In this document: piece by piece, positions 1 through 64,000 of the stretch
Layout of the letters: the number at the start of each line of letters is the position of its first letter
How positions within the stretch are numbered: the first letter of the stretch is position 1
Source of the DNA: Chitinophagales bacterium
Lineage (GTDB): Bacteria; Bacteroidota; Bacteroidia; Chitinophagales; JADIYW01
Reading direction: 5' to 3'
DNA: 64,000 nucleotides
NCBI GenBank assembly: GCA_019694955.1
Contig: JAIBAX010000017.1
Span: 1 to 64,000, forward strand
The notes under the pieces: model-generated
The model's input: the letters and a program-made list of their open reading frames with translations, nothing else
Database searches by the model: none
Told to the model about the DNA's origin: nothing
Made by a program: the position numbers and the translations under genes

Positions 1-492
1 CTCGTAACCTTCGTTTTTAATGTCTCTAACTTTGAAAGACTGTCCAAGTTTTAGGGAAGAAATATCTATCTCTATAACATCTCTAAGGTTTTCCGGAGTG
101 GCTTTGATACGCAATTTTCTTACGTTAATAAGGAGTTTACCTCCTTCACGCACACCTGGAGAAGTACCTACTGTTTTGATAGGCACATCAGCGATGATTT
201 TTACACCCGGTATTAACTGTTGGAAATCAACATGTGTTACTTCATCACTCAATGGATTTCCTTGTAAATCTTTAACCATTGCTTCATAAGTTACGCCATC
301 GATATTCAAGGCCGCCTTATAGAAATTAGGTGTATAAATGATTTTTTTAAGTTCTTTGGCAGATGCAGAGAAGTTTACTGTGTTTTCTCCTCCGTATAGT
401 ACACATGGCACATCGCCATTCTTGCGAACATCTTTAGCAGACTTTGTGCCTGTTGAAGTGCGCGTTTTTCCGTTGATTTGTATCGATTGCAT
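1..492 (-). CDS. rplY: 50S ribosomal protein L25/CTC (C-terminus outside window)
   Basis: Translating the minus strand from the ATG at 492 gives 164 residues running off the left edge without a stop. The start MQSIQINGKTRTSTGTKSAK and the segment ending GDVPCVLYGG match the 5S-rRNA-binding N-domain of L25. The following beta-rich segment (DVPIKTVGTSPGVREGG) matches the CTC/TL5 C-domain, so this is the long CTC form. L25 binds 5S rRNA in the large ribosomal subunit. The start lies 8 nt after the prs stop, so the two are probably co-transcribed, a common pairing in Bacteroidota. The C-terminal end cannot be seen. Confidence 0.93.
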   Translation of the reverse strand, partial: MQSIQINGKTRTSTGTKSAKDVRKNGDVPCVLYGGENTVNFSASAKELKKIIYTPNFYKAALNIDGVTYEAMVKDLQGNPLSDEVTHVDFQQLIPGVKIIADVPIKTVGTSPGVREGGKLLINVRKLRIKATPENLRDVIEIDISSLKLGQSFKVRDIKNEGYE

Positions 493-500
493 AATTTATT

Positions 501-1445
501 TTACTTTTTTTTATGTACGAATAATGAGTTTATTGACTTGAATTCATGGGCATTCCGGATGGCTTTTGCAAATAGATTGGCTACTGACAAAACCTTAATC
601 TTGGGTGATGTTTCTTTCAAGGGTATTGTGTCGCACACTACTAGTTCTGTTAGTGCCGATTTCTCTATTTTTTCGATGGACTTTCCTGATAAAACAGGGT
701 GGGTGCATAGGGCGCGGACACTCTTTGCTCCTTTTTCTATGATGAGATTGGCGGCAGTAGTTAAGGTGCTGGCGGTGTCGATTAGGTCGTCTACTAAGAT
801 GACATTTTTGTCTTTCACATCGCCAATGACGCGCATGGATTCTATCTCGTTGGCTTTTTTGCGGTGTTTGTCGCATATTACCAATTCTGCATCGAAGTGC
901 ATGGCGTATTGTCTCGCTCTTTTTGTACTTCCCACATCCGGGGAGGCAAAAACGAGGTTGTCCAACTTGAGCGTTTCTACATACGGCATGAAGATAGCTG
1001 AAGCATCTAAATGATCTACCGGAATGTCAAAGAACCCTTGTATTTGCGGAGCATGTAAGTCCATCGTCATTACCCTTTGTGCTCCGGCAACCGTTAATAA
1101 ATTAGCGGCTAATTTTGCACCGATAGCTACCCTAGGTTTGTCTTTTCTATCCTGACGTGCCAATCCAAAATAAGGCATTACGGCAATGATATAACCCGCA
1201 GAAGCCCTCTTGGCTGCATCGCATAGCAACAACAGTTCCATAAGGTTATCAGAAGGGGCAAACGTAGATTGAATGATAAATACAAACGAACCACGTACCG
1301 ACTCCTGAACGATGGGCTCAAACTCTCCATCGCTAAACTCCTGCACTTCCACATCTGTCATTTCTTGTCCGTAAGCTTCACACACCTTTTCTGCAAGGTA
1401 TGTAGTAGCTCTACCGGAAATAATTTTAACGTCAGGAAGTACCAT
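501..1445 (-). CDS. prs: Ribose-phosphate pyrophosphokinase (PRPP synthetase)
   Basis: Makes PRPP from ribose-5-phosphate and ATP for nucleotide, histidine and tryptophan synthesis; cytosolic. The protein is 314 residues, normal for class I enzymes. Visible motifs are RQDRKD (97-102), the metal/ATP segment MDLHAPQIQG (128-137) and the PRPP-binding loop VDDLIDTASTL (218-228). In that loop a serine replaces the more usual glycine before the threonine (DTAGT/DTGGT in many homologues), a mild variation. The start MVLPDVKIISG fits the family. A CAAAAATA (minus TATTTTTG) box at 1475-1482 lies about 30 nt upstream. rplY follows after 8 nt. Confidence 0.96.
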   Translation of the reverse strand: MVLPDVKIISGRATTYLAEKVCEAYGQEMTDVEVQEFSDGEFEPIVQESVRGSFVFIIQSTFAPSDNLMELLLLCDAAKRASAGYIIAVMPYFGLARQDRKDKPRVAIGAKLAANLLTVAGAQRVMTMDLHAPQIQGFFDIPVDHLDASAIFMPYVETLKLDNLVFASPDVGSTKRARQYAMHFDAELVICDKHRKKANEIESMRVIGDVKDKNVILVDDLIDTASTLTTAANLIIEKGAKSVRALCTHPVLSGKSIEKIEKSALTELVVCDTIPLKETSPKIKVLSVANLFAKAIRNAHEFKSINSLFVHKKK

Positions 1446-1456
1446 AATTATAACGA

Positions 1457-1482
1457 CCTCAAACTTTGAGGGTGCAAAAATA
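1457..1482 (-). promoter_or_regulatory. prs promoter -7 box and adjacent palindrome
   Basis: On the minus strand TATTTTTG at 1482-1475 fits the Bacteroidota -7 consensus TAnnTTTG. Directly downstream is a perfect inverted repeat, CCTCAAA-C-TTTGAGG (1457-1471), which would sit at or just after the transcription start. It could be an operator or a 5' leader hairpin. No clear -33 TTTG was found at the right spacing, so the promoter call is moderate. Confidence 0.45.
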
Positions 1483-1735
1483 GCAATATTTCCATTATTT
1501 TAAAAATCTTTTGAAATAATAATATAGGGGTAAAATTAACCGAATCTCAGCTTTAGACGAATGTATGATTGAATTGAATGATTGAAGGTTGTTGTTCGTC
1601 AACCGTCGACAGTCGATTGTCGAGACTAGACGCTCAACAGACCACTGCAGTGATATTTTATTTATCTACAGATGAAGGTCAATAACCTGTATCGATGTGT
1701 CAAGTGGTGGTTTTGAAATATAAGCACGACCTATT

Positions 1736-1823
1736 GCAGCCCTGATGGCAACGGTAGCCCGCAGCTTGTAGCGCGATTCAGCGATACTAGCGAGGACTAT
1801 AAGTGTACAGCAGGATGAGCTGC
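1736..1823 (+). ncRNA. Structured intergenic element, Flavo-1-like interspersed repeat (tentative)
   Basis: The ends pair in two helices: GCAGC (1736-1740) with GCTGC (1819-1823), and CCTG (1741-1744) with CAGG (1811-1814). The inside starts with GATGGCAACGGTAGCCCGC and ends with GTACAGCAGGATGAGC. This layout resembles, from memory, a repeated intergenic element common in Bacteroidota (AGCCCTGATnGnAnCGGnA ... CAGGA) that I associate with the Flavo-1 RNA motif. The pairing is seen; the family assignment is inference. The strand is assumed from the motif direction. Confidence 0.35.
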
Positions 1824-1914
1824 CCAAATTTCTACACTTCCCATTTTTCTGCTTGTAAATAGAAAAAAAAATCTTTTTAGACGCTTCCGTTCAACTATTT
1901 TGGCATATATAGTT

Positions 1915-1922
1915 TATTTTTG
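1915..1922 (+). promoter_or_regulatory. alkB promoter -7 box
   Basis: TATTTTTG is an exact match to the TAnnTTTG consensus used by the Bacteroidota primary sigma factor, 35 bp before the alkB ATG. No well-spaced -33 TTTG is visible, so strength is uncertain. Confidence 0.45.
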
Positions 1923-1956
1923 AATATCTTTAATTGTTAAACTTAAACTTAGACAA

Positions 1957-3114
1957 ATGAGTACACTGCAAATGAATCATGTTAATACGGTAAAGAATAG
2001 TCAGATGACTAGACTACATAAGATGTGGAGGCGTTATAAATATTTTACTCCTGTAATTGTTATTCCGGCGATTATGTATATTTCTTTTCATTATTTGGGA
2101 TATTGGTCGTTCTTCGCTTTTGTTTTTGTTTATGGGTTCATTCCCTTGATGGAGTTTATTTTTACGGGAACGGCAGAGAATTTTACTGCTGAGGAAGAAG
2201 CTGTGGAACGGAAGGATATTTATTATGATTTATTGATTTACTTGATGGTGCCGTTACAATATGTGATTCTTGGTTTATACTTGTGGACGATTACTTCGAA
2301 GGATCTTGTATGGTATGAGTATGTAGGTATAACGCTTGCAATGGGTTTGGCATGTGGTGCTTTGGGAATTAACGTTGCCCATGAATTGGGACATCGCGTG
2401 AAAAAATATGAGCAATGGATGTCAAAATCATTATTGCTTACTTCTTTATATATGCATTTCTTTATCGAGCACAATCGCGGTCATCATAAGAATGTTTCTA
2501 CTCCGCTGGATCCGGCTACTTCTCGTTTAAATGAAACCTTTTATGCCTTCTGGCCAAGGACTGTTATGGGGTCATGGATGGATGCATGGAAACTGGAAAG
2601 TCATCGCCTCAATAAAATGAAACAAAGTTTTTGGAATCCTTTGCACAACGAAATGTTGCGTTTTCAGATCATACAAACACTTTTTTTGGTGGCGATATTT
2701 TTCATTTTTGGCTGGAAGGGCGTTATTGGAATGATTGCTTCTGCGGTGATAGGTTTTTCCTTGTTGGAAATCGTTAATTATATAGAGCATTATGGACTGA
2801 TGCGCAAGCAACTCCCGAATGGTGCTTACGAAAAAGTTAAACCACACCATTCCTGGAATTCAGGTCATGAGTTGGGACGGATATTTCTGTTTGAATTGAC
2901 CCGTCACAGTGATCACCACTTTAATGCCAGCAGGAAATACCAGATATTAAGGCATTTTGAACATGCGCCGCAGATGCCTACCGGATACTTGGCCATGATT
3001 CCATTGGCATTGGTTCCGCCATTATGGTTTAAGGTGATGAATCCATTAGTAGAAAAACACAATGCTACGGTATCTGATGAATATACGAAGGTATTGGAGG
3101 TTGTGGAGGAATGA
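1957..3114 (+). CDS. alkB: Alkane 1-monooxygenase (AlkB family)
   Basis: Integral-membrane di-iron enzyme that hydroxylates the terminal carbon of n-alkanes using electrons from rubredoxin. It is 385 residues, close to the usual 380-410. All three histidine boxes are present: HELGHR (142-147), EHNRGHH (171-177) and RHSDHHFN (316-323). The AlkB-specific NYIEHYG signature is at 274-280, which separates it from desaturases and xylene monooxygenases. Hydrophobic segments around 32-70, 93-112, 122-140 and 238-272 fit the six-helix fold. It stands alone: no rubredoxin or rubredoxin reductase is visible in the window, so the electron donor must be encoded elsewhere. The preferred chain length cannot be read from the sequence. 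Confidence 0.93.
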   Translation: MSTLQMNHVNTVKNSQMTRLHKMWRRYKYFTPVIVIPAIMYISFHYLGYWSFFAFVFVYGFIPLMEFIFTGTAENFTAEEEAVERKDIYYDLLIYLMVPLQYVILGLYLWTITSKDLVWYEYVGITLAMGLACGALGINVAHELGHRVKKYEQWMSKSLLLTSLYMHFFIEHNRGHHKNVSTPLDPATSRLNETFYAFWPRTVMGSWMDAWKLESHRLNKMKQSFWNPLHNEMLRFQIIQTLFLVAIFFIFGWKGVIGMIASAVIGFSLLEIVNYIEHYGLMRKQLPNGAYEKVKPHHSWNSGHELGRIFLFELTRHSDHHFNASRKYQILRHFEHAPQMPTGYLAMIPLALVPPLWFKVMNPLVEKHNATVSDEYTKVLEVVEE

Positions 3115-3137
3115 TGACAGGTATAGGTAGAATATTC

Positions 3138-3215
3138 CTAAGTACACGAAGGAGGCACAAAGGCTCACGAAGTTAGTTTTAAAAGAGTGGTTTTGGTGTC
3201 GAGTTACAACTCGAC
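3138..3215. repeat. Degenerate Bacteroidota repeat and GTCGAGTT palindrome
   Basis: Around 3140-3175 the text (aagtacacgaaggaggcaca, aaaggctcacgaag) belongs to the same degenerate 'cttcgtg/ctttgtg' repeat family seen near 26240-26280 and 37.7-37.9 kb. It is followed by an 8-bp inverted repeat, GTCGAGTT-AC-AACTCGAC (3198-3215), which overlaps the stop codon of the minus-strand gene ending at 3204 and may act as a weak terminator between the convergent genes. Confidence 0.45.
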
Positions 3216-3749
3216 AGTTGCTGCGCTCATTTTCAAAAAGAAGTTAGTAAAGTATTGAATTGATTTTTGTGCATTTTTTTTCATCATTATTTTTTCATAG
3301 AATTTATAGCATGCGATCAATATTATTCCAAATAATATAGCACCCGTGACTTCGATAAGTGTTTTTCTTTCATCGAAAATCAATAATATGGTAGCGATAA
3401 CAAATATTGCTATTATACCTCCTCTGGAGAATGCAATGTTTCCATCGCTGTCATTATTGATACGACCATTAATGAATAATTTATCATTTTCTTGTTTGAA
3501 AGTAGCCGTTAATGAAGCACATAAATTAGAATTATCGCTATCCACTTCTTCGATTTTTATATATAAATTACCGTTGAAAATGTTTCCAGATGTTTTATAT
3601 GGTTTGGAATAAAGTCTTTGGCGCTGCGCTATTGAGGTATTAAATTTTTCTACAAAAACTTCTTCAGAAATATCTAAGATCAAAGCATAGGGTTGATATT
3701 GATTTTTTACCTGAAAATAACTATGAATTAATTGTTTCAACAGGTTCAT
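3204..3749 (-). CDS. Hypothetical two-TM membrane protein, paralogue 1
   Basis: 181 residues of unrecognised function. The N-terminal part contains a motif, ISEEVFVEKFNTS, followed by a polar beta-rich stretch with 'INGRINNDSDGN'. Two hydrophobic helices lie at about 110-127 and 132-148, and a basic tail follows. The layout matches the adjacent upstream gene (ITPEEFDEKFNT, then 'ITGHIF', then two helices), so the pair looks like a tandem duplication; the start codon lies 2 nt after the upstream stop. A third, frameshifted member is at 33384-33886. The domain order suggests a soluble N-domain held at the inner membrane; no role is proposed. Confidence 0.7.
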   Translation of the reverse strand: MNLLKQLIHSYFQVKNQYQPYALILDISEEVFVEKFNTSIAQRQRLYSKPYKTSGNIFNGNLYIKIEEVDSDNSNLCASLTATFKQENDKLFINGRINNDSDGNIAFSRGGIIAIFVIATILLIFDERKTLIEVTGAILFGIILIACYKFYEKIMMKKNAQKSIQYFTNFFLKMSAATVEL

Positions 3750-3751
3750 AA

Positions 3752-4330
3752 TTATTCCTCCTTTTTAACAGTATAATTTTCGATGTCTTTCAAGTAATTA
3801 GAGATAAGAATGGAAGCTCGTTTGCTGTAACTCCTAATCGTATATATCTTATGGAAGTATGGGATAATTGCAGGGATTAAGAAAAAAAGCGTGCATATCA
3901 GCAATACAATAAAGCTTTCTGGTTTCTTTTCCATAAGGCAAACGCCTAATAAGAATAGAAAACCAATCAATGCAAAATATGAATAAAATATTGCCAGTCG
4001 ATTTTCATCGTCCATGAAGATATGACCAGTAATAATACATTTATTTTGGCATTGAGCGTGTGTGCCTTTAAGCATATATTCGAAAGCGGATCTTAATACA
4101 TTGTCTTCATGTACTTCCATGTGGTTTACATAAATTCTAATGTGATCCTTGTTCGTCCAACCAGTGAACCTAATTATATTTCCTAAAGGTTCTCTACTTC
4201 TATATGTATTAAATTTTTCATCAAATTCTTCTGGAGTAATCATTAATGAATGTGAAAAAGGGATGATTCTTTCCTTTTTTGCCAAAACTAGGTGCTTTAA
4301 AATTAAACTAAGTTTCGAACGCATGATCAT
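3752..4330 (-). CDS. Hypothetical two-TM membrane protein, paralogue 2
   Basis: 192 residues. The motif ITPEEFDEKFNTYRSREPLG lies near residues 31-50, followed by a predicted beta domain and the segment CIITGHIFMDDENR. Two hydrophobic helices lie at about 115-130 and 138-158, with a short charged tail ending KKEE. It is the first gene of a two-gene operon with the shorter paralogue. Start at 4330 (MIMRSKL) or two codons later (MRSKL). The family looks Bacteroidota-restricted; I do not recognise a function. Confidence 0.7.
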   Translation of the reverse strand: MIMRSKLSLILKHLVLAKKERIIPFSHSLMITPEEFDEKFNTYRSREPLGNIIRFTGWTNKDHIRIYVNHMEVHEDNVLRSAFEYMLKGTHAQCQNKCIITGHIFMDDENRLAIFYSYFALIGFLFLLGVCLMEKKPESFIVLLICTLFFLIPAIIPYFHKIYTIRSYSKRASILISNYLKDIENYTVKKEE

Positions 4331-4367
4331 TCGGTAGCAAAAATAGAAAATTAATTTTGAGTTTTTC

Positions 4368-5771
4368 TCAACCTAACATCCCTAAAAACCATTCCTTATC
4401 CGGCAAATCATGCTCTTCGGTAATTTCTTTCTTTAGGAGGTGCTTTTTTGACTTTGAAGCATCTATGGAAAGATAGAGTTTTTCTGAGAATCTAATAATT
4501 TTCTTGTAGCGTTCTTTGTGGTAGCCCATCTTCTTTTGGCGATGCAGATATACTTTAAATGTATTTAGTAAACTAACTAGGGCTTCATATTCTTTTGTTT
4601 CAAAATATATTTTTACCAGCATGAACTTGGCTGCTAAATTCCATAGCGTGTCGCTGTATTCGATGCTCAGTAAAATGGGCATGGTTTTTCTGTAGTTCTT
4701 CTGCGTAAAGTACAAGCGAGCCATATTAAATGAAATAGTGTTTGCTCGCATACTGTCGTTTAAGTATTTCCCATTTTCCTGGATGAATGTTTCTACGCCT
4801 TCAAAATCGTTGAGCTTTAAACCGATGAATACAATATTGGTGAAGGTGAACCTGCTAAGTTCATTGTTTTCTAACAGGTACTTTTTATCCAAGGCATGTA
4901 AATAGAGTTTATAGGCGGTTTTAGCAAAAATTAATTCACTGGAATTGAGTTTCTTAATGCAATGGTTGATACATAGCATGAAAATGTCTTTCAAATCATG
5001 TAGGGTGAACTTTGATTCGTATCTGTACACTGTTTCCACCAGTTTTGAGAAATAACTGTTTTCATTTGGGTGGGTGAGGGTTTGGTAGGCGAAGAAATAA
5101 ATTTCTACCGCAGGAGAAGTAGGTAATTGATTGGCTTCTATCAACGCAATAATTTCAGGCAATAAGCTGAACGTATAAGGTTGATTGGTAACGTTTTGAT
5201 GCGAAATGGCGATACATGCATATTTCAAAATTTCAGCCACAGCATGGTGGTGAATGGCATCTGAGATGGATTGGATATTGAGGGTTTGCTCTCTGGAGTT
5301 TTGCTTTAAAAGCTCAAATCGCTCCACTTCAAGTTGGAAGGTTTCCATGTAAAAATGTGCATCTTGTTTGCCTTGAAGGTTTTGTGCTACTTTTATTTTT
5401 TTTAAAACGGCATCAGCCTGATCCAATAATTGATGTTGTTGCAGACTTTTCGCTAAGGCTATTTGTCGGTCATTTCTTGAATGAATGAAATAGGAATATG
5501 CCAGAAAATGCTCTAATACTTGGGTACTCAATGACATCACATGTCTCATTCTGAGGTCGTTATAAGTAATATCTTTCCCATAAATAAAGGCAAAAGCACG
5601 GCTTTTTTGTAATGTAAGCACATTATATGTTTTTCTAGTGTCAAGGAAAGAAAATAATAATCGGACATCATTATGTGAGTTAGCTATAGGCGAATTGAGC
5701 CATTGAGCGAATAACCTAAGTTCTTCTTTGCTCAATGATTGATATGTTTTGAATAGTTTGCTTTCTAACAT
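4368..5771 (-). CDS. Hypothetical all-helical TPR-like protein
   Basis: 467 residues, no signal peptide or membrane helix. The sequence is almost entirely amphipathic helices, with repeat-like units such as 'ARLYFTQKNYRKTMPILLSI' and 'MLVKIYFETKEYEALVSLLN' that read as TPR or similar alpha-solenoid hairpins in the C-terminal half. It begins MLESKLFKTYQSLSKEELRL. It is divergent from the large T9SS cargo gene, sharing a 121-bp upstream region. I recall similar orphan helical proteins in Bacteroidota but none with a known role. Confidence 0.7.
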   Translation of the reverse strand: MLESKLFKTYQSLSKEELRLFAQWLNSPIANSHNDVRLLFSFLDTRKTYNVLTLQKSRAFAFIYGKDITYNDLRMRHVMSLSTQVLEHFLAYSYFIHSRNDRQIALAKSLQQHQLLDQADAVLKKIKVAQNLQGKQDAHFYMETFQLEVERFELLKQNSREQTLNIQSISDAIHHHAVAEILKYACIAISHQNVTNQPYTFSLLPEIIALIEANQLPTSPAVEIYFFAYQTLTHPNENSYFSKLVETVYRYESKFTLHDLKDIFMLCINHCIKKLNSSELIFAKTAYKLYLHALDKKYLLENNELSRFTFTNIVFIGLKLNDFEGVETFIQENGKYLNDSMRANTISFNMARLYFTQKNYRKTMPILLSIEYSDTLWNLAAKFMLVKIYFETKEYEALVSLLNTFKVYLHRQKKMGYHKERYKKIIRFSEKLYLSIDASKSKKHLLKKEITEEHDLPDKEWFLGMLG

Positions 5772-5892
5772 TTAGGAGATAAATTTTCACAAAAATAGTA
5801 TAAAAAAATCGGACAAATAAAGCTAATTGTAATTTTATCTAAGATGCTTGTGATGGATATTTGTATTCTGATAACAATTAAAATTTAAATAT

Positions 5893-8800
5893 ATGAACAA
5901 TACTTGGGTAATAAAAAAGAATAAAGCGCTTAATAATGAGGATTATGCTCATGAGAAGTGCCAAAGGAAACTATTAGGGAAAACCTCCAATGAATTTACT
6001 AACTTTAAATCATATTTTATGAAAGCAGCCTTGAATATTTGTCTGATTGTTGTGGTTTTTTTGTGCAACAATGATTTATTCGCTAACGGTGGTTGGCAAC
6101 AGAAATTAGATTTGATTAATAGTAGTGATAATGCCAATAATTCTCAGATTGAAACGATGCCTAATGGAGACTGCTTGATAGCTACAGCTTTCTCACAAAT
6201 ATGGGATACTGCCATTTATTTGCACCAATATTATAAGGAAAATGGAGAAATTTTGCTTGACAAGACCCAATATATCTCTAATAAGCATGTACAACGCATC
6301 CATGCTTTAAAGTATCTCGAATCTATACAAAAATACATCCTTATTTATGAAGAATACAAACCATATACTGTCCCATTTGAGAATAATGGAATTTACTATC
6401 AAATTATTGAATCTTTCGAACCATTTGTGATTAGCCCTAAGGAACTTTTATATGCTTTCAGAAAAGATGATTTGTATACGAACAGGTTGGTGGTGAATAT
6501 TGAAAACGCAACCATAGAAGCAGGTTTTTCTATCGCTAAATTAATAGATGAGCATATTCCCGATTCTATTTATTTTCATCGTGTTAGCATAAATTTGTCT
6601 AATCTAGATACGATTTCTCAACATGATTCCGTAGTTATTCCCAGTTTATATAACTCTACAAGCATTCAACATGCCTTGTATACCATGAAAAAAGTACAAG
6701 ATGATTATATCCTTAATCTTAGTAACGTGGATGCTAGCAATACATGTTTTGCAAAGCTCATAAAAATACATTCAGATTTGAGTTGGGATTCTGCCGTTGT
6801 TTATTTTCCGAATGGTTTCATAGCCCCACAATTATTAGATAACGGAAATGTATTAGTAAAAACAGACTTTTTTAATGACAATTACTATACTAAAACACGT
6901 GTTTATAATAGTGATTTAGAATATTTATATTCTATAGATTCCACTTCTAATGCTGGAATTGCTTCATTTTATATTGAACCAAACGATGGAAAACTGATTA
7001 ACCTCGAAGCTGATTATTATTATCCAAACCAAACTGGGGAATATGGGATGACGAAGGAACTCATTGATATAACAAATCGAAAAGCAAAACTACAGGAGAT
7101 CTGGCACATCAATTATCCGCAAGAAATACAGTATCGCAATTTTCAAATTATTTCGCAGACAACATTCAAGGATGGTTATGCCTTTTTGTTTGGATATGTT
7201 GCCGGAAATTCAAATAGGACACTATATTTAGTTAAAATAGATTCTTTAGGCAATGTGTATAATAACTTGATTCAGGGAAACGTAGTAGGTGATATGGATA
7301 ATAATTGCGTGTTTAATGAAGATACTGATGTACACATGAGAGATATTACTGTTACGGCAAATATTGACAATTACATGCTTTATACTTCCACAGATGCTGC
7401 CGGGAATTATCAGTTTGCTACCAATAGTTCTGGTTTTATAAAGGTAGCCCCAAGAAATAATTTCAGGTATCCTTTATGGAAAGGAGGGAGTTGTAGTGAC
7501 ACTATAACAGTGGTTTTATCCACAGCACAAAGTGTTGATTCTATTGATTTTAATTTTCAACCTACCGTAATTTGTAAGAACCTAACGGTTGATGTTGCCT
7601 TAAGAAGATTCAGACACTTCGATCCGGTTTATTATGATGTTCGTTATTGTAATACGGGCACTCAGCAAGCAAAGCAAGCGTATATTGATATCAGCGTTGA
7701 TCCATTGCTGGAGATGGATGTTGTAACCTCACAAGATGGTAATGTTTTTCCATTTGTCGATTTAGGTGATAATGTATATAGGCTTGAAGTTGGAGATGTG
7801 TCTATTTTTGATTGTGGTACATTTATCGTTCAACTGCATGAAAGACCCGAAGCCGTTTTAGGTCAAACCGTATGTATAGAAAGCCATATTTATCCGGATG
7901 ACGTATGTACACTTGCCCGTTATGAAGGTTCGATAATAGAAGCTTCTGCTGAATGTTTGGGCGATAGCGTGCGCTTGCAACTGCGCAATAAAGGGCAGGG
8001 TATGGTGACACCAAAGCCGTATTTTGTTATTGAAGATCAAGTGATTAGAAAATCACATAATTATCTGTTAGCAAGCGATGAAATATTGACAGAAATGCTC
8101 CCGGCTGATTCAGGGAAAACCTATCGCATTCTCGCTGAGCAGGAAGATGGTTTCCCCCAAGAAATCGGTGATAGATACACGACAGCCGCTATCGAAGGTT
8201 GCCGACCCGTGCCAGGCAATCCTTTTTCCACCGGAAATATATTGCCTTTCCCCAATTATGATGGAGCACCTTATTTCTCTACAGATTGTAAGGTTATCGT
8301 TGGAAGTTTTGATCCCAATGAGAAGACTGCTTCCCCTATCGGTTATGGCTCAGAACATTTTATTGAAAAGAATACAGCCATTGATTACACAATTTATTTT
8401 CAAAATACAGGTAATGATACCGCATACAAAGTAGTCGTTATAGATACCATTTCTCCTAGCCTAGATATTAATACCATTTCTTCGATTGTTACCAGTCATA
8501 ATTTCCAATTTGAAAGAATAGACAGCAATGTGGTGCGCTTTGTTTTTGACTCCATCTATTTAGTTGATAGCTTCCAAAATGAGCCTTTGTCGCATGGTTT
8601 TATTAAATTCAACATTCAACAAACAAAGGAGAACCCGAAGGATACAAAAATTTATAATAGCGCTGCTATCTACTTTGACAGAAATGCGCCGATTGTCACA
8701 AATGCCACCTTTCACACCATAGGAGAAAATTATATCGAAATAAAATTAGTTACCAGTGCCATTAACAATCAGCTTAACTTCAAATCGGTGCAGGTGTTGC

Positions 8801-9024
8801 CCAACCCATTCCGTGAAAAGGCTAGTGTAGTTGTCGAGGGCGACGAATTGCAAAATCCGCTTTTGTTATTGATAAACGTTCAAGGACAAGTCGTCAGGAC
8901 TATAATACCAACGATTAGAAACACCTTCGAAATAGAAAAAGCCGACCTTGCGAAAGGTATGTACCTATTTAAAATATTGGAAAACAATAATGAGGTCGCA
9001 GTTGGTAAATTGTTGGCGCAATAA
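5893..9024 (+). CDS. T9SS type A sorting-domain surface protein with DUF7619/DUF11-like domain
   Basis: 1043 residues, exported across the inner membrane by Sec and across the outer membrane by T9SS. The signal peptide begins at the internal Met43 (6019; MKAALNICLIVVVFLC), so translation may start there; the upstream ATG at 5893 would add a 42-residue polar extension. Order: a possible beta-propeller-like region (about 65-460), a collagen-binding-B/SdrD-like module with a calcium-type loop GDMDNNCVFNEDTD (near 466), a cysteine-containing beta region, then a DUF7619-like conserved-repeat domain starting SFDPNEKTASP (near 805). The C-terminal type A sorting domain is about 966-1043 (LPNPF ... 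GMYLFKI). It is followed by a strong terminator. Ligand or substrate unknown. Confidence 0.85.
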   Translation: MNNTWVIKKNKALNNEDYAHEKCQRKLLGKTSNEFTNFKSYFMKAALNICLIVVVFLCNNDLFANGGWQQKLDLINSSDNANNSQIETMPNGDCLIATAFSQIWDTAIYLHQYYKENGEILLDKTQYISNKHVQRIHALKYLESIQKYILIYEEYKPYTVPFENNGIYYQIIESFEPFVISPKELLYAFRKDDLYTNRLVVNIENATIEAGFSIAKLIDEHIPDSIYFHRVSINLSNLDTISQHDSVVIPSLYNSTSIQHALYTMKKVQDDYILNLSNVDASNTCFAKLIKIHSDLSWDSAVVYFPNGFIAPQLLDNGNVLVKTDFFNDNYYTKTRVYNSDLEYLYSIDSTSNAGIASFYIEPNDGKLINLEADYYYPNQTGEYGMTKELIDITNRKAKLQEIWHINYPQEIQYRNFQIISQTTFKDGYAFLFGYVAGNSNRTLYLVKIDSLGNVYNNLIQGNVVGDMDNNCVFNEDTDVHMRDITVTANIDNYMLYTSTDAAGNYQFATNSSGFIKVAPRNNFRYPLWKGGSCSDTITVVLSTAQSVDSIDFNFQPTVICKNLTVDVALRRFRHFDPVYYDVRYCNTGTQQAKQAYIDISVDPLLEMDVVTSQDGNVFPFVDLGDNVYRLEVGDVSIFDCGTFIVQLHERPEAVLGQTVCIESHIYPDDVCTLARYEGSIIEASAECLGDSVRLQLRNKGQGMVTPKPYFVIEDQVIRKSHNYLLASDEILTEMLPADSGKTYRILAEQEDGFPQEIGDRYTTAAIEGCRPVPGNPFSTGNILPFPNYDGAPYFSTDCKVIVGSFDPNEKTASPIGYGSEHFIEKNTAIDYTIYFQNTGNDTAYKVVVIDTISPSLDINTISSIVTSHNFQFERIDSNVVRFVFDSIYLVDSFQNEPLSHGFIKFNIQQTKENPKDTKIYNSAAIYFDRNAPIVTNATFHTIGENYIEIKLVTSAINNQLNFKSVQVLPNPFREKASVVVEGDELQNPLLLLINVQGQVVRTIIPTIRNTFEIEKADLAKGMYLFKILENNNEVAVGKLLAQ

Positions 9025-9058
9025 CAAATAAGTCAAATAAAATTTTCCCCGATAAGTA

Positions 9059-9084
9059 TAGCTCAATGTTTAGGCATTGAGCTA
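9059..9084 (+). terminator. Terminator of the T9SS gene
   Basis: Perfect 10-bp stem TAGCTCAATG / CATTGAGCTA around the loop TTTAGG, followed by TTATTGTTTT. It is placed 35 bp after the T9SS gene stop. Confidence 0.75.
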
Positions 9085-9148
9085 TTATTGTTTTAGAGAA
9101 GAAGCAAAAAATTCTAATAATCTAATTGAAATAGGCGTAATCCCCCAA

Positions 9149-9174
9149 TAAAAAAAGGCATCCGAAGATGCCTT
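9149..9174 (-). terminator. Original tRNA-Glu terminator, now separated from the tRNA
   Basis: On the minus strand the sequence reads AAGGCATC-TTCG-GATGCCTT followed by a run of seven T: an 8-bp stem with a stable UUCG tetraloop. It lies 2 bp outside the left copy of the tRNA-Glu 3'-end repeat (9176-9192), in the position and orientation expected for the terminator of the leftward tRNA-Glu gene. The integrated element now separates the two by about 4.5 kb. Confidence 0.75.
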
Positions 9175-9175
9175 A

Positions 9176-9192
9176 GTAGCCCGTAGGGGAAT
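9176..9192. repeat. Left attachment-site copy (17 bp)
   Basis: GTAGCCCGTAGGGGAAT is identical to 13712-13728, where it forms the 3' end (acceptor stem and half the T arm) of tRNA-Glu. The match ends exactly at this boundary. This is the usual signature of a tyrosine-recombinase element integrated in a tRNA gene. Confidence 0.9.
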
Positions 9193-9249
9193 AAAATAAC
9201 CTTTATAACTTATTGAAATATAATGTTTTAAGCATTGTGTTTGAGTAAT

Positions 9250-9327
9250 GAGTAACAATAGAGTAACAAATTGTGTATAAAAAGGATAAAAAACAACTAA
9301 ACAATAACAAAAACAATGAGTAACAAA
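9250..9327. repeat. Left arm-type repeats of the element (3 copies)
   Basis: GAGTAACAA(A/T) occurs at 9250, 9261 and 9318 in the same direction, the first two 11 bp apart (one helical turn), 58-150 bp inside the left core repeat and upstream of the integrase gene. A matching cluster lies in the right end. This is the arrangement of arm-type binding sites of tyrosine recombinases, or of Xis sites; the third copy, just before the integrase promoter, could also give autoregulation. Confidence 0.65.
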
Positions 9328-9330
9328 ATG

Positions 9331-9338
9331 TATATTTG
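9331..9338 (+). promoter_or_regulatory. Integrase promoter -7 box
   Basis: TATATTTG fits TAnnTTTG exactly. It ends on the GTG at 9338, so that GTG is inside the promoter and the integrase must start at the ATG at 9359. An arm-type repeat (9318-9327) sits directly upstream. Confidence 0.5.
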
Positions 9339-9358
9339 TGAAACAAAATACAACCTAT

Positions 9359-10435
9359 ATGAGTGTTACTTTAAGGAAAAAAGCGAATAGGAATAAAACA
9401 CTTTCTACCTATTATTTGGATATATACCAAAACAATAATAGAACCTATGAATTTTTAAAACACCTTAAACATATTGAAAAACCTAAAAACGCTTTTGAGA
9501 GAGAGCAAAACAAAGAAAGTGAGAAACTGGCAAAACTTATTAAATCTAAAAGAGAACATGAGTTAGAAAGCAACGATTATAATATTACACCAAAGTTTAA
9601 ACAGAAGATTGATTTTATAGCTTTTTTTCAAGACTTCATAAATGCTTACACTAAAAGGGATAAAAGGATTGTAGAGGCTACATTTATAAAATTCAAAGAT
9701 TTTTTAAATGATTGTGAAATTCAACAATTAAATACTAACCAATTAGATGAGAGTATAGTATATGACTTTAAGACATATTTAGAACAAAATCTAAATGGAG
9801 AAAGCCCTGCCAATTATTTCAAAAAATTTAAAATGCTAATAAAAACAGGAGTTAGAAAAAAGATATTTGTAAGCAACCCAGCCCAAGATATTACCATAAA
9901 GAAAAAGGATAGTATAAAAAAGGAGATACTTACAAATGAAGATATACAAATACTTGCCTCCACACCATTAACCAATAATGAGGTAAAAAGGGCTTTTTTA
10001 TTCTCTTTATTTACTGGTTTAAGATATTCAGATATAATAACCCTAAAATGGCAAAATATTGACCTTAAAAATAAATTATTAAAGACAATTCAAGAGAAAA
10101 CTAAAGAGCAAGTAATTATTGAATTACACCAAACAGCGTTACAAATTTTAGGCGATCCAGCCAAAAATACAGACTTTGTTTTTTCTTTACCCTCACATAC
10201 AGCGTGTAATAAAAACTTAAAAAATTGGTGTAAGAAATCCGGCATAAACAAGCATATAACGTGGCATTGTGCAAGACATTCATTTGCTACCAACTTAATA
10301 TTTTATGGTGCTGATGTTAATACAGCGAGTAAATTATTAGGACATAATAGTTTAAGATACACCGAACGTTATACACATATAGTTAATTCACTAAAAGAGA
10401 AAGCAGTAAGCAATTTACCAAATATTAACCTTTAG
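9359..10435 (+). CDS. Tyrosine recombinase/integrase of the element
   Basis: 358 residues from the ATG at 9359. It catalyses integration and excision at the 17-bp att site. The N-terminal part (about 1-80) is a lysine-rich arm-binding domain, 85-190 a SAM-like core-binding domain, and the C-terminal part the catalytic domain. It has the catalytic Arg in FTGLRYSD (near 222), the Lys in the beta-hairpin region IQEKTKEQ, WHCARHSFAT (HxxR, near 302), the second His in LLGHNSLRYT and the tyrosine in TERYTHI (near 337). The set is complete, so the enzyme should be active. It is adjacent to the left att site, as usual. A downstream gene starts 3 nt after its stop. The layout resembles the Bacteroidota 'phage integrase SAM-like' group. 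Confidence 0.92.
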   Translation: MSVTLRKKANRNKTLSTYYLDIYQNNNRTYEFLKHLKHIEKPKNAFEREQNKESEKLAKLIKSKREHELESNDYNITPKFKQKIDFIAFFQDFINAYTKRDKRIVEATFIKFKDFLNDCEIQQLNTNQLDESIVYDFKTYLEQNLNGESPANYFKKFKMLIKTGVRKKIFVSNPAQDITIKKKDSIKKEILTNEDIQILASTPLTNNEVKRAFLFSLFTGLRYSDIITLKWQNIDLKNKLLKTIQEKTKEQVIIELHQTALQILGDPAKNTDFVFSLPSHTACNKNLKNWCKKSGINKHITWHCARHSFATNLIFYGADVNTASKLLGHNSLRYTERYTHIVNSLKEKAVSNLPNINL

Positions 10436-10438
10436 AGT

Positions 10439-11068
10439 ATGGAAAGTGATGGCAAATTCAACAAAAATTTTGTTGTAAATAGAATAAAAGAATATAATAT
10501 AGACTATTTAAACAATTATATTAAAGATAATTGTTTAGATGGAGATGTTAGTAGTTTTTTATTAAATGAATTAGAATTTATGGAAAATAAAATAAAGGAA
10601 AATATAAATTATGGTTTTGGTAAGCAATTATTTCAACACCAAAAAAAAATTATTTATGATTATTGCAAATTAAATAAAATTGATTTAAAAAATGGTTTTA
10701 CACCTCCACAAAATTTAACATTCAATAGTAAATTAATTGATAAACAAATTGACATAATTGTTGATTTAATTAATGATATTAAATTATTTGATATATATGT
10801 TGATAAAACAATTTTCAGCAACTTATTAGATTGCAACTTAAACCAGCCATTAAGTACTAATACAACCAACTTTACTCAACTATTCAATGAATTGAGTATA
10901 AAAAAATTTATTACAAATGAGTATCAATCTATTGTATCTAAAAGTAAATTATTTAAAGGTACAAGAGGTAAATTTATTACCGACAAAAATTTATCTTCTA
11001 CTTTACAAAAAATAGACAAGCATAATGAAGATATTATAAAAATTACTAACATTATTAAAAATCTATAA
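10439..11068 (+). CDS. Unknown 209-aa protein of the element
   Basis: It starts 3 nt after the integrase stop and is probably translated from the same message. The sequence is highly AT-driven (rich in Lys, Asn, Ile), mostly helical with no signal peptide or membrane segment, and no motif I recognise. The C-terminal third (LFNELSIKKFITNEYQSI, FKGTRGKFITDKN) is the best-conserved-looking part and resembles the tail of small helical proteins that follow integrases or transposon genes in Bacteroidota. Composition is even lower in GC than the rest of the element, so it may be a later acquisition and a candidate cargo gene. Function unknown. Confidence 0.65.
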   Translation: MESDGKFNKNFVVNRIKEYNIDYLNNYIKDNCLDGDVSSFLLNELEFMENKIKENINYGFGKQLFQHQKKIIYDYCKLNKIDLKNGFTPPQNLTFNSKLIDKQIDIIVDLINDIKLFDIYVDKTIFSNLLDCNLNQPLSTNTTNFTQLFNELSIKKFITNEYQSIVSKSKLFKGTRGKFITDKNLSSTLQKIDKHNEDIIKITNIIKNL

Positions 11069-11153
11069 TATATTAAAACTTGTATTTTAGTTAGTACTAA
11101 TTAGTACCTAATTCCTACTAACTTTTTACTTTCTATTTCTATTCATTTTTACA

Positions 11154-11171
11154 CTTGTAATTACATACAAG
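11154..11171. promoter_or_regulatory. Palindrome upstream of the HTH gene
   Basis: CTTGTA-ATTACA-TACAAG is a perfect 6-bp inverted repeat with a 6-bp spacer, 45 bp before the start of the HTH/Xis-like gene, in the 148-bp AT-rich gap that separates the two transcription blocks of the element. It is a likely operator, possibly for the HTH protein itself; a GATTTTTG near-match to the -7 box follows directly. Confidence 0.4.
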
Positions 11172-11216
11172 GATTTTTGCAAAAGTCAATTTTTTAATTT
11201 TTAAAATATTGATAAA

Positions 11217-11468
11217 ATGAATTTAGAACAAAAAGAGGTACTTACCCTCAATGAAGTAAGCCAATATACAGGGCTATCCAAAAGCCACATTTACAAGTTA
11301 TGCAGTACTGGAGGCATACCCTTTTATAAGCCTTTCAACAAAGTAAATTACTTTGATAGGCAGGAGATTATAGACTGGTTAAAACAAAACCGAATAGCCA
11401 CCACAAAAGAACTGGAAACTAAAGCCTCCACATTTGTAACCTTAAAAAATGGAGGTGCAAAATGTTAG
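11217..11468 (+). CDS. Excisionase/AlpA-like helix-turn-helix protein
   Basis: 83 residues with an N-terminal winged HTH of the HTH_17/MerR-excisionase kind: LTLNEVSQYTGLSKSHIYKL, then the wing GGIPFYKPFNKVNYFDRQEI and a terminal helix IDWLKQ. Proteins of this type either help excision or regulate replication genes in integrated elements. The end overlaps the next gene by 7 nt, and its last codons supply an unusually good ribosome-binding site (GGAGGTG) for it, so the two are translationally coupled. The motif TTGATAAAAT overlaps its start codon. Confidence 0.85.
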   Translation: MNLEQKEVLTLNEVSQYTGLSKSHIYKLCSTGGIPFYKPFNKVNYFDRQEIIDWLKQNRIATTKELETKASTFVTLKNGGAKC

Positions 11469-12019
11469 TACAATATTTAAAACTGGTAATGTTACCCGAA
11501 GAGGTAAAAGCACAAAATAGCATTAAAGTAGGTGCAATAGTGCCAAGATATGATTGTATTGCAAGGGCTGGAAACGACTATAAAGGACTGGAGGCATTTA
11601 CCAACCACAAAGGGCAAATATATTTTAACCTTACACCAAGTAGGGAATTTATAGAAACCAATGGCAAACGTTATGCAGAATATTGTTTAACTGGAGGTAA
11701 AAGCCTAAATTTTGGTAGTTTATACAAGTTTGTAGATTACCCAAATTTTGCCTATTCATACCCAAATAAAAAGCCATTAATAGGGCAAAAAAGAGAGCCA
11801 AACCCTTTATACCCTTTTGGTAGTGATTTGTATTTAATGCTTACCGATAATGAATATAGCTTTTTTGAAATACTGGTAATTGAGGGAGGTAGAAATTTAG
11901 CCGAACACTATTTACAGCTTTTAATTGAGGGCTATTTTGATACTGAAATACAAAAATTGAGAAATGAGGCAAAACCGATTTATGAGTATGTAGGGCTAAA
12001 TGCTTATAGTAAGTTGTAA
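11462..12019 (+). CDS. Unknown 185-aa protein of the element
   Basis: It starts at the ATG at 11462 inside the end of the HTH gene, preceded by GGAGGTGCAAA, one of the few clear Shine-Dalgarno sites in the window. The protein has no signal peptide or TM helix. An N-terminal beta-rich part (KVGAIVPRYDCIARAGNDYK, GQIYFNLTPSREF) is followed by an aromatic-rich segment and the helical tail EGGRNLAEHYLQLLIEGYFD. Its place between an Xis-like gene and a rolling-circle Rep suggests a role in replication, such as a single-strand binding or accessory protein, but this is guesswork from position. No family recognised. Confidence 0.7.
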   Translation: MLVQYLKLVMLPEEVKAQNSIKVGAIVPRYDCIARAGNDYKGLEAFTNHKGQIYFNLTPSREFIETNGKRYAEYCLTGGKSLNFGSLYKFVDYPNFAYSYPNKKPLIGQKREPNPLYPFGSDLYLMLTDNEYSFFEILVIEGGRNLAEHYLQLLIEGYFDTEIQKLRNEAKPIYEYVGLNAYSKL

Positions 12020-12041
12020 CCATTAACAAATTTTATCAATT

Positions 12042-12983
12042 ATGTATGATACGATTAAATTTTGGTTGCCAAATGAAAGGATAAAAGATAGTGGGTATTT
12101 GCAAAGAGTACCCACACTTTTAACCAATGCTAAAGAAACCTATAAACAAGATACCGGAGAGGTTTATTATACTGGTAGCTTATTGGGAATGAGTGCAAGT
12201 ATTGGAAACGCTGGTATAAGTTTAAAAGGTAGTATTTGCAAAAGCTATCTAAAAGATAATTTCAAAACTCTTACAAGACAAGATACACAAAGAGCCATTG
12301 AGCAAATACAAGACTATACACATTTACCAATATTACAAGCCGATGTAAAGCAAATTGATTTTGCCCAAAATATCATAGTAAGCCAAAGCCCAAATACTTT
12401 TTATAATCTTTTAGGAGAGTGCCACCATTATACAAGATTAGAACAGCCGACAAGTATTTATTATCAAAATTCAATGAGGCAAAAAGTATTTTATAGCAAA
12501 GTAGATGAGGGCAAAGCCAAAGGGCAAATTTTGCCACCTATTTGGGCAAATAAATACATTTTAAGGTATGAGTTAAGATATACAAGTCGATTGCCTCAAC
12601 AATTCAATACAAGCCAAATACAAGCGTTTAATTTATTTGATGAGGCTTTTTATATTGGTATGGTAGAACGCTGGATAAATGAGTATGAAAACATTAATAA
12701 AAACAATTCAATTTTAAACCAAATGAATAGTAAAGCAATAAAAAAGCCAAATGATTATATAATGCAATTAGCGTTAATGAAAATCAATGAAATTGGAATA
12801 AATGGAGTACTGGAGGGTATAGAAGACTTGAAAGCCCAAAACCATTTTAAACACAAAGAATATTACAGCCGATTGAAAGCTGATATTAAAAAACTTTGCA
12901 CTACATACCAACCCGATCAGGCTAAAAGTTTAATAAATGAACTGGATAAAAAAGTAATGCAAGTGAAAGAGTATTACCGATAG
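12042..12983 (+). CDS. Phage/plasmid replication initiator, gpII/X family
   Basis: 313 residues. It resembles the Bacteroidota branch of the filamentous-phage gpII/gpX-like replication initiators (Phage_CRI type), which nick one strand to start rolling-circle replication. Signature segments are LTRQDTQRAIEQIQDYTHLP, VKQIDFAQNII, YTRLEQPTSIYYQN, KVFYSKVDEGKAKG and ILRYELRYTSRLPQQFN. Tyrosines in the last two segments are candidates for the nicking residue; the exact active site cannot be settled by eye. The leader carries ACAAATTTTATCAAT (12026-12040), repeated before the next gene. Its presence means the excised circle could replicate by itself. An orthodox double-strand origin could not be located. 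Confidence 0.85.
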   Translation: MYDTIKFWLPNERIKDSGYLQRVPTLLTNAKETYKQDTGEVYYTGSLLGMSASIGNAGISLKGSICKSYLKDNFKTLTRQDTQRAIEQIQDYTHLPILQADVKQIDFAQNIIVSQSPNTFYNLLGECHHYTRLEQPTSIYYQNSMRQKVFYSKVDEGKAKGQILPPIWANKYILRYELRYTSRLPQQFNTSQIQAFNLFDEAFYIGMVERWINEYENINKNNSILNQMNSKAIKKPNDYIMQLALMKINEIGINGVLEGIEDLKAQNHFKHKEYYSRLKADIKKLCTTYQPDQAKSLINELDKKVMQVKEYYR

Positions 12984-13043
12984 TTGTATTTAGTAAGATG
13001 TACTGATTGACAAATTTTATCAATAATATTAAATAATTACAGA

Positions 13044-13487
13044 ATGAAAGCAGAATATAACAGCAAATTAGATAAAAACATGGAGGCATTTATCCAATTA
13101 AGAATTGAGGGCAAAAGTTTTGATGAGATAGCCACCGAGTTAAAAACCACTAAACAAACCTTAATATGTTGGAATAAAAAGGAACTAATAAGAAATGCAA
13201 TAAATGAGGGCAAGGCATTTAAAATTAATACTCTTATTAAAACCTATCAATTTGATTTTACAAATAGATTAAAAACCTATTTAGAACTTTCAAAAAAAAT
13301 CAATACCGAGTTACTTAATAGAGATTTAACGGAAATAAACACCGATGTACTTTTAAAAATGAGTATTGCAAATGATTCAAGGATAAATGATATGATTCAA
13401 GGCAAAAAAATTGATGTAGGAGAAAGTGAAAATACAACCTATATGAATGATGGAGATAATTTTTTTGAGTTAAAATTTGATGAGTAG
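13044..13487 (+). CDS. HTH protein resembling phage terminase small subunit
   Basis: 147 residues. The N-terminal half holds a homeodomain-like HTH (FIQLRIEGKSFDEIATEL, KTTKQTLICWNKKELI), followed by a long helical region and an acidic, glycine-containing tail (GESENTTYMNDGDNFFEL). This layout is like terminase small subunits or transposase-type HTH proteins. Many phage satellites carry their own TerS to redirect packaging, so the resemblance matters, but it could equally be a simple DNA-binding regulator. It is the last gene before a strong terminator and follows the Rep gene by 60 bp with a shared leader motif. Confidence 0.6.
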   Translation: MKAEYNSKLDKNMEAFIQLRIEGKSFDEIATELKTTKQTLICWNKKELIRNAINEGKAFKINTLIKTYQFDFTNRLKTYLELSKKINTELLNRDLTEINTDVLLKMSIANDSRINDMIQGKKIDVGESENTTYMNDGDNFFELKFDE

Positions 13488-13531
13488 AGAAATAAAAACC
13501 AAAAACAAACCAATAATATGCCAAAATATTG

Positions 13532-13555
13532 AGCCTCCTAAAAGGAGGCTTTTTT
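13532..13555 (+). terminator. Terminator after the element's last gene
   Basis: An 8-bp GC-rich stem AGCCTCCT / AGGAGGCT with an AAA loop, followed by TTTTTATT. Classic intrinsic terminator 45 bp after the TerS-like gene. Confidence 0.85.
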
Positions 13556-13591
13556 ATTAACTGAATTATTTTACTGCCTTAAAATGAAAGT

Positions 13592-13622
13592 GAGTAACAA
13601 ATGAGTAACAAAAAGTAACAAA
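13592..13622. repeat. Right arm-type repeats of the element (3 copies)
   Basis: GAGTAACAAA at 13592 and 13603 and the variant AAGTAACAAA at 13613: 11 and 10 bp apart, same direction as the left-end copies at 9250/9261/9318, about 90-120 bp inside the right core repeat. Confidence 0.65.
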
Positions 13623-13663
13623 TAAAAGCCAAGAATAAACAAATAAAAACTTGATAAAATAAA

Positions 13664-13688
13664 AAAGTCCTTGAAAATCAAGGACTTT
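13664..13688. terminator. Bidirectional terminator supplied to tRNA-Glu by the element
   Basis: Stem AAAGTCCTTGA / TCAAGGACTTT (11 bp) with an AAA loop. On the minus strand it is followed by a T-rich tract, so it can end the leftward tRNA-Glu transcript that lost its own terminator (9149-9174) on integration. On the plus strand it also ends in T residues and can back up the element's terminator. Confidence 0.75.
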
Positions 13689-13711
13689 TTTAGATAAACT
13701 CATGCGGTTTT

Positions 13712-13728
13712 GTAGCCCGTAGGGGAAT
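13712..13728. repeat. Right attachment-site copy (17 bp, within tRNA-Glu)
   Basis: Identical to 9176-9192; it covers the 3' acceptor strand, discriminator base and part of the T arm of tRNA-Glu. The tRNA remains intact at this end. Confidence 0.9.
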
Positions 13729-13784
13729 CGAACCCCTCTTACCAGAATGAAAATCTGGTGTCCTAACCGATAGACGAACGGGCC
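13713..13784 (-). tRNA. tRNA-Glu (anticodon TTC)
   Basis: 72 nt on the minus strand, starting GGCCCGT and ending ACGGGCT plus discriminator A; CCA is not encoded in full. The anticodon stem CCAGA/TCTGG holds the loop TTTTCAT, giving anticodon TTC. The T arm GAGGGGTTCGATTCCCC is standard. It is the integration target of the 4.5-kb element to its left. Confidence 0.95.
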
Positions 13785-13890
13785 ATTTACTTTTTGGTAT
13801 GTCTTTCAAATAAATCCTTCCAGCACCACCTTTTCAAAAGCGAGTGCAAATATACGCTCTTTTTTTAATTATGCAATCTGTTAACAAAAA

Positions 13891-13925
13891 TTTTGCATAG
13901 GAAAATTCTTTTATGCTTACTTTTG
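13891..13925 (+). promoter_or_regulatory. gapA promoter
   Basis: TTTTG at 13891-13895 and TACTTTTG at 13918-13925, separated by 22 bp, fit the Bacteroidota -33/-7 pattern. Transcription would start near 13932, so the upstream ATG at 13893 cannot be the start of gapA; the ATG at 13941 is. Confidence 0.65.
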
Positions 13926-13940
13926 GAAAAAATGATCTTT

Positions 13941-14933
13941 ATGGCAAAGAAACGCATCGCAATTAACGGAATGGGCCGCATTGGCAGACTTTTATTGAAA
14001 ATACTCTTACAGCATGATTCAGTCGAAGTTGTAGCTATCAATGATCTTTCTCCGGATGATGACTTGCAATACCTGATAAAATACGATACCGCCCAACGCA
14101 ACCAACCGCAAGATGTTCGCGTCGAAGGAGAATACCTGGTTGTAAATGGTCATAAAATACAAAGCTTCGCTATCGCAGATCCCTTGCAATTGCCATGGAA
14201 AGACTTAAATATTGATATCGTTGTGGAATGTACCGGTATCTTTAGAAAAAGAGAAAAACTGGAAATGCACCTCACCGCAGGCGCAAAAAAAGTAGTGCTC
14301 TCCGCCCCGGCAAAGGGAGATATCAAAACGGTCGTGATTGGCATCAATGAGGATATTATTACACCCGAAGATACCATTCTCAGCAATGCTTCTTGTACTA
14401 CCAACTGCCTCGCCCCCATGGTACAAGTACTCGACGAGCTCTGTGGTATCGACCATGCCATCATGAATACCGTTCATGCTTATACCGGCGATCAAAACCT
14501 ACAGGATGCTATTCATAAATCAGACATGCGCCGTGCACGTGCCGCAGCCGAAAACATCGTACCGACAACTTCTAATGCTACTTCTACATTGGAAATCATT
14601 ATTCCAAAGATGAAAGGCAAGTTGACAGGTGGTGCCGTCCGTGTTCCGGTTATGGTGGGCTCTCTGACAGAACTCTATGCGAACGTTGCACGTTTGGTCA
14701 CAAAAGATGAAATTAATCAGGCCTTCTTAACAGCATCGCAAGGCAAGTTGAATAATATTTTGGCATATAATACAGATCCTATAGTATCCTCAGATATTAT
14801 CGGCAACACGCATTCTTGCATCTTTGATGCTGACTTAACCATTGTAATGGGCAATTTGGTTAAAATTACGGGTTGGTATGATAATGAATTTGGCTACGCC
14901 AGTCGTCTGGCAGAATTGGTGGAGATGGTATAG
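13941..14933 (+). CDS. gapA: Glyceraldehyde-3-phosphate dehydrogenase
   Basis: 330 residues. It oxidises glyceraldehyde-3-phosphate with NAD+ and phosphate to 1,3-bisphosphoglycerate in glycolysis. Visible are the Rossmann motif INGMGRIGR at the N-terminus, the active-site segment SNASCTTNCLAPM with the catalytic Cys, the HAYTGDQNLQDAIHKSDMRR segment with the phosphate-site RRARAAA, and the C-terminal WYDNEFGYASRL. The start MAKKRIAINGMG is chosen because the promoter (13891-13925) lies over the longer ORF's start. pgk follows after 44 bp, giving a glycolytic pair. Confidence 0.97.
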   Translation: MAKKRIAINGMGRIGRLLLKILLQHDSVEVVAINDLSPDDDLQYLIKYDTAQRNQPQDVRVEGEYLVVNGHKIQSFAIADPLQLPWKDLNIDIVVECTGIFRKREKLEMHLTAGAKKVVLSAPAKGDIKTVVIGINEDIITPEDTILSNASCTTNCLAPMVQVLDELCGIDHAIMNTVHAYTGDQNLQDAIHKSDMRRARAAAENIVPTTSNATSTLEIIIPKMKGKLTGGAVRVPVMVGSLTELYANVARLVTKDEINQAFLTASQGKLNNILAYNTDPIVSSDIIGNTHSCIFDADLTIVMGNLVKITGWYDNEFGYASRLAELVEMV

Positions 14934-14953
14934 TTATAGAATTAGTTTTTTTC

Positions 14954-14961
14954 TATTTTTG
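14954..14961 (+). promoter_or_regulatory. Possible internal pgk promoter -7 box
   Basis: TATTTTTG, an exact TAnnTTTG match, 17 bp before the pgk ATG. No spaced -33 box, so it may be a chance match in AT-rich DNA. Confidence 0.3.
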
Positions 14962-14977
14962 CCCAAATTTTATTGCC

Positions 14978-16189
14978 ATGCAAACGCTAGATAATATCAA
15001 TTTTTCCGGAAAACGAGCTTTAATACGAGTGGACTTCAACGTCCCGATGGACAAACAATACAATATTACTGATGATACACGCATCAGAGCTGCACTTCCT
15101 ACCATACAAAAAGTGTTAAAAGATGGCGGTTCTGTTGTTTTGATGTCGCATTTAGGCAGACCTTTGAAAAAGCTTAAAGAAGATGGAACGGTGGATGTTG
15201 ATAAGTTTACACTTAAACATATCGTCACCAGACTTTCAGCACTTTTAGGTATTGAAGTGTTGTTTCTTGGAGATTGTATCGGCGCAGATGCTATGAAGTA
15301 CACAGCTACCTTAAAGCCGGGAGAAGTAGTTTTATTAGAAAATACCCGTTTCCATAAGGAAGAAGAAAAAGGGGGAGAAGATTTCGCTAAACTTCTGGCA
15401 AATCATGGTGAAGTGTATGTAAATGACGCCTTCGGCTCTGCACACCGCGCACATGCCAGTACGACGATTGTTGCCAATTTTTTCGAAAAAGAAAACAAGT
15501 GCTTCGGTTACTTGATGGCTGCTGAAGTAGCCAATGCGACAAAGGTACTCAAGCATCCTGAGCATCCGTTTACAGCCATATTAGGAGGTGCAAAAGTGTC
15601 AGACAAACTTTTGATTATAGAAAACCTGCTCGATATTGCCGACAATATCATCATTGGCGGAGGTATGGCATATACATTTTTTAAGGCGCAAGGCGGTGCC
15701 GTGGGTAAGTCTTTGGTAGAAGAAGATAGATTGGAGCTTACAAGAGAAATTCTTCGAAAAGCAACGGAAAAAGGCGTTCAGTTTCTATTGCCGCAAGATT
15801 CTGTGATTGCCGATGCTTTTGATGCCAATGCAAATACAGATATACAAAACAATACCCATATTCCGGATGGATGGATGGGGTTAGATATTGGCTCTAAGGC
15901 TGTACAAGCGTTCGAAGAAGTCATCATGCATTCCAAAACAATATTATGGAATGGTCCCATGGGTGTTTTTGAGATGGAGAAATTTAGGAATGGTACCAAA
16001 TCTATTGCGGAGGCAGTCGCAAAATCTACTAAAGAAGGTGCTTTCAGCCTAGTGGGTGGTGGTGATTCTGTTGCCGCCGTCAATACTTTTGGATTGGCGG
16101 AGCAAGTGAGTTATGTATCTACAGGCGGTGGAGCCATGTTGGAATTCTTCGAAGGAAAAACCTTGCCGGGAGTAGCGGCATTGTCGTAA
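14978..16189 (+). CDS. pgk: Phosphoglycerate kinase
   Basis: 403 residues, near the usual 390-400. It transfers phosphate from 1,3-bisphosphoglycerate to ADP. Motifs: RVDFNVPMD with the substrate-binding residues, LMSHLGRP, LLENTRFHKEEEKG, FGSAHRAHAST, ILGGAKVSDKLLIIENLL, WNGPMGVFE and the nucleotide loop VGGGDSVAAV. It acts directly after gapA and is encoded directly after it. A TATTTTTG at 14954-14961 in the 44-bp gap may be a second promoter. Confidence 0.97.
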   Translation: MQTLDNINFSGKRALIRVDFNVPMDKQYNITDDTRIRAALPTIQKVLKDGGSVVLMSHLGRPLKKLKEDGTVDVDKFTLKHIVTRLSALLGIEVLFLGDCIGADAMKYTATLKPGEVVLLENTRFHKEEEKGGEDFAKLLANHGEVYVNDAFGSAHRAHASTTIVANFFEKENKCFGYLMAAEVANATKVLKHPEHPFTAILGGAKVSDKLLIIENLLDIADNIIIGGGMAYTFFKAQGGAVGKSLVEEDRLELTREILRKATEKGVQFLLPQDSVIADAFDANANTDIQNNTHIPDGWMGLDIGSKAVQAFEEVIMHSKTILWNGPMGVFEMEKFRNGTKSIAEAVAKSTKEGAFSLVGGGDSVAAVNTFGLAEQVSYVSTGGGAMLEFFEGKTLPGVAALS

Positions 16190-16219
16190 ATATTAGTAAA
16201 TTGCACAAAGATTTTATCT

Positions 16220-16636
16220 ATGAGACCATCAAGTACTGATTTAGGATTGTTAATAATACGCATTGGAATCGGCATCGCCTTTATCGTTCATGGATTGCCA
16301 AAAATTGTTGGAGGTCCATTAAAATGGGTAGAAGTAGGTTCAGCCATGCAATATGTTGGAATAAATTTCGGACATGTCGTATGGGGATTTTTAGCGTCAT
16401 TTGCAGAAACCTTTGGTGCTTTATTCTTGATATTAGGGGTGTTGTTCAGACCTGCCTGCGCCATGCTGGCGTTCACCATGCTAATAGCTATGATATTTCA
16501 TCTTGTGAATGGAGATGGATTTAATGGTGCCTCACACGCAATAGAATCTATGATTGTCTTTATTGGTCTTGGAATTTCTGGGTCAGGATTTTATTCCCTA
16601 ATTAAGCCGAAAAAGAAAGGCTATTATAAGATATAG
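16220..16636 (+). CDS. DoxX family membrane protein
   Basis: 138 residues with four hydrophobic helices and the DoxX signature: LLIIRIGIGIAFIVHGLPKI at the start, then FGHVVWGFLASFAETFGALF, RPACAMLAFTMLIAMIFHL and IVFIGLGISGSGFYSL. DoxX-type proteins are small inner-membrane proteins related to quinol-linked subunits; the role here is unknown. It follows pgk by 30 bp and may be co-transcribed with it. The end is basic (KPKKKGYYKI), on the cytoplasmic side. Confidence 0.85.
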   Translation: MRPSSTDLGLLIIRIGIGIAFIVHGLPKIVGGPLKWVEVGSAMQYVGINFGHVVWGFLASFAETFGALFLILGVLFRPACAMLAFTMLIAMIFHLVNGDGFNGASHAIESMIVFIGLGISGSGFYSLIKPKKKGYYKI

Positions 16637-16666
16637 TCCTTAAAATTAAATGCTGGCAAATAGTTA

Positions 16667-17032
16667 TTAATAGTTTCCAACACTGAGCATGACTAAGGTG
16701 CAAGCTTCCTTGGTAACAATTCCATGTTGTTCGGCTAATTTCTTAAAAACTTCATTCTCCGTACCGGGATTGAAAATGATTCTCTTAGGTTTTAACTGTA
16801 AGATGGCATCATAATAAGCCTCTTGTCTTTTGGGATTAAGATAGAGTGTTACCGAATGAATATCTGTATCATTTGGAAAAGCGGTTGTTATGGGCGTTGC
16901 GCCTATCTTTCCCTCCTCGAAACCATATGCAATAACAGGATAATGATGTTGCTGAAGTCTTAGTACGGCCATATGGCTGTACCTTTCAGGTTTTAAGCTG
17001 GCACCTACTACCAGCGTTTTTTTCTTTTGCAT
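16667..17032 (-). CDS. CoA-binding domain protein (YccU-like)
   Basis: 121 residues from the ATG at 17032 (MQKKKTLVVGASLKPERYSH); the longer ORF would need a TTG start inside the end of the tau coding region. The Rossmann-like CoA_binding fold is shown by VVGASLKPERYS and by YPVIAYG, 'NPKRQEAYYDAILQLKPKRI' and FNPGTENEVF. Such proteins bind CoA or a nucleotide; function is not established. It lies 1 nt after the tau stop, so it is in the dnaX operon. Confidence 0.85.
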   Translation of the reverse strand: MQKKKTLVVGASLKPERYSHMAVLRLQQHHYPVIAYGFEEGKIGATPITTAFPNDTDIHSVTLYLNPKRQEAYYDAILQLKPKRIIFNPGTENEVFKKLAEQHGIVTKEACTLVMLSVGNY

Positions 17033-17033
17033 A

Positions 17034-17612
17034 TCAATAGTCAAAATCTAAGTCCAATAATTTTTGTAATTCTAGCAATGCCGGATTTTTTTCTGCCATT
17101 TCTTTAAATCGTTCTTTTGTTGATTTAAAAACCTTCCTAGGTGTTTCATCTTGGTTCTCTTTGACAACTTCTATGGTAACGGTAAGGATAGTACCTGTTA
17201 AATCTCTGAAGAAATTTACCATCTCGCTCTTATTTTTGTCAAGAAAGCCACTTGAAATAGTGTTGTCTTCTCGTAAGATGAGTTCATTGGGAGGTGAAAA
17301 AATGGGTTTCTGCCGCTCGGCAACCGGAAAATAAGTGCCATGTGCCGTCGCTCGAATATGGTCTACATACTGATTCCAAAGTTCCTGAATATTATCGGCA
17401 TTTATTTCAATAATTTGCTTTTTGCCGGAAGTGTTCGTGTCTTCACTTTCCAAATCTTCCAAAAGACTGTCCAAAAGAGAAGTCGATTTCTTCACGGATT
17501 CGGACGGCTTAGATATTTCTTTGCTTATTGGAAGAACTTCTTTAATGGGCGCTTGTTCTAAAGTTTTAGGAGGAGGTGTTTGTGTAACAACCTCTTTGGG
17601 TACTTCAACTAC
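17034..17612 (-). CDS. dnaX: DNA polymerase III tau-specific extension, reached by a -1 frameshift from dnaX
   Basis: This reading frame is open from GTA at 17612-17610 to the stop at 17034 (192 codons) and has no start of its own that fits. It begins VVEVPKEVVTQTPPPKTLEQ, a proline/lysine-rich linker typical of tau, then SVKKSTSLLDSLLEDLESED and a conserved C-terminal domain (INADNIQELWNQYVDHIRA ... LLELQKLLDLDFDY). It joins the dnaX frame exactly at the A10-G slippery run (17612-17622) by a -1 shift. A joined protein would be about 570 residues, normal for Bacteroidota tau. Tau links the clamp loader to the polymerase and helicase. Confidence 0.85.
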   Translation of the reverse strand, partial: VVEVPKEVVTQTPPPKTLEQAPIKEVLPISKEISKPSESVKKSTSLLDSLLEDLESEDTNTSGKKQIIEINADNIQELWNQYVDHIRATAHGTYFPVAERQKPIFSPPNELILREDNTISSGFLDKNKSEMVNFFRDLTGTILTVTIEVVKENQDETPRKVFKSTKERFKEMAEKNPALLELQKLLDLDFDY

Positions 17613-17631
17613 TTTTTTTTTTCAACTCCTC
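17575..17631 (-). promoter_or_regulatory. Programmed frameshift/slippage site in dnaX
   Basis: On the minus strand: GGAGGAG, then TTG, then A10 and G (17622-17612), then TAG stop (17611-17609). The last seven bases form A AAA AAG in the zero frame. Downstream, GAGGTTGTT and AACACCTC can form an eight-base-pair stem with one bulge and an ACACA loop, starting 17 nt after the heptamer. The parts (upstream SD-like stretch, slippery heptamer, stop, downstream stem) match those known to stimulate -1 frameshifting in E. coli dnaX, though the stem is further away. Confidence 0.65.
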
Positions 17632-18745
17632 CGTCAGAGTAGGCTTGTATTTGTGTGTTTAGGAAGCACATTTTTAAGAGTGCCAACTCAACATGAAGGC
17701 GTTTGTTTTTTGACATCTTATAACCGATATCGCATTGATTGGCAATGTTCAAGCTGTTTAGAAGAAATGAATCGCTGGCTTTCGCACTTTGTTCTTGATA
17801 TTTAAACTTAATATCATCACCCACTTCCAATATATGTAGGATTTTTGGGTCTTTACAAATCAATAAGTTTCTGAGGTGCTCGGAAAGTCCAAGTATAAAT
17901 ATTTCCCCATCAAATCCTTTCTTCATGATTTCATCCAACAATAACAGCATATTGCTACTGTCTTCCACTAGCAAACTATCTACTAATTTGAAATAATAAT
18001 CGTAGTCAAGAATATTTAAGTTTTCTATGACGGTTGCGTAGGTGAGATTATTTCCCGCAGTGCTGACCATCTTATCGAAGAGCGATAATGCATCACGCAT
18101 ACCGCCATCAGCCTTTTGAGCGATGATGTGCAGTGCGGTAGGTTCAGCGATTATCTGTTCTTTTTCGCAGATTTTGTTCAATTGGTGTACCATATCGGCG
18201 ACAGAAATGCGCTTAAAGTCGAATATCTGACAACGAGAAAGAATAGTTGGTATGATTTTATGCTTTTCCGTGGTGGCGAGGATGAAGATGGCATGTGCAG
18301 GAGGCTCCTCCAATGTTTTCAAAAAGGCATTGAAAGCACCTTGTGATAACATATGAACCTCATCGATGATATACACCTTGAATTTTCCGGATTGCGGCGC
18401 AAAGCGCACCTGCTCTATCAACGTTCGTATGTCTTCCACACCATTATTAGAGGCAGCATCCAATTCAAAGATATTGAATGACGCATTCTGGCTAAAGGAT
18501 GTACATGAATTACAGGCATTGCAAGGCTCCATATCTGCCGAAGGTTGCTCGCAGTTGATAGCCTTTGCCAAAATACGGGCACAGGTGGTTTTTCCAACAC
18601 CCCTCGGTCCGCAGAATAAAAATGATTGTGCTAGCTGATTGTTTTTTAGGGCATTCCTTAGCGTTACGGCCACCTGATCCTGACCTACAACATCCTCAAA
18701 CCGGACAGGCCTATACTTTCTGGCTGAAACAATGAAATTTTCCAT
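17609..18745 (-). CDS. dnaX: DNA polymerase III gamma subunit (dnaX zero frame)
   Basis: 378 residues: the AAA+ clamp-loader ATPase. Walker A GPRGVGKT (46-53), zinc cysteines 65, 75, 78 and 81, Walker B with DEVH (128-131), sensor-1 ATTEKHK and the SRC arginine-finger motif are all intact, followed by domain III. The frame ends GVEKKK-stop immediately after ten A residues, giving a gamma-length product. The frame for tau is -1 to it. The slip heptamer A AAA AAG is in the same frame as the E. coli dnaX one, and GGAGGAG lies just upstream. Gamma and tau are therefore probably both made from this gene by frameshifting or transcript slippage. Confidence 0.93.
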   Translation of the reverse strand: MENFIVSARKYRPVRFEDVVGQDQVAVTLRNALKNNQLAQSFLFCGPRGVGKTTCARILAKAINCEQPSADMEPCNACNSCTSFSQNASFNIFELDAASNNGVEDIRTLIEQVRFAPQSGKFKVYIIDEVHMLSQGAFNAFLKTLEEPPAHAIFILATTEKHKIIPTILSRCQIFDFKRISVADMVHQLNKICEKEQIIAEPTALHIIAQKADGGMRDALSLFDKMVSTAGNNLTYATVIENLNILDYDYYFKLVDSLLVEDSSNMLLLLDEIMKKGFDGEIFILGLSEHLRNLLICKDPKILHILEVGDDIKFKYQEQSAKASDSFLLNSLNIANQCDIGYKMSKNKRLHVELALLKMCFLNTQIQAYSDGGVEKKK

Positions 18746-18799
18746 GACGGGTTAAAGATAGTAGATTTTGAAATTATGGAAGACTAAAAATGCAGAATT

Positions 18800-19519
18800 T
18801 TATTTTTTATCGTCGGTAGTTATGGGTTCATTATAATTGAGTTCCCCACCTAGATTGCGCATTTGTCGGAGTATCCAACTGCGCCTTCTGCCAACATAGC
18901 CACCATCCATTGGCGAGTATTTGAGTGGACAGGGCAGGATGGCTGCTATACCGGCGGCCTGCTCTCGGCTGAGGTCTTTAGCGTCTTTTTTAAAGTAATA
19001 TTGAGATGCCGCTTCACAACCATACACGCCGTTGCCCATTTCTATGATGTTCAAATAAACCGTCATGATGCGCTTTTTTGTCCAAAACAACTCAATGAGT
19101 ACCGTAAAATAAGCCTCCATTCCTTTTCTCAAATAGGTGCGACTGGGCCATAAAAAGGCATTTTTCGCTACTTGTTGGGAAATGGTGCTGCCACCACGGA
19201 TTTTTTTACCGCGTTTATTGCTTTTATAAGCTTTTTTCATGCTTTCGATATCGAAGCCGAAATGTTCCGTAAAACGTTGATCTTCTGCTGCTACCGCAGC
19301 GATTGGAAGGTTGGGAGAAATGTTATTATACGAAACCCAGTCCTTATAAATGCCGGGCTTTTCACCCTCGCTAATTTGTTCCGCACATCGAATGACCATC
19401 AGCGGCGTAAGCGGCACTGGCAACACTGCGTACAATAAAACCCAGACAATGCTTCCAACAAAGCAATATAAAATGACCTTTAACAAGAAACGCTTTGCCT
19501 TTTTTATACTCCACTTCAT
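18800..19519 (-). CDS. mtgA: Monofunctional peptidoglycan transglycosylase
   Basis: 239 residues. It polymerises lipid II into glycan strands outside the inner membrane. One N-terminal helix (about 10-33) anchors a GT51 domain with the catalytic-Glu segment AAEDQRFTEHFGFD, then RGGSTISQQVAKNAFLWPSR, RKGMEAYFTVLIELFWTKKR, VYLNIIEMGNGVYG and AILPCPLKYSPM. No transpeptidase domain follows, so this is the monofunctional type. It follows dnaX in the plus-coordinate order but is transcribed ahead of it, with a 54-bp gap; co-transcription is possible. Confidence 0.95.
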   Translation of the reverse strand: MKWSIKKAKRFLLKVILYCFVGSIVWVLLYAVLPVPLTPLMVIRCAEQISEGEKPGIYKDWVSYNNISPNLPIAAVAAEDQRFTEHFGFDIESMKKAYKSNKRGKKIRGGSTISQQVAKNAFLWPSRTYLRKGMEAYFTVLIELFWTKKRIMTVYLNIIEMGNGVYGCEAASQYYFKKDAKDLSREQAAGIAAILPCPLKYSPMDGGYVGRRRSWILRQMRNLGGELNYNEPITTDDKK

Positions 19520-19595
19520 GTCCGAAAGATAAGCGTTTGAAATAATATAAACAATGATGACGACCGCACAATAACCCTTAATATCTGTTTATCGA

Positions 19596-20531
19596 TTATG
19601 CAAAATAATTCTTTAGAAACACCTGTATGTCTGCATAAAACTTCCTAACTTCTTTATCTAACTTGTAAAAATAGATAAATCCATGCACCAAACCGGGATA
19701 GTCTTTATAGGTGACGTTGTTACCGGCATCACGCAATCTGTCTGCATATATTTTGCCTTCTTCCTTGAGTGGGTCGTACGCTGCCGTTTGTATCAACGTG
19801 GGCGGTAAGTCCTCCAGATCACTTCTGAAAAACGGAGAAATATTTTTATCCATAGCCGATACCGTAGAAGGTCGGTAGCTGCCTTCAAACCATTTCATCA
19901 TCTCTTCTGTCAATAAGTAACCACGCCGATAAGGACTTTTTAGGGTGTATTGCATGGTAAAGTCTAATCCGGGATAAATCAATACCTGCGCAAGAAGCGG
20001 GAGTTTGTTTTCTTTGGCTTTAATAGCCACACATGCTGCCAGATTACCGCCTGCCGAATCTCCCATAACAACTATTTTATCAGGATTTCCGCCAAAGCTA
20101 TTCGCTTCTTTATGTGCCCACTGTGTTACAGCCCAGCAATCGTCATGAGCTGCCGGAAATTTATGCTCCGGTGCCAAGCGATATTCTACGGAAATGACTA
20201 TGGCGCCATTCATCTGTGCAATTCTTCGACAAATATTATGGTAACAACTAATGTCGTTCAAAACATAACCTCCACCATGAAAATATATAATGATTGGAAG
20301 ATGAGGGGTGTCTACAGGCTTATAAATACAAACAGGTATTTCTAATCCTTGACTTTTGACGGTCATTGTTTTTTGAGAAAAAATGGATACAAGTTCATCC
20401 AGCATTTTTTCCGCTAAGGCAATGCCTTTTTTTGAAACTTTTCTGGCATGCTCCGGTGTCATTTCCCACATGGGATGGAGCTTATTCTGAATGTTTAAAT
20501 ACAGGAGTAAGGCACGCATTTTTAAATTCAT
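19596..20531 (-). CDS. Alpha/beta hydrolase, hormone-sensitive-lipase type
   Basis: 311 residues. Family IV (HSL-like) esterase: the oxyanion motif YFHGGGYV, the nucleophile elbow GDSAGGN, the acid in YDPLKEEG and the catalytic His in GLVHGFIYF are present. There is no signal peptide, so it is likely cytosolic. The N-terminal cap region (HPMWEMTPEHARKVSKKGIA) is typical. It hydrolyses short-chain esters in studied homologues; the natural substrate is unknown. It is divergent from the DAACS transporter, sharing a 75-bp upstream region. Confidence 0.9.
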   Translation of the reverse strand: MNLKMRALLLYLNIQNKLHPMWEMTPEHARKVSKKGIALAEKMLDELVSIFSQKTMTVKSQGLEIPVCIYKPVDTPHLPIIIYFHGGGYVLNDISCYHNICRRIAQMNGAIVISVEYRLAPEHKFPAAHDDCWAVTQWAHKEANSFGGNPDKIVVMGDSAGGNLAACVAIKAKENKLPLLAQVLIYPGLDFTMQYTLKSPYRRGYLLTEEMMKWFEGSYRPSTVSAMDKNISPFFRSDLEDLPPTLIQTAAYDPLKEEGKIYADRLRDAGNNVTYKDYPGLVHGFIYFYKLDKEVRKFYADIQVFLKNYFA

Positions 20532-20576
20532 ATCAATCCATTTTTAACAAATGTATGAAAAGGCTTTGAAATCTTT

Positions 20577-20584
20577 TATATTTG
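20577..20584 (+). promoter_or_regulatory. -7 box of the DAACS transporter gene
   Basis: TATATTTG, exact TAnnTTTG match, 22 bp before the ATG at 20607. The -33 element is not obvious. Confidence 0.4.
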
Positions 20585-20606
20585 AACAAAATCAACGTAT
20601 AAGCAT

Positions 20607-21947
20607 ATGAAAAAAATACATCCCGGTATCGCCATCAGTATCGTAGGTATTGCATCCCTTGTTTCGTGGTTGCAGATGACTGGTATTTTGCCCATATCAG
20701 TAACAGCAGCAGCAGCTTGTCGATGGTTGGCTGTTGGTGGATTAATCTATTTTGCCATAAAGAAACGGTCGCTGACAACCTCCATATTGATTTCCATGTT
20801 GGTTGGCATAGAAATCGGTCACGATTTTCCTGATTTTGCCGTCAACCTCAAATTCTTATCCCAAATATTCCTAAAATTGGTAAAATGTATCGTCGCCCCA
20901 CTACTTTTTGGGACATTGGTATTAGGTATTGCAGGACACTCCAGTATTAAGCAAGTCGGCAGAATGGGGTGGAAGTCCATTCTATACTTTGAAATTGTCA
21001 CTACCCTAGCCCTTTTTATCGGTTTGGCGGCAATAAACATCACCAAGGCAGGTGTAGGTATAGAGATGACTGCCGAAATGGCTGAAAAATTACCTGAAGT
21101 CGCCAAGCAAAGCTGGCAGGATATTATCGTACATATTTTTCCTGAAAACATCGCCAAATCTGTAGTCGAAGGGCAAGTGTTGCAAATTGTAGTGTTCAGC
21201 ATCCTGTTCGGTATCGGTTTAGCCATGTTGCCGGAAGAAAAGAAAAAACCCATGTTAGACTTCACGGAAAGTTTGTCAGAGGTGATGTTTATGTTCACCA
21301 AAATCATCATGTACTATGCCCCGATAGGCGTGGGTGCAGCCATGGCGGTCACCGTTGGACATATGGGTTTGGATATTTTGAAGTATCTTTTCTGTTTATT
21401 AGGCACTTTATACAGTGCACTGATTATTTTTGTTTTATTGGTATTGGTTCCGGTCGGGTTAATTATTGGCTTACCTTTTAAGCGGTTTATTTCCCTGATT
21501 GCAGAGCCAGTTTCCATTGCTTTTGCGACTACCAGTTCTGAGTCTGCCTTACCGAAGGCTATGTTAGCCATGGAAAAATTAGGTGTTCCTCGCAAGATTG
21601 TATCTTTTGTCATGCCCATGGGCTATAGTTTCAATCTGGATGGCACAACCTTGTATCTTTCTTTAGCGACGATTTTTGTTGCTCAGGCAGCAGGAATAGA
21701 TATACCCATTGGTCAGCAATTATTGATGGTGTTCACATTGATGCTGACCAGTAAAGGCGTAGCAGGCGTGCCTAGGGCTTCATTGGTCATCTTATTGGGT
21801 ACTGCCGCCTCCTTCGGGTTGCCTTTATGGCCTATTTATCTTATTTTAGGTATCGATGAGCTCATGGATATGGCAAGGACTTCCGTAAATGTAATCGGTA
21901 ACTGCCTCGCAACGGTAGTAATAGCGAAATGGGAAGGGGAGTTTTGA
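20607..21947 (+). CDS. Dicarboxylate/amino acid:cation symporter (DAACS/GltP family)
   Basis: 446 residues, inner-membrane secondary transporter for glutamate/aspartate or C4-dicarboxylates driven by Na+ or H+. The family's hairpin and transmembrane signatures are clear: FATTSSESALPKAM (the serine-rich HP1 motif), MGYSFNLDGTTLYLSLATIF (TM7 with NLDGT), TSKGVAGVPRASLVILLGTA (HP2) and MDMARTSVNVIGNCLATVV (TM8 with the conserved Asp/Arg/Asn pattern). The Arg in 'MDMARTS' favours acidic substrates. The start carries two additional N-terminal helices compared with the shortest homologues. Confidence 0.92.
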   Translation: MKKIHPGIAISIVGIASLVSWLQMTGILPISVTAAAACRWLAVGGLIYFAIKKRSLTTSILISMLVGIEIGHDFPDFAVNLKFLSQIFLKLVKCIVAPLLFGTLVLGIAGHSSIKQVGRMGWKSILYFEIVTTLALFIGLAAINITKAGVGIEMTAEMAEKLPEVAKQSWQDIIVHIFPENIAKSVVEGQVLQIVVFSILFGIGLAMLPEEKKKPMLDFTESLSEVMFMFTKIIMYYAPIGVGAAMAVTVGHMGLDILKYLFCLLGTLYSALIIFVLLVLVPVGLIIGLPFKRFISLIAEPVSIAFATTSSESALPKAMLAMEKLGVPRKIVSFVMPMGYSFNLDGTTLYLSLATIFVAQAAGIDIPIGQQLLMVFTLMLTSKGVAGVPRASLVILLGTAASFGLPLWPIYLILGIDELMDMARTSVNVIGNCLATVVIAKWEGEF

Positions 21948-22030
21948 TCACGGATTAAGCGGATTAGAAGATTTCACTGATTTATATTCAAGTAATCCGT
22001 GCCATCCGAGTAATCCGTGAAAATCAGTGA
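21948..22030. repeat. Interspersed inverted repeat (TCACGGATTA type)
   Basis: TCACGGATTA (21948-21957) is the exact reverse complement of TAATCCGTGA (22011-22020), and TCACTGATTT (21974-21983) of AAATCAGTGA (22021-22030). A further TAATCCGTG lies at 21993-22001. The order is A-B-A'-B', so both stems cannot form as a nested hairpin. This is a type of degenerate intergenic repeat common in Bacteroidota. It separates the transporter from tRNA-Thr; no gene. Confidence 0.55.
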
Positions 22031-22105
22031 TTCAGACGATTTTCAGATTGTGGAAAAACTTATTTTTTAGATTTTCGGAGGATGTGTAAATTGGTCTCGC
22101 TTTTA

Positions 22106-22178
<73 letters not shown>

Positions 22179-22186
22179 CTTGTTCT

Positions 22187-22654
22187 TTATGGGTGTTGTA
22201 CAGTTTTTCTTTCAAATTTGTATATTTTGTTTAAGATGAACAGTAAGATACCATTCAAGAGGATGAGTGCTGGAAAGAATAATACTCCCCAGCCCACCAT
22301 TGCATATTTAAATGCAGCGGAAAATGTCCAGAGCGCATGAAATAAATCTTCCTGTACCATCACCTTGAATTCTGACATCACCAACGAGGAATCTTCTACC
22401 TGTAAAATCCATTCCCCCAGGCGCAGGAAGGGTATAAATAGTATGAATTGTAATGGATAAAAGATGTAACCTACTGTGTACATCAACGGAAGATTGTATT
22501 TAAACTTTATTCCGGTAAGTGTGGTCATTATTTTGGAAATGCCGAATATTGGAATAATGCTGTAGATAGCAGCAATGGAGGCACTTCTGGCAATAGACTT
22601 AGGAGTGAGCCCCATACTGAAAAAATGTTTGATACGCCTACGCCATCCACTCAT
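22187..22654 (-). CDS. DUF2062 membrane protein
   Basis: 155 residues with about three membrane helices. It matches DUF2062: basic start RRRIKHFFSMGLTPKSIARS, a glycine/proline-rich first membrane segment IYSIIPIFGISKIM, the pattern NLPLMYTVGYIFYPLQFILF, and a last helix followed by a basic tail. In other genomes this domain is found alone or fused to glycosyltransferases; no enzymatic role is known. It lies tail to tail with tRNA-Thr. Confidence 0.85.
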   Translation of the reverse strand: MSGWRRRIKHFFSMGLTPKSIARSASIAAIYSIIPIFGISKIMTTLTGIKFKYNLPLMYTVGYIFYPLQFILFIPFLRLGEWILQVEDSSLVMSEFKVMVQEDLFHALWTFSAAFKYAMVGWGVLFFPALILLNGILLFILNKIYKFERKTVQHP

Positions 22655-22725
22655 AACGGTTCAATAATAATGAAACTAATTCATTTTAAGTAGTTTATTT
22701 TTTACTTTGTCATAAAATTAACAAG

Positions 22726-23010
22726 ATGATAAGTGTAAATGAATACTTCGAAGGAAATGTAAAATCGTTGACCCTCCAAAATTGTGGAGGCAAAGAAACG
22801 GTCGGTGTTATGAAGCCAGGTGAGTATGAATTTAATACAGGCCTAAAGGAAATCATGACCGTAATCTCGGGGTCAATGACCATTCAACTCAAAGGCAGTG
22901 AGGAATGGGTCGTCTATGAAAAATTTGATAGCTTCACCGTTCCGGCAAATTCCTCTTTTAAGCTTAAAATCTATGCAGATGCGGCATATTTGTGTCAGTT
23001 TGTTGGATGA
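22726..23010 (+). CDS. ppnP: Pyrimidine/purine nucleoside phosphorylase (DUF1255)
   Basis: 94 residues, exactly the usual size. Small cupin that phosphorolyses several nucleosides. Visible family pattern: MISVNEYFEGNVKSL, TVGVMKPGEYEFNT, IMTVISGSMTIQL and the C-terminal FDSFTVPANSSFKLK ... YLCQF. It ends 2 bp before the stop of the convergent TonB receptor gene, leaving almost no intergenic DNA. Confidence 0.93.
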   Translation: MISVNEYFEGNVKSLTLQNCGGKETVGVMKPGEYEFNTGLKEIMTVISGSMTIQLKGSEEWVVYEKFDSFTVPANSSFKLKIYADAAYLCQFVG

Positions 23011-23012
23011 TT

Positions 23013-25406
23013 TTAGTACTCAACAATAATTCCCAAGGTGGGAATGATGGAACCTGCCGCATTCTCCAAATATTTAAAGGAGTATCTTCCCGGGTTTTCA
23101 GGATCTAAAAGTGGCTGTTGCGTTTCCGGATCTTTGACGACCGTAAAATTATCCGGTTGCCTGTCTTTTGAGAAGGTCAGATTGCTCAAATCCAAGTAAA
23201 GGTTGAGGTTCCATTTATTGAAAAACCATTTCTTGTCCACCCGAAAGTCTAACTGAAAATTAGCCGGCGTGCGTTCTGTGTTGAGTCTCGAATAATCAGG
23301 AATGCCTACGCCATTTGTATTCCATACTTCAATGGTAGATGATAGGGATTCGTTGATGGGTGTGTACGGTGCACCACCATTTACACGGGCTTTTATACCA
23401 ATTTCCCAATTTTTCTTGAATTTATACCCCAAAGCAAGGTTAAAAGTATGTCTGGAGTCCCAACTTGCAGCGGCGTAGTTTCCGGAAGTATCCGTAAATT
23501 CAGACCTGAAAAAAGTATAGGTGAGTATGCCAAAAAGCCCTTTAAACAATTTTTGTTGCATAGAAAACTCTACGCCATAGCTCCTGCCTTTGCTATCTGC
23601 AGTTACTGGCTCATCACCCGCAATACCATAATTTCCACCGATATTTGCCAGTGAAATGCCATTATTGATAGACATCGGATAATTATTGTAATGCTTGTAA
23701 AAACTCTCTATGGAGAATTTCGTATTAAATGAAGTGGTGTAGGCAAAACCTACTACAACCTGTTTGTTATTGATATATTGTAAAGTTTCTTTGTTTACAT
23801 AAACATCGTTGGAATCTTTATAACCCATGGTGGTATACGCAGGTGTTTGATAGTATATCCCTGTATTAAAATTGATGGAAAGGTTCTCCGTAATATAATA
23901 GGACGCAGAAAATCTTGGTGAGAATTGCTTAAATGGATTGCTCATATTCTTAGAATATGAATTACCATCTACCCTGAATCCTAATGAAAGATTTAACCGC
24001 TCGTCAAAATATCCTTTGCTAACTTGTGCGAACATACCATATTTGTGTAGTTTTATCAAGGCATCGTAATTAATACGTTGTATGCCTTCCGGTGTGGTGA
24101 ACTGTGAAATCGTTCCGGTTGTATATCTTGCAAACTCATAGTTCGCACCATAAGCAAACTTATAATCCTTGAATCGGGCGATATGCTCGAAGCGGAACTT
24201 ATTTTCCGCTTCTTTGGAGTCTTGATTATAAATTAGTTTCGAAGGATTATCATTGTCCTGATATTTGTAGATTTTGTTTCCCAACATATTCCTGCTGACA
24301 ACAAAAATCATATAACTTTTCTCTCGAAAATACCGATACCTGGCGCCAACAGTGTATGTCCATTGATCAAAATAGGGGAGGTTGCCCAAAAGATATTGGG
24401 ATTCTTCTGTGCTATTTTCTTCTTTGTTTAAAATAAAATCATCTAAAGAGCCCAATCCCATGATGGTTAAATCGTGATTTTGGTTGAATTTATGCGTTGT
24501 TTTGAACTGGAAGTCATTGTAAGTAGGGAGGAAAGGTAATTTCAATGCCTTGAAAAGCAACTGTAAATAAGAACGCCTCGCCGAAAAGAGATAGCTGTGT
24601 TTGTCATTCTTCGTAAACGGCCCTTGTATAGTAAGGCCTACATCGCTGGCTCCAACGATAGCCGTTAATCCGAACCTGTCTTTCCTACCTTCTTCCAAGC
24701 TCATCTCCATGACGGAACTCAGCGCATTACCGCGCATGGCAGGGAATGCACCGGTATAAAAATCCACACTTTTGATGAAATTGAAGTTAATCATGCCATT
24801 GCTACCGCCAGAGGCACCTTGTGTGGTAAAGTGGTTGATAGCAGGTACCTCAATGCCGTCCAAATAAAACCTGTTCTCATTAGGTGCACCACCTCTTACG
24901 AGCAAATCATTGCGGAATGATACACCCGTGCTAACACCGGGCAGCAGTTGTACTACCTTTGAAATGTCTTGATTTCCACCCGGTAATCGACGAATTTCTG
25001 TAACACCTAAAGAAGTGAGTGATAATGGCGACTCCTGAGGCTTTTCAAACGGTTTTCCCGTGATGACTACACCTTCCAATACTTCTGAATTAACAGACAT
25101 TGCAACATCTATTTGAAGTGGCTTGGCATTGGTAACATATAAGTCTGTAAACGTTCTAGTGTTATAACCAACATAAGAAATAACAATATTATACAAACCG
25201 GGAATCATGTTTTCAAGTCTATATTTTCCATCAATATCCGTAAGCGTTCCCATGGAAGAGTCCTGTAATTGCACAGTAGCACCTATTAATGGTTCGTTGT
25301 TGATTTCATCAAATACTACACCTTCAATAATGCCATTTTGAGAGAAACTGTCTAAGTAAATAATTGAAAACAGGGTTGTCAAAACCACAACAAAACGGAA
25401 CTTCAT
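23013..25406 (-). CDS. TonB-dependent receptor with carboxypeptidase-like N-domain
   Basis: 797 residues, outer-membrane beta-barrel. A signal peptide (1-22, ending DSFSQ) is followed by a CarboxypepD_reg-like domain (IEGVVFDEINNEPLIGATVQ, about 27-110), a plug domain (about 120-240, with LPGVSTGVSFRNDLLVRGG and NRFYLDGIEVPAINHF) and the barrel, ending in the aromatic residue Y (LGIIVEY). There is no SusD partner next to it, so it is not a typical SusC. The sequence (FNFIKSVDFYTGAFPAMRGN) is like the group of receptors annotated as 'TonB-dependent receptor, plug' with unknown ligand. An AAACAATT inverted repeat lies upstream. Confidence 0.92.
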   Translation of the reverse strand: MKFRFVVVLTTLFSIIYLDSFSQNGIIEGVVFDEINNEPLIGATVQLQDSSMGTLTDIDGKYRLENMIPGLYNIVISYVGYNTRTFTDLYVTNAKPLQIDVAMSVNSEVLEGVVITGKPFEKPQESPLSLTSLGVTEIRRLPGGNQDISKVVQLLPGVSTGVSFRNDLLVRGGAPNENRFYLDGIEVPAINHFTTQGASGGSNGMINFNFIKSVDFYTGAFPAMRGNALSSVMEMSLEEGRKDRFGLTAIVGASDVGLTIQGPFTKNDKHSYLFSARRSYLQLLFKALKLPFLPTYNDFQFKTTHKFNQNHDLTIMGLGSLDDFILNKEENSTEESQYLLGNLPYFDQWTYTVGARYRYFREKSYMIFVVSRNMLGNKIYKYQDNDNPSKLIYNQDSKEAENKFRFEHIARFKDYKFAYGANYEFARYTTGTISQFTTPEGIQRINYDALIKLHKYGMFAQVSKGYFDERLNLSLGFRVDGNSYSKNMSNPFKQFSPRFSASYYITENLSINFNTGIYYQTPAYTTMGYKDSNDVYVNKETLQYINNKQVVVGFAYTTSFNTKFSIESFYKHYNNYPMSINNGISLANIGGNYGIAGDEPVTADSKGRSYGVEFSMQQKLFKGLFGILTYTFFRSEFTDTSGNYAAASWDSRHTFNLALGYKFKKNWEIGIKARVNGGAPYTPINESLSSTIEVWNTNGVGIPDYSRLNTERTPANFQLDFRVDKKWFFNKWNLNLYLDLSNLTFSKDRQPDNFTVVKDPETQQPLLDPENPGRYSFKYLENAAGSIIPTLGIIVEY

Positions 25407-25408
25407 CT

Positions 25409-25452
25409 AAACAATTTAAATTACTTCAAACAATTGGTTACAAGAATTGTTT
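25409..25452. promoter_or_regulatory. AAACAATT repeats between divergent receptor and SDR genes
   Basis: AAACAATT (25428-25435) and AATTGTTT (25445-25452) form a perfect inverted repeat with a 9-bp spacer; another AAACAATT is at 25409-25416. They sit in the 93-bp gap between two divergent genes and could be an operator for both. The region is AT-rich, so chance is possible. Confidence 0.3.
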
Positions 25453-25499
25453 AGCTTTGGCAGACATTTTATCATAGTTTTTTAAATCGACCTAGGGAA

Positions 25500-26204
25500 A
25501 TGGACATTAATGGGAAAATTATATTGATTACTGGTGGTAGTAAGGGTTTGGGAAGGGCAACTGCTGAATTGTTGATAGCTAAGGGAGCGAATGTCATCAT
25601 TACAGCCCGCAATGGTGAATATCTAAAACAGGTGGCAGACGAGATTGGCGCATTTCCCATTCAGGGAGATATGTCAAAAGAAGTAGATGTTATCAAGGTC
25701 TTTGAGGAATGCATGCAACAATTTGGGCGCTTAGATGCTGTCATTAATAATGCTGGATTGGTAAGAGGACGTGGGCCGATTACTGAATCAAATTTGGAGG
25801 ATTGGGAATATGTGTTTTCGGTGAATGTTTTTGGTGCTGCTATGGTCGGCAAACATGCAGCAAAAATTTTTAAGCAACAGCAGTACGGCAATATTGTAAA
25901 TATTGGCTCAACGGCTGCAACTAAAGGTTATGAAGGTGGCTCGATATATGTAGCTTCAAAATTCGCCGTAAGAGGAATGACAGATTGTTGGCGGGAAGAA
26001 CTTAGAAAGTATAATGTCCGAGTAATCCTTATAAATCCAACGTATGTGCCTACGGCATTCGGCACTAGCGATGGTCAGGAAAAGAAGGTTGAGGATAAAT
26101 TGGTAAAGCCGACAGACATCGCCCACGCAATCTATTCGGCACTCGCCATGGATGATAAGGCGTTTATTACAGAACTAACTGTATGGGCAACCAATCCGTT
26201 TTAA
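25500..26204 (+). CDS. SDR family oxidoreductase
   Basis: 234 residues, classical short-chain dehydrogenase with TGGSKGLGRATAELL (cofactor-binding TGxxxGxG), NNAG, the catalytic Ser in NIGSTAATKGYEG, YVASKFAVRG (YxxxK) and a shortened C-terminus. The Arg after the second beta-strand (TARNGEY) favours NADP(H). Close in pattern to 3-oxoacyl-ACP reductase-like or FabG-like sequences, but isolated from lipid genes; the substrate cannot be read. It is divergent from the TonB receptor. Confidence 0.9.
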   Translation: MDINGKIILITGGSKGLGRATAELLIAKGANVIITARNGEYLKQVADEIGAFPIQGDMSKEVDVIKVFEECMQQFGRLDAVINNAGLVRGRGPITESNLEDWEYVFSVNVFGAAMVGKHAAKIFKQQQYGNIVNIGSTAATKGYEGGSIYVASKFAVRGMTDCWREELRKYNVRVILINPTYVPTAFGTSDGQEKKVEDKLVKPTDIAHAIYSALAMDDKAFITELTVWATNPF

Positions 26205-26235
26205 TTTGTAAATAGCTTGAGTTTATATAGGTGTT

Positions 26236-26283
26236 TTTTGTATCACAAAGTTTCTCAAAGAAGGCACTAAGTACCCAAAGGTG
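26236..26283. repeat. Degenerate 'cacaaagt...ggcactaagtacc' repeat
   Basis: The stretch is related to the degenerate repeats at 3140-3175 and 37.7-37.9 kb (variants of cacaaag / aagtac / ggcac). No gene in the 123-bp gap. Confidence 0.4.
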
Positions 26284-26327
26284 TTAACAAGAGAATTGGG
26301 AAGGTTAGATTTTATACCAGTTCTCCT

Positions 26328-26717
26328 TCAATCTTTTTTTACATTTGATTTAAGTAATCCTAATCCCTTCCAAAACTCCGCAGGGTATTGTAGTTCTATT
26401 GCTGCATTTTTCGTACCAGTTGCAGACAAGTTGTAGTTTAAATTTAGTTCATAACCTTTATCTATTTTCTTGTAGTGTACAGATGCTAAGAATGAAGAAT
26501 CCATGGCAGTAAGAAATTGCAATTGCGACAGTGAATCCGGATAGTATCCGTTTCTCAATTTATGTAATTCTATGTGGCTAATAGCATTTTTAAAAACCTG
26601 ATCCGCCAACATCTGTTGCGTTTGCATAAGGTTTTTATTGATTTCTTCTTTAAACTTCTTCGGAATACAAGCCGTTAGACTTGTTGTTATTAGGACGCAA
26701 AAGATAAATGTTCTCAT
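26328..26717 (-). CDS. Small lipoprotein of unknown function
   Basis: 129 residues. It starts MRTFIFCVLITTSLTACIPK with a lipobox (LTAC, Cys17), so it is a lipoprotein. The mature part has a helical stretch NLMQTQQMLADQVFKNAISHIELHKLRNGYYPDSL followed by a beta sheet, a pattern like the pilin/type II secretion-like 'ELYKLRNGYYPDSLEEL' domains in which a helix packs on a small sheet. Role unknown. 61 bp separate it from the hydrolase gene upstream in the same direction. Confidence 0.75.
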   Translation of the reverse strand: MRTFIFCVLITTSLTACIPKKFKEEINKNLMQTQQMLADQVFKNAISHIELHKLRNGYYPDSLSQLQFLTAMDSSFLASVHYKKIDKGYELNLNYNLSATGTKNAAIELQYPAEFWKGLGLLKSNVKKD

Positions 26718-26778
26718 ATGATTTTTTGTTTGAGTAATGCTAAGTAAATATAGATTTTATTCTTTTGAAACCCAACAC

Positions 26779-27732
26779 TCAAAAGCCATTATTTTCTAAC
26801 CATTTTTCCAAAAGGGCAAGGTTGCTTTTGGCATTTGGGTCGCCGGGCTTTAAGGGATTATGTCCCGAACCTTCAATAATGTAAGTTGGATAATTATGCT
26901 TAAAGACGGAATCAACAGTCATCTTACAAGTAGGGGCGTCCATAAAATCGTCCTTTTCACCCCAATAAAATAATGTTTTTGTTGGCAAATGCATCGTGTC
27001 GTTGAGTGGATGGTAGCCTGCTAAGCTCTTGTATCGAATCCATCTTGGGTCTTCTCTTGTTTCAATACCCATTTTCTTGCCGTAAGGCTTATCTTTTATT
27101 AGATTCCATTGATGCAAATATGCTTCCCAAGTTATCTTCCCTTCAGAGAAATCAAGTAAAGCGGTTTGGAACGCTATCACTAACTTAGTATCTTCATCGG
27201 ATAAATGCTTCTTCTTAGCGATTTGTGCCACTTCAAAAAGATTCTGCTCTCGGAATGGAACGGCAGCAAATGATTGCGCCACCAAAAAATGTACAGATGT
27301 ATCTTTGTCGGCAATATAAACAGCGATGTTAGCGCCTTCACTACCGCCCCATATGCCGATGGGCAATTCAGATAACCGCTTATTTTTCTTCAGCTTTCCA
27401 ACTGCTTGCAATGCATCCTGAGCGACATCGAAAAATGTTGCGATTCCCAAATTGCCATCCGATTTACCACAACCTCGTTTGTCATATAGCAAGACAGCCA
27501 AACCATGCCGATTAAACATTTCTACAAAGGGTGTAATGTCTAAATCCTGCCGACTAAAAGGACCTTTTCCGGTGAGCAGTAATATAGAACCTTTGAGGGG
27601 TGTTGTTGTCGGGTAATAAATCGTTCCGGAAAGGGTAATGTCTCCATTTTTAAACGCAACTTCCTCAGTAGGATGTTTTTGGACACATGCTACAAGCAAC
27701 AAAGAGAAAAAAAGGCATTTTACTACGTTCAT
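26779..27732 (-). CDS. Exported alpha/beta hydrolase lipoprotein
   Basis: 317 residues from the ATG at 27732. The longer ORF start at 27762 lies inside the upstream gene. MNVVKCLFFSLLLVACVQK gives a lipoprotein signal with Cys at the LVAC box. The alpha/beta-hydrolase fold shows: LLTGKGPFSRQD oxyanion region, YDKRGCGKSDG, the nucleophile elbow GGSEGAN, the acid in WGEKDDFMDAP and the catalytic His in GSGHNPLKPG. It belongs with the peptidase_S9/BAAT-like acyl hydrolases annotated in Bacteroidota; the substrate is unknown. The start is 4 nt after the upstream stop, so the two form an operon. Confidence 0.87.
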   Translation of the reverse strand: MNVVKCLFFSLLLVACVQKHPTEEVAFKNGDITLSGTIYYPTTTPLKGSILLLTGKGPFSRQDLDITPFVEMFNRHGLAVLLYDKRGCGKSDGNLGIATFFDVAQDALQAVGKLKKNKRLSELPIGIWGGSEGANIAVYIADKDTSVHFLVAQSFAAVPFREQNLFEVAQIAKKKHLSDEDTKLVIAFQTALLDFSEGKITWEAYLHQWNLIKDKPYGKKMGIETREDPRWIRYKSLAGYHPLNDTMHLPTKTLFYWGEKDDFMDAPTCKMTVDSVFKHNYPTYIIEGSGHNPLKPGDPNAKSNLALLEKWLENNGF

Positions 27733-27736
27733 TTTG

Positions 27737-28102
27737 TTACTCTTCAATAACAGAAACGGCATCTACCAAATAGGGCGTATCGCCTTGCCACGGCATGATT
27801 TTCACCTTTTGCTTATAGTGTAATTTCACCTTTTGACCTTCTAATTCCATCAATTGTTGTGCTACCTTTTTGTCGTTTACCGAAAACTTCCAGATATTAT
27901 TGGCAATGGTATTGCCCGGCATTGGATTGACGCCACCCAGATTTAAATCGCCCTCATAGGTCTTCATTACAAATCCCTTTCTGGAAAATTTCACCAATAC
28001 ACCCGCTCTTTTCCCATCACTATAATTGAAATTGCAAACGAGAAAGAAGATGATAACCCCTAAAATAACGGTCGCAGAACTTATACCTATCCATTTTTTC
28101 AT
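27737..28102 (-). CDS. Membrane-anchored hypothetical protein
   Basis: 121 residues: one N-terminal helix (MKKWIGISSATVILGVIIFF) and a periplasmic beta domain with NYSDGKRAGVLVKFSRKGFV, MKTYEGDLNLGG, NIWKFSVND and 'LEGQKVKLHYKQKV'. This small family is widespread in Bacteroidota, where it has sometimes been labelled '6-phosphogluconate dehydrogenase' without any supporting motif; nothing here looks like that enzyme. Probably a periplasmic beta-barrel or OB-like protein, function unknown. Confidence 0.8.
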   Translation of the reverse strand: MKKWIGISSATVILGVIIFFLVCNFNYSDGKRAGVLVKFSRKGFVMKTYEGDLNLGGVNPMPGNTIANNIWKFSVNDKKVAQQLMELEGQKVKLHYKQKVKIMPWQGDTPYLVDAVSVIEE

Positions 28103-28161
28103 AGAAAATATTTTATAACAAAATTAATCAACCATTTTGTTTTTTATGTACAATACTTCTG

Positions 28162-31143
28162 CTAAAACAATTTAATCATACTGCCAATATCCCTAATTTT
28201 TTCATGCGGATTTAATTTCTTGAGGTCAAAAGTATAACTGATTCTTCCCTTAAACCCCGGATAACTGGCTTTGTAGAAGTCCTTAAACTCTTTAGACATG
28301 AATAAGGGAAAGTGAACTTGTAATGCTTCGTCTAAGAAATTAAGGCTAAATCCTCCATCATAATAGAATTTCTTCACGGGCAAAGGCTCTCCAAAAGGTA
28401 TCGTATTATTGAAAGAATAACCAAAGTCCATAAAAAACTGTATCGGCAAATATTTCCACGGGAAATCGGCCGTAAAATTTACAGACATCAGCCAATTCGC
28501 CGTTTTGCCAATATTCACCCCTTGCAAACTGGAAATGGTCTTGAAATTGCCGTCACCATTGATAAGCTGCTTGGAAGTAAATCCTTCGTTTTCTGACCTT
28601 CCAAAATAATATCCGTCTAATAAAAAGTCATTTTGTCCAGTTATAGCACTGATGTTAAAGCCGTACTGAGGATTTAATCCAAATCTAAAATCCTCTTTCC
28701 TCCACAAATATCCTCCGGCAAATAAACGAATACCAAAGTACTTGTTATTAATTCTTCCATAGTTGAGTTTTATCTTGTTTTCCCAAGAAGCCCGCACAAA
28801 TTGTTGGCTTTGTAAGATTTTCACCTCACTAAAAAATGGATATATCTTTCTGGTGAAATCTACCCTATAACTCAACTCGTTATACCATCTTGAGGTTCTT
28901 TCTAAAGAAAAAATAGTGAAATCTGCTGTGTCATAAGCGGGATTTTGTTCTGAAATAAAAACATGTCTGAACTGTAAAGTTTCCAACCAATTGCTGCCTT
29001 GTCCTCCCGGTTTGAAAACCATCTTCAAATGTGGCTCTACCTTTATATAATTCCGTTCGGTAGGTCGCGAGGAAAAAGAAAAGGTGGAGACATGTACACC
29101 TGTTTTAATTTGCTGTGTGTGGGCAGGTCTTTTCTTCCAATAATAATCGACATTAAAAATCCCACTCAACCGCTTCGAACCTACGGCAAACATAGGCACA
29201 AAAGCGTATTCCAATGATTTCGCCGGGAATGTTCTATTGTACAGGGCCACGCCAAACATAAATTTATCATATTTATTACCCGCAAAAACGGGCGCTATGG
29301 ACAATTGTGTGCGGTGCGGATTTTCTAATCCACCAAAAAGATGGAGCTGGAATTTTTCAAACTTGGGCAAGCCTTTATGTAGTTTATAGTAATTGTTGCT
29401 GCGTGTAAATTCTTTCAACTGCCATTCCGGATCGATAACAATCTCACTATAATTGCCTTTCTCTATCAAAATACTGGTGTCTCCATAAAATGGTTCTACC
29501 CATGTTATAGGGCGGACACTATCTGATGTTATACCGCCAATTTGCACCGGAACAGCAAGTTTTCCTTTGTTTTTTAAGGTAATAACATATCCATCAGGTG
29601 TTTCTTGCAAATTTTTCAGGCTGATGTCTATGATTTTGTCAGTACTGATTAAACTATTGAAAAACCAATCCAAATCTTTTCCACTCATTTCTTCAAACGT
29701 TTCTTGAATATCTTCCGGATAGATATGTTTAAACTTATACTTTTCATAAAAAAATTGCATGATTTTATCGAAGGTTGCCATTCCCAGATAGTGCTCGAGC
29801 AGTTGGAAGTCTAACGCCGTGGCACCATATACGCCAATGCCATAATTTAATACGCTTAAATCTGCAGAATGCTCATCCTGCGGTTGGAATTTTCCGAGGC
29901 GCTGTTGCATAAGAATGCCATATTTTTCTAAGGGCATTTCCGGCAACTCATTTACACCTAACATGGTAGCCACTTTGCGTTCTTGTAGTGATGATAGTTG
30001 GTCTGCAAGGTAGTAGCTTCCTTGGTAAAATCTTTTTTCGTAATAAGTGTTGATACCTTCATCTATCCATGGCGACGATCGCTCATTGCTGGCAAGTAAG
30101 CCCTGCCACCAATTATGCCCGACTTCATGAACGATTACTTCTTCCAACACAGTTGGAGACGATTGTGATTCTATGATGGTAATCATGGGGTATTCCATGC
30201 CGCTTCCCGAACCTTGTTCACCTTCTACAACGGTACAAACATCATAAGGATATTCACCTACCAATGTGCTGTAGTGCAGTATGGCTTTTTGAATATAGTC
30301 ATTCGCATGGCTGAAAGAATTTTCTTCAGATAATGCAAACGTCTTTAGCAGAACGGTTCTTCCGGAGGGAAGTGTCATGGTGTCTTCTTTAACAATAAAT
30401 TTCTTTGAAGCAAACCATGCAAAGTCATGTACTTTTTTTTGTTCGAAGATTAGGGTCTTCTTACCATCTTGCACAATTTCTTTTTGTAAAACACCTGTTG
30501 CTGCCACCTTATATTTTTCAGGAAGCGCAATATTTACCTTGTAATCGCCGAAGTCATCGAAGAATTCGCCTTTTTCGAGATAAGGCATAGCATGCCAACC
30601 GCTTTTGTCATAAGCCGCTATTTTGGGAAACCATTGTGTTACGGCAAACATACCGTCAAGATACCCACTTCGGGAGTATAGCTTCGGCAGTTTTACCAAA
30701 AAAGGAGTGGTTATGATACACTTACCTCCGGAAATGAGGGGTTCATTCAAGGTAATATGCGCAATGTCGGGATGTTTTTCGTCTAATGACCACTTTACTG
30801 TTGTGCCATTCACCAGAAAATCAATATTTTTAATGTAACCCATGTCTGACGGTTTGGCAAAGTAAAAATCCACATCGCCCATGGTTGCCTTATCTTTGGA
30901 AAGTGCCGTCTTTTTACTGCTATAAGCATTCGGGTAAAGATGAACATACAACTCACTCAAATTGTCAGGACTATTGTTTTGGTATGTAATTTGAACCAAC
31001 CCTTTTAACTGATGTAACGTATCAATTAATTGAACCTGTATATCATAATCTGCCTTTTGTTGCCAGTAATTGTCCTGGGAAAACCCCTTTATATGAGTTG
31101 TCCACAGCAAAATGGTCAAAAGGGGAAAAAGAATTCTTTTCAT
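28162..31143 (-). CDS. M1 family metallopeptidase, exported
   Basis: 993 residues with a signal peptide (to about residue 21, ending KGFSQ). The M1 catalytic core has the exopeptidase motif GSGMEYPMITI (GxMEN-like with Tyr replacing Asn), the zinc site HEVGH (339-343) and the second zinc ligand in SPWIDEGINTYYE. After about residue 520 there is a long C-terminal region with many aromatic, alternating strands (PIQFFMDFGYSFNN, FKGRISYTFDLKKL) resembling an outer-membrane beta-barrel. The Tyr in the GxMEN motif is a known variation in this Bacteroidota subgroup. The protein probably lies at the cell surface. Confidence 0.9.
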   Translation of the reverse strand: MKRILFPLLTILLWTTHIKGFSQDNYWQQKADYDIQVQLIDTLHQLKGLVQITYQNNSPDNLSELYVHLYPNAYSSKKTALSKDKATMGDVDFYFAKPSDMGYIKNIDFLVNGTTVKWSLDEKHPDIAHITLNEPLISGGKCIITTPFLVKLPKLYSRSGYLDGMFAVTQWFPKIAAYDKSGWHAMPYLEKGEFFDDFGDYKVNIALPEKYKVAATGVLQKEIVQDGKKTLIFEQKKVHDFAWFASKKFIVKEDTMTLPSGRTVLLKTFALSEENSFSHANDYIQKAILHYSTLVGEYPYDVCTVVEGEQGSGSGMEYPMITIIESQSSPTVLEEVIVHEVGHNWWQGLLASNERSSPWIDEGINTYYEKRFYQGSYYLADQLSSLQERKVATMLGVNELPEMPLEKYGILMQQRLGKFQPQDEHSADLSVLNYGIGVYGATALDFQLLEHYLGMATFDKIMQFFYEKYKFKHIYPEDIQETFEEMSGKDLDWFFNSLISTDKIIDISLKNLQETPDGYVITLKNKGKLAVPVQIGGITSDSVRPITWVEPFYGDTSILIEKGNYSEIVIDPEWQLKEFTRSNNYYKLHKGLPKFEKFQLHLFGGLENPHRTQLSIAPVFAGNKYDKFMFGVALYNRTFPAKSLEYAFVPMFAVGSKRLSGIFNVDYYWKKRPAHTQQIKTGVHVSTFSFSSRPTERNYIKVEPHLKMVFKPGGQGSNWLETLQFRHVFISEQNPAYDTADFTIFSLERTSRWYNELSYRVDFTRKIYPFFSEVKILQSQQFVRASWENKIKLNYGRINNKYFGIRLFAGGYLWRKEDFRFGLNPQYGFNISAITGQNDFLLDGYYFGRSENEGFTSKQLINGDGNFKTISSLQGVNIGKTANWLMSVNFTADFPWKYLPIQFFMDFGYSFNNTIPFGEPLPVKKFYYDGGFSLNFLDEALQVHFPLFMSKEFKDFYKASYPGFKGRISYTFDLKKLNPHEKIRDIGSMIKLF

Positions 31144-31194
31144 CTAAAAAAATGTATTTAACTTTTCTTTCATAAAAATCAGAGAAAGATAATA

Positions 31195-31202
31195 TAACTT
31201 TG
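31195..31202 (+). promoter_or_regulatory. -7 box of the TPR-aroE operon
   Basis: TAACTTTG fits TAnnTTTG, 14 bp before the ATG at 31216 and pointing away from the divergent M1 peptidase gene. Confidence 0.45.
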
Positions 31203-31215
31203 CAAATGTAACACT

Positions 31216-32634
31216 ATGATGGGTAATTTTGATTTTGACGATGAACAACATGAAGAACTCTCTGAGTTGTTGGAACGGTACGAGAATGCCGTAAGAAATA
31301 ATCAGATTTTTCTAATAGATCAGGAAGCGCTTGAATCTATAATTGACTATTACGAAGAAATGGGTAATTTTGATAAAGCCCTAGAAGTCGTGGAAAGATC
31401 ACTAGAACAATACCCATATTCATCTATACTCTTGTTAAAGAAGGCTGAACTTCTATTCGATATGAAGTTGTGCTCCAAGGCTTTGGATAGCTTGGAGATG
31501 GCCGCTATTTACGATCCTTCAGAATTGGAGATACATTTATTGAAAGCAGAGATCCTCACTTTTCAATCGAGGTATCAGGAAGCTATCGAGGTGTTACATA
31601 ACTTGATAAAGTCGGCATCTGATGAGGATTTGTCTGAGATTTATCTTCGTTTGGCGGATGTGTATGAAGACAATGAGAAATATCCGGAAATGGAGCAAAC
31701 CCTCAAAAACTGCCTACGATATGAGCCGGAGAATGAGGAAGCCCTCAATCGCCTGAATTATTGCATAGAAATTACAGAAAACTATCAGGAAAGCATCGCC
31801 TTTCACAAAGAATTGGTGAATCAGGCACCGTATTGTGCCATGATTTGGTATAATCTTGCCTGCGCATATGACGGTTTAGATCAATATGATCATGCTATTG
31901 AAAGTTTAGAATATGTCATCGCCATAGATGAACTTTCCGATTTTGCCTACCAAGATTTAGCGGAAATATATTTCAAACAAGGAAAATACCAAAAAGCCCT
32001 CCAAATCCTCAAAGAATTTCATAGCCTCGGACAAGGAGATGAAGAAGTTTTCTTCTTAGAAGGTCAATGCCACGATGCTTTGGAGAATTTCAAAATGGCG
32101 CGTTACTGTTATCGGAAATCACTACATATCAACCCTGCCTTTCATGAGGCTTTCTTCAAAATTGGAGAGACGTATGAGAAGGAAGAATCGTGGGAAAATG
32201 CGCTAAAAGCTTTCACAAAAGCCTCCGAATTGGATCCGCAAGAGCCGGAGTACCACTTAGGTGTTGCCGAAGCCTGTTTATTCCTCAATAAATTGGAACG
32301 AGCCATCAGCTCGGCAGAAGAATCTATCTACCTGAAAAGCAATAATTCAAGGGCTTATATTTTATTGATAAAAACGTACCTGACCATCTTCGATACGGAA
32401 ACAGCATGGGAAATCTTACAAAAGGGCAAGGATTCCTGTCGGGATGCACAAGAGCTGATCGCCGTGGAAGCTGCTTTGCTATTCTTTGAAGGAAAAAGAA
32501 AGCAAGGCCTCATAAAATTTATCGAAGCCATCGATTGCAATGTGTTTTTCAGCGATATCGTCTTCTACTTTCTTCCGGATTTAGAAAAAGACCTTGAGTT
32601 AAATGCACTCATCGCAGAAAAGCATAAATCTTAG
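31216..32634 (+). CDS. Tetratricopeptide-repeat protein
   Basis: 472 residues, no signal peptide. At least ten TPR units can be followed, for example YYEEMGNFDKALEVVERSLE, LADVYEDNEKYPEMEQTLKN, LACAYDGLDQYDHAIESLEY, LAEIYFKQGKYQKALQILKE and KIGETYEKEESWENALKAFT. The opening MMGNFDFDDEQHEELSELLE is an acidic conserved N-terminus of this Bacteroidota family. It probably is a cytosolic scaffold. aroE follows after 14 bp. Start may be the second of two adjacent ATGs. Confidence 0.87.
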   Translation: MMGNFDFDDEQHEELSELLERYENAVRNNQIFLIDQEALESIIDYYEEMGNFDKALEVVERSLEQYPYSSILLLKKAELLFDMKLCSKALDSLEMAAIYDPSELEIHLLKAEILTFQSRYQEAIEVLHNLIKSASDEDLSEIYLRLADVYEDNEKYPEMEQTLKNCLRYEPENEEALNRLNYCIEITENYQESIAFHKELVNQAPYCAMIWYNLACAYDGLDQYDHAIESLEYVIAIDELSDFAYQDLAEIYFKQGKYQKALQILKEFHSLGQGDEEVFFLEGQCHDALENFKMARYCYRKSLHINPAFHEAFFKIGETYEKEESWENALKAFTKASELDPQEPEYHLGVAEACLFLNKLERAISSAEESIYLKSNNSRAYILLIKTYLTIFDTETAWEILQKGKDSCRDAQELIAVEAALLFFEGKRKQGLIKFIEAIDCNVFFSDIVFYFLPDLEKDLELNALIAEKHKS

Positions 32635-32648
32635 CATCGTTTATCCCA

Positions 32649-33380
32649 ATGAAACTTTTCGGACTGATTGGCTATCCTTTGACACATTCATTCTCAAAGG
32701 GATATTTTACTACAAAATTCGAACAGAATGGTTGGGGCGATTGTCGCTATGAAACCTTTCCAATAGCTAGCATGGAAGCTTTCACAGATTTATGTGCGGC
32801 ACATCCTGATTTGCAAGGATTGAATGTAACCATACCTTATAAAGAAGCCGTGATACCGTATTTAGACGGATTGAGCGAGGAAGCAGCAAAGATAGGTGCC
32901 GTAAATACCATTAAGTTTGTCGATGGGAAGCGCATAGGCTATAATTCTGATGTCGTAGGTTTTGAGCAAAGCCTCTTACCATTGTTAAAAGACTACCACA
33001 AAAAGGCATTGGTTTTAGGTACTGGCGGTGCGGCAAAGGCGGTATGGTTTGTCTTGGATAAATTGGGCATACAATATAGGAATGTGTCCAGAACAAAAAC
33101 CGATAGCAATGTTTCCTATGAGGATATTGCGCCAGAATGGATGGATGAATATCTGCTCATCATCAATACAACGCCGTTGGGGATGTATCCAAAAGTGGAA
33201 GATTGTCCGCCGCTTCCCTATGAAAGTATTGGAACAAAACATCTACTTTTTGACCTCGTGTATAATCCGGAGAAAACTACTTTCTTATTAAAAGGCGAAG
33301 CGAAGGGTGCAACGATAAAAAATGGTTTAGACATGTTGTACGGACAAGCGGAGCGGAGCTGGGATATTTGGAATGCTTAG
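32649..33380 (+). CDS. aroE: Shikimate dehydrogenase
   Basis: 243 residues, slightly short for the family (about 270), as usual in Bacteroidota. It reduces 3-dehydroshikimate with NADPH in the aromatic amino acid pathway. Motifs: the shikimate-binding PLTHSFS, NVTIPYKEAVIPYLD with the catalytic Lys, GAVNTIKF, the Asp in YNSDVVGFEQ, the NADP loop LGTGGAAKAV and INTTPLGMYP. It lies 14 bp after the TPR gene, a recurrent neighbour. Confidence 0.95.
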   Translation: MKLFGLIGYPLTHSFSKGYFTTKFEQNGWGDCRYETFPIASMEAFTDLCAAHPDLQGLNVTIPYKEAVIPYLDGLSEEAAKIGAVNTIKFVDGKRIGYNSDVVGFEQSLLPLLKDYHKKALVLGTGGAAKAVWFVLDKLGIQYRNVSRTKTDSNVSYEDIAPEWMDEYLLIINTTPLGMYPKVEDCPPLPYESIGTKHLLFDLVYNPEKTTFLLKGEAKGATIKNGLDMLYGQAERSWDIWNA

Positions 33381-33383
33381 GAG

Positions 33384-33886
33384 GTGAGTATAAAAGGTAT
33401 TTGGAAAACACTTGTTTCGCATATTTGGATAGAATATTATCAATATGAGGTGGCTTTACACCGGAAGAAGTCAGAGAAAAAATGAGACTTATACTAACCA
33501 GTAAGAGATGGGGATTTATCGAGCCAAATATCACGGGAGAATTTATCAAGGAAAGGAATTTTCGTGCTTGGCCGGGTTATTCACTTGGATGGCGTATGGG
33601 TAAGTTAGCTATAATTTCTGGTGAAATAAAGGAAAGTGATAAAGGTTGTCGTATTTCTATTGAATTGCGCCCTGGTTTCTCTTTAATAATGTTTGATGTA
33701 ATTTTGCTGATTAATTTTCTTGTTTTTTTATTTCTTGGCATCAGTGATTCTGGCGAACAATTGCCTTTATTTATACTTTTTAATTTTTTTTTAATTATTT
33801 TCCTTGTGTTAGGTAAGTATTCGAAATATTGCCTAAAAGATAATTTTGAGCGAGTATTTGTACTAAAAGATTCAAAGGTGAAATAA
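33384..33886 (+). pseudogene. Frameshifted third member of the two-TM membrane family
   Basis: The frame starting near 33384 reads VSIKGIWKTLVSHIWIEYYQ and then runs to a stop. The -1 frame then continues GFTPEEVREKMRLILTSKRW, which aligns with ITPEEFDEKFNTYRSREPLG of the gene at 3752-4330, but it is cut off from a start by a TGA at 33446-33448. The rest (ITGEFI, ISGEIKESDKGCRISIELRP, two hydrophobic helices, basic tail) follows the family plan. The junction is near 33449-33458. The gene may be dead, or translated only from the internal ATG at 33482 as a 134-residue form. It sits 3 bp after aroE. Confidence 0.65.
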
Positions 33887-33921
33887 AGCACCAACCATAT
33901 GTCAAAATAAATTAATTTTAT

Positions 33922-33929
33922 TAATTTTG
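33922..33929 (+). promoter_or_regulatory. -7 box of the antitoxin-like gene
   Basis: TAATTTTG matches TAnnTTTG, 14 bp before the ATG at 33943. Confidence 0.35.
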
Positions 33930-33942
33930 AAAGAAAAAATAG

Positions 33943-34161
33943 ATGACACTTGATAATAGTATTATTGAATTATTGCCTTTACTAGGAAATAAAGAGAAGA
34001 AAAATATTCTAAGTGCAATAAAAAAGTACCTGCAAATCAGTAAACCTTCCCAACAAGATATTGATGATTATAATCAGGAAATTGAGGAGGCTATGTTACG
34101 AATGGATGCCGGTATATTTATCAAACACGAGGATATCGAGGCAGAGGCGAAGGAATGGTGA
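33943..34161 (+). CDS. Antitoxin-like small protein (orphan)
   Basis: 72 residues: a helical start (NSIIELLPLLGNKEKKNILS), then the acidic helix QQDIDDYNQEIEEAMLRMDA and the tail GIFIKHEDIEAEAKEW. This layout (short N-domain, an 'IDDYNKEIEEAxxR' helix and a charged 'THEEVxxEAKxW' end) is typical of Bacteroidota antitoxins partnered with RelE/ParE-type toxins. The toxin would normally start at the overlapping ATGGTGA. Here ATG at 34155 opens only a 19-codon frame (MVIRTIKLYC...) before a stop, so the toxin seems lost. Confidence 0.5.
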   Translation: MTLDNSIIELLPLLGNKEKKNILSAIKKYLQISKPSQQDIDDYNQEIEEAMLRMDAGIFIKHEDIEAEAKEW

Positions 34162-34170
34162 TTAGAACGA

Positions 34171-36306
34171 TTAAATTGTATTGTTTTTATTTATGTGAGA
34201 TATGTGGGATATGATTTTTATACAAAAGTTCTGAGCAATATCTCCTAAATCCTTCCATGAAATTTCATCCTTATTCACTTTTTCTAGGAAAGATGTCGCC
34301 ATATCAGTCTTTTTCTTATAGCTTAATGAATCCTCTTTAGAAGCATATTTTGATCCTTTTAATACTTCTTCGTTAAGGAATTTCCCTATCCTTTTGTTTA
34401 AATAGGAATCATGTTCAATATCTTTGAATTTTAAATCCAACAGTTCATTTCGTAATTTTTCACTAGTATGTAGTAGCCTATTCAAAATTATTGGCGATAA
34501 AAGATTCTCAATTTCAATACCACCAATTTCTCCACTGCCAAAATCTTTTGTTGTTATAAATCTATTCCCAAGTTGTTCCTTAAATTTCTCATGTCTTTCT
34601 TTTTTGCTTTTATTCTTAGGCAAGTGACTTTCATCATCATCAGAAATCAATAATATTCTATTTGAAAGCGAAAGAGCTTTTATTTTATTTTTATCAACAT
34701 CTTCATTGAAATCGTAATGAACGATATTTGATCCACCATATTCAAAAAATGAATAATGGATATCTTCTTTGTAGGGGAATTCATTAGATTTGCTAAAAAG
34801 TTTTATGAAACCTTGAATATATTTTCTGTCGGTTATTCCCTCTACCCATATTGAGCAATTTGCCATAAATACGGAAGAATTATTGACTCCTAAACTATTT
34901 AAGATTTCTAAATCTCTTGGGGTAACGCATCTTATCTTAGATTGATCTTTATTTACCTTATTAAACAAAAAAATTGAAACTAGATTAAAATTTTCAATGG
35001 AAATATCTAAAAAATGATTGGAGTGCGTTGTAAAAAAGTATTTGTGTTTTTTCTCTTTTAAGATTGGGTTTGAAGTTATAGTCTCTAAAAATATTCTTTG
35101 AAAACCTGGATGTAAATTTAATTCCGGTTCTTCAATGAAAAACCATGTCTCATCGTCAGACATAAACACTTGAAACAATAAAATAATTAAAGATTGTATC
35201 CCATCACCTATCTCATGTAAAAACCTACCGTCCTTTTCATTAATGAAATCAATATGAATGTGTTTGTCATCCCAATACGAGATAATCCTTAAAGGTTTGC
35301 TGTCGAAGAAACTTTGCGAAATGAAATTCTCAAAATCTTGAAACCGATCGATTAATTTACCATTTCTATATTTTAGGATATCATCATATAAAGTTCTGCC
35401 GGTGAAAATTTTATGAGAATAATTTGCTTCGTTTAATTCTAATCCCGCTACTTTAAATTGTGATGATTCTTTATTTTCTGGTTTTTTAAACTTATAAAGT
35501 TTCTTTACCGTTAAAGAAAAGATATCATCAGTAATGATACTGTCTTTTGAATCAAAGAATGTGATTGAAGACCTTAGAATAGGAATATAAACCCTGCGAT
35601 TATATTCTAAATTCCATGTCTTCACATATTCATATTTTTCCAATATTTTTATGATTTCCTCTACTGTATTCTTGAATTCTATATTGGAGACTAATTCGCT
35701 ATATTTTGTGATTTTTATTAAATCTCTTTCAGAAGGAGATTGTTTAAGGCAAGTCCAAGCATCTTTTGGATAAATTTTGAATTTATGATCAATCTTTATA
35801 ATGTCAATAAATTTTGAAATTTCAATTAATGCTTTGAGTTTGTTAATGTATAAAGGAATGATGGATGTTTGGGTCTCTCCTTCTTTAAATTTGAAACAAG
35901 AATAAATTCGAGATAACTCAACAGGGTCAATTCTAAATGTATTTCTATTTAATTCATTATTATCTCTTAGCGTTTTTATATTCTGTAAATCATACTCGTC
36001 AATAATCTTTGATGGGCCTTGTAAACCAGATAAGTCAACCTCTATTATTGTATTTCCCCGAAAATACTGTTGGAATTTGTTAAGCAAATCCTTTATAGGT
36101 TTGGTATTATGGGTGTCTTTCCCATTTGAAATAACTAAGTAAGTGAAAGTTTCATAGAATTGCCTTAAAAGCCGACTTTTTCTAGAATTATTGGCACCAA
36201 CAAAAATATTAACATCATTAATTGGACCTAAAATATTATCACTAATTTCAAACTCTGAAGATTCCTTAGATTTATCATCATTAAAGTCAATATAGAATGT
36301 ACTCAT
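34171..36306 (-). CDS. OLD-like AAA ATPase with C-terminal TOPRIM domain
   Basis: 711 residues. SMC/ABC-type ATPase: P-loop GANNSRKS (37-44), in which Arg replaces the usual Gly before Lys; a long insertion (about 60-330); the signature-like HEIGDGIQSL; Walker B FFIEEPELNLHP (about 390); and the H-loop FTTHSNHF. The C-terminal half has TOPRIM-like motifs: the glutamate in IWVEGITDRKYI (near 485) and ISDDDESH (near 550). This is the architecture of overcoming-lysogenization-defect (OLD) nucleases and several phage-defence ATPases. It is AT-rich compared with its neighbours and has no obvious partner, apart from the neighbouring antitoxin-like gene. It may be a single-gene defence system. Confidence 0.8.
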   Translation of the reverse strand: MSTFYIDFNDDKSKESSEFEISDNILGPINDVNIFVGANNSRKSRLLRQFYETFTYLVISNGKDTHNTKPIKDLLNKFQQYFRGNTIIEVDLSGLQGPSKIIDEYDLQNIKTLRDNNELNRNTFRIDPVELSRIYSCFKFKEGETQTSIIPLYINKLKALIEISKFIDIIKIDHKFKIYPKDAWTCLKQSPSERDLIKITKYSELVSNIEFKNTVEEIIKILEKYEYVKTWNLEYNRRVYIPILRSSITFFDSKDSIITDDIFSLTVKKLYKFKKPENKESSQFKVAGLELNEANYSHKIFTGRTLYDDILKYRNGKLIDRFQDFENFISQSFFDSKPLRIISYWDDKHIHIDFINEKDGRFLHEIGDGIQSLIILLFQVFMSDDETWFFIEEPELNLHPGFQRIFLETITSNPILKEKKHKYFFTTHSNHFLDISIENFNLVSIFLFNKVNKDQSKIRCVTPRDLEILNSLGVNNSSVFMANCSIWVEGITDRKYIQGFIKLFSKSNEFPYKEDIHYSFFEYGGSNIVHYDFNEDVDKNKIKALSLSNRILLISDDDESHLPKNKSKKERHEKFKEQLGNRFITTKDFGSGEIGGIEIENLLSPIILNRLLHTSEKLRNELLDLKFKDIEHDSYLNKRIGKFLNEEVLKGSKYASKEDSLSYKKKTDMATSFLEKVNKDEISWKDLGDIAQNFCIKIISHISHINKNNTI

Positions 36307-36332
36307 AAAAGGTTTTTATTTAATGTCTATAT

Positions 36333-37448
36333 TTACTTCTTCGCTGCCGCCAAAATCGCTGCTTTATCAGGATGTTCAAAATTGACGAAATCTTCCACGA
36401 TGTTGCCGTTGTTTAATACCGTTATTCTTGGTGGGGCGTTGGCTCTGTCTAAAAGTGGGAAGAATTCCTGTGGTGGCAAGATGGTAAATGGCCATTTCCC
36501 ACCGCCTTCGTTGAAGAAATTTTCTGCCTGATCTTCTTCTCCAAACGCCAATACATATACTTCCGGAAAGCCGGGGTTTTGTTTCTTTAATTCATTTAAG
36601 GTCTTTGAAGCTTCCATGCAATGCTCACAATCTAAGGCAAACATGGCGACAATTTTCTTTCCTTCATTCAAATCAACCGCTTTGCCATGGAATGAGTTGT
36701 ATTTGGTAAATACAGAATTTTTCTTCGGTGGACCTTGAACAACGGGTGTCGATTGGGTTGGAGCAGTGGTTTTTTTCCTTGTTGTATCTGTTGTAGAAGT
36801 ATTTATTCTTGTTCGGGAAGTATCAGCTATTGTTGTGTTGGCGCTGTTGTCTGTTGGCAATGCAGTGCTTACAGTATCGATTTCTTGGCTACTTTCCCAT
36901 GGTATTTTGTTGTTGCTTTCCGTAGCGCATGCACATTTGGGTGGAACCAACAAGAATACAAACCCATAGGCAACCATGCCTAATAAAATCGGCCAGCGAT
37001 GTTTATCATTAGTAGTAATCTTGGTTTTTAGAAAAATATAAGCCAATAAAATCAAAGTAATCACATTTTTTATGATTGCCTGGAGCGGTGTCATGGGAAG
37101 AAATTGACCAAAACAACCACAGTTGCCATCATTGCCATATTTATGGATGACCATGCTCAAGTGAATACAAAATGCAATCAGCAACAGGCTGGTAACCGGA
37201 ACGATAAATTTCTTTAAGAAGTTATTTTGTAAAATTGCTAATCCTAAGAAAAGCTCCAGTCCGATGATAGCTCTTGAAAGAATCGGAGCGAAACACCAGT
37301 TCGTGATATTTAAATCAACAATTTGTTTTTCAAAAAGATATATGGCAGATTCTGTCGGAAATAACTTGGAAAAAGCAGACATTATAAATAATCCACTCAC
37401 CAATATCCGCAACACCCAAACGATTCTATTTTCTTGTTTACTGTCCAT
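36333..37448 (-). CDS. MauE/DoxX-thioredoxin fusion (BT_3928 family)
   Basis: 371 residues from the ATG at 37448; the earlier ATG at 37469 lies within the promoter's -7 box. An N-terminal MauE/DoxX-like domain (about 10-170) has four membrane helices and conserved cysteines (NCGCFGQFLP). A Thr/Ser-rich linker (about 175-240: STTDTTRKKTTAPTQS) follows, then a thioredoxin-like domain with the CxxC motif DCEHCMEAS and FGEEDQAENFF. The arrangement suggests transfer of electrons across the inner membrane to a periplasmic disulfide. A cysteine pair (KCACA) precedes the linker. It is probably a redox partner for exported proteins. Confidence 0.85.
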   Translation of the reverse strand: MDSKQENRIVWVLRILVSGLFIMSAFSKLFPTESAIYLFEKQIVDLNITNWCFAPILSRAIIGLELFLGLAILQNNFLKKFIVPVTSLLLIAFCIHLSMVIHKYGNDGNCGCFGQFLPMTPLQAIIKNVITLILLAYIFLKTKITTNDKHRWPILLGMVAYGFVFLLVPPKCACATESNNKIPWESSQEIDTVSTALPTDNSANTTIADTSRTRINTSTTDTTRKKTTAPTQSTPVVQGPPKKNSVFTKYNSFHGKAVDLNEGKKIVAMFALDCEHCMEASKTLNELKKQNPGFPEVYVLAFGEEDQAENFFNEGGGKWPFTILPPQEFFPLLDRANAPPRITVLNNGNIVEDFVNFEHPDKAAILAAAKK

Positions 37449-37466
37449 GATTTCTAATTTGTACGA

Positions 37467-37474
37467 CAAAAATA
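37467..37474 (-). promoter_or_regulatory. -7 box of the MauE-thioredoxin gene
   Basis: CAAAAATA on the plus strand is TATTTTTG on the minus strand, an exact match to TAnnTTTG. Its position 19 bp upstream of the ATG at 37448 supports that start over the one at 37469. Confidence 0.5.
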
Positions 37475-37481
37475 CATAATC

Positions 37482-38040
37482 CTATTTTCTAACGCCGATA
37501 AAAACACTTAAAGATATGTTAATTGTTCCACTAAGATTTGGGGATGTGAGAATGTGGGGATGTGAAAATATGGGAATTTGGAGATTTGGGGATGTGGAAA
37601 TTTGGAGATGTGAAAATGTCATGGCAAAAAAAGGCTGATTGTTCTTGGCTTTATTCGTGCATTCGTGGCAAAAAAAGTCCACCGCCAACAGTCTAGTGAC
37701 CAAAGCCTTCTCGGTGTACTTTGTTTAACTCATGGTGTACTTTGTGGTTAAAATTGTTAACAGCTGATTGTTCTTGGCTTTATTCGTGCATTCGTGGCAA
37801 AAAAAGTCCACAGACAACAGTCTATAGACCACAGCCTTCTAGGAGTTCTTTGTGTAATTCATGGTGTACTTTGTGGTTAAAATTGTTCACGGCTGATTGT
37901 TCTTAGCTTTATTCGTGCATTCGTGGCAAAAAAAATGGAATGTCAATGGTCAATTGTCGCACTACGCAAAATGAAAATCGCATGACTAAACAAAGGTTTA
38001 ACTAAAAATTAGGACTTTTCAGTTTTGTTAAAAATGATAT
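37482..38040. other. 559-bp non-coding region of degenerate repeats
   Basis: Roughly 37530-37620 is a run of 'ggggatgtgaaaat/tttggagat' variants, and 37634-37930 is a 129-bp tandem repeat (separate entry). The right 100 bp is the leader of the monooxygenase gene. Open frames through the repeats have no protein-like sequence. Confidence 0.75.
37634..37930. repeat. 129-bp tandem repeat, 2.3 copies
   Basis: Units begin GCTGATTGTTCTT at 37634, 37763 and 37892, spaced exactly 129 bp; the third is cut short. Each has ATTCGTGCATTCGTGGCAAA, a GTCCAC...CAACAGTCTA segment and CATGGTGTACTTTGTGGTTA. The copies differ at scattered positions, so this is not a recent duplication. Confidence 0.85.
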
Positions 38041-39354
38041 ATGTCGTATTTTACCCACGCTATGGGAAATACAGAGAATAAATATTGCATCATCGGTGGA
38101 GGTCCTTCCGGACTTTGCACTGCGAAAAACCTCCAAGATAAAAATGTGCCATTTGACGCTTATGAAGCCGCTTCGGAAATTGGAGGACTATGGAATATCA
38201 ACAACGAAAACAGCAGTGTCTACGAAACAGCACACCTGATTTCGTCTAAAACGATGACGGAGTTCAAAGACTTTCCCATGAAGCCCGATACACCTGATTA
38301 TCCAAGTCATGAGAAATTGTTTGAATATTTCAAAGATTATGCAGAGCATTTTAAGCTGAAAGAGCATTATACGCTGAATACTTATGTGACCAAATTGGAG
38401 CAAACAGAGAAAGGTTGGAATGTGTCGCTGTCTGATGGAAGAACCTTGCCGTATAAAGGTGTTGTCATCGCCAATGGCACGTTGTCAGAACCTAATAAGG
38501 TGAATTTTAAAGGGCAGTTTTCGGGAGAAATTATCCACTCAAAAGACTACAAAAGCCCAAATATTTTCAATGGCAAGCGTGTCCTCATCGTTGGCGCCGG
38601 AAATAGTGGCTGCGATATTGCCGTAGATGCCGTTCATCATGCCGCTAAGGTGAGGATGAGCGTACGTCGTGGTTACCATTTTGTGCCAAAATATATCTTT
38701 GGAAAACCCGCAGACACAGTAGGCGGTGTGGTAAAATTTCCTAAGTTTATCAAACAAAAAATGGATAAGTTCCTGCTAGGGTGGTTTCTAGTAGATCCCG
38801 TAAAATATGGCTTCCCTGAACCTGACCATAAACTATATGAGTCACATCCAATTGTCAACTCACTCATTCTCTATTATTTGGGGCATGGCGATATTAAAAT
38901 TGTCGCAGATATAGATCGCTTGGAGGGACAAACTGTTCACTTTAAAGACGGCACAAAGGATGATTATGACCTTATACTAACCGCTACGGGATATATTTTA
39001 TACTATCCATTTATTGACCAAAAACACCTCAACTGGAAGGAAGGACGTCCGGAATTATATTTAAATATCTTTCATCCTATCTACAATAATCTCTTCTTCA
39101 TGGGATTGGTAGAAGCGACAGGGTTGGGCTGGGAAGGACGCAATGAACAAGCTAAGCTTATTGCCAGCTTTATCGCCGCACTAGAAAAGAATGCGCCTGC
39201 AGCACATAAATTTATCCAAAAGAAAAAAAGCACACTACCGGATCTCCGTGGTGGCATGAATTATATCAAATTAGATAGGATGGCATTTTATGTACATAAA
39301 GACACCTATCGAAGTCTGGTGAAAAAGGAAATCGAACAATTTGCACATGTCTGA
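38041..39354 (+). CDS. Flavin-containing monooxygenase
   Basis: 437 residues. FAD-binding IIGGGPSGLCTAKNL near the N-terminus, the FMO identifying motif FSGEIIHSKDY (FxGxxxHxxxY/F), the NADP-binding VGAGNSGCDIAVD, and ATGYILYYPF near the C-terminal part. Such enzymes oxygenate N, S or, in the Baeyer-Villiger branch, carbonyl groups. The motif here is of the FMO rather than the classical BVMO (FxGxxxHxxxWP) type. The start is at 38041 or Met8 (38062). A BASS-type transporter gene overlaps its end by 14 nt and a SDR gene follows, so the three form an operon. Confidence 0.9.
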   Translation: MSYFTHAMGNTENKYCIIGGGPSGLCTAKNLQDKNVPFDAYEAASEIGGLWNINNENSSVYETAHLISSKTMTEFKDFPMKPDTPDYPSHEKLFEYFKDYAEHFKLKEHYTLNTYVTKLEQTEKGWNVSLSDGRTLPYKGVVIANGTLSEPNKVNFKGQFSGEIIHSKDYKSPNIFNGKRVLIVGAGNSGCDIAVDAVHHAAKVRMSVRRGYHFVPKYIFGKPADTVGGVVKFPKFIKQKMDKFLLGWFLVDPVKYGFPEPDHKLYESHPIVNSLILYYLGHGDIKIVADIDRLEGQTVHFKDGTKDDYDLILTATGYILYYPFIDQKHLNWKEGRPELYLNIFHPIYNNLFFMGLVEATGLGWEGRNEQAKLIASFIAALEKNAPAAHKFIQKKKSTLPDLRGGMNYIKLDRMAFYVHKDTYRSLVKKEIEQFAHV

Positions 39355-40237
39355 GTTGGATCAAATTCAGATGCAATTTAACCCGACAGCGCTGGGGTTT
39401 TTAAATGCAATACTTGGATTTATTTTGTTTGGGGTCTCCTTAGATTTAAAGCCGGAAGACTTTTCAAGGTTGTTCAAAATGCCTAAACCTGTTTTGGTGG
39501 GTTTGATAGGACATACGTTCATCCTGCCACTCATTACCTACTTGCTGATTTTGTTGATTCATCCGGCACCAAGTTTAGCTTTGGGAATGGTGTTGATTGC
39601 CGCCTGCCCCGGTGGACATATGGCTAATTTTATGACTAAGCTATCCAAAGGAAATACCGCCCTGTCGATTACCATCTCGTCGGTTTCTACTTTAATAGCC
39701 GCCTTCTTTACACCTTTTAATTTTAGTTTCTGGAGCGGTAGAGTACCCTATCTACAGGATTTGGTGAGGAAGTTTCATTTATCCTTCCTAGATATGGTTT
39801 CAACATTGCTGGTATTGGTGGTTATCCCTTTACTGCTCGGTTTATATATGTCTGTCAAGCATCCCACCACAGCGGAAAAAATACAGCGTCCCATAAAAAT
39901 GTTCTCCCTCCTCTTCTTTTTTTCCTTTTTAATATACGGCATCGTCAGCAATGTACATTTATTTAAAGGTAAAGCTTATATCGCATTTCTTTTAGTGGTT
40001 TTACATAATGCCATCGCCTTGGCGAGTGGGTATTTATTAGGGAAAATATTTAAATTGGATAATGCAGATGCTAAAACACTCTCTTTTGAAGTGGGCATAC
40101 AAAATGTTGGGTTGGGACTGGTGTTAATCTTTAGCTTTTTTAACGGCTTAGGTGGCATGGCATTGATGGCATCCATTTGGGGCGTTTGGCATATTCTTTC
40201 AGGGTTTGGATTGAGTTATTATTTTTCAAAAAAATAA
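39341..40237 (+). CDS. Bile acid:sodium symporter family (BASS/SBF) transporter
   Basis: 298 residues with about ten membrane helices. The signature of the family is present: ALGMVLIAACPGGHMANFMT in helix 4, ISSVSTLIAAFFTPF, and FEVGIQNVGLGLVLI in helix 9, the two unwound crossing helices that bind Na+ and substrate. Members take up bile acids, pyruvate, pantoate or other organic anions. Start could be 39341 or the ATG at 39347. Overlap with the monooxygenase gene shows translational coupling; the substrate could be the same compound. Confidence 0.88.
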   Translation: MHMSELDQIQMQFNPTALGFLNAILGFILFGVSLDLKPEDFSRLFKMPKPVLVGLIGHTFILPLITYLLILLIHPAPSLALGMVLIAACPGGHMANFMTKLSKGNTALSITISSVSTLIAAFFTPFNFSFWSGRVPYLQDLVRKFHLSFLDMVSTLLVLVVIPLLLGLYMSVKHPTTAEKIQRPIKMFSLLFFFSFLIYGIVSNVHLFKGKAYIAFLLVVLHNAIALASGYLLGKIFKLDNADAKTLSFEVGIQNVGLGLVLIFSFFNGLGGMALMASIWGVWHILSGFGLSYYFSKK

Positions 40238-40239
40238 AT

Positions 40240-41229
40240 ATGCATAATATTCTTATTACGGGAGCAAATGGCTATATGGGGCAGCAGCTGATAAAGCGCT
40301 TACTCCCTTTGCAGGGACTTGTTTTTGACAAGATTGTAGGCTTGGATATACGTTTTTCTGAACACCTATTAGAAGAAAAACAGTTGGTCTGTCTTCAGAA
40401 GGATATTCGTTCAAAAGAACTGGGTGCCATCTTACTTGAAAACAATATTGACACCGTCGTACATTTGGCAGCCATTATTTCTACACCCGACAAGAGTGAC
40501 CGTGAAAGAGAATATGACATAGACGTAAACGGCACACGCAATCTCGTTGATGCATGCATTGAGGCAGGGGTGAAAAAGTTCATCACTACATCGAGTGGTG
40601 CTGCTTACGGCTACCATCCTGAAAATGTGCATCGTTGGCTCACCGAATCAGACCCGATTCGTGGCAACTATGAATTCACTTACTCGCACCATAAAAGGTT
40701 GGTGGAAGAGCTATTGGCAGAAAAGAGAACCACACATCCGCAACTAACACAGTTTGTTTTTCGCGTGGGCACTATTCTAGGAAAAACAACAAAGAACCCC
40801 ATTACTGAATACCTGGAAAAGCCAAAGGTATTGGAACTCAAAGGATATCCCAGTCCATTTGTGTTTATTTGGGATCAGGACTTAGCGGAAATACTATTAA
40901 AGGCTGCAACCAACGGGAAACCCGGTATTTATAATGTTGCCGGAGATGGTTGTCTCACTGTTAAGGAGGTGGCAGCAATGATGGGTAAGAAAAATCAAAC
41001 GATACCCGGTTGGTTGGTTAAAGCCGTTTTTGGCGCACTCCACCCCTTAAAACTTAGCAAATATGATGCTTTTATAGTTAATTTTATTCAATATCGCCCC
41101 GTACTTTCCAATGAAAAGCTAAAGAAGGAGTTTGGGTACATCCCACAGAAAACCAGTAAGGAAGTTTTTCAGTACTATCTGCAAGAAAATATTTATAGGT
41201 CGGTTGTCGCTGAGAATGGTGGACATTGA
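40240..41229 (+). CDS. NAD-dependent epimerase/dehydratase-type SDR
   Basis: 329 residues from the ATG at 40240; the longer ORF would overlap the transporter. Extended SDR: ILITGANGYMGQQLI cofactor loop, VVHLAAIIS, YDIDVNGTRNLVDACIEAG, the serine region TTSSGAAYGYHP, and the active Tyr/Lys in YSHHKRLVEELL, followed by a C-terminal substrate domain. It starts 2 bp after the transporter stop. In this operon it may act on an alcohol or sugar moiety of the monooxygenase substrate, or be a steroid-dehydrogenase-like enzyme; the actual substrate is not apparent. Confidence 0.88.
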   Translation: MHNILITGANGYMGQQLIKRLLPLQGLVFDKIVGLDIRFSEHLLEEKQLVCLQKDIRSKELGAILLENNIDTVVHLAAIISTPDKSDREREYDIDVNGTRNLVDACIEAGVKKFITTSSGAAYGYHPENVHRWLTESDPIRGNYEFTYSHHKRLVEELLAEKRTTHPQLTQFVFRVGTILGKTTKNPITEYLEKPKVLELKGYPSPFVFIWDQDLAEILLKAATNGKPGIYNVAGDGCLTVKEVAAMMGKKNQTIPGWLVKAVFGALHPLKLSKYDAFIVNFIQYRPVLSNEKLKKEFGYIPQKTSKEVFQYYLQENIYRSVVAENGGH

Positions 41230-41297
41230 TAACCCATTTTTTTAAAGTTATATGTGTCTCTGTTTACATGTCTTGAAACTTTCCTTATCTTTCGAAC

Positions 41298-41975
41298 ATG
41301 AAAATAAATCCATTTCGTTGGTCAGTGTTTTTTGGCGTGTTAATGCTGATTTCCAGCATTGTTTTATTGCTTTTCAATCCAAAGCCACAAAATAACCTTC
41401 CGGATGGATTTCATACGCCCATCATTGCATTTGAATTTATAAAGACACCACAGGAAGTGAAGCACTTCTTTAAAGTAAGCGACCTAGATACTTATATGTA
41501 TAAGTTTGATATGGTGAATAAGCTTGACTTTATCTTTATGGCTTGCTACGCAATGTTTTTGGCTAGCATGGCTTGGACATTTTATAAGATTACCGGATTT
41601 TGGTCGATGTTGATTGCCGCAGTTTTGTCTTTGGTGGCGTGGCCGGCAGATGCGTTGGAAAATATGCAAATTGCAAAAATTGCAGCACATTACCAACAAG
41701 GAGATATCCAGGAATATCTGCACTATTTAAATATATTTACTTGGTTAAAATGGGGCGCATTGGCAGGTGCGTTTTTAATTATGTCTAATTATTTCTACAA
41801 AAGAGGCATTTTTAATATACTCGCGGCACTCGTAATGACCGCCACATTTGTCTTGGCAATGATTGCCTTTTGGCAACGTTCATTTATAAATGAACTCATG
41901 TCTAATTTTGTGGTGCTCTCTTTTCTGATGTTGTTTATTTATGCTATTTTTTATAAGAAACTTGAAAAATCTTGA
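41298..41975 (+). CDS. Multi-pass membrane protein, unknown
   Basis: 225 residues with five or six hydrophobic segments: about 9-26, 72-92, 98-115, 145-162, 169-190 and 196-215. The first loop (NPKPQNNLPDGFHTPIIAFE, EVKHFFKVSDLDTY) is extracytoplasmic and polar. No motif recognised. It follows the SDR gene by 68 bp; it may belong to the same operon or have its own promoter. Family unknown. Confidence 0.7.
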   Translation: MKINPFRWSVFFGVLMLISSIVLLLFNPKPQNNLPDGFHTPIIAFEFIKTPQEVKHFFKVSDLDTYMYKFDMVNKLDFIFMACYAMFLASMAWTFYKITGFWSMLIAAVLSLVAWPADALENMQIAKIAAHYQQGDIQEYLHYLNIFTWLKWGALAGAFLIMSNYFYKRGIFNILAALVMTATFVLAMIAFWQRSFINELMSNFVVLSFLMLFIYAIFYKKLEKS

Positions 41976-42005
41976 GGCATATTTTCTTGGTAATAGCTCG
42001 AATTT

Positions 42006-44237
42006 TTATTTCTTTATTCCAATATCAAAAATTAGCGTAGCGAGAAAATTAAAAGGTTCTGCCGGAATGATGCCAGGGCCCGGATAACCGGCACTTCTTC
42101 TAGTATAATAGCTGTTGTTTGTAACATTGTTGAAAGTGGCTCTTAAAGTAAACCACCGATATTGATAAGAGGCATTCACATCCATCACATAGTACGCCGG
42201 AATTTTTCCTGCAATAGCATTTACGGTGGCTTGTTCGGCATTGGTGGCATCTGTAAATTGTTCACCCACATAATGGACACCCGTGCCAATACGGAAATCT
42301 TTGTAGCTAAATTCTACACCGCCTCTACATATCCAATCAGGGGCATATTCCAGCTTATTGCCAACGATAGCTTCCTCTTCACTCTTACTGTAACGGGCAT
42401 TTAACCATGCAATGTTACAAAACAGTTTCAAGGAGTAATCCTTAGAAATTTCAGGCTTGATCCTTAGAACATCTATTTCGGTAGAAAAATCGATACCCAG
42501 CGACCTTGATTTAGAAATGTTGGTTCTGTAGCGGTACGCAATAAATGTTAGGGTGTCTTTCCGGTTTATTTCACTGATTCTATTGTTATATACCAAATAA
42601 TAGAAATTTGCATTATAGTTAAATATGTCCCTAAATAAGCCTCGCCACCCCAAATCAAAACTATATCCCTTTTCATCTTGGAGGTTTTCATCCACCCGAA
42701 GCCCTGCAATATTGGTTCTTACATCGTTAAAATTTATGGCGCGATAGTTTTGAGAGATGTTGGCAAATACCTCTAATTGATCGGTAGGTTTAAAACTGGC
42801 ACCAATGCCGGCTAAGAAGATATGTCGCTTTCTCGTGCGTTCTTCAAAAATGGTCGTATCGCGCAAAATGATGTCATTGAAGCTATAGATTTCTCGGTAT
42901 TTCCCATCAGCCATGGTATTGATAAATTCATATCTACAACCCGGCGTGATAGAAAATTTGCCGAAAGTAAACAAGTGTTCCGCAAATAAGGCGGTGTTTA
43001 CACTGGGAAATTCATATGCCGATCCATCTTGTAAAGTTTCTTTAAAGAAGCTGAAAGTCGGCAAAGAGGTAGTGTCACCAATATCTTGTTTTTTGAAAGT
43101 TTTACCACGGTAAACCCTTGCACCCAGTAGAAATACAAAGGCTTGCTTTTCAGTAGCTTTATAGGTGTATAGCCATTTGGTTTCATTGCCAAAATTTTTA
43201 TACTTATCCTTGAAAGCATCTCTGGGAGTGTTCAGGATGTCTTGCTGTTGGATATTATTGAGGTTGCCAATAGCATTGCGTGCTGCTATTAATCCGAAGA
43301 ATTGCGAGGAAAGCTTTGATTTTTGCGTAATCTTATATTGTAAAGACGTTGCAAAGAGGTTCCATTTTACCTGAAAATAATTGCGCGTCCTGCTGGATTG
43401 TTTCGGATTGTCTGCAAACTGCGCATCAGTAAGACCACCCGGTTGTTGTGCAATATATTGTAACATCGAATATTGGGCATCGATGGTCAGCTTTTCGTTG
43501 ACGGCATACCTGATATCCGCATAATAATTATGTGCATCGAAGTTTGCGTTGGGTCGCCAACCTTTTCCTTGCCGATATTGATAAAAAGTGTAGTACTGCC
43601 ATTTTGATTTGGTGCCACCCAGCGATACAAATGTATTGGTAAAGCCAAAACTTCCTGCCGTTTGTTGAATATTGATTTTCAATGGTGTGGTTTTATCTCC
43701 ACGGTTCATTTTGTAGTTGATCATCCCTCCAAACTGAGTGCCATATTGCAAAGATGCGGCACCTCTGACCATCTCTATTTTTTCCAATCCTTCAGTTGGC
43801 GGAACATAATAGGCATCGGGATATCCTAAAGCATCGGCAGATATGTCATATCCATTTTGACGAAGGTTGAAGCTGGACGAACGATTGGGGTCTAACCCTC
43901 TTGCAGCAATATCTGTTTGCAAACCCGAGGCATCGCTCTCCCAGATATTAATGCCTGCCACTTTCGCGTATATTTGTCTGCCGGAATTTTTAGCCTTATT
44001 CACCATTAAATCATCTAATCTGATTACGTCTGACTTTTTTGCTGCATAGATAGAAAATTGTTCTACACTCCTCAGAAAACCCGATTCAATATCTTTGTTG
44101 TTTTTCTGCTCTGTGATGATGACTTCATTTAATTCTGTTGAATCCTGAAAGGTGGTGTTCAAAGTATCTTGACTTTGTCCCCATAATTTATTGCAAAGAA
44201 AAAATGACAATAATATCCAAAATCTATTTGTTCTCAT
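42006..44237 (-). CDS. TonB-dependent receptor, FecA-like, of the imelysin/HTTM operon
   Basis: 743 residues from the ATG at 44237; the longer frame starts in the HTTM gene. A signal peptide (MRTNRFWILLSFFLCNKLWG) is followed by the plug (IRLDDLMVNKAKNSGRQIYA, GLDPNRSSSFNLRQNGYDIS, IEMVRGAASLQYGTQFGGMI) and the barrel. The last strand region has YVMDVNASYQYRWFTLRAT and FNNVTNNSYYTRRS, a FecA/siderophore-receptor pattern. It overlaps the upstream HTTM gene by 14 nt and is the last gene of a four-gene operon. It is probably an iron-complex receptor, inferred from its company and from the FecA-like sequence. Confidence 0.88.
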   Translation of the reverse strand: MRTNRFWILLSFFLCNKLWGQSQDTLNTTFQDSTELNEVIITEQKNNKDIESGFLRSVEQFSIYAAKKSDVIRLDDLMVNKAKNSGRQIYAKVAGINIWESDASGLQTDIAARGLDPNRSSSFNLRQNGYDISADALGYPDAYYVPPTEGLEKIEMVRGAASLQYGTQFGGMINYKMNRGDKTTPLKINIQQTAGSFGFTNTFVSLGGTKSKWQYYTFYQYRQGKGWRPNANFDAHNYYADIRYAVNEKLTIDAQYSMLQYIAQQPGGLTDAQFADNPKQSSRTRNYFQVKWNLFATSLQYKITQKSKLSSQFFGLIAARNAIGNLNNIQQQDILNTPRDAFKDKYKNFGNETKWLYTYKATEKQAFVFLLGARVYRGKTFKKQDIGDTTSLPTFSFFKETLQDGSAYEFPSVNTALFAEHLFTFGKFSITPGCRYEFINTMADGKYREIYSFNDIILRDTTIFEERTRKRHIFLAGIGASFKPTDQLEVFANISQNYRAINFNDVRTNIAGLRVDENLQDEKGYSFDLGWRGLFRDIFNYNANFYYLVYNNRISEINRKDTLTFIAYRYRTNISKSRSLGIDFSTEIDVLRIKPEISKDYSLKLFCNIAWLNARYSKSEEEAIVGNKLEYAPDWICRGGVEFSYKDFRIGTGVHYVGEQFTDATNAEQATVNAIAGKIPAYYVMDVNASYQYRWFTLRATFNNVTNNSYYTRRSAGYPGPGIIPAEPFNFLATLIFDIGIKK

Positions 44238-45588
44238 AGGGCAATATCCAGTTTTTGTTTTTCCAATTATTCTCCAAAGCACTTAAATCTATCTCCGGGT
44301 CGATATAAGGTTGACTTCCTTTTCCGTTTAGGGCAACATACGCTTCTACGGTAATTTTTGGATGAAGGATGCCCTTATTGCGGTAGATGTCCTTGAGGTG
44401 ATGTGCATACTGTACCATCATGTCAGGTTGTGTACTCATCATTTTTATCTGTGTTTTAGTAAGGTATTCATCATTTTCTACCCTAATTTTTTTGTTGCCG
44501 TCATGTACCCAGAAAGTTGCATATCCTGCTTTTTCCATTAACATCACCCGCCAGGAAAAGCGGTAACCCTGCTCTGTCCAGAACAGATTTCCCGGATATA
44601 GGAGATAGCGGAAAGGGAAAATCAGTTGAAAGGTGAAAAATACTACATAAAAACTTAAGAGAAACTGGTTTTTAGTAGTAGTGGAATCTTCAATATGTTG
44701 TACAGGAATTTCTGGGTGCGTAGGCTTTTTATGGGGAAAGAATGATAGCATGGTGCGCTGAATGCTTTCATGGAAATCAGCACCAAAGAAAATAATGGTA
44801 AGCCCAATCATCAAATATGGAAAAACACCTATCGGAAAGAGATAGGACGTGAAAATATGGAAGAATACCAATGCCAGCCACGCCGAAATACGGGTTTTGC
44901 GATGTAATAGGAAAAAAAAGATGGTTATATCGAACAAGCAGCCTGCCCATGAGAAAAAATAGGCGGCAAAGTCTGTTGTTAAGAAATTGCCAATGATGGG
45001 TGTATGGTACTTCGCTTGCAACCAAATCTTGAGTGGCAAAGCGTGTAGCAACCAATCTCCATTTATTTTTGCTATTCCGGCATAAAAATATAGGATACCG
45101 ATCATTAATTTGAATACAAAACTTTGGAAGAATGGAATGTACGTTGTCGACGGTCTCTTAAAAATTAGGTTGTCAATGCTTGAATTTTTTCCGGCGGGAG
45201 ATATTGCCAACAAAAAGCTTATCAGGCTTACAAAATAGTAGTGGTTGAGGTAGTTGGTTTTGTCTAAAAGTTCGATGTACGTGAAGATAAGAAAAAAAGT
45301 TACTGAAGAAAGCCTAAAAAGAAAGCCTATTGCTATAAAAAAAGCAGATAGTGCTAAAAAAAAGAATAATAAATACATGCCAAGGGCACCCGCTCTTGGC
45401 ATGCCTTCAATAAACGAGAATAAGAACTCAGGTTGAATATACTGTATTTCTATCCATCCTTTTAGATAAAAACGGATGGTGCTTCCCAGCATTAATAAGC
45501 CAAAGATGATTCTACAACTGATTAATGGGGCAATTGAAACATTTTGGTATAATACTGACAGTATGCTGTTTTTGCTTATCCTCATCAA
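44224..45588 (-). CDS. HTTM domain membrane protein (vitamin K carboxylase-like)
   Basis: 454 residues. An N-terminal HTTM (horizontally transferred transmembrane) domain with several membrane helices (about 20-290) carries ISCRIIFGLLMLGSTIRFYL, TNYLNHYYFVSLISFLLAIS and FYAGIAKINGDWLLHALPL, then a periplasmic C-terminal part with YRFSWRVMLMEKAGYATFWV and PYIDPEIDLSALENNWK. HTTM is homologous to the membrane part of eukaryotic vitamin K-dependent gamma-carboxylase. Operon members on either side point to iron uptake. It starts 8 nt after the imelysin stop and overlaps the receptor gene. Its biochemical role in such operons is not known. Confidence 0.87.
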   Translation of the reverse strand: MMRISKNSILSVLYQNVSIAPLISCRIIFGLLMLGSTIRFYLKGWIEIQYIQPEFLFSFIEGMPRAGALGMYLLFFFLALSAFFIAIGFLFRLSSVTFFLIFTYIELLDKTNYLNHYYFVSLISFLLAISPAGKNSSIDNLIFKRPSTTYIPFFQSFVFKLMIGILYFYAGIAKINGDWLLHALPLKIWLQAKYHTPIIGNFLTTDFAAYFFSWAGCLFDITIFFFLLHRKTRISAWLALVFFHIFTSYLFPIGVFPYLMIGLTIIFFGADFHESIQRTMLSFFPHKKPTHPEIPVQHIEDSTTTKNQFLLSFYVVFFTFQLIFPFRYLLYPGNLFWTEQGYRFSWRVMLMEKAGYATFWVHDGNKKIRVENDEYLTKTQIKMMSTQPDMMVQYAHHLKDIYRNKGILHPKITVEAYVALNGKGSQPYIDPEIDLSALENNWKNKNWILPYENK

Positions 45589-45596
45589 CTATCCAT

Positions 45597-46664
45597 TTAG
45601 TCGCCATCTGCATCCTGATAGGTAATCAAGATACTCATGGAGGATGCCATGTCAATTTTCAGCAATATAGTTAGTTTTTGCAATTCCTGATACAAAGCTT
45701 CTACTGCTGCCTTGTTGTTGCTAATTTCCAATTCAAATGGTTCATTCAAAGTGCCGATTTTTGTTTCCACAACGGCTAATTGTTGTAGGATGGCATCGCT
45801 TAAATTTTGGTCGTTATATTTTGCACCAATCGTATTTAAGTAATCATCGTAGCCAAGCCCTGTTGCGCCTTTGAAAAAACTCTTATACGCCTGAATATAT
45901 GTGAGCAATAATGTTAATGAAGTGTTGGATTTCTTTCCTTCTATTAAATTTAGTTGTGGTGTACCCAACGTTCTCACACCGAGGGGTATGCCCACTTTCC
46001 CGTCTCTGCAATAGGCTTCCATATCAGAAATAATTGCATTCGTCATTATACCAAAAGAACTGCCAACATCCACGCCTTCCTGATTAGTGAAAGTGGATTT
46101 ATAAGCATTTTTCCATGTATCTGACACAGATTTTGCCTGCGTTTGTAATTTATCTATTAGCGCAAATATAAGGGGTAAGGCATCTTCATTTGCAGTGATA
46201 AAATCCAATACCTGCTGGTCGTTGCCTTCATTGCCAAACAGCAAGAACTCTAATGCGGGTAATCCTTGCGCATCATTGCCAAGTGTACTCACATCCGTAT
46301 TGCCGGATTGTATCGCACTTACAATTTCAACGGTATCTGCGGGATAGAAATTAAAGATGGTTCTTAGTGCGGGGCTTTCTGCCGGTCCAAATTGTAAGAA
46401 CTGGACGCTCTGCCAAGCTTTATATGTATTATTAAAGGCTGTTTGTGCCGCATTTATATTGGTAAGGGTCGGCGAAGCTTCCAGATTGGTGAGCGCCGTT
46501 TCCAATAAATTCAGCCTTTCCTCCAAAGCAGTGTATTGTACTACAATAATGTTTCCAAGGTTCTCCAAAATAGCTTTTCTGTCAACATCCGTTTGGTTCG
46601 GGTTATTATCATCTTTGCAGGAGGATATTATAAACAGGCAGGCTAGGAAGAATATCTTTTTCAT
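45597..46664 (-). CDS. Imelysin family lipoprotein (IrpA-like)
   Basis: 355 residues. The lipoprotein signal MKKIFFLACLFIISSCKDDN has Cys at the ISSC box. The body is helical with the imelysin motif region GLPALEFLLFGNEG in the position of the GxHxxE motif; the His is replaced by Pro-Ala, a known variant of this superfamily. Further family stretches are FNNTYKAWQSVQFLQFGPAE and GIPLGVRTLGTPQLN. Imelysin-like proteins are linked to iron acquisition in other bacteria. It overlaps the DUF4856 stop by one base (TAATG) and lies 8 nt upstream of the HTTM gene. Confidence 0.88.
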   Translation of the reverse strand: MKKIFFLACLFIISSCKDDNNPNQTDVDRKAILENLGNIIVVQYTALEERLNLLETALTNLEASPTLTNINAAQTAFNNTYKAWQSVQFLQFGPAESPALRTIFNFYPADTVEIVSAIQSGNTDVSTLGNDAQGLPALEFLLFGNEGNDQQVLDFITANEDALPLIFALIDKLQTQAKSVSDTWKNAYKSTFTNQEGVDVGSSFGIMTNAIISDMEAYCRDGKVGIPLGVRTLGTPQLNLIEGKKSNTSLTLLLTYIQAYKSFFKGATGLGYDDYLNTIGAKYNDQNLSDAILQQLAVVETKIGTLNEPFELEISNNKAAVEALYQELQKLTILLKIDMASSMSILITYQDADGD

Positions 46665-47767
46665 TACAATGTACTTTTAATTGAATCCAAGTCAAAAATA
46701 CTACTTAATTCGTCTCTAAGTGCTAATATATCTACCGAACTTAGGTGTTGTACCGATAATTTATTGTTGACTTTAAATTCCGATAATAGAGCATTGTGGT
46801 CTTCCGTTGAAATGGTTTTCTGACTATTGTATTTCAATGCTAATATAAAGCCATATGCCTCCGATAATGTGTGGCATCTTACGGCGTAATTATTGTAATT
46901 TGCGATGGCCTGATTTAAATAACTGATTGCGGAACATGCATTAATGGCTTCTATGTTTTTTCTAATACTCGTCGCCGCTATTTCTCGGTCGGATTTATTG
47001 TTTTCGTTAATTGCGGTTCTTCCTTGAATATATGCATAAAGCAGATTTTTGTACAAGGAAATGGCTTTCCCTTTTTCTACATAAGTGCCATAAAACTTAA
47101 AGCCGCCAACAGCTTTAGTAGAGTCATAATTGTCATAGTTGGCGTAAGTTGGTACACCCCAATATCCGAAACCCTCATCCCAGTAATGTTGCATAGCAGT
47201 ACCTTCACCCGGAACAATGGTCGTATTGTCTGCGACATCTAATTTTGCAGAAGTGGTATATTCATCTGCTATCCTATAATAAAAAATTGCACCCATCAGT
47301 CCTTTTTGAATGATTTGTGCATATTCCACACCGTTGCTGTCGACTAAGTAATTCTTTGTGGCATCAGTAGTAGACACTGCCGTACCGGCTATACCTGGAG
47401 CAGCCGTTTCTGTACGCAATAAAGATGTTGCAGCAAGTTTGGACATAAAATCTTCAAACAATGGTATATCTAAGGCATAGGTTTTGTCTTTCAATTGCTT
47501 GCCGGAAGTATTTAAGGCAATATCTGTAAAAGGATTTCCAGTATTTGCATACATATTTGATAACGTTGTGGCACTTACTTCTTCCGTAGTACCTTTTCCC
47601 ATAGCTGTGACGAGCTCACTGAGCATCTTTATTCTGGCAGTCTGCCCGGAAAAGTTTACATTTTCAAAATTGTAAGACGTTGGATAGGTTCTTACGATAG
47701 GCTCTTCTTTCTTACAACCTAAAAGCATTGATACCATCAGGATGGCGGTAAATAATTTTTTACACAT
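46664..47767 (-). CDS. DUF4856 lipoprotein
   Basis: 367 residues from the ATG at 47767 (MCKKLFTAILMVSMLLGCKK, lipobox LLGC); the longer ORF would start upstream inside the promoter. The mature protein is mostly helical; family segments are YPTSYNFENVNFSGQTARIK, LNTSGKQLKDKTYALDIP, TAMQHYWDEGFGYWGVP and EAYGFILALKYNSQKTISTE. DUF4856 proteins are frequent neighbours of imelysin genes in Bacteroidota. First gene of the operon; the promoter has an embedded palindrome (47819-47833). It probably acts at the outer membrane with imelysin and the receptor. Confidence 0.87.
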   Translation of the reverse strand: MCKKLFTAILMVSMLLGCKKEEPIVRTYPTSYNFENVNFSGQTARIKMLSELVTAMGKGTTEEVSATTLSNMYANTGNPFTDIALNTSGKQLKDKTYALDIPLFEDFMSKLAATSLLRTETAAPGIAGTAVSTTDATKNYLVDSNGVEYAQIIQKGLMGAIFYYRIADEYTTSAKLDVADNTTIVPGEGTAMQHYWDEGFGYWGVPTYANYDNYDSTKAVGGFKFYGTYVEKGKAISLYKNLLYAYIQGRTAINENNKSDREIAATSIRKNIEAINACSAISYLNQAIANYNNYAVRCHTLSEAYGFILALKYNSQKTISTEDHNALLSEFKVNNKLSVQHLSSVDILALRDELSSIFDLDSIKSTL

Positions 47768-47802
47768 TTTATTCTTATTTAGACTAATTATAAATAATAG
47801 CA

Positions 47803-47833
47803 CAAACATAGATACAATTTGCAGTCTCTGCAA
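47803..47833 (-). promoter_or_regulatory. Operon promoter with TTGCAG-n3-CTGCAA palindrome
   Basis: On the minus strand TTG (47833-47831) and TATGTTTG (47810-47803) are 20 bp apart and match the -33/-7 pattern. The 15-bp perfect palindrome TTGCAGAGACTGCAA (47833-47819) covers the -33 box and half of the spacer, exactly where a repressor would block the polymerase. The gene order suggests an iron-responsive regulator, but the palindrome does not resemble a classical Fur box. Confidence 0.6.
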
Positions 47834-48039
47834 TACCCAAACAAGTGAAACTGCTACCTAATTTTAGGTATAGGTGATTTTAGTAAACGACCATATATGG
47901 CGCATCAAAAATGGATATCCATTACAATAGTATTATAATGATGTATAGCAATAAAAAAGTCGCTCGGTATTTTCAAAGGAATTTTTGTATAAATGGAAAC
48001 CATTTTTTCATTAATTTCGTTGTATAAATAAATCGTAAT

Positions 48040-48522
48040 ATGGAGTCTGCATTTGCTGTTTCTAATTTCTTTGTTCAAAAATCCTTTGAGACGGGGATAG
48101 AACTTACACCGATGAAGCTAATAAAATTAGTATATGTAGCGCATGGCTGGCATTTAGGTTTGTATAAAAAACCCCTGATCGGTGAGCGCATCGAGGCCTG
48201 GCAATATGGTCCGGTAATTCCTACCATCTACGAATATTTTAAGTATTATGGTGCCGGACAGATTGAATCTATGTACTACGATTCTGTTGGCGATAAATTG
48301 ATAGCACCAGAATTGAAAGATGAAGAAAAAGCAGCATTCTTAGATCGTATTTGGGATGTTTATAAGCATTATAATGGTTTGGAACTTTCCTATCTCACCC
48401 ATCGCTCCGGTACGCCATGGGATAAAGTTTGGAATGCACCCAATAATAAGGGGCAATTAGGGCTATCTATTCCAAATGAGATGATTGCTACACACTATGC
48501 TTCTAAACTAAAAGCGGCCTAG
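48040..48522 (+). CDS. Panacea-domain (DUF4065/GepA-like) protein, putative antitoxin
   Basis: 160 residues of a Panacea domain: start SAFAVSNFFVQKSFETG, then MKLIKLVYVAHGWHLGLYKK, the conserved EAWQYGPVIPTIYEYFKYYG and the C-terminal LTHRSGTPWDKVWN. Panacea proteins (SocA, GepA) act as antitoxins for many unrelated toxins or as proteolytic adaptors. The gene is followed after 1 nt by a gene for a small transmembrane protein, the arrangement of a PanTA pair with a membrane-acting toxin. No signal peptide. Located between two unrelated loci, so probably a small accessory module. Confidence 0.85.
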   Translation: MESAFAVSNFFVQKSFETGIELTPMKLIKLVYVAHGWHLGLYKKPLIGERIEAWQYGPVIPTIYEYFKYYGAGQIESMYYDSVGDKLIAPELKDEEKAAFLDRIWDVYKHYNGLELSYLTHRSGTPWDKVWNAPNNKGQLGLSIPNEMIATHYASKLKAA

Positions 48523-48523
48523 T

Positions 48524-48850
48524 ATGGACGAAATGGAAAGAATCAGTGAGGATTTTAATCCCTCACAGCAAGACTTGCATAATGCTAGGATTGAAGAACG
48601 CAAACTGTATAAGCAATATCGTCGGGATGAAGCTGAAAAGGATAATATCCATAAGATATTTAAGATATTCCTTTGGATTCTTGCCATAGGATTAGGGGCG
48701 ATATTTATGGTGAGAATTGTACACTTTGTCATTCCGCCTCATCTCCAATGGCTAGCACCTGAGCAGCTCCAAGAAATCGATAAACTGCTGTTCACAGGTT
48801 TTGCCGGTACCTTTGTGGGCAGATATGTCAACAAACTCTATAATTGGTAA
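48524..48850 (+). CDS. Small membrane protein, candidate Panacea-linked toxin
   Basis: 108 residues. A charged N-terminal helical region (FNPSQQDLHNARIEERKLYK, QYRRDEAEKDNIHKIF) probably forms a coiled coil. A single hydrophobic helix (IFLWILAIGLGAIFMVRIVH) follows, then a tail with a second weakly hydrophobic segment (KLLFTGFAGTFVGRYVNKLY). The start lies 1 nt after the Panacea gene stop. The pair is tightly linked, so the two are likely functional partners: a membrane-disturbing toxin neutralised by the Panacea protein is one possibility, a harmless membrane anchor the other. Confidence 0.6.
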   Translation: MDEMERISEDFNPSQQDLHNARIEERKLYKQYRRDEAEKDNIHKIFKIFLWILAIGLGAIFMVRIVHFVIPPHLQWLAPEQLQEIDKLLFTGFAGTFVGRYVNKLYNW

Positions 48851-48865
48851 GATGAAAGGTTTTTG

Positions 48866-49621
48866 TTAAGGTTTAAACAACTTAATTGTATAATCCAATA
48901 ATTTTTTATTCCCATATTTCCCATGTCCCGGTACAACAATTTTTACATTCGGGTACGCTTTCTTAACCATTTCAACAGTATTTGACCAGGCAGCAACATT
49001 GGCATCTCCTAAATATCCTTTGCTTGCGCCAAGCGTCTTTATTAAACAACCGCCAAATAGGATATGCTCACCGGGAAAATATCCGACGACATTGTCTTTG
49101 GTATGTCCTTCGCCGAAGAATTTTGCGGTTATATAAGTATTGCCAACTTTTAAAACGAGTGTGTCTGAAAAGCTGTTCTGGGGAGGAGTGGAATTATTTT
49201 CTTTTGCCAACGCAATCGTTTTGTAGTATGCATAAGAAGGAATGTTATTTTCATGAAAAGCATGTAGTCCACCCAGACAATCATCGTGAAAATGTGTTGG
49301 GATGACCGCATTTATTTTGACGTGAAGGGTTTCGTCTGTCCATTTAATCAATTCTTTTGCACCTTCATCATTGGTAGGGGTGTCAAAAATGATGGCTTCT
49401 CCATTATTCCTCACAATTAGACCATTACAAGGCACATTTCCAAAATCAGTAGTTTGCTTATAGGAAGTATGCACAAAAGAATTTTCGGAGATTTGTGTAA
49501 TAACCAAATCTTGAGAGTTGTACACTTCATTTGGTTTGAATGCGCCTCGATTTTTTACTCCGCCGTTTATATTTGTAAACGTTATGATGGCAATCAATAT
49601 GGCGTTAAATACGACCTTCAT
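48866..49621 (-). CDS. Subclass B1 metallo-beta-lactamase
   Basis: 251 residues with a signal peptide. The zinc ligands of subclass B1 are complete: THFHDD (His110, His112, Asp114), GEGHTKDN (His173), FGGCLIK (Cys192 with the Lys three residues later that is typical of B1 enzymes) and PGHG (His233). It therefore is expected to hydrolyse beta-lactams, carbapenems included, in the periplasm, though substrate range needs a test. It resembles chromosomal MBLs of Bacteroidota. No mobile-element gene or attC-like site was seen near it, which suggests an intrinsic rather than acquired gene. Confidence 0.88.
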   Translation of the reverse strand: MKVVFNAILIAIITFTNINGGVKNRGAFKPNEVYNSQDLVITQISENSFVHTSYKQTTDFGNVPCNGLIVRNNGEAIIFDTPTNDEGAKELIKWTDETLHVKINAVIPTHFHDDCLGGLHAFHENNIPSYAYYKTIALAKENNSTPPQNSFSDTLVLKVGNTYITAKFFGEGHTKDNVVGYFPGEHILFGGCLIKTLGASKGYLGDANVAAWSNTVEMVKKAYPNVKIVVPGHGKYGNKKLLDYTIKLFKP

Positions 49622-49765
49622 TTATTTGATTATTTTGGAATTAAAGTTGCGAAAGTTATTGAAAAATATCTAATCTATCACTCAATATCTAACATTTAAT
49701 ATCAAAAATCCTCCACTTTTTCCCACCATTTTTCCCCCGTTTCACCATTTTTTTCCACTTCAATT

Positions 49766-49790
49766 ATCAACATTTTTATAAAATGTTGAT
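49766..49790. promoter_or_regulatory. 11-bp palindrome ATCAACATTTT/AAAATGTTGAT
   Basis: Perfect inverted repeat with a 3-bp centre. Partial copies (AACATTTTT) recur near 49845 and 49874. It may be an operator, or a terminator of upstream transcription (followed by TTCTTAAATTT). Confidence 0.35.
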
Positions 49791-49895
49791 TTCTTAAATT
49801 TATTGTAAATCAATTGTTTATAGTATTTATTAACAGCGTATGAACATTTTTTTGTTGATTTTGTGCATAAACTAAACATTTTTATAAATCAATCT

Positions 49896-49930
49896 TGGGG
49901 CAAAATGTGGCGTTGAGTGGGAATTTGTGG
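49896..49930 (+). promoter_or_regulatory. MraZ operator boxes, four at 10-bp spacing
   Basis: TGGGG (49896), TGTGG (49906), AGTGG (49916) and TGTGG (49926) recur at exactly 10-bp steps, ending 57 bp before mraZ. MraZ is known to bind direct repeats such as TGGGN at one-turn spacing upstream of its own operon, so this is its likely autoregulatory site. Confidence 0.65.
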
Positions 49931-49986
49931 AGATTTCTTTCTATTTTTACGGTGCTAATTGGAGATTTGTCTGTTAGCACAAACAA

Positions 49987-50454
49987 ATGGCAACGTATAT
50001 CGGTACATATGAGGTTAAAATGGATGCAAAAGGCAGGCTTAGGCTTCCGTCTGCACTCATGAAGCAAATTGCCGAAACCTCCCGACGCGAGTATGTTATG
50101 AATCGAGGCTTTGAAGGTTGTATCTCCTTGTTTCCGATTGAAGAATGGAAAACAGTGAGTGAAGCCGTTAATAGCCTCAGTCCATTCCGCAAAGAAGACC
50201 GTGAGTTTCAACGCTACTTTTATCGCGCAGCTACTCAACTGGAATTGGATGCCAATGATCGCCTATTAGTGCCAAAAGCACTTCAGGAATTTGCCGGACT
50301 GAAAGATGATGTCATCATTCATGCTTACGCAAATTCTATCGAAATATGGTCGGCAGAGAAGTATAACCAAATGTTGGATAAAGAACCTGAAGATTTCTCA
50401 GATATGGCCGATAGAGTGATGAGTGCCGCACTTGAAAAGCTGAAAAAAAACTAA
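49987..50454 (+). CDS. mraZ: Division/cell-wall cluster transcriptional regulator
   Basis: 155 residues, with two SpoVT/AbrB-like domains: YIGTYEVKMDAKGRLRLPSA, then QLELDANDRLLVPKALQEF. The DxKGRxxxP and DxxxRxxxP motifs are the DNA-contacting ones; the second is less conserved than the first. It represses or tunes its own cluster by binding repeated boxes upstream, seen at 49896-49930. First gene of the dcw cluster; it overlaps rsmH by one base. Confidence 0.95.
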   Translation: MATYIGTYEVKMDAKGRLRLPSALMKQIAETSRREYVMNRGFEGCISLFPIEEWKTVSEAVNSLSPFRKEDREFQRYFYRAATQLELDANDRLLVPKALQEFAGLKDDVIIHAYANSIEIWSAEKYNQMLDKEPEDFSDMADRVMSAALEKLKKN

Positions 50455-51353
50455 TGCACATGTATCATCAACCAGTTATGTTGAAGGAGACCGTGGAAGC
50501 ATTAGTCCTAAAAACCGATGGGATTTATGTAGATATCACTTTTGGTGGTGGTGGACATTCCCGTAAGATCCTTGACATGTTGAGCTCTAAAGGGAAGCTA
50601 TTCGCTTTTGATCAGGATGCAGATGCTTTGCAAAACCTTCCTGATGATGAGCGTTTTACATTTATTGCTGCCAATTTTCGCTACCTGAAAAGGTTCTTAC
50701 GACTGCATGGCATCCATAAGGTAGATGGCATTCTCGGCGATTTTGGCGTCTCTTCCTACCAGATAGATACACCGGAAAGAGGCTTCTCTACACGTTTCGA
50801 TGCACCCCTCGACATGAGAATGGATACTAGTAAAGGAATCAGTGCAAAGGATGTGTTGAATACTTATGATTTTGATAAGTTGGTGTCAATGTTCAGGTTG
50901 TATGGAGAAATCCATCAGGCAAAAGCACTTGCCAGAAAAATTGAACAATTCAGACATGATAAACCACTTCAAACAACCGGTGAACTTGTAGAACTGGCAA
51001 GACCACTTGCAGGACCTAAAGATGCCAAATTCCTTTCTCAGGTTTTTCAGGCTATCCGAATTGAAGTGAATGAAGAATTAGAAGTCATTAAGGAGTTGCT
51101 GATACAAAGTGGAGAGGTCTTGACACCTGGCGGAAGGTTGGTGCTGATGTCATACCACTCATTAGAAGACCGTTTGGTGAAGAATTATTTCAAGGCCGCC
51201 AATTTTAGTGGCGAACCAGAAAAGGACTTGTATGGAAATTATGCATTGATTTTTAAGCAAATACATAAAAAAGCCATCGAGGCAACTCAGGAAGAAATTG
51301 CCATAAACCCTAGAGCTCGCAGCGCCAAATTAAGAATTGGAGAAAAACTATAA
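50454..51353 (+). CDS. rsmH: 16S rRNA m4C1402 methyltransferase
   Basis: 299 residues (formerly mraW). It N4-methylates cytidine 1402 of 16S rRNA using SAM. The SAM-binding TFGGGGHSRKIL and FDQDADALQNL, then LGDFGVSSYQIDTPERGFS and MRMDTSKGISA and the C-terminal SYHSLEDRLVKNYFK and INPRARSAKLRIGEK fit closely. Start at 50454 or the second ATG at 50460. Overlaps both neighbours by one base (ATG inside TAATG-like junctions). Confidence 0.96.
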   Translation: MHMYHQPVMLKETVEALVLKTDGIYVDITFGGGGHSRKILDMLSSKGKLFAFDQDADALQNLPDDERFTFIAANFRYLKRFLRLHGIHKVDGILGDFGVSSYQIDTPERGFSTRFDAPLDMRMDTSKGISAKDVLNTYDFDKLVSMFRLYGEIHQAKALARKIEQFRHDKPLQTTGELVELARPLAGPKDAKFLSQVFQAIRIEVNEELEVIKELLIQSGEVLTPGGRLVLMSYHSLEDRLVKNYFKAANFSGEPEKDLYGNYALIFKQIHKKAIEATQEEIAINPRARSAKLRIGEKL

Positions 51354-51727
51354 TGGAGAACGAAAAGGAAATATCAAGTGTGTCTAAAACACTCCTGAAA
51401 AGGGTGGTAGAGAACTTTCTGGTGATACTCGGCGTAGATGAATGGGTAACTTACCAGAAAGTAATCAATAATGCCCTCTTTTTCTTGTTTATCGTTGCTA
51501 TTGGCGTTTTTCATGTTAGCCACAACCTGGCAGCAGAAGGCATGAATAGGAACATTTCTAAGAAACAACAAGAGGTAAAAGAACTCAGATGGGAATATAT
51601 GACCATAAAGTCAGACCTCATGTTTCGCAGTAAACAGTCCGAACTAACAAAATTATTGGAACCGCATGGTATAAAAGAACTAACGGTACCACCACAAACC
51701 ATTATTGTAGAAAAAGGTGAATATTAA
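51353..51727 (+). CDS. ftsL: FtsL-like cell-division protein
   Basis: 124 residues. A short cytoplasmic part, one membrane helix (NNALFFLFIVAIGVFHVSHN) and a periplasmic coiled coil with alternating hydrophobics (NRNISKKQQEVKELRWEYMT). The position between rsmH and the PBP3 gene and the size and topology match the FtsL-like proteins of Bacteroidota, which are very divergent in sequence. It would connect FtsQ and FtsB-like proteins to FtsI-FtsW. It overlaps ftsI by 11 bp. Confidence 0.85.
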   Translation: MENEKEISSVSKTLLKRVVENFLVILGVDEWVTYQKVINNALFFLFIVAIGVFHVSHNLAAEGMNRNISKKQQEVKELRWEYMTIKSDLMFRSKQSELTKLLEPHGIKELTVPPQTIIVEKGEY

Positions 51728-53810
51728 ATCAAACATATTATATAGGATATATTTCTGCTTCGCCGTTATGGCGCTGTTTGGTTTAGCCATTATTGGAAAA
51801 GGCTTGCATACACAAACGGTCGATAACGGTTATTGGAAAAGCCTTGCAGATTCCCTCACAACTAAGTATAAGACGATTTATCCCGAAAGAGGAAATATCT
51901 ATTCTTCAGACGATAGATTGTTGGCTACCTCATTGCCTCTGTTTGATGTAAGGGTGGATTTTGGTTCAGATGCCATGACAGACGATCTATTCTATTCGAA
52001 TCTAGACTCCTTGGCATATATGTTGGCAAAGAGATTTGGTGAAAAATCAGCAGCAGAGTGGAGGCGTAGCTTGATAAAAGCCAGAGAAAAGAAACAGCGC
52101 TATTTTTTGCTGAAAAAGAAAACAGATTATGCAATGGTGCAGGAAATAAAAAAATGGCCATTGTTCCGTGAAGGTAAATATAAAGGAGGCCTGCTGATAG
52201 AAACCATTCCCACACGTAAAAATCCGTATGGAAGCTTGGCAGAAAGAACCATCGGATATGTTCGTTCCAATGCGCAAAGCCTTGGCTTAGAGTCGCAATA
52301 CAATAATTTTCTCGCCGGAAAAGAAGGGCACAAGTTAGAAAGAAAGATTGCCGGAGGTACTTATGTGCCATTGTCATCAGAAAATGCTATAGAGCCGGAA
52401 AATGGTAAAGATATTATCACCACTATCGATGTTAATCTTCAAGACGTCACGCAAAATGCCCTTTGGAAAGCCATGAACCTCCACAATGCTGATTATGGTA
52501 CCTGCGTGGTGATGGAAGTGAAGACTGGTGCCATTAAAGCCATCGCCAATTTAGGAAGAGCAAAATCGGGCGGATACAAGGAGAATTTCAACTATGCCGT
52601 AGCTACCTCCACAGAACCGGGAAGTACATTTAAATTAGCCAGTTATCTTGCATTGCTAGACGATGGCTTTGTAGAATTAACAGATAGTGTAAATATCGGC
52701 TACGGTCGTACCGTGATTTGTGGACACGCTATTGTAGATGATGGGGAGGTTTTTCCACAGTTTAGAACAGTTATCAATGCTTTTGCCAAATCCAGTAATG
52801 TCGCTGTTGCCAAACTTACTAAGAAATATTATGGCGATAGAAAGGACGATTTCTATAAAAAGTTGGTGCAGTTTGGCCTTACGGATCCTACACAGATTGA
52901 ACTAAAAGGAGAGCCATTTCCAACCATGAGCAAACCTGCCAACTGGAGTTGTATGTCTGTTCCTTGGAAAGCACATGGGTATGAGTTGAAACTTACCCCT
53001 TTGCAATTATTGACTTTTTATAATTCAGTAGCCAATAATGGCAAGCGAATGAAACCCTATTTAGTAGAGAAAATTATGGACAATGGAAAGCTTGTTCAAC
53101 AACATCAACCGGAAGTGCTTTTAGAAAAAATTGCGGGAGAAGAGGCTTTGCAGAAAGTGAAGAAGATGTTGGTAGCAGTAGTAGATACTGGAACAGCGAG
53201 AAAAATAAAATCACCGTATTATACCATTGCAGGTAAGACGGGAACGGCAGAAATCAATGAGCCGGGTAGAGGGTATACCGGAAAGAATCAAGCTTCTTTC
53301 TGTGGGTTCTTTCCTGCTGAGGAGCCAAAATACTCGTGCATCGTTGTTATTGTTGGCCCAAGTGGTGTGTTAACGCATGGTGGCGACGTTGCTGCACCGG
53401 TATTTAAGGAAATTGCCGATAAAGTAATGTCCTCAGATGCAACCATGCACAAAAAAGCAAATATATATGCGATGAAAGACACCCTCGGCAAAATGCCCGC
53501 CTTGGTGAAGGGAGAGTATCATCAGCTCAAAACACTGGCAGATATATTTAGGGTAAAATTGCCCGACTTAGAGGATGCAGACTATGTTCAGACAAAATGG
53601 GATCAAAAGAATGCTTCTTTAAATAAACTCAACAACCAAGATGGTTTGGTGCCGGATGTTACCGGATTATGCTTAGATGATGCCATATTCTTGCTAGAAA
53701 ATGCGGGACTGAAAGTTTCATTTGCAGGTTATGGAAAAGTTGCCACTCAATCATTTAAACCCGGGTCAAAAATTATTAAGAATGCTCAAATAGCCATTGT
53801 ACTGAAATGA
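51717..53810 (+). CDS. ftsI: Penicillin-binding protein 3 (FtsI) with PASTA domain
   Basis: 697 residues, septal peptidoglycan transpeptidase. One N-terminal helix (about 10-27), a dimerisation domain with TIYPERGNIYSSDDRLLATS, and the transpeptidase domain with the active serine in PGSTFK (near 302), the KSSN motif (near 358) and KTGTAE (near 507). A single PASTA domain closes the protein (LVPDVTGLCLDDAIFLLENA ... [15 protein letters not shown]), as in SpoVD-like PBPs and typical for Bacteroidota. It is the partner of FtsW, encoded downstream. It overlaps murE by 4 bp. Confidence 0.95.
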   Translation: MNIKSNILYRIYFCFAVMALFGLAIIGKGLHTQTVDNGYWKSLADSLTTKYKTIYPERGNIYSSDDRLLATSLPLFDVRVDFGSDAMTDDLFYSNLDSLAYMLAKRFGEKSAAEWRRSLIKAREKKQRYFLLKKKTDYAMVQEIKKWPLFREGKYKGGLLIETIPTRKNPYGSLAERTIGYVRSNAQSLGLESQYNNFLAGKEGHKLERKIAGGTYVPLSSENAIEPENGKDIITTIDVNLQDVTQNALWKAMNLHNADYGTCVVMEVKTGAIKAIANLGRAKSGGYKENFNYAVATSTEPGSTFKLASYLALLDDGFVELTDSVNIGYGRTVICGHAIVDDGEVFPQFRTVINAFAKSSNVAVAKLTKKYYGDRKDDFYKKLVQFGLTDPTQIELKGEPFPTMSKPANWSCMSVPWKAHGYELKLTPLQLLTFYNSVANNGKRMKPYLVEKIMDNGKLVQQHQPEVLLEKIAGEEALQKVKKMLVAVVDTGTARKIKSPYYTIAGKTGTAEINEPGRGYTGKNQASFCGFFPAEEPKYSCIVVIVGPSGVLTHGGDVAAPVFKEIADKVMSSDATMHKKANIYAMKDTLGKMPALVKGEYHQLKTLADIFRVKLPDLEDADYVQTKWDQKNASLNKLNNQDGLVPDVTGLCLDDAIFLLENAGLKVSFAGYGKVATQSFKPGSKIIKNAQIAIVLK

Positions 53811-55273
53811 AAAATTTACAGGACATATTATATAAGGTATCATTGCTGAATGTTTCGGGTACTACAGATGTTAATATCACAGAGATAACAGCTGACTCAA
53901 GGAAAGTAAATGCCTCGTCGCTATTTGTAGCTATTCGCGGTACAGCTAAAGATGGGCATCTCTTTATTCCGCAAGTTTTGGAAAAAGGCGTTGGAGCTAT
54001 TATTTGTGAAGAAATTCAACCCGAGTGGATCGGAAAAACTACTATCGTTCAGGTAGCCTCCTCCAGACAAGCATTGGGTTTGTTAGCGGCTAATCTTTAT
54101 GATAATCCATCTGAAAAACTAAAATTGGTTGGTGTTACAGGTACAAATGGGAAAACCACCACCACCACCTTGTTGTATCAGCTATTTAAATCTTTGGGCT
54201 ATAAAGTAGGATTGTTATCAACCATACGCAATTTGGTGGATGATAAAGAATTTATCTCCACGCATACCACACCGGATCCGGTAAGCTTAAATAAACTCTT
54301 GGCAGAAATGGTTCAGGAAGGATGCACCCATGCATTTATGGAAGTAAGTTCACACGCCATCGATCAGGATCGAATTGCCGGACTAAAGTTTACTGGTGCG
54401 GCTTTTACCAATATCACCCACGATCATTTAGATTACCACAAAACATTTTTAGATTATATCAATGCCAAAAAGAGGCTTTTTGATCAACTTCCTGCCGATG
54501 CATTTGCGCTCATCAATACAGATGATAAAAGGGGGACGGTGATGGTGCAAAATACCAAAGCAAAAGTGTACTCATTTGGGCTAAAGTCACTAGGAGATTT
54601 TTACCTAAGAATATTGGAACACAGTTTTGAAGGAATGATACTCGATGTTGCAAATGTTGAAGTACATACAAAAATGGTGGGCAAATTCAATGCGTATAAT
54701 TTCCTAACTGTATATGCCATCAGTCAACTATTGGGTATAGAAAAAATTGAAGCACTTACCGCTCTCAGCATGCTCACGGGCGCAGAAGGAAGATTCGATT
54801 ATGTAATATCAGCGGTGTCTAAAGTTTTTGGTGTGGTGGATTATGCGCATACACCCGATGCGTTAAAAAATGTGCTGGCTACCATCAATGAAATAAGAAC
54901 AGGCAACGAAAAACTGATAACCATTGTTGGTTGTGGAGGAAATAGAGATACTGAGAAAAGACCTAAAATGGCCTTCATCGCCTCTGAACTCAGCGACACA
55001 GTTATACTTACCTCCGACAACCCGCGCAATGAGGATCCAAAAGAAATTTTGGCACAAATGAAAGTGGGTGTTTCTATGGAGCAAACCCGTAAAGTGCTTG
55101 TAATTGAAGATAGAAAGGAGGCAATCAGAACCGCCGTTCGCATGGCCAATGCAAAAGATATCATCCTCTTAGCCGGAAAAGGCCACGAGAAGTACCAGGA
55201 AATCATGGGAGAAAAGCATCCTTTCGATGATAAAGAGATTTTAGCTAACACCTTTAAAGAAATGGAGAAATAA
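53807..55273 (+). CDS. murE: UDP-MurNAc-tripeptide synthetase MurE
   Basis: 488 residues. It adds the third amino acid to UDP-MurNAc-L-Ala-D-Glu. ATP loop [15 protein letters not shown], carbamylated-Lys region [11 protein letters not shown], and [15 protein letters not shown]; the ligase Walker-B-like stretch [11 protein letters not shown]; and the specificity motif SDNPRNEDP, whose DNPR form indicates meso-diaminopimelate rather than lysine. Cytoplasmic, ordered with mraY and murD. Overlaps its neighbours by 4 and 1 bases. Confidence 0.97.
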
Positions 55274-56568
55274 TGCTGTATCATATATTCAAATATCTCG
55301 AAGAGCACTATAACCTAACTGGTGCTGGACTATTTCAGTTCATTACCTTCAGGGCTTCAATGGCGATTATATTGTCATTAGTAATTTCCTTAGTGATTGG
55401 CAAGGGCATCATCAGAAGGCTGCAACTGGCACAAATCGGTGAAATCGTTCGCGATTTAGGATTGGAAGGACAGTTGTCTAAAAAAGGTACGCCAACGATG
55501 GGCGGAATCATCATCATCTTGGCGATATTAATTCCGGCATTGCTCTTTGCACGGTTAGATAATGTATATGTAATCCTTGCCATTGTATCCACCGTATGGA
55601 TGGGCGCAATAGGATTCTTGGATGATTATATCAAGGTCTTTAAAAAAGATAAGGAAGGACTGTCCGGTAGATTTAAAATACTGGCACAGATTGGTTTAGG
55701 CCTGATAGTAGGAATTACCCTATTTTTTAACCAAGACGTTGTCGTCAGAGACTATAGCAATATTTATGTCTATAAACTAGAGAAAGGCAAGCCTGTGGGA
55801 GATCCGGTGGATGTACAGCCAGCCATGGGTGTTTTTTATGAAAAAGGTGGAATAGAAGAAGATGGCTACTATTATACCCATGATACAAGGTCTGTGGAAA
55901 CCAATGTGCCTTTCCTCAAAAATAACGCCTTGGACTACGCATTGCCCCTGAAATTTTTAGGGGAAGATTATCAGAAATGGGCATGGCTGATTTTTATACC
56001 GTTTGTCATCTTCATCATTACAGCAGTTTCCAATGCCGCCAACTTAACAGATGGTATCGATGGACTGGCAACAGGTGTTTCCGCTATCATTATTCTCACC
56101 TTGGGTGTTTTTGCTTATGTGAGTGGTAACGTCAATTTAGCAGATTATCTTAACATCCTTTATATTCCAAACAGCGGTGAATTAGTGATTTTCTCGGCCG
56201 CAATGGTTGGGGCGTGTATTGGATTTCTGTGGTATAATGCCTTCCCGGCGCAGGTGTTTATGGGCGACACAGGAAGCCTTATGCTGGGTGGACTAATAGC
56301 AACACTGGCTATCATGGTTAGAAAGGAACTGCTCATTCCCATACTATGTGGAATCTTTGTGGTGGAAAACCTGTCAGTAGTCTTGCAAGTCGGCTATTTC
56401 AAGTTTACCAAGAAGAAATATGGAGAAGGCAGGCGCATTTTCAAAATGGCACCACTACACCACCACTACCAAAAATCAGGTTTCCATGAGTCAAAAATCG
56501 TTACAAGGTTTTGGATCATTGGAATCCTACTCGCAGTATTGACCATCATCACCTTAAAAATTAGATAG
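55273..56568 (+). CDS. mraY: Phospho-MurNAc-pentapeptide transferase MraY
   Basis: 431 residues, longer than the usual 360 because of a Bacteroidota-type insert of about 70 residues in a periplasmic loop (about 155-235: [20 protein letters not shown] ... [12 protein letters not shown]). Integral membrane enzyme making lipid I from UDP-MurNAc-pentapeptide and undecaprenyl phosphate. Catalytic signatures: [49 protein letters not shown] and the histidine motif [18 protein letters not shown]. Start at 55273 overlaps the murE stop. Confidence 0.96.
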
Positions 56569-57905
56569 TGAACGGGCGTTTAGTCATATTAGGAGCAGGT
56601 GAAAGCGGAATAGGTGCCGCCATCTTGGGCAAAAACCAAGGTTGGCAGGTATTTGTATCTGATTTGTCTCCCATAAAAGAGAAATATGCAGCCGAACTAC
56701 AAGACCATGCCATTGATTTTGAAGAAGGCAAACATTCTACTGAAAGAATCTTGGCGGCAGATTTAGTCATTAAAAGCCCGGGAATACCTGATAAAGCACC
56801 CTTGATAAAGCAAATTATAGAAAAAGGCATTTCCATTATCTCAGAAATTGAGTTTGCTTATCGCTACTGCAAAGGAGAAATTATTGCTATCACAGGTTCT
56901 AATGGCAAAACTACTACCACCGCTCTAATACACCACATTCTTCAAAAAGCAGGATTTGATGTGGCACTGGGTGGTAATATTGGCACCAGCTTCGCACGTT
57001 TGGTGGCAGAGAAGGATTATCTGTATTATGTTATAGAAATCAGCAGTTTTCAATTGGATGGTTGCTACACCTTTAAACCTAAGGTGGCCATCCTTACCAA
57101 TATTACAGAAGATCACCTAGATCGATACGAATATAAGTTTGAAAATTATATCCGCTCCAAATTCAGGATAACTCAGGCACAAAGCAATACCGATTATTTG
57201 ATGTTCTGTGATGATGACCCTGTCACCCAAGAATGGATCAACCAAATAGACATATCAGCCCATAAAATTGGCTTCTCCATACAGCATACGTTGCGTGAGG
57301 GAAGTTGGAAAGAAGCATCGAATTTAATATTTAAAGTACACAATAATCAATTTGAAATGGACACACATGAATTAGCATTGTCAGGATTGCACAATACGTA
57401 CAATTCTATGGCTGCCGGAATTGCAGCCAAACTTATGGGCGTAAGGAAAGAAGTTATCCGTGAAAGCTTACAGGATTTCAAAAATTTAGACCACAGAATG
57501 GAGTTTGTCGCTACCATTAGAGGCGTAGATTTTATCAACGACTCAAAAGCAACAAACGTTAATTCAGCATGGTATGCTTTGGAATCGATGACAAAGCAGG
57601 TAATTTGGATTGCCGGAGGAGTTGACAAAGGCAACGATTATACACTTTTAAAAGACTTAGTGCGAAACAAAGTGAAAGCTATCGTTTGTTTAGGCAAAGA
57701 TAATGAGGTGTTACATCAGGCATTTTCAGAAGATGTGGGCTATATCGTAGATACCAATAGTGCGGAAGAAGCTGTTAATATGGCTTTCAATCTTGCCGAA
57801 AAAGGAGAAGCAGTGCTTTTATCGCCAGCATGCGCCAGCTTTGATTTATTTGAAAACTACGAAGACAGAGGTCGCCAATTTAGAAGATCTGTATTATCCC
57901 TTTAA
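56568..57905 (+). CDS. murD: UDP-MurNAc-L-Ala:D-Glu ligase MurD
   Basis: 445 residues. The start is a GTG at 56568 that shares its G with the mraY TAG stop. LVILGAGESGIGAAILG, the ATP loop ITGSNGKTTTTALIHH, the site EISSFQLDGCYTFKPKVAIL, the TNITEDHLDRYEYKFENYIR stretch and NDSKATNVNSAWYAL identify it. It adds D-glutamate to UDP-MurNAc-L-Ala. GTG is the only alternative start among the mur genes here. ftsW follows after 9 bp. Confidence 0.96.
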   Translation: MNGRLVILGAGESGIGAAILGKNQGWQVFVSDLSPIKEKYAAELQDHAIDFEEGKHSTERILAADLVIKSPGIPDKAPLIKQIIEKGISIISEIEFAYRYCKGEIIAITGSNGKTTTTALIHHILQKAGFDVALGGNIGTSFARLVAEKDYLYYVIEISSFQLDGCYTFKPKVAILTNITEDHLDRYEYKFENYIRSKFRITQAQSNTDYLMFCDDDPVTQEWINQIDISAHKIGFSIQHTLREGSWKEASNLIFKVHNNQFEMDTHELALSGLHNTYNSMAAGIAAKLMGVRKEVIRESLQDFKNLDHRMEFVATIRGVDFINDSKATNVNSAWYALESMTKQVIWIAGGVDKGNDYTLLKDLVRNKVKAIVCLGKDNEVLHQAFSEDVGYIVDTNSAEEAVNMAFNLAEKGEAVLLSPACASFDLFENYEDRGRQFRRSVLSL

Positions 57906-57914
57906 GAAAATAGC

Positions 57915-59135
57915 ATGCTAGTCAGGTTAATAAAGAATATAAAAGGAGATCGCCAGATATGGACGATTGTCCTCATTCTTGCCGTTGTTTCCCTCATGGT
58001 CGTGTACAGCTCTACACGAACATTAGCCTATCGCTATCAAGACGGAAACAATGAGTACTACCTGTTTAAGCACTTTTTTATCCTACTGTTAGGGTTAGGA
58101 ATCACCTTTGTTACGCATTTAATAGATCATCGCTACTTCTCGCGAGTGGCACAGCTAATGATGTTTTTGTCCATTCCATTATTATTGTACACCCTCGTTT
58201 TCGGAGTAGAATTAAATGACGCCAAAAGATGGGTAACCTTGCCCATAATCAACCTTACCTTTCAAACATCAGACTTTGCGAAGTTGTCACTCATTATGTA
58301 CACTTCGCGGATGCTCTCCAAGAAACAAGGCGTTATTAAGGACTTTAAAAGTGGGTTCTTGCCCATCATATTGCCCATCATTGCCATCGTAGGATTAATT
58401 ATGCCGGAGAACCTTTCCAGTGCTGCCATCCTAATGATGACAAACCTCATCATCATGTTCATAGGAAGGGTAAACATAAAGTATATTTCCGCCACCATAG
58501 GCATGGGAGTGCTTTTATTAGGGGTGGTTATATTAGTAGGTTATCTGTCTCCTGATAAAGGGCGTATCATGACATGGAAGTCTAGAATTGAAGAATACGC
58601 GGGATTAAAGGAAAATACAGAGCCTTCTTATCAAATCCAACAAGCCAATATTGCGATTGCAAATGGCGGTATTGTACGCTTGGCACCCGGCAAGTGTACA
58701 CAATGCAATTTCCTACCACATCCATATTCTGATTATATCTACGCAACAATTATTGAAGAATACGGCTTGCTAGGCGGTGCATTTATCATTTTCCTATACC
58801 TATGGTTACTGTATCGCATTATAAAAATCGTCAAAGATAGTCCGAGAGCATTCGGCGCACTAATGGCAGTAGGACTTGGGATGAGTTTAGTCATTCAAGC
58901 CTTTATTAATATGGGTGTTACGGTGAACCTACTACCAGTTACAGGTTTAACACTTCCCTTTATAAGCATGGGCGGAACGTCCATCTGGTTCAACGGATTT
59001 GCCTTAGGTATTATACTAAGTGTCAGCAGAAATATTGAGGATGGCAAGCAGTCGAAAAGGACGATTTTAGTAGATGATGAAGTGGAACATGTCGGGAGAC
59101 GAAAAAGAAATAATTCAGAAGAACTACCTGTATGA
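57915..59135 (+). CDS. ftsW: FtsW, septal peptidoglycan polymerase
   Basis: 406 residues with about ten membrane helices. SEDS-family glycosyltransferase of the divisome working with FtsI. Motifs: YSSTRTLAYRYQDGN in the second helix region, AKRWVTLPIINLTFQTSDFAKLSL, LSSAAILMMTNLIIMF, PHPYSDYIYATIIEEYGLLG and GVTVNLLPVTGLTLPFISMGG. The last 35 residues are a charged cytoplasmic tail (KQSKRTILVDDEVEHVGRRK). It lies between murD and murG, as usual. It overlaps murG by 4 bp. Confidence 0.96.
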   Translation: MLVRLIKNIKGDRQIWTIVLILAVVSLMVVYSSTRTLAYRYQDGNNEYYLFKHFFILLLGLGITFVTHLIDHRYFSRVAQLMMFLSIPLLLYTLVFGVELNDAKRWVTLPIINLTFQTSDFAKLSLIMYTSRMLSKKQGVIKDFKSGFLPIILPIIAIVGLIMPENLSSAAILMMTNLIIMFIGRVNIKYISATIGMGVLLLGVVILVGYLSPDKGRIMTWKSRIEEYAGLKENTEPSYQIQQANIAIANGGIVRLAPGKCTQCNFLPHPYSDYIYATIIEEYGLLGGAFIIFLYLWLLYRIIKIVKDSPRAFGALMAVGLGMSLVIQAFINMGVTVNLLPVTGLTLPFISMGGTSIWFNGFALGIILSVSRNIEDGKQSKRTILVDDEVEHVGRRKRNNSEELPV

Positions 59136-60247
59136 GTGCAGAAAAAAAATATAAGGTAATTATTGCCGGTGGTGGCACAGGAGGGCATATCTTTCCTGCG
59201 GTAGCCATTGCACAAGGGTTAGAACAAAAACTGGGGGAAGCCGTAGAAATTCTTTTCGTTGGCGCTAAGGGGAGAATGGAAATGGAAAAAATACCTGCTT
59301 TGGGATATGATATCGTAGGACTTGAGGTTGCAGGATTTCAAAGAGGGCAAATCCTTAAAAACCTAAGCCTGCCATTTAAACTTTTTAAAAGCTTCTTCCA
59401 AGCAAGAAGGGTAATTAAAAGCTTCCAACCAAATATTGCTATTGGTGTAGGTGGATATGCCAGCGGGCCATTGCTCTTTGTGGCAAATCTTGCCGGAATC
59501 CCCATAGTTATTCAGGAACAAAATTCCTTCCCTGGAATTACCAATAAAATACTGTCTAAAAAAGCCCGTAAAATATTTGTGGCTTACGACCATATGGAGC
59601 AATTTTTCCCTAAGGAAAAAATAATGCTTACGGGAAATCCTATTCGTCAAGATATTAATAGAACACTTCCTTCGAAAGAAGAAGCCCTTAAGTTTTTTGG
59701 GTTAGAAGCAGAGAAAAAAACAATCTTAGTAATCGGCGGCAGTTTAGGCGCAAGAACCATCAACCAAAGCATTGAACCTAATCTTTCTGTTATACAATCT
59801 GCCGGATATCAGCTGATATGGCAAACAGGGAAGTTGTATTACGAAGGTGTGTTGGAAAGAATTGCCGGACAAGATATGAAAGGTATCGTTGTGAGAGAAT
59901 TTCTCAAAGAAATGGATATGGTATATGCTGCCGCAGACATCATCATTTCCAGGGCCGGAGCACTTTCAATTTCAGAATTATGTGTGGTCGCAAAACCGGT
60001 GGTGTTGGTGCCATCACCAAATGTATCCGAAGACCACCAAACAAAGAATGCACTGGCATTGGTGGACAAATCAGCAGCCATGATGGTAAAAGATATTGAG
60101 GCAAAAGAGATGCTTATACCTACGGCGCTTTCATTGCTAAATAATCAGCAGAAGATGGATGAGTTGAGTGCCGGAATAAAATTATTGGCAAAAACAGCAG
60201 CCACCCAAAATATTGTAGAAGGAATTTTAGCCATAGCGAGAAAATGA
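59132..60247 (+). CDS. murG: Lipid II GlcNAc transferase MurG
   Basis: 371 residues. It adds GlcNAc to lipid I on the inner face of the membrane. The N-terminal loops VIIAGGGTGGHIFPAVAIAQ, VGVGGYASGPLLFVANLAGI and QEQNSFPGITNKILSKKARK, and the C-domain GGSLGARTINQSI, IISRAGALSISEL and SPNVSEDHQTKNALAL fit GT28 MurG. It overlaps ftsW by 4 bp and murC by 4 bp. Confidence 0.97.
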   Translation: MSAEKKYKVIIAGGGTGGHIFPAVAIAQGLEQKLGEAVEILFVGAKGRMEMEKIPALGYDIVGLEVAGFQRGQILKNLSLPFKLFKSFFQARRVIKSFQPNIAIGVGGYASGPLLFVANLAGIPIVIQEQNSFPGITNKILSKKARKIFVAYDHMEQFFPKEKIMLTGNPIRQDINRTLPSKEEALKFFGLEAEKKTILVIGGSLGARTINQSIEPNLSVIQSAGYQLIWQTGKLYYEGVLERIAGQDMKGIVVREFLKEMDMVYAAADIIISRAGALSISELCVVAKPVVLVPSPNVSEDHQTKNALALVDKSAAMMVKDIEAKEMLIPTALSLLNNQQKMDELSAGIKLLAKTAATQNIVEGILAIARK

Positions 60248-61599
60248 AGTTAGCAGATATACATAGTATTTACTTTTTAGGCATAGGTGGTATAGGCATG
60301 AGTGCTCTAGCCAGATTCTTTCACTTGCACGGCAAGCAAGTATCAGGCTATGATAAAACACCTACAGAACTCACAAAGCAGTTGGAGAAAGAAGGAATTC
60401 CCATTACCTATACAGATAGTCTGGAGACGCTGATGGAACAGCCGGACTTGGTAGTGCTTACCCCTGCCATTCCCAAGGATCATATCCAATGGAATTATTA
60501 TAAGGAGACAAAGGTAGATATCAAAAAGAGAGCAGAAGTACTCGGAGTGATTGCCAATTCAATGTACAATATTTCTATTGGAGGTTCACACGGAAAAACG
60601 TCCACTTCATCCATGACCACGCATATTTTGAGAGAAAGTGGAAAGGACGTAGCGGCATTTCTAGGTGGTATCGCCGTTAATTACCAGTCGAATTTCTTAG
60701 ATGGTAAAACCTATGCTATTGCCGAAGCAGATGAGTTTGACAGGTCATTCCTACAATTATTCCCCAATATACTTCTTCTTACATCCATAGATACAGACCA
60801 TTTAGATATCTATGGTACATTTGATAAAATAGTAGCATCATTTCAATTGTTTACAGCCAACCTGAGAGAAAAGGGTACATTGCTACTGAATGCTCGTGTG
60901 GACAAATCTGTCATCCATGAAAATCAACACGTGCTTACTTATAGTATTGAAGATGAGCAGGCTGATTTCTTTGGCTACAACATTCGGGTGGTGTCGGGTG
61001 CTTACCATTTTGACATGAGAACACCGAACGGAATTTGGAAAGATATTGTTTCCAACTATGGTGGGCGGCACAATATCGAAAATGCAGTAGGAGCAATGGC
61101 AATCGCTATTCAATTAGATATCTCAGAGCAACAATGTAAGCATGCAGTAGCAACTTTTCAAGGCGTAAAAAGGAGATTTGAAACGCACGTGAAAAGTAGT
61201 CAAACAGTTTATATAGATGATTATGCACATCATCCCACAGAAATAGCCGCTACTTTAAACGGCGTTAGGGAACTTTATCCCGATAAGAAAATTACAGCCT
61301 GTTTTCAACCGCATCTTTTTTCCCGAACCAAGGATCTGTATAAAGATTTTGGTAAGAGCCTTTCCTCTGTAGATGAAGTAATACTGTTAGATATTTATCC
61401 CGCAAGAGAATTGCCCATGGAAGGAGTGACAAGTCAGTTGATCTTAGATGAGATTAGTTTGCCAAACAAAAAAATATTGTCTAAAGAACAGGTGTTGGAT
61501 GCCTTAAAGTTACAGAAACCGGAAGTTTTTTTAACCATTGGTGCAGGAGATATAGACACATTAGTAGCACCCGTAAAAGCAATACTCGCCAATGAATAG
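60244..61599 (+). CDS. murC: UDP-MurNAc:L-Ala ligase MurC
   Basis: 451 residues. FLGIGGIGMSALARFFHLHG, TPAIPKDHIQWNYYKE, the ATP loop IGGSHGKTSTSSM, EADEFDRSFLQLFPNILLLT, TSIDTDHLDIYGTFDKI and DDYAHHPTEIAATLNGVREL mark it. It starts the amino-acid part of the precursor pathway. It overlaps murG by 4 and ftsQ by 8 bases. Confidence 0.96.
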   Translation: MKLADIHSIYFLGIGGIGMSALARFFHLHGKQVSGYDKTPTELTKQLEKEGIPITYTDSLETLMEQPDLVVLTPAIPKDHIQWNYYKETKVDIKKRAEVLGVIANSMYNISIGGSHGKTSTSSMTTHILRESGKDVAAFLGGIAVNYQSNFLDGKTYAIAEADEFDRSFLQLFPNILLLTSIDTDHLDIYGTFDKIVASFQLFTANLREKGTLLLNARVDKSVIHENQHVLTYSIEDEQADFFGYNIRVVSGAYHFDMRTPNGIWKDIVSNYGGRHNIENAVGAMAIAIQLDISEQQCKHAVATFQGVKRRFETHVKSSQTVYIDDYAHHPTEIAATLNGVRELYPDKKITACFQPHLFSRTKDLYKDFGKSLSSVDEVILLDIYPARELPMEGVTSQLILDEISLPNKKILSKEQVLDALKLQKPEVFLTIGAGDIDTLVAPVKAILANE

Positions 61600-62353
61600 A
61601 AAGGCTAAAAATATTATCATTAAAGGGTTGTTGCTCGTGCTTGTGGTAGCATTTGTAACTTTGCTCATTATCGCAAAAGCGAAGCGTGAGCGGTTGTTTT
61701 CCAGCAATGTGGAGATAAAAATCAATCACTTGAATGGCAATTATTTCGTCGATCAGCAGACAATTTTTAATAATATTAAACGCAGATTTCCCGTTAATCA
61801 GAAAATTGACAATGAGTACCTTTTCAACTTAGAGAAATTTCTAGAAATCAATCCACAAATCAAAGACGTACAAGCATTTATCGACAATAGTGGAAAACTA
61901 AATGTTTCTATTATTCAAAGACAGCCTATTTTGCGCGTAATTACCAAAGATGGGCTTAATTTCTATGTTGACGTGGATGGTAATAAGTTCCCGACATCAC
62001 GGCAATATACTGCCAAAGTGCCGGTAATAACAGGTTTGAAGACAGAAAAAGGTGGGAAAAGTGGCAAAATAAATAGCGCTTCTCTAAAAGAGGTTTTAAA
62101 TATCAGCCATTTCGTGCAAAAAGACGAATTTCTTTCTGAGTTGATTGGGCAATACTTTGTCGACGAAAAGAATGAGATTGTGCTTATACCGAGATTGGGC
62201 GATTTTTCCATTGAGATTGGGGATGATAAAAATCTGGAAACTAAGTTTAAAAACCTGAAGATTTTTTATTTCGAAGGCCTTAAAAATGTGGGGTGGGAGA
62301 CGTATAAAAAAATAAATGTGAAATTTGAAGGACAAGTAATTTGTACAAAATAA
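61592..62353 (+). CDS. ftsQ: Cell-division protein FtsQ-like
   Basis: 253 residues. A short basic cytoplasmic stretch (RKAKN), one membrane helix (GLLLVLVVAFVTLLIIAKAK) and a periplasmic POTRA/FtsQ-like region: VEIKINHLNGNYFVDQQTIF, LEKFLEINPQIKDVQAFIDN and INVKFEGQVICTK. Position between murC and ftsA is the standard one for ftsQ. It links early and late divisome parts. It overlaps murC by 8 bp. Sequence divergence is high, as usual for this protein. Confidence 0.9.
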   Translation: MNRKAKNIIIKGLLLVLVVAFVTLLIIAKAKRERLFSSNVEIKINHLNGNYFVDQQTIFNNIKRRFPVNQKIDNEYLFNLEKFLEINPQIKDVQAFIDNSGKLNVSIIQRQPILRVITKDGLNFYVDVDGNKFPTSRQYTAKVPVITGLKTEKGGKSGKINSASLKEVLNISHFVQKDEFLSELIGQYFVDEKNEIVLIPRLGDFSIEIGDDKNLETKFKNLKIFYFEGLKNVGWETYKKINVKFEGQVICTK

Positions 62354-62359
62354 AGAGTT

Positions 62360-63742
62360 ATGAAAGACCAGATCATACATGCAATAGACATTGGTACGAC
62401 AAAAATTGCTGCCATTGCAGCAAAAAGAAACCAATACGGTAAGATAGAAATATTAGGTATCGGCAATTCTCCCTCCTTTGGCGTGAAAAGGGGTGTGGTG
62501 ATTAATATTGATAGAACCGTCCATGCCATCCAGAAAGCTGTGGAAGAATGTGAGAAACAATCTAACACGAAGTTCGCAGAGGTATATGTCGGCATCGCCG
62601 GGCAGCATATTAAAAGTTTACAACATCGCGGTATTCTAACACGTGACCATATCGAAGACGAAATCGGAAAAGCCGATATTGATAAATTAATCAGCGATAT
62701 GTTTAAATTGTCTTTGCCGCCGGGAGATAAAATTATTCACGTGCTACCACAAGAGTATATCGTTGATAACGAGCAAGGTATAAAAGAACCTGTGGGCATG
62801 GCCGGAATACGCTTAGAGGGTAATTTTCATATCGTAACAGGACAGGTGGGACATATTCACAATATCAACCGTTCAGTAAAGAGAGCGGGTTTAGAAGAAC
62901 CTGTTATCGTTTTAGAGCCTTTGGCATCTGCAGCGGCTGTACTTTCTCCAGAAGAAATGGAAGCCGGAGTAGCTTTGGTAGATATTGGTGGCGGTACGAC
63001 AGACTTGGCCATTTTTGAAGATGGCATCATTCGCCATACAGCTGTGATACCTTTTGGTGGTGATATCATCACAGAGGATATCAAAACAGGATGCATGATT
63101 CTCAGAGAACAAGCTGAAAAACTAAAAGTGAAATTTGGCTCTGCACTTGCGCTTGATTCAATGGATAATGAAATAGTTGCTATCCCGGGGCTCAGAGGTA
63201 CTTCGCATAGAGAAATAACAATCAAGAATCTGGCACATATCATTATGGCGAGGATGCAAGAGATTTTAGAGCATGTTTTGTATGAACTAAAAACACATGG
63301 TTTTGACAAGAAACTAATTGGTGGATTAGTAATTACAGGAGGAGGTTCTCAATTGAAAAATTTGGTTCAATTGGCGCAATATGTGACAGGGTTGGATGCG
63401 AGAATCGGATTTCCAAATGAGCATGTCACCACTTCAAAGATAAAGGAGTATGCAAATCCTATGTACGCAACAGGGGTGGGTTTGGTAATAAAAGGCTTCG
63501 AGGATGTTGAAGACAAAAAATCTAAAGGTGATTATGTGGAAAAGGTGAAGGAAATAATTCACAATCCACAAGAAATTATCAACACAAAAACGGTAAAGGA
63601 GCCAAAAAATGATAAAGTTTTGGAAGAAGTCAGCGATGCAAAGCCTTCAAAACCAAAGTCTTCATTCCTGCCAGGTTTCTTAAAAAAAGCCAAAGATTGG
63701 TTTGAAGAGGACTTCGGTGATGATTATAAGGATTTAAAATAA
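62360..63742 (+). CDS. ftsA: Cell-division protein FtsA
   Basis: 460 residues, longer than the usual 420 because of a C-terminal extension. Actin-like ATPase that tethers FtsZ to the membrane: IHAIDIGTTKIAAIAAKRNQ, the SHS2 insert region, VDIGGGTTDLAIFEDG, VIPFGGDIITEDIKTG and LIGGLVITGGGSQLKNLVQL. The C-terminal segment SSFLPGFLKKAKDWFEEDFG (near 440) is a plausible membrane-targeting amphipathic helix, preceded by a lysine-rich linker. ftsZ starts 34 bp later. Confidence 0.96.
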   Translation: MKDQIIHAIDIGTTKIAAIAAKRNQYGKIEILGIGNSPSFGVKRGVVINIDRTVHAIQKAVEECEKQSNTKFAEVYVGIAGQHIKSLQHRGILTRDHIEDEIGKADIDKLISDMFKLSLPPGDKIIHVLPQEYIVDNEQGIKEPVGMAGIRLEGNFHIVTGQVGHIHNINRSVKRAGLEEPVIVLEPLASAAAVLSPEEMEAGVALVDIGGGTTDLAIFEDGIIRHTAVIPFGGDIITEDIKTGCMILREQAEKLKVKFGSALALDSMDNEIVAIPGLRGTSHREITIKNLAHIIMARMQEILEHVLYELKTHGFDKKLIGGLVITGGGSQLKNLVQLAQYVTGLDARIGFPNEHVTTSKIKEYANPMYATGVGLVIKGFEDVEDKKSKGDYVEKVKEIIHNPQEIINTKTVKEPKNDKVLEEVSDAKPSKPKSSFLPGFLKKAKDWFEEDFGDDYKDLK

Positions 63743-63776
63743 GTTCATAATTTTAACACGTTAAATAAAAAGAGTT

Positions 63777-64000
63777 ATGCAATTTGATTTTCAGGAAGAT
63801 CCAACAGCTTCTATTATTAAGGTGATAGGAATTGGTGGCGGTGGTAATAATGCGGTAAACTTTATGTACTCTTTAGGGATTACCGGTGTTAATTTTATAG
63901 TTTGCAATACAGACGCACAAGCGCTAATGAAAAGCCCTGTGCCGATAAAAATACAATTAGGACCAAGCTTAACGGAAGGACGCGGTGCAGGGGCAATTCC
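63777..64000 (+). CDS. ftsZ: Cell-division protein FtsZ (C-terminus outside window)
   Basis: The first 74 residues only. Start [20 protein letters not shown], then [40 protein letters not shown] and [14 protein letters not shown], which are the beginning of the GTPase domain (T1-T3 region) of FtsZ. It polymerises into the Z-ring. The ATG at 63777 follows ftsA by 34 bp. The gene continues beyond the window. Confidence 0.95.

Follow-up and report, generated by a model that had tools for sequence, protein, structure and literature searches.

The element described here occupies positions 9176-13728 of the window (the whole 64-kb stretch of DNA that was analysed). It is a complete integrative element of 4,536 bp lying between two exact 17-bp copies of a tRNA-Glu 3' end, and it carries six genes, none of them for capsid, tail or large terminase, as is also the case in its relatives. 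The features of the locus are the following:

9150..9174, minus strand: terminator (hairpin and T-run), originally 3' of tRNA-Glu, now split from the tRNA and just outside the element
9176..9192, no strand: left attachment repeat GTAGCCCGTAGGGGAAT
9249..9327, plus strand: left group of putative arm-type GAGTAACAA sites (9250, 9261, 9318)
9359..10435, plus strand: tyrosine integrase (PF00589 1.5e-27, PF13102, PF17293; R, HxxR, H and Y motifs in the ORF)
10439..11068, plus strand: 209-aa protein (GC 0.20) in a variable slot between integrase and HTH
11172..11187, plus strand: palindrome/hairpin GATTTTTGCAAAAGTC ahead of the HTH operon, recognised by position and covariation across related elements
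11217..11468, plus strand: Xis/AlpA-like helix-turn-helix (HTH) protein (PF12728 3e-12, TIGR01764 2e-8, phrog_25262 9e-23)
11462..12019, plus strand: 185-aa conserved core protein overlapping the HTH gene (alignment A7 of 15 relatives)
12023..12039, no strand: palindrome TTAACAAATTTTATCAA before rep, from matches in the 64 kb and in relatives
12042..12983, plus strand: rolling-circle replication initiator (Rep), gpII/X type (Phage_CRI, PF05144 3.8e-16)
13007..13023, no strand: palindrome TTGACAAATTTTATCAA before the last gene, from the same palindrome comparison
13044..13487, plus strand: TerS-like HTH protein, encoded by the operon's last gene (phrog_2538 TerS, E=0.005)
13532..13556, plus strand: terminator at the end of the element's operon, seen in the letters as a GCCTCC hairpin with a T-run
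13592..13622, plus strand: right group of putative arm-type GAGTAACAA sites (13592, 13603)
13660..13692, minus strand: element-supplied terminator for the tRNA transcript (15-nt perfect inverted repeat)
13712..13728, no strand: right attachment repeat, formed by the final 17 nt of tRNA-Glu, an exact match to 9176-9192
13712..13784, minus strand: tRNA-Glu(ttc), integration target, intact (ARAGORN; Rfam RF00005)

The earlier note had placed the limits of the unit at a perfect 17-bp repeat of the tRNA-Glu 3' end, and several features agree with these bounds. Equal base frequencies being assumed, the probability that a given 17-mer occurs again by chance in some 4.5 kb is near 3e-7, and the right copy of GTAGCCCGTAGGGGAAT forms the 3' end of the tRNA gene, which alone scored above the gathering threshold in the Rfam scan. 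As regards the terminator at 9150-9174, its sequence reappears over 28-47 nt downstream of other tRNA genes in the lineage (tRNA-Asp in L030, tRNA-Cys in L017), relatives have terminators at the matching position, and when the two flanks are joined, an intact tRNA-Glu with the terminator behind it is obtained. Moreover, GC content is 0.28 within the element against 0.36 and 0.43 outside, and GAGTAACAA occurs five times on the plus strand of the window, each time at one of the element ends, in what is putatively the layout of integrase arm sites; one further copy is found on the minus strand, at 27734. The empty site is also represented, since in 11 relatives from the same bacterial family tRNA-Glu and GAPDH are neighbours and no element is present. 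Insertion at the 3' end of tRNA-Glu, adjoining the element's own tyrosine integrase gene, can be read directly from the letters.

The integrase, the Xis-like HTH protein and the gpII/X-type Rep, all three named in the earlier note, were recovered as such by profile searches. The integrase is 62% identical to that of a sister element likewise inserted in tRNA-Glu (L048), and the HTH protein, which also matches PF05930 (2e-4), is 87-88% identical in L045-L047. In most related elements a palindrome of the GATTTTTGCAAAAGTC type has its centre 34-37 nt ahead of the HTH start; the sequences differ while staying self-complementary, with a covariation score of 1.19 versus 0.27 for shuffled alignments. 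The stretch 11140-11216 and the TTGACAAATTTTATCAA sites are the leading candidates for an origin or operator.

The 209-aa protein found no match in Pfam, PHROG, NCBIfam or PADLOC. The proteins in this slot share a C-terminal domain, joined to a variable N-terminus, in 10 of 15 related elements, and this domain was not detected in the window's protein, which is a candidate regulator, helper sensor or cargo. A defence function of the slot was considered and rejected, no PADLOC match above chance being obtained for the 11 proteins scanned. An RteC-type regulator is likewise unsupported by sequence, because the reciprocal HMM matches were weak (E about 0.002 and weaker) and the hhalign probability was 0.8%. 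In another element (L208), an RteC-like gene does lie between the integrase and a small downstream gene.

The 185-aa protein is modelled by AlphaFold with a pLDDT of 82.7, and its fold gave no convincing match in PDB, BFVD or VIA-align (every match had a TM under 0.3 or a Z under 5). The palindrome TTAACAAATTTTATCAA has only two matches at up to 3 mismatches in the 64 kb, both inside the element, and several relatives, too, have palindromes of this type ahead of rep and of the last gene. As for Rep, Y151, K153 and Y215 are invariant in a ten-sequence alignment, and the gene is present in a single copy in the host genome. Relatives occur in 9 of the 395 genomes of the class, its own genome counted. 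Neither the 50,697 phage records nor the viral contigs (IMG/VR) contained a match, the comparison with plasmids gave one Parabacteroides record (24%), and the Rep profile had no usable match among the sequences of solved structures. Collections of viral contigs that are assembled around hallmark genes would pass over elements of this sort. The element's own replication module is a Phage_CRI Rep, whereas PICIs usually have one of the primase type.

About 12 other elements from Bacteroidota, most of them with defined bounds and 4.5-6.7 kb in length, show the order integrase, variable protein, Xis-like HTH, 185-aa protein, Phage_CRI Rep and small DNA-binding protein. Their sites are tRNA-Glu (L048), the 3' end of mnmE (L045, L047, L050, L051, L057, L058), tRNA-Leu (L053-L055) and, in one member only, a CRISPR repeat (L056). 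L054 comes from a cultured strain, Pontibacter roseus DSM 17521. The closeness of some members is illustrated by L047, with 69% identity to the window's element in Rep and 88% in the HTH protein. Furthermore, a contig from a viral collection (L063) carries integrase, variable protein, HTH, an AAA helicase, a DUF6371 protein and a TerS at 73%, which is the same plan with another, helicase/primase-like replication module. The elements constitute a previously unnamed family, with an integrase, a rolling-circle Rep and, in most members, a protein of phage DNA packaging, and without capsid genes.

The most informative position of the family is the last gene. For L048, L049 and L050, relatives of this gene are encoded in 445 of 600 viral stretches that matched the pattern, and a large terminase (Pfam Terminase_3, Terminase_6N) lies downstream in 78 of the 80 viral loci kept. 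The last gene of L047 is up to 70% identical to viral genes, with a large terminase directly downstream in all five loci; that of L056 is an Sf6 TerS (PF20901, 4e-18), and relatives of those of L051 and L052 adjoin a large terminase in most of eight loci. Because these viral relatives stand directly upstream of a large terminase, the gene is identified as a phage terminase small subunit (TerS) in several sister elements, and the slot is filled by unrelated TerS families from one element to another. The last genes of L046 and L048 had no match in phage records, so that the phage relatives are known from metagenomic viral contigs alone. The Pontibacter members have no recognisable TerS.

In the window itself the picture is fainter, and the TerS-like label of the earlier note stands in part. 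The HTH is present, and the best structural match of this part is the phage protein 2ao9 (Z 7.7). The phrog_2538 match, at the E-value listed above, is weak; the E-values in relatives L045 and L046 are 4e-4 and 8e-5. The protein had no match in phages or viral contigs, and outside the family its relatives in genomes are TetR-type HTHs only, so the gene is not clearly a TerS; the window's own last gene may be called weakly TerS-like. A TerS or other gene redirecting packaging is established by gene context in L047 and L048-L050 and by Pfam in L056; in the window its only signs are weak similarities of profile and fold.

Taken as a whole, the element is probably a minimal PICI-like phage satellite. 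Since the family has TerS in most members and no capsid genes, its most likely means of spread is to take over the particles of infecting phages, and the viral large-terminase context of the sister TerS genes suggests that it works like a PICI or PICMI satellite. When a tailed phage infects the cell, a 4.5-kb circle would be excised by the integrase together with the Xis-like HTH, and Rep would replicate this circle by the rolling-circle mode into concatemers. The TerS-like protein would then bind the element DNA and deliver it to the large terminase and proheads of the helper, and the resulting particles would inject it into new cells, where it would reintegrate. Packaging into a helper tailed phage is here deduced from gene content. 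The protein between integrase and HTH would probably be a regulator, sensing the helper or controlling the HTH operon, and exchange of the TerS gene would adapt the element to different helpers. Against this reading count the weak TerS likeness of the window's last gene, the Pontibacter members with no recognisable TerS, the lack of phage matches to Rep and a host genome without match to Terminase_3 or Terminase_6N, the two large-terminase families searched; owing to this last result, no resident helper was found.

Other explanations were weighed against the satellite. A small integrative plasmid, already proposed in the earlier note, would excise, replicate as a rolling circle and reintegrate without packaging, its last gene being a copy-number or transcription regulator. 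Integrase, Xis-like HTH and rolling-circle Rep do match the pSAM2-type plan, in which integrative elements combine Int, Xis and a rolling-circle Rep, and the last gene in the window encodes, at best, an HTH protein of a generic kind. The element has no transfer gene, however, and the sister slot holds unmistakable phage TerS of several unrelated families, for which a plasmid has no need; this reading leaves the repeated capture of TerS unexplained and is considered unlikely. An integrative mobilizable element, with Rep as relaxase and the circle moved by a conjugative helper, has precedent, since some Rep_trans-type initiators are relaxases in Gram-positive mobilizable elements and small mobilizable elements are common in Bacteroidota. 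It is nonetheless very unlikely, as Pfam and NCBIfam gave no MOB-family relaxase or coupling protein and TerS genes are out of keeping with conjugation; Rep itself might conceivably act as a relaxase.

Of the phage or filamentous-phage satellite put forward in the earlier note, the first half is favoured by the sister TerS genes and the lack of structural genes. A satellite that travels in single-stranded form in the particles of a filamentous phage, or of another ssDNA phage, would account for a Rep of the gpII/X type, as used by filamentous phages, but TerS is the partner of the large terminase of dsDNA tailed phages, the element has no coat, Zot-like or assembly gene, and Rep is unmatched among the phage sequences searched; this origin is highly improbable. 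Finally, six genes are unusually few, as might be expected if a larger prophage or conjugative element had lost the rest and left a remnant. Against this stand the constant order, the intact genes and the defined ends across many genomes and in sites of four kinds. No larger prophage or other larger element with this order was found among the recurrences, and the remnant reading, largely refuted, is improbable in the extreme. Both refuting outcomes named in the earlier note were thus checked with a result favourable to the element, since the order is met with in small units with defined ends and the unoccupied site exists in relatives.

The satellite reading can be extended, with rather less assurance and slightly on the favourable side of even, to a Bacteroidota satellite family of 4.5-6.7 kb with a gpII-type rolling-circle Rep, in which unrelated TerS genes would be swapped as plug-in modules of helper specificity, and whose CRISPR-repeat member would interrupt a host immune array. 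No description of Bacteroidota phage satellites of this kind was found in the searchable literature. The family would constitute a natural experiment on the choice of helper by a satellite: closely related cores carry different TerS genes, and therefore TerS exchange and helper range are directly testable, while candidate helpers can be named for the sister elements because their TerS relatives sit in identifiable tailed-phage contigs.

Among known systems, the Inovirus gpII/X replication module shares the Phage_CRI family (PF05144) with Rep, whereas the element's genes include no coat, Zot or assembly gene of filamentous phages (Pfam, PHROG). The NBU-type mobilizable elements of Bacteroides resemble the family in their Bacteroidota host, tyrosine integrase and site-specific integration, and differ in having a mobilization relaxase where the family has Phage_CRI Rep and TerS. 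The pSAM2-type AICEs (actinobacterial integrative elements) share Int, Xis, rolling-circle Rep and integration in tRNA genes, but the family lacks their FtsK-like transfer gene (no FtsK/TraB-like domain was found in the six proteins by Pfam or NCBIfam) and has TerS in sister elements. The PICIs and SaPIs share with the family an integrase, an excision/regulatory HTH, a replication gene, a TerS of their own (here in sister elements) that would redirect helper packaging, and the lack of structural genes. The family differs from them in its rolling-circle Rep instead of a primase/helicase, in the lack of a recognisable Stl repressor or capsid-size gene, and in a size a third to half of the usual one.

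The phage-inducible chromosomal minimalist islands (PICMI) of Vibrionaceae are likewise very small, with two 17-bp direct repeats, an integrase, an AlpA-type HTH, a replication gene and no capsid-remodelling genes, and their rolling-circle concatemers are packaged in full-size helper particles (PMC10803314), a mode that the present family would share. PICMI115, of 6.1 kb, was ranked among the smallest by its authors (PMC10803314), and the element of the window, if a satellite, would be smaller, with 4.5 kb and six genes. PICMI is inserted at fis, replicates with a primase and apparently depends on a packaging motif of its own DNA (PMC10803314), whereas the Bacteroidota family occupies tRNA-Glu, mnmE, tRNA-Leu or a CRISPR repeat, replicates by a gpII-type Rep (no DUF3987/DUF5906 primase is present among the six proteins of the element) and, in most members, carries a TerS.

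The integrated unit proposed earlier at 9176-13728 is real, as indicated by its 17-bp repeats, the tRNA-Glu end, a displaced terminator and relatives free of the element. The annotation of the region also bears out the gene content first described, namely an integrase, a Xis-like HTH protein, a Phage_CRI Rep and two proteins without assignment:

9150-9174, tRNA-type terminator, left of the left repeat copy
9176-9192 and again 13712-13728, 17-bp repeat GTAGCCCGTAGGGGAAT
9359-10435, integrase (PF00589, 1.5e-27)
10439-11068, 209-aa protein without assignment, after the integrase and before the HTH gene
11172-11187, palindrome upstream of the HTH gene
after the 209-aa protein, Xis/AlpA-type HTH protein, 83 aa
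between HTH and Rep, 185-aa protein without assignment
12023-12039 and 13007-13023, palindromes of the form TTGACAAATTTTRTCAA
after the 185-aa protein, Rep, 313 aa (Phage_CRI, PF05144, 3.8e-16)
13044-13487, last gene, 147-aa HTH protein with weak similarity to phage terminase small subunits (TerS)
13712-13784, minus strand, intact tRNA-Glu, its 3' end being the right repeat copy

The sequence of the 9150-9174 terminator is also found after tRNA-Asp in the same genome and after tRNA-Cys in a relative, and joining the flanks in silico places it directly after tRNA-Glu. Moreover, 11 relatives of the same family carry tRNA-Glu adjoining GAPDH without the element, in most cases with a terminator immediately 3' of the tRNA. 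The five plus-strand copies of GAGTAACAA in the 64-kb window are all confined to the two element ends, a placement that would be expected of arm-type integrase sites, for which it is a candidate. The GC content of the element is 0.28 (flanks, 0.36 and 0.43), and the host genome holds a single copy of Rep.

Of 395 genomes in the class, 9 encode a relative of Rep, a count that includes the genome of the window itself. In the GTDB-based collection, relatives occur at 14 named loci, among them Chitinophagales MAGs with 71-73% and Pontibacter with 41-42% identity to the window protein. By scripted annotation, nearly all these loci repeat the order integrase, variable protein, HTH, 185-aa protein, Rep and small gene, a recurrence which the earlier note had proposed to look for; judging by the annotated flanks, none lies within a larger prophage. 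The ends could be fixed for many members. L048 also lies in tRNA-Glu (13-bp form of the GTAGCCCGTAGGGGAAT repeat, 4,935 bp between repeats), L045 at the mnmE 3' end (exact 15-bp repeat, 4,826 bp), and L047, L050, L051, L057 and L058 likewise at the mnmE 3' end, their repeats having 1-3 mismatches in 18 and their size being about 4.6-6.7 kb. The Pontibacter members L053-L055 occupy tRNA-Leu, are about 8-10 kb long and contain extra genes, acyltransferase-like and others; no recognisable TerS was found in them. A further member, L056:4596-10322 (JAHBTI010000009.1, Bacteroidetes MAG ACE_BAC10), is located within one CRISPR repeat of an array adjoined by Cas1 and Cas2. The 47-nt repeat has its first 18 nt on one side of the element and its last 36 nt on the other, the two pieces sharing 7 bp (CTTTCAA); the spacers on both sides are exactly 30 nt each, and the repeat seems to be the attachment site. 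Another locus, L040 (G339:C21:63000-82000), has genes for an Abi-type-like, a DNA methyltransferase-like and an ATPase-like protein, possibly defence cargo, beside those of a distant Rep and HTH, as judged from reading protein starts only.

Between the window and L045/L046, identity is 87-88% for HTH, 71-73% for Rep and 59-70% for the last gene, while the integrases of the window and L045 share only about 32%; with L048, at the same tRNA-Glu site, the integrase is 62% and Rep 49% identical. Integration and core modules have been swapped among elements.

The nature of the last gene is central to the reading as a phage satellite. Viral contigs encode at least 445 relatives of the type shared by L048, L049 and L050, of which the best 80 are 51-73% identical, and in 78 of the 80 kept viral loci a large terminase follows downstream, nearly always less than 200 bases away; tested representatives matched Terminase_3 and Terminase_6N in Pfam. 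The last gene of L047 is of another kind; its viral relatives, with identities of up to 70%, are located upstream of a large terminase gene in viral loci L155-L159. The last gene of L056 matches Sf6_terminase (PF20901, 4e-18), and that of L059 carries DUF5681. Of eight viral loci with relatives of the L051/L052 gene, most have a gene resembling a large terminase next to the relative. Several unrelated TerS families are therefore found in the one slot after Rep, and this is the decisive evidence for the satellite reading. A satellite-like element of the same plan, L063 (IMGVR_UViG_3300042868_012912), was observed at a contig end, with the order integrase, 314-aa protein, HTH, AAA_25 helicase, DUF6371 zinc-ribbon protein and TerS, the latter 73% identical to that of L048.

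The window gene, with those of L045 and L046, represents a further type in this slot. The TerS-like HTH label given to it holds as regards the HTH, its own TerS match being weak: E-values for phrog_2538 are 0.005 in the window, then 4e-4 and 8e-5 in L045 and L046, and phrog_309 reaches 4e-5 in L046. Its structural model is weak (pLDDT 62), the best match being the phage HTH protein 2ao9 (Z 7.7 over 56 residues); three TerS structures from phages also matched (Z 5.2-5.5), amid other HTH proteins. Profile and fold alone would not prove a TerS; the position in the slot carries most weight.

Regarding regulation, the proteins encoded between integrase and HTH (window 10439-11068; L045, L046, L048, L050-L056) combine a common C-terminal domain with a differing N-terminal part in 10 of 15 elements, and because of this shared domain they are, by sequence, something other than random cargo. 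A regulator with an exchangeable sensor part would fit; the window's 209-aa protein does not match the profile of the common domain. Resemblance to RteC amounts to weak hints in this group.

The palindrome upstream of HTH recurs in most elements (L045, L046, L048, L051-L055, L057 and L058), centred 34-37 nt before the HTH start, and is closer in L053 because of the start chosen there. Its sequence varies while self-complementarity is kept: across 11 elements, 44 of 44 pair cells hold standard pairs, with both sides changed in 18. The covariation score, 1.19 vs 0.27 shuffled, is strong, with G-U type exceptions, and its shuffle controls are biased by the choice of palindromes by eye before counting; the near-constant distance to the HTH start is independent evidence. 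Possible roles of the palindrome are those of an operator, of a hairpin in an RNA leader or of an origin component. In the window as in several relatives (L045:7226, 8207; L047:7982, 8966), palindromes of the form TTGACAAATTTTRTCAA precede both rep and the last gene.

The earlier note had left a choice between a phage satellite, a filamentous-phage satellite and a small integrative plasmid; for the family, the phage satellite is now the probable reading, and the filamentous version was not upheld. The sequence itself shows the integration, the gene content, the existence of a family and the TerS identity in sister elements. Beyond this, we infer a cycle in which the integrase and Xis-like HTH would excise the element, Rep would make concatemers by rolling-circle replication, the element's TerS would recognise its DNA and the helper's large terminase would fill helper proheads with it, injection into a new cell being followed by reintegration. 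The host genome has no match to Terminase_3 or Terminase_6N, the two families searched, so the likely helper is a phage that is virulent or, at the least, not resident in the host; the viral contigs with TerS relatives of the L048-L050 and L047 types indicate the phage groups in which to search for helpers of the sister elements. Such satellites in Bacteroidota were not found described in the literature searched, and their novelty is provisional because subscription journals were mostly outside that scope. The proposed scheme is the same as that of the phage-inducible satellites PICMI and PICI, and a virulent or non-resident helper likewise applies to PICMI. PICMI115 (6,110 bp) is reported to use rolling-circle replication and concatemer packaging and, like the window element, is bounded by 17-bp repeats (PMC10803314).
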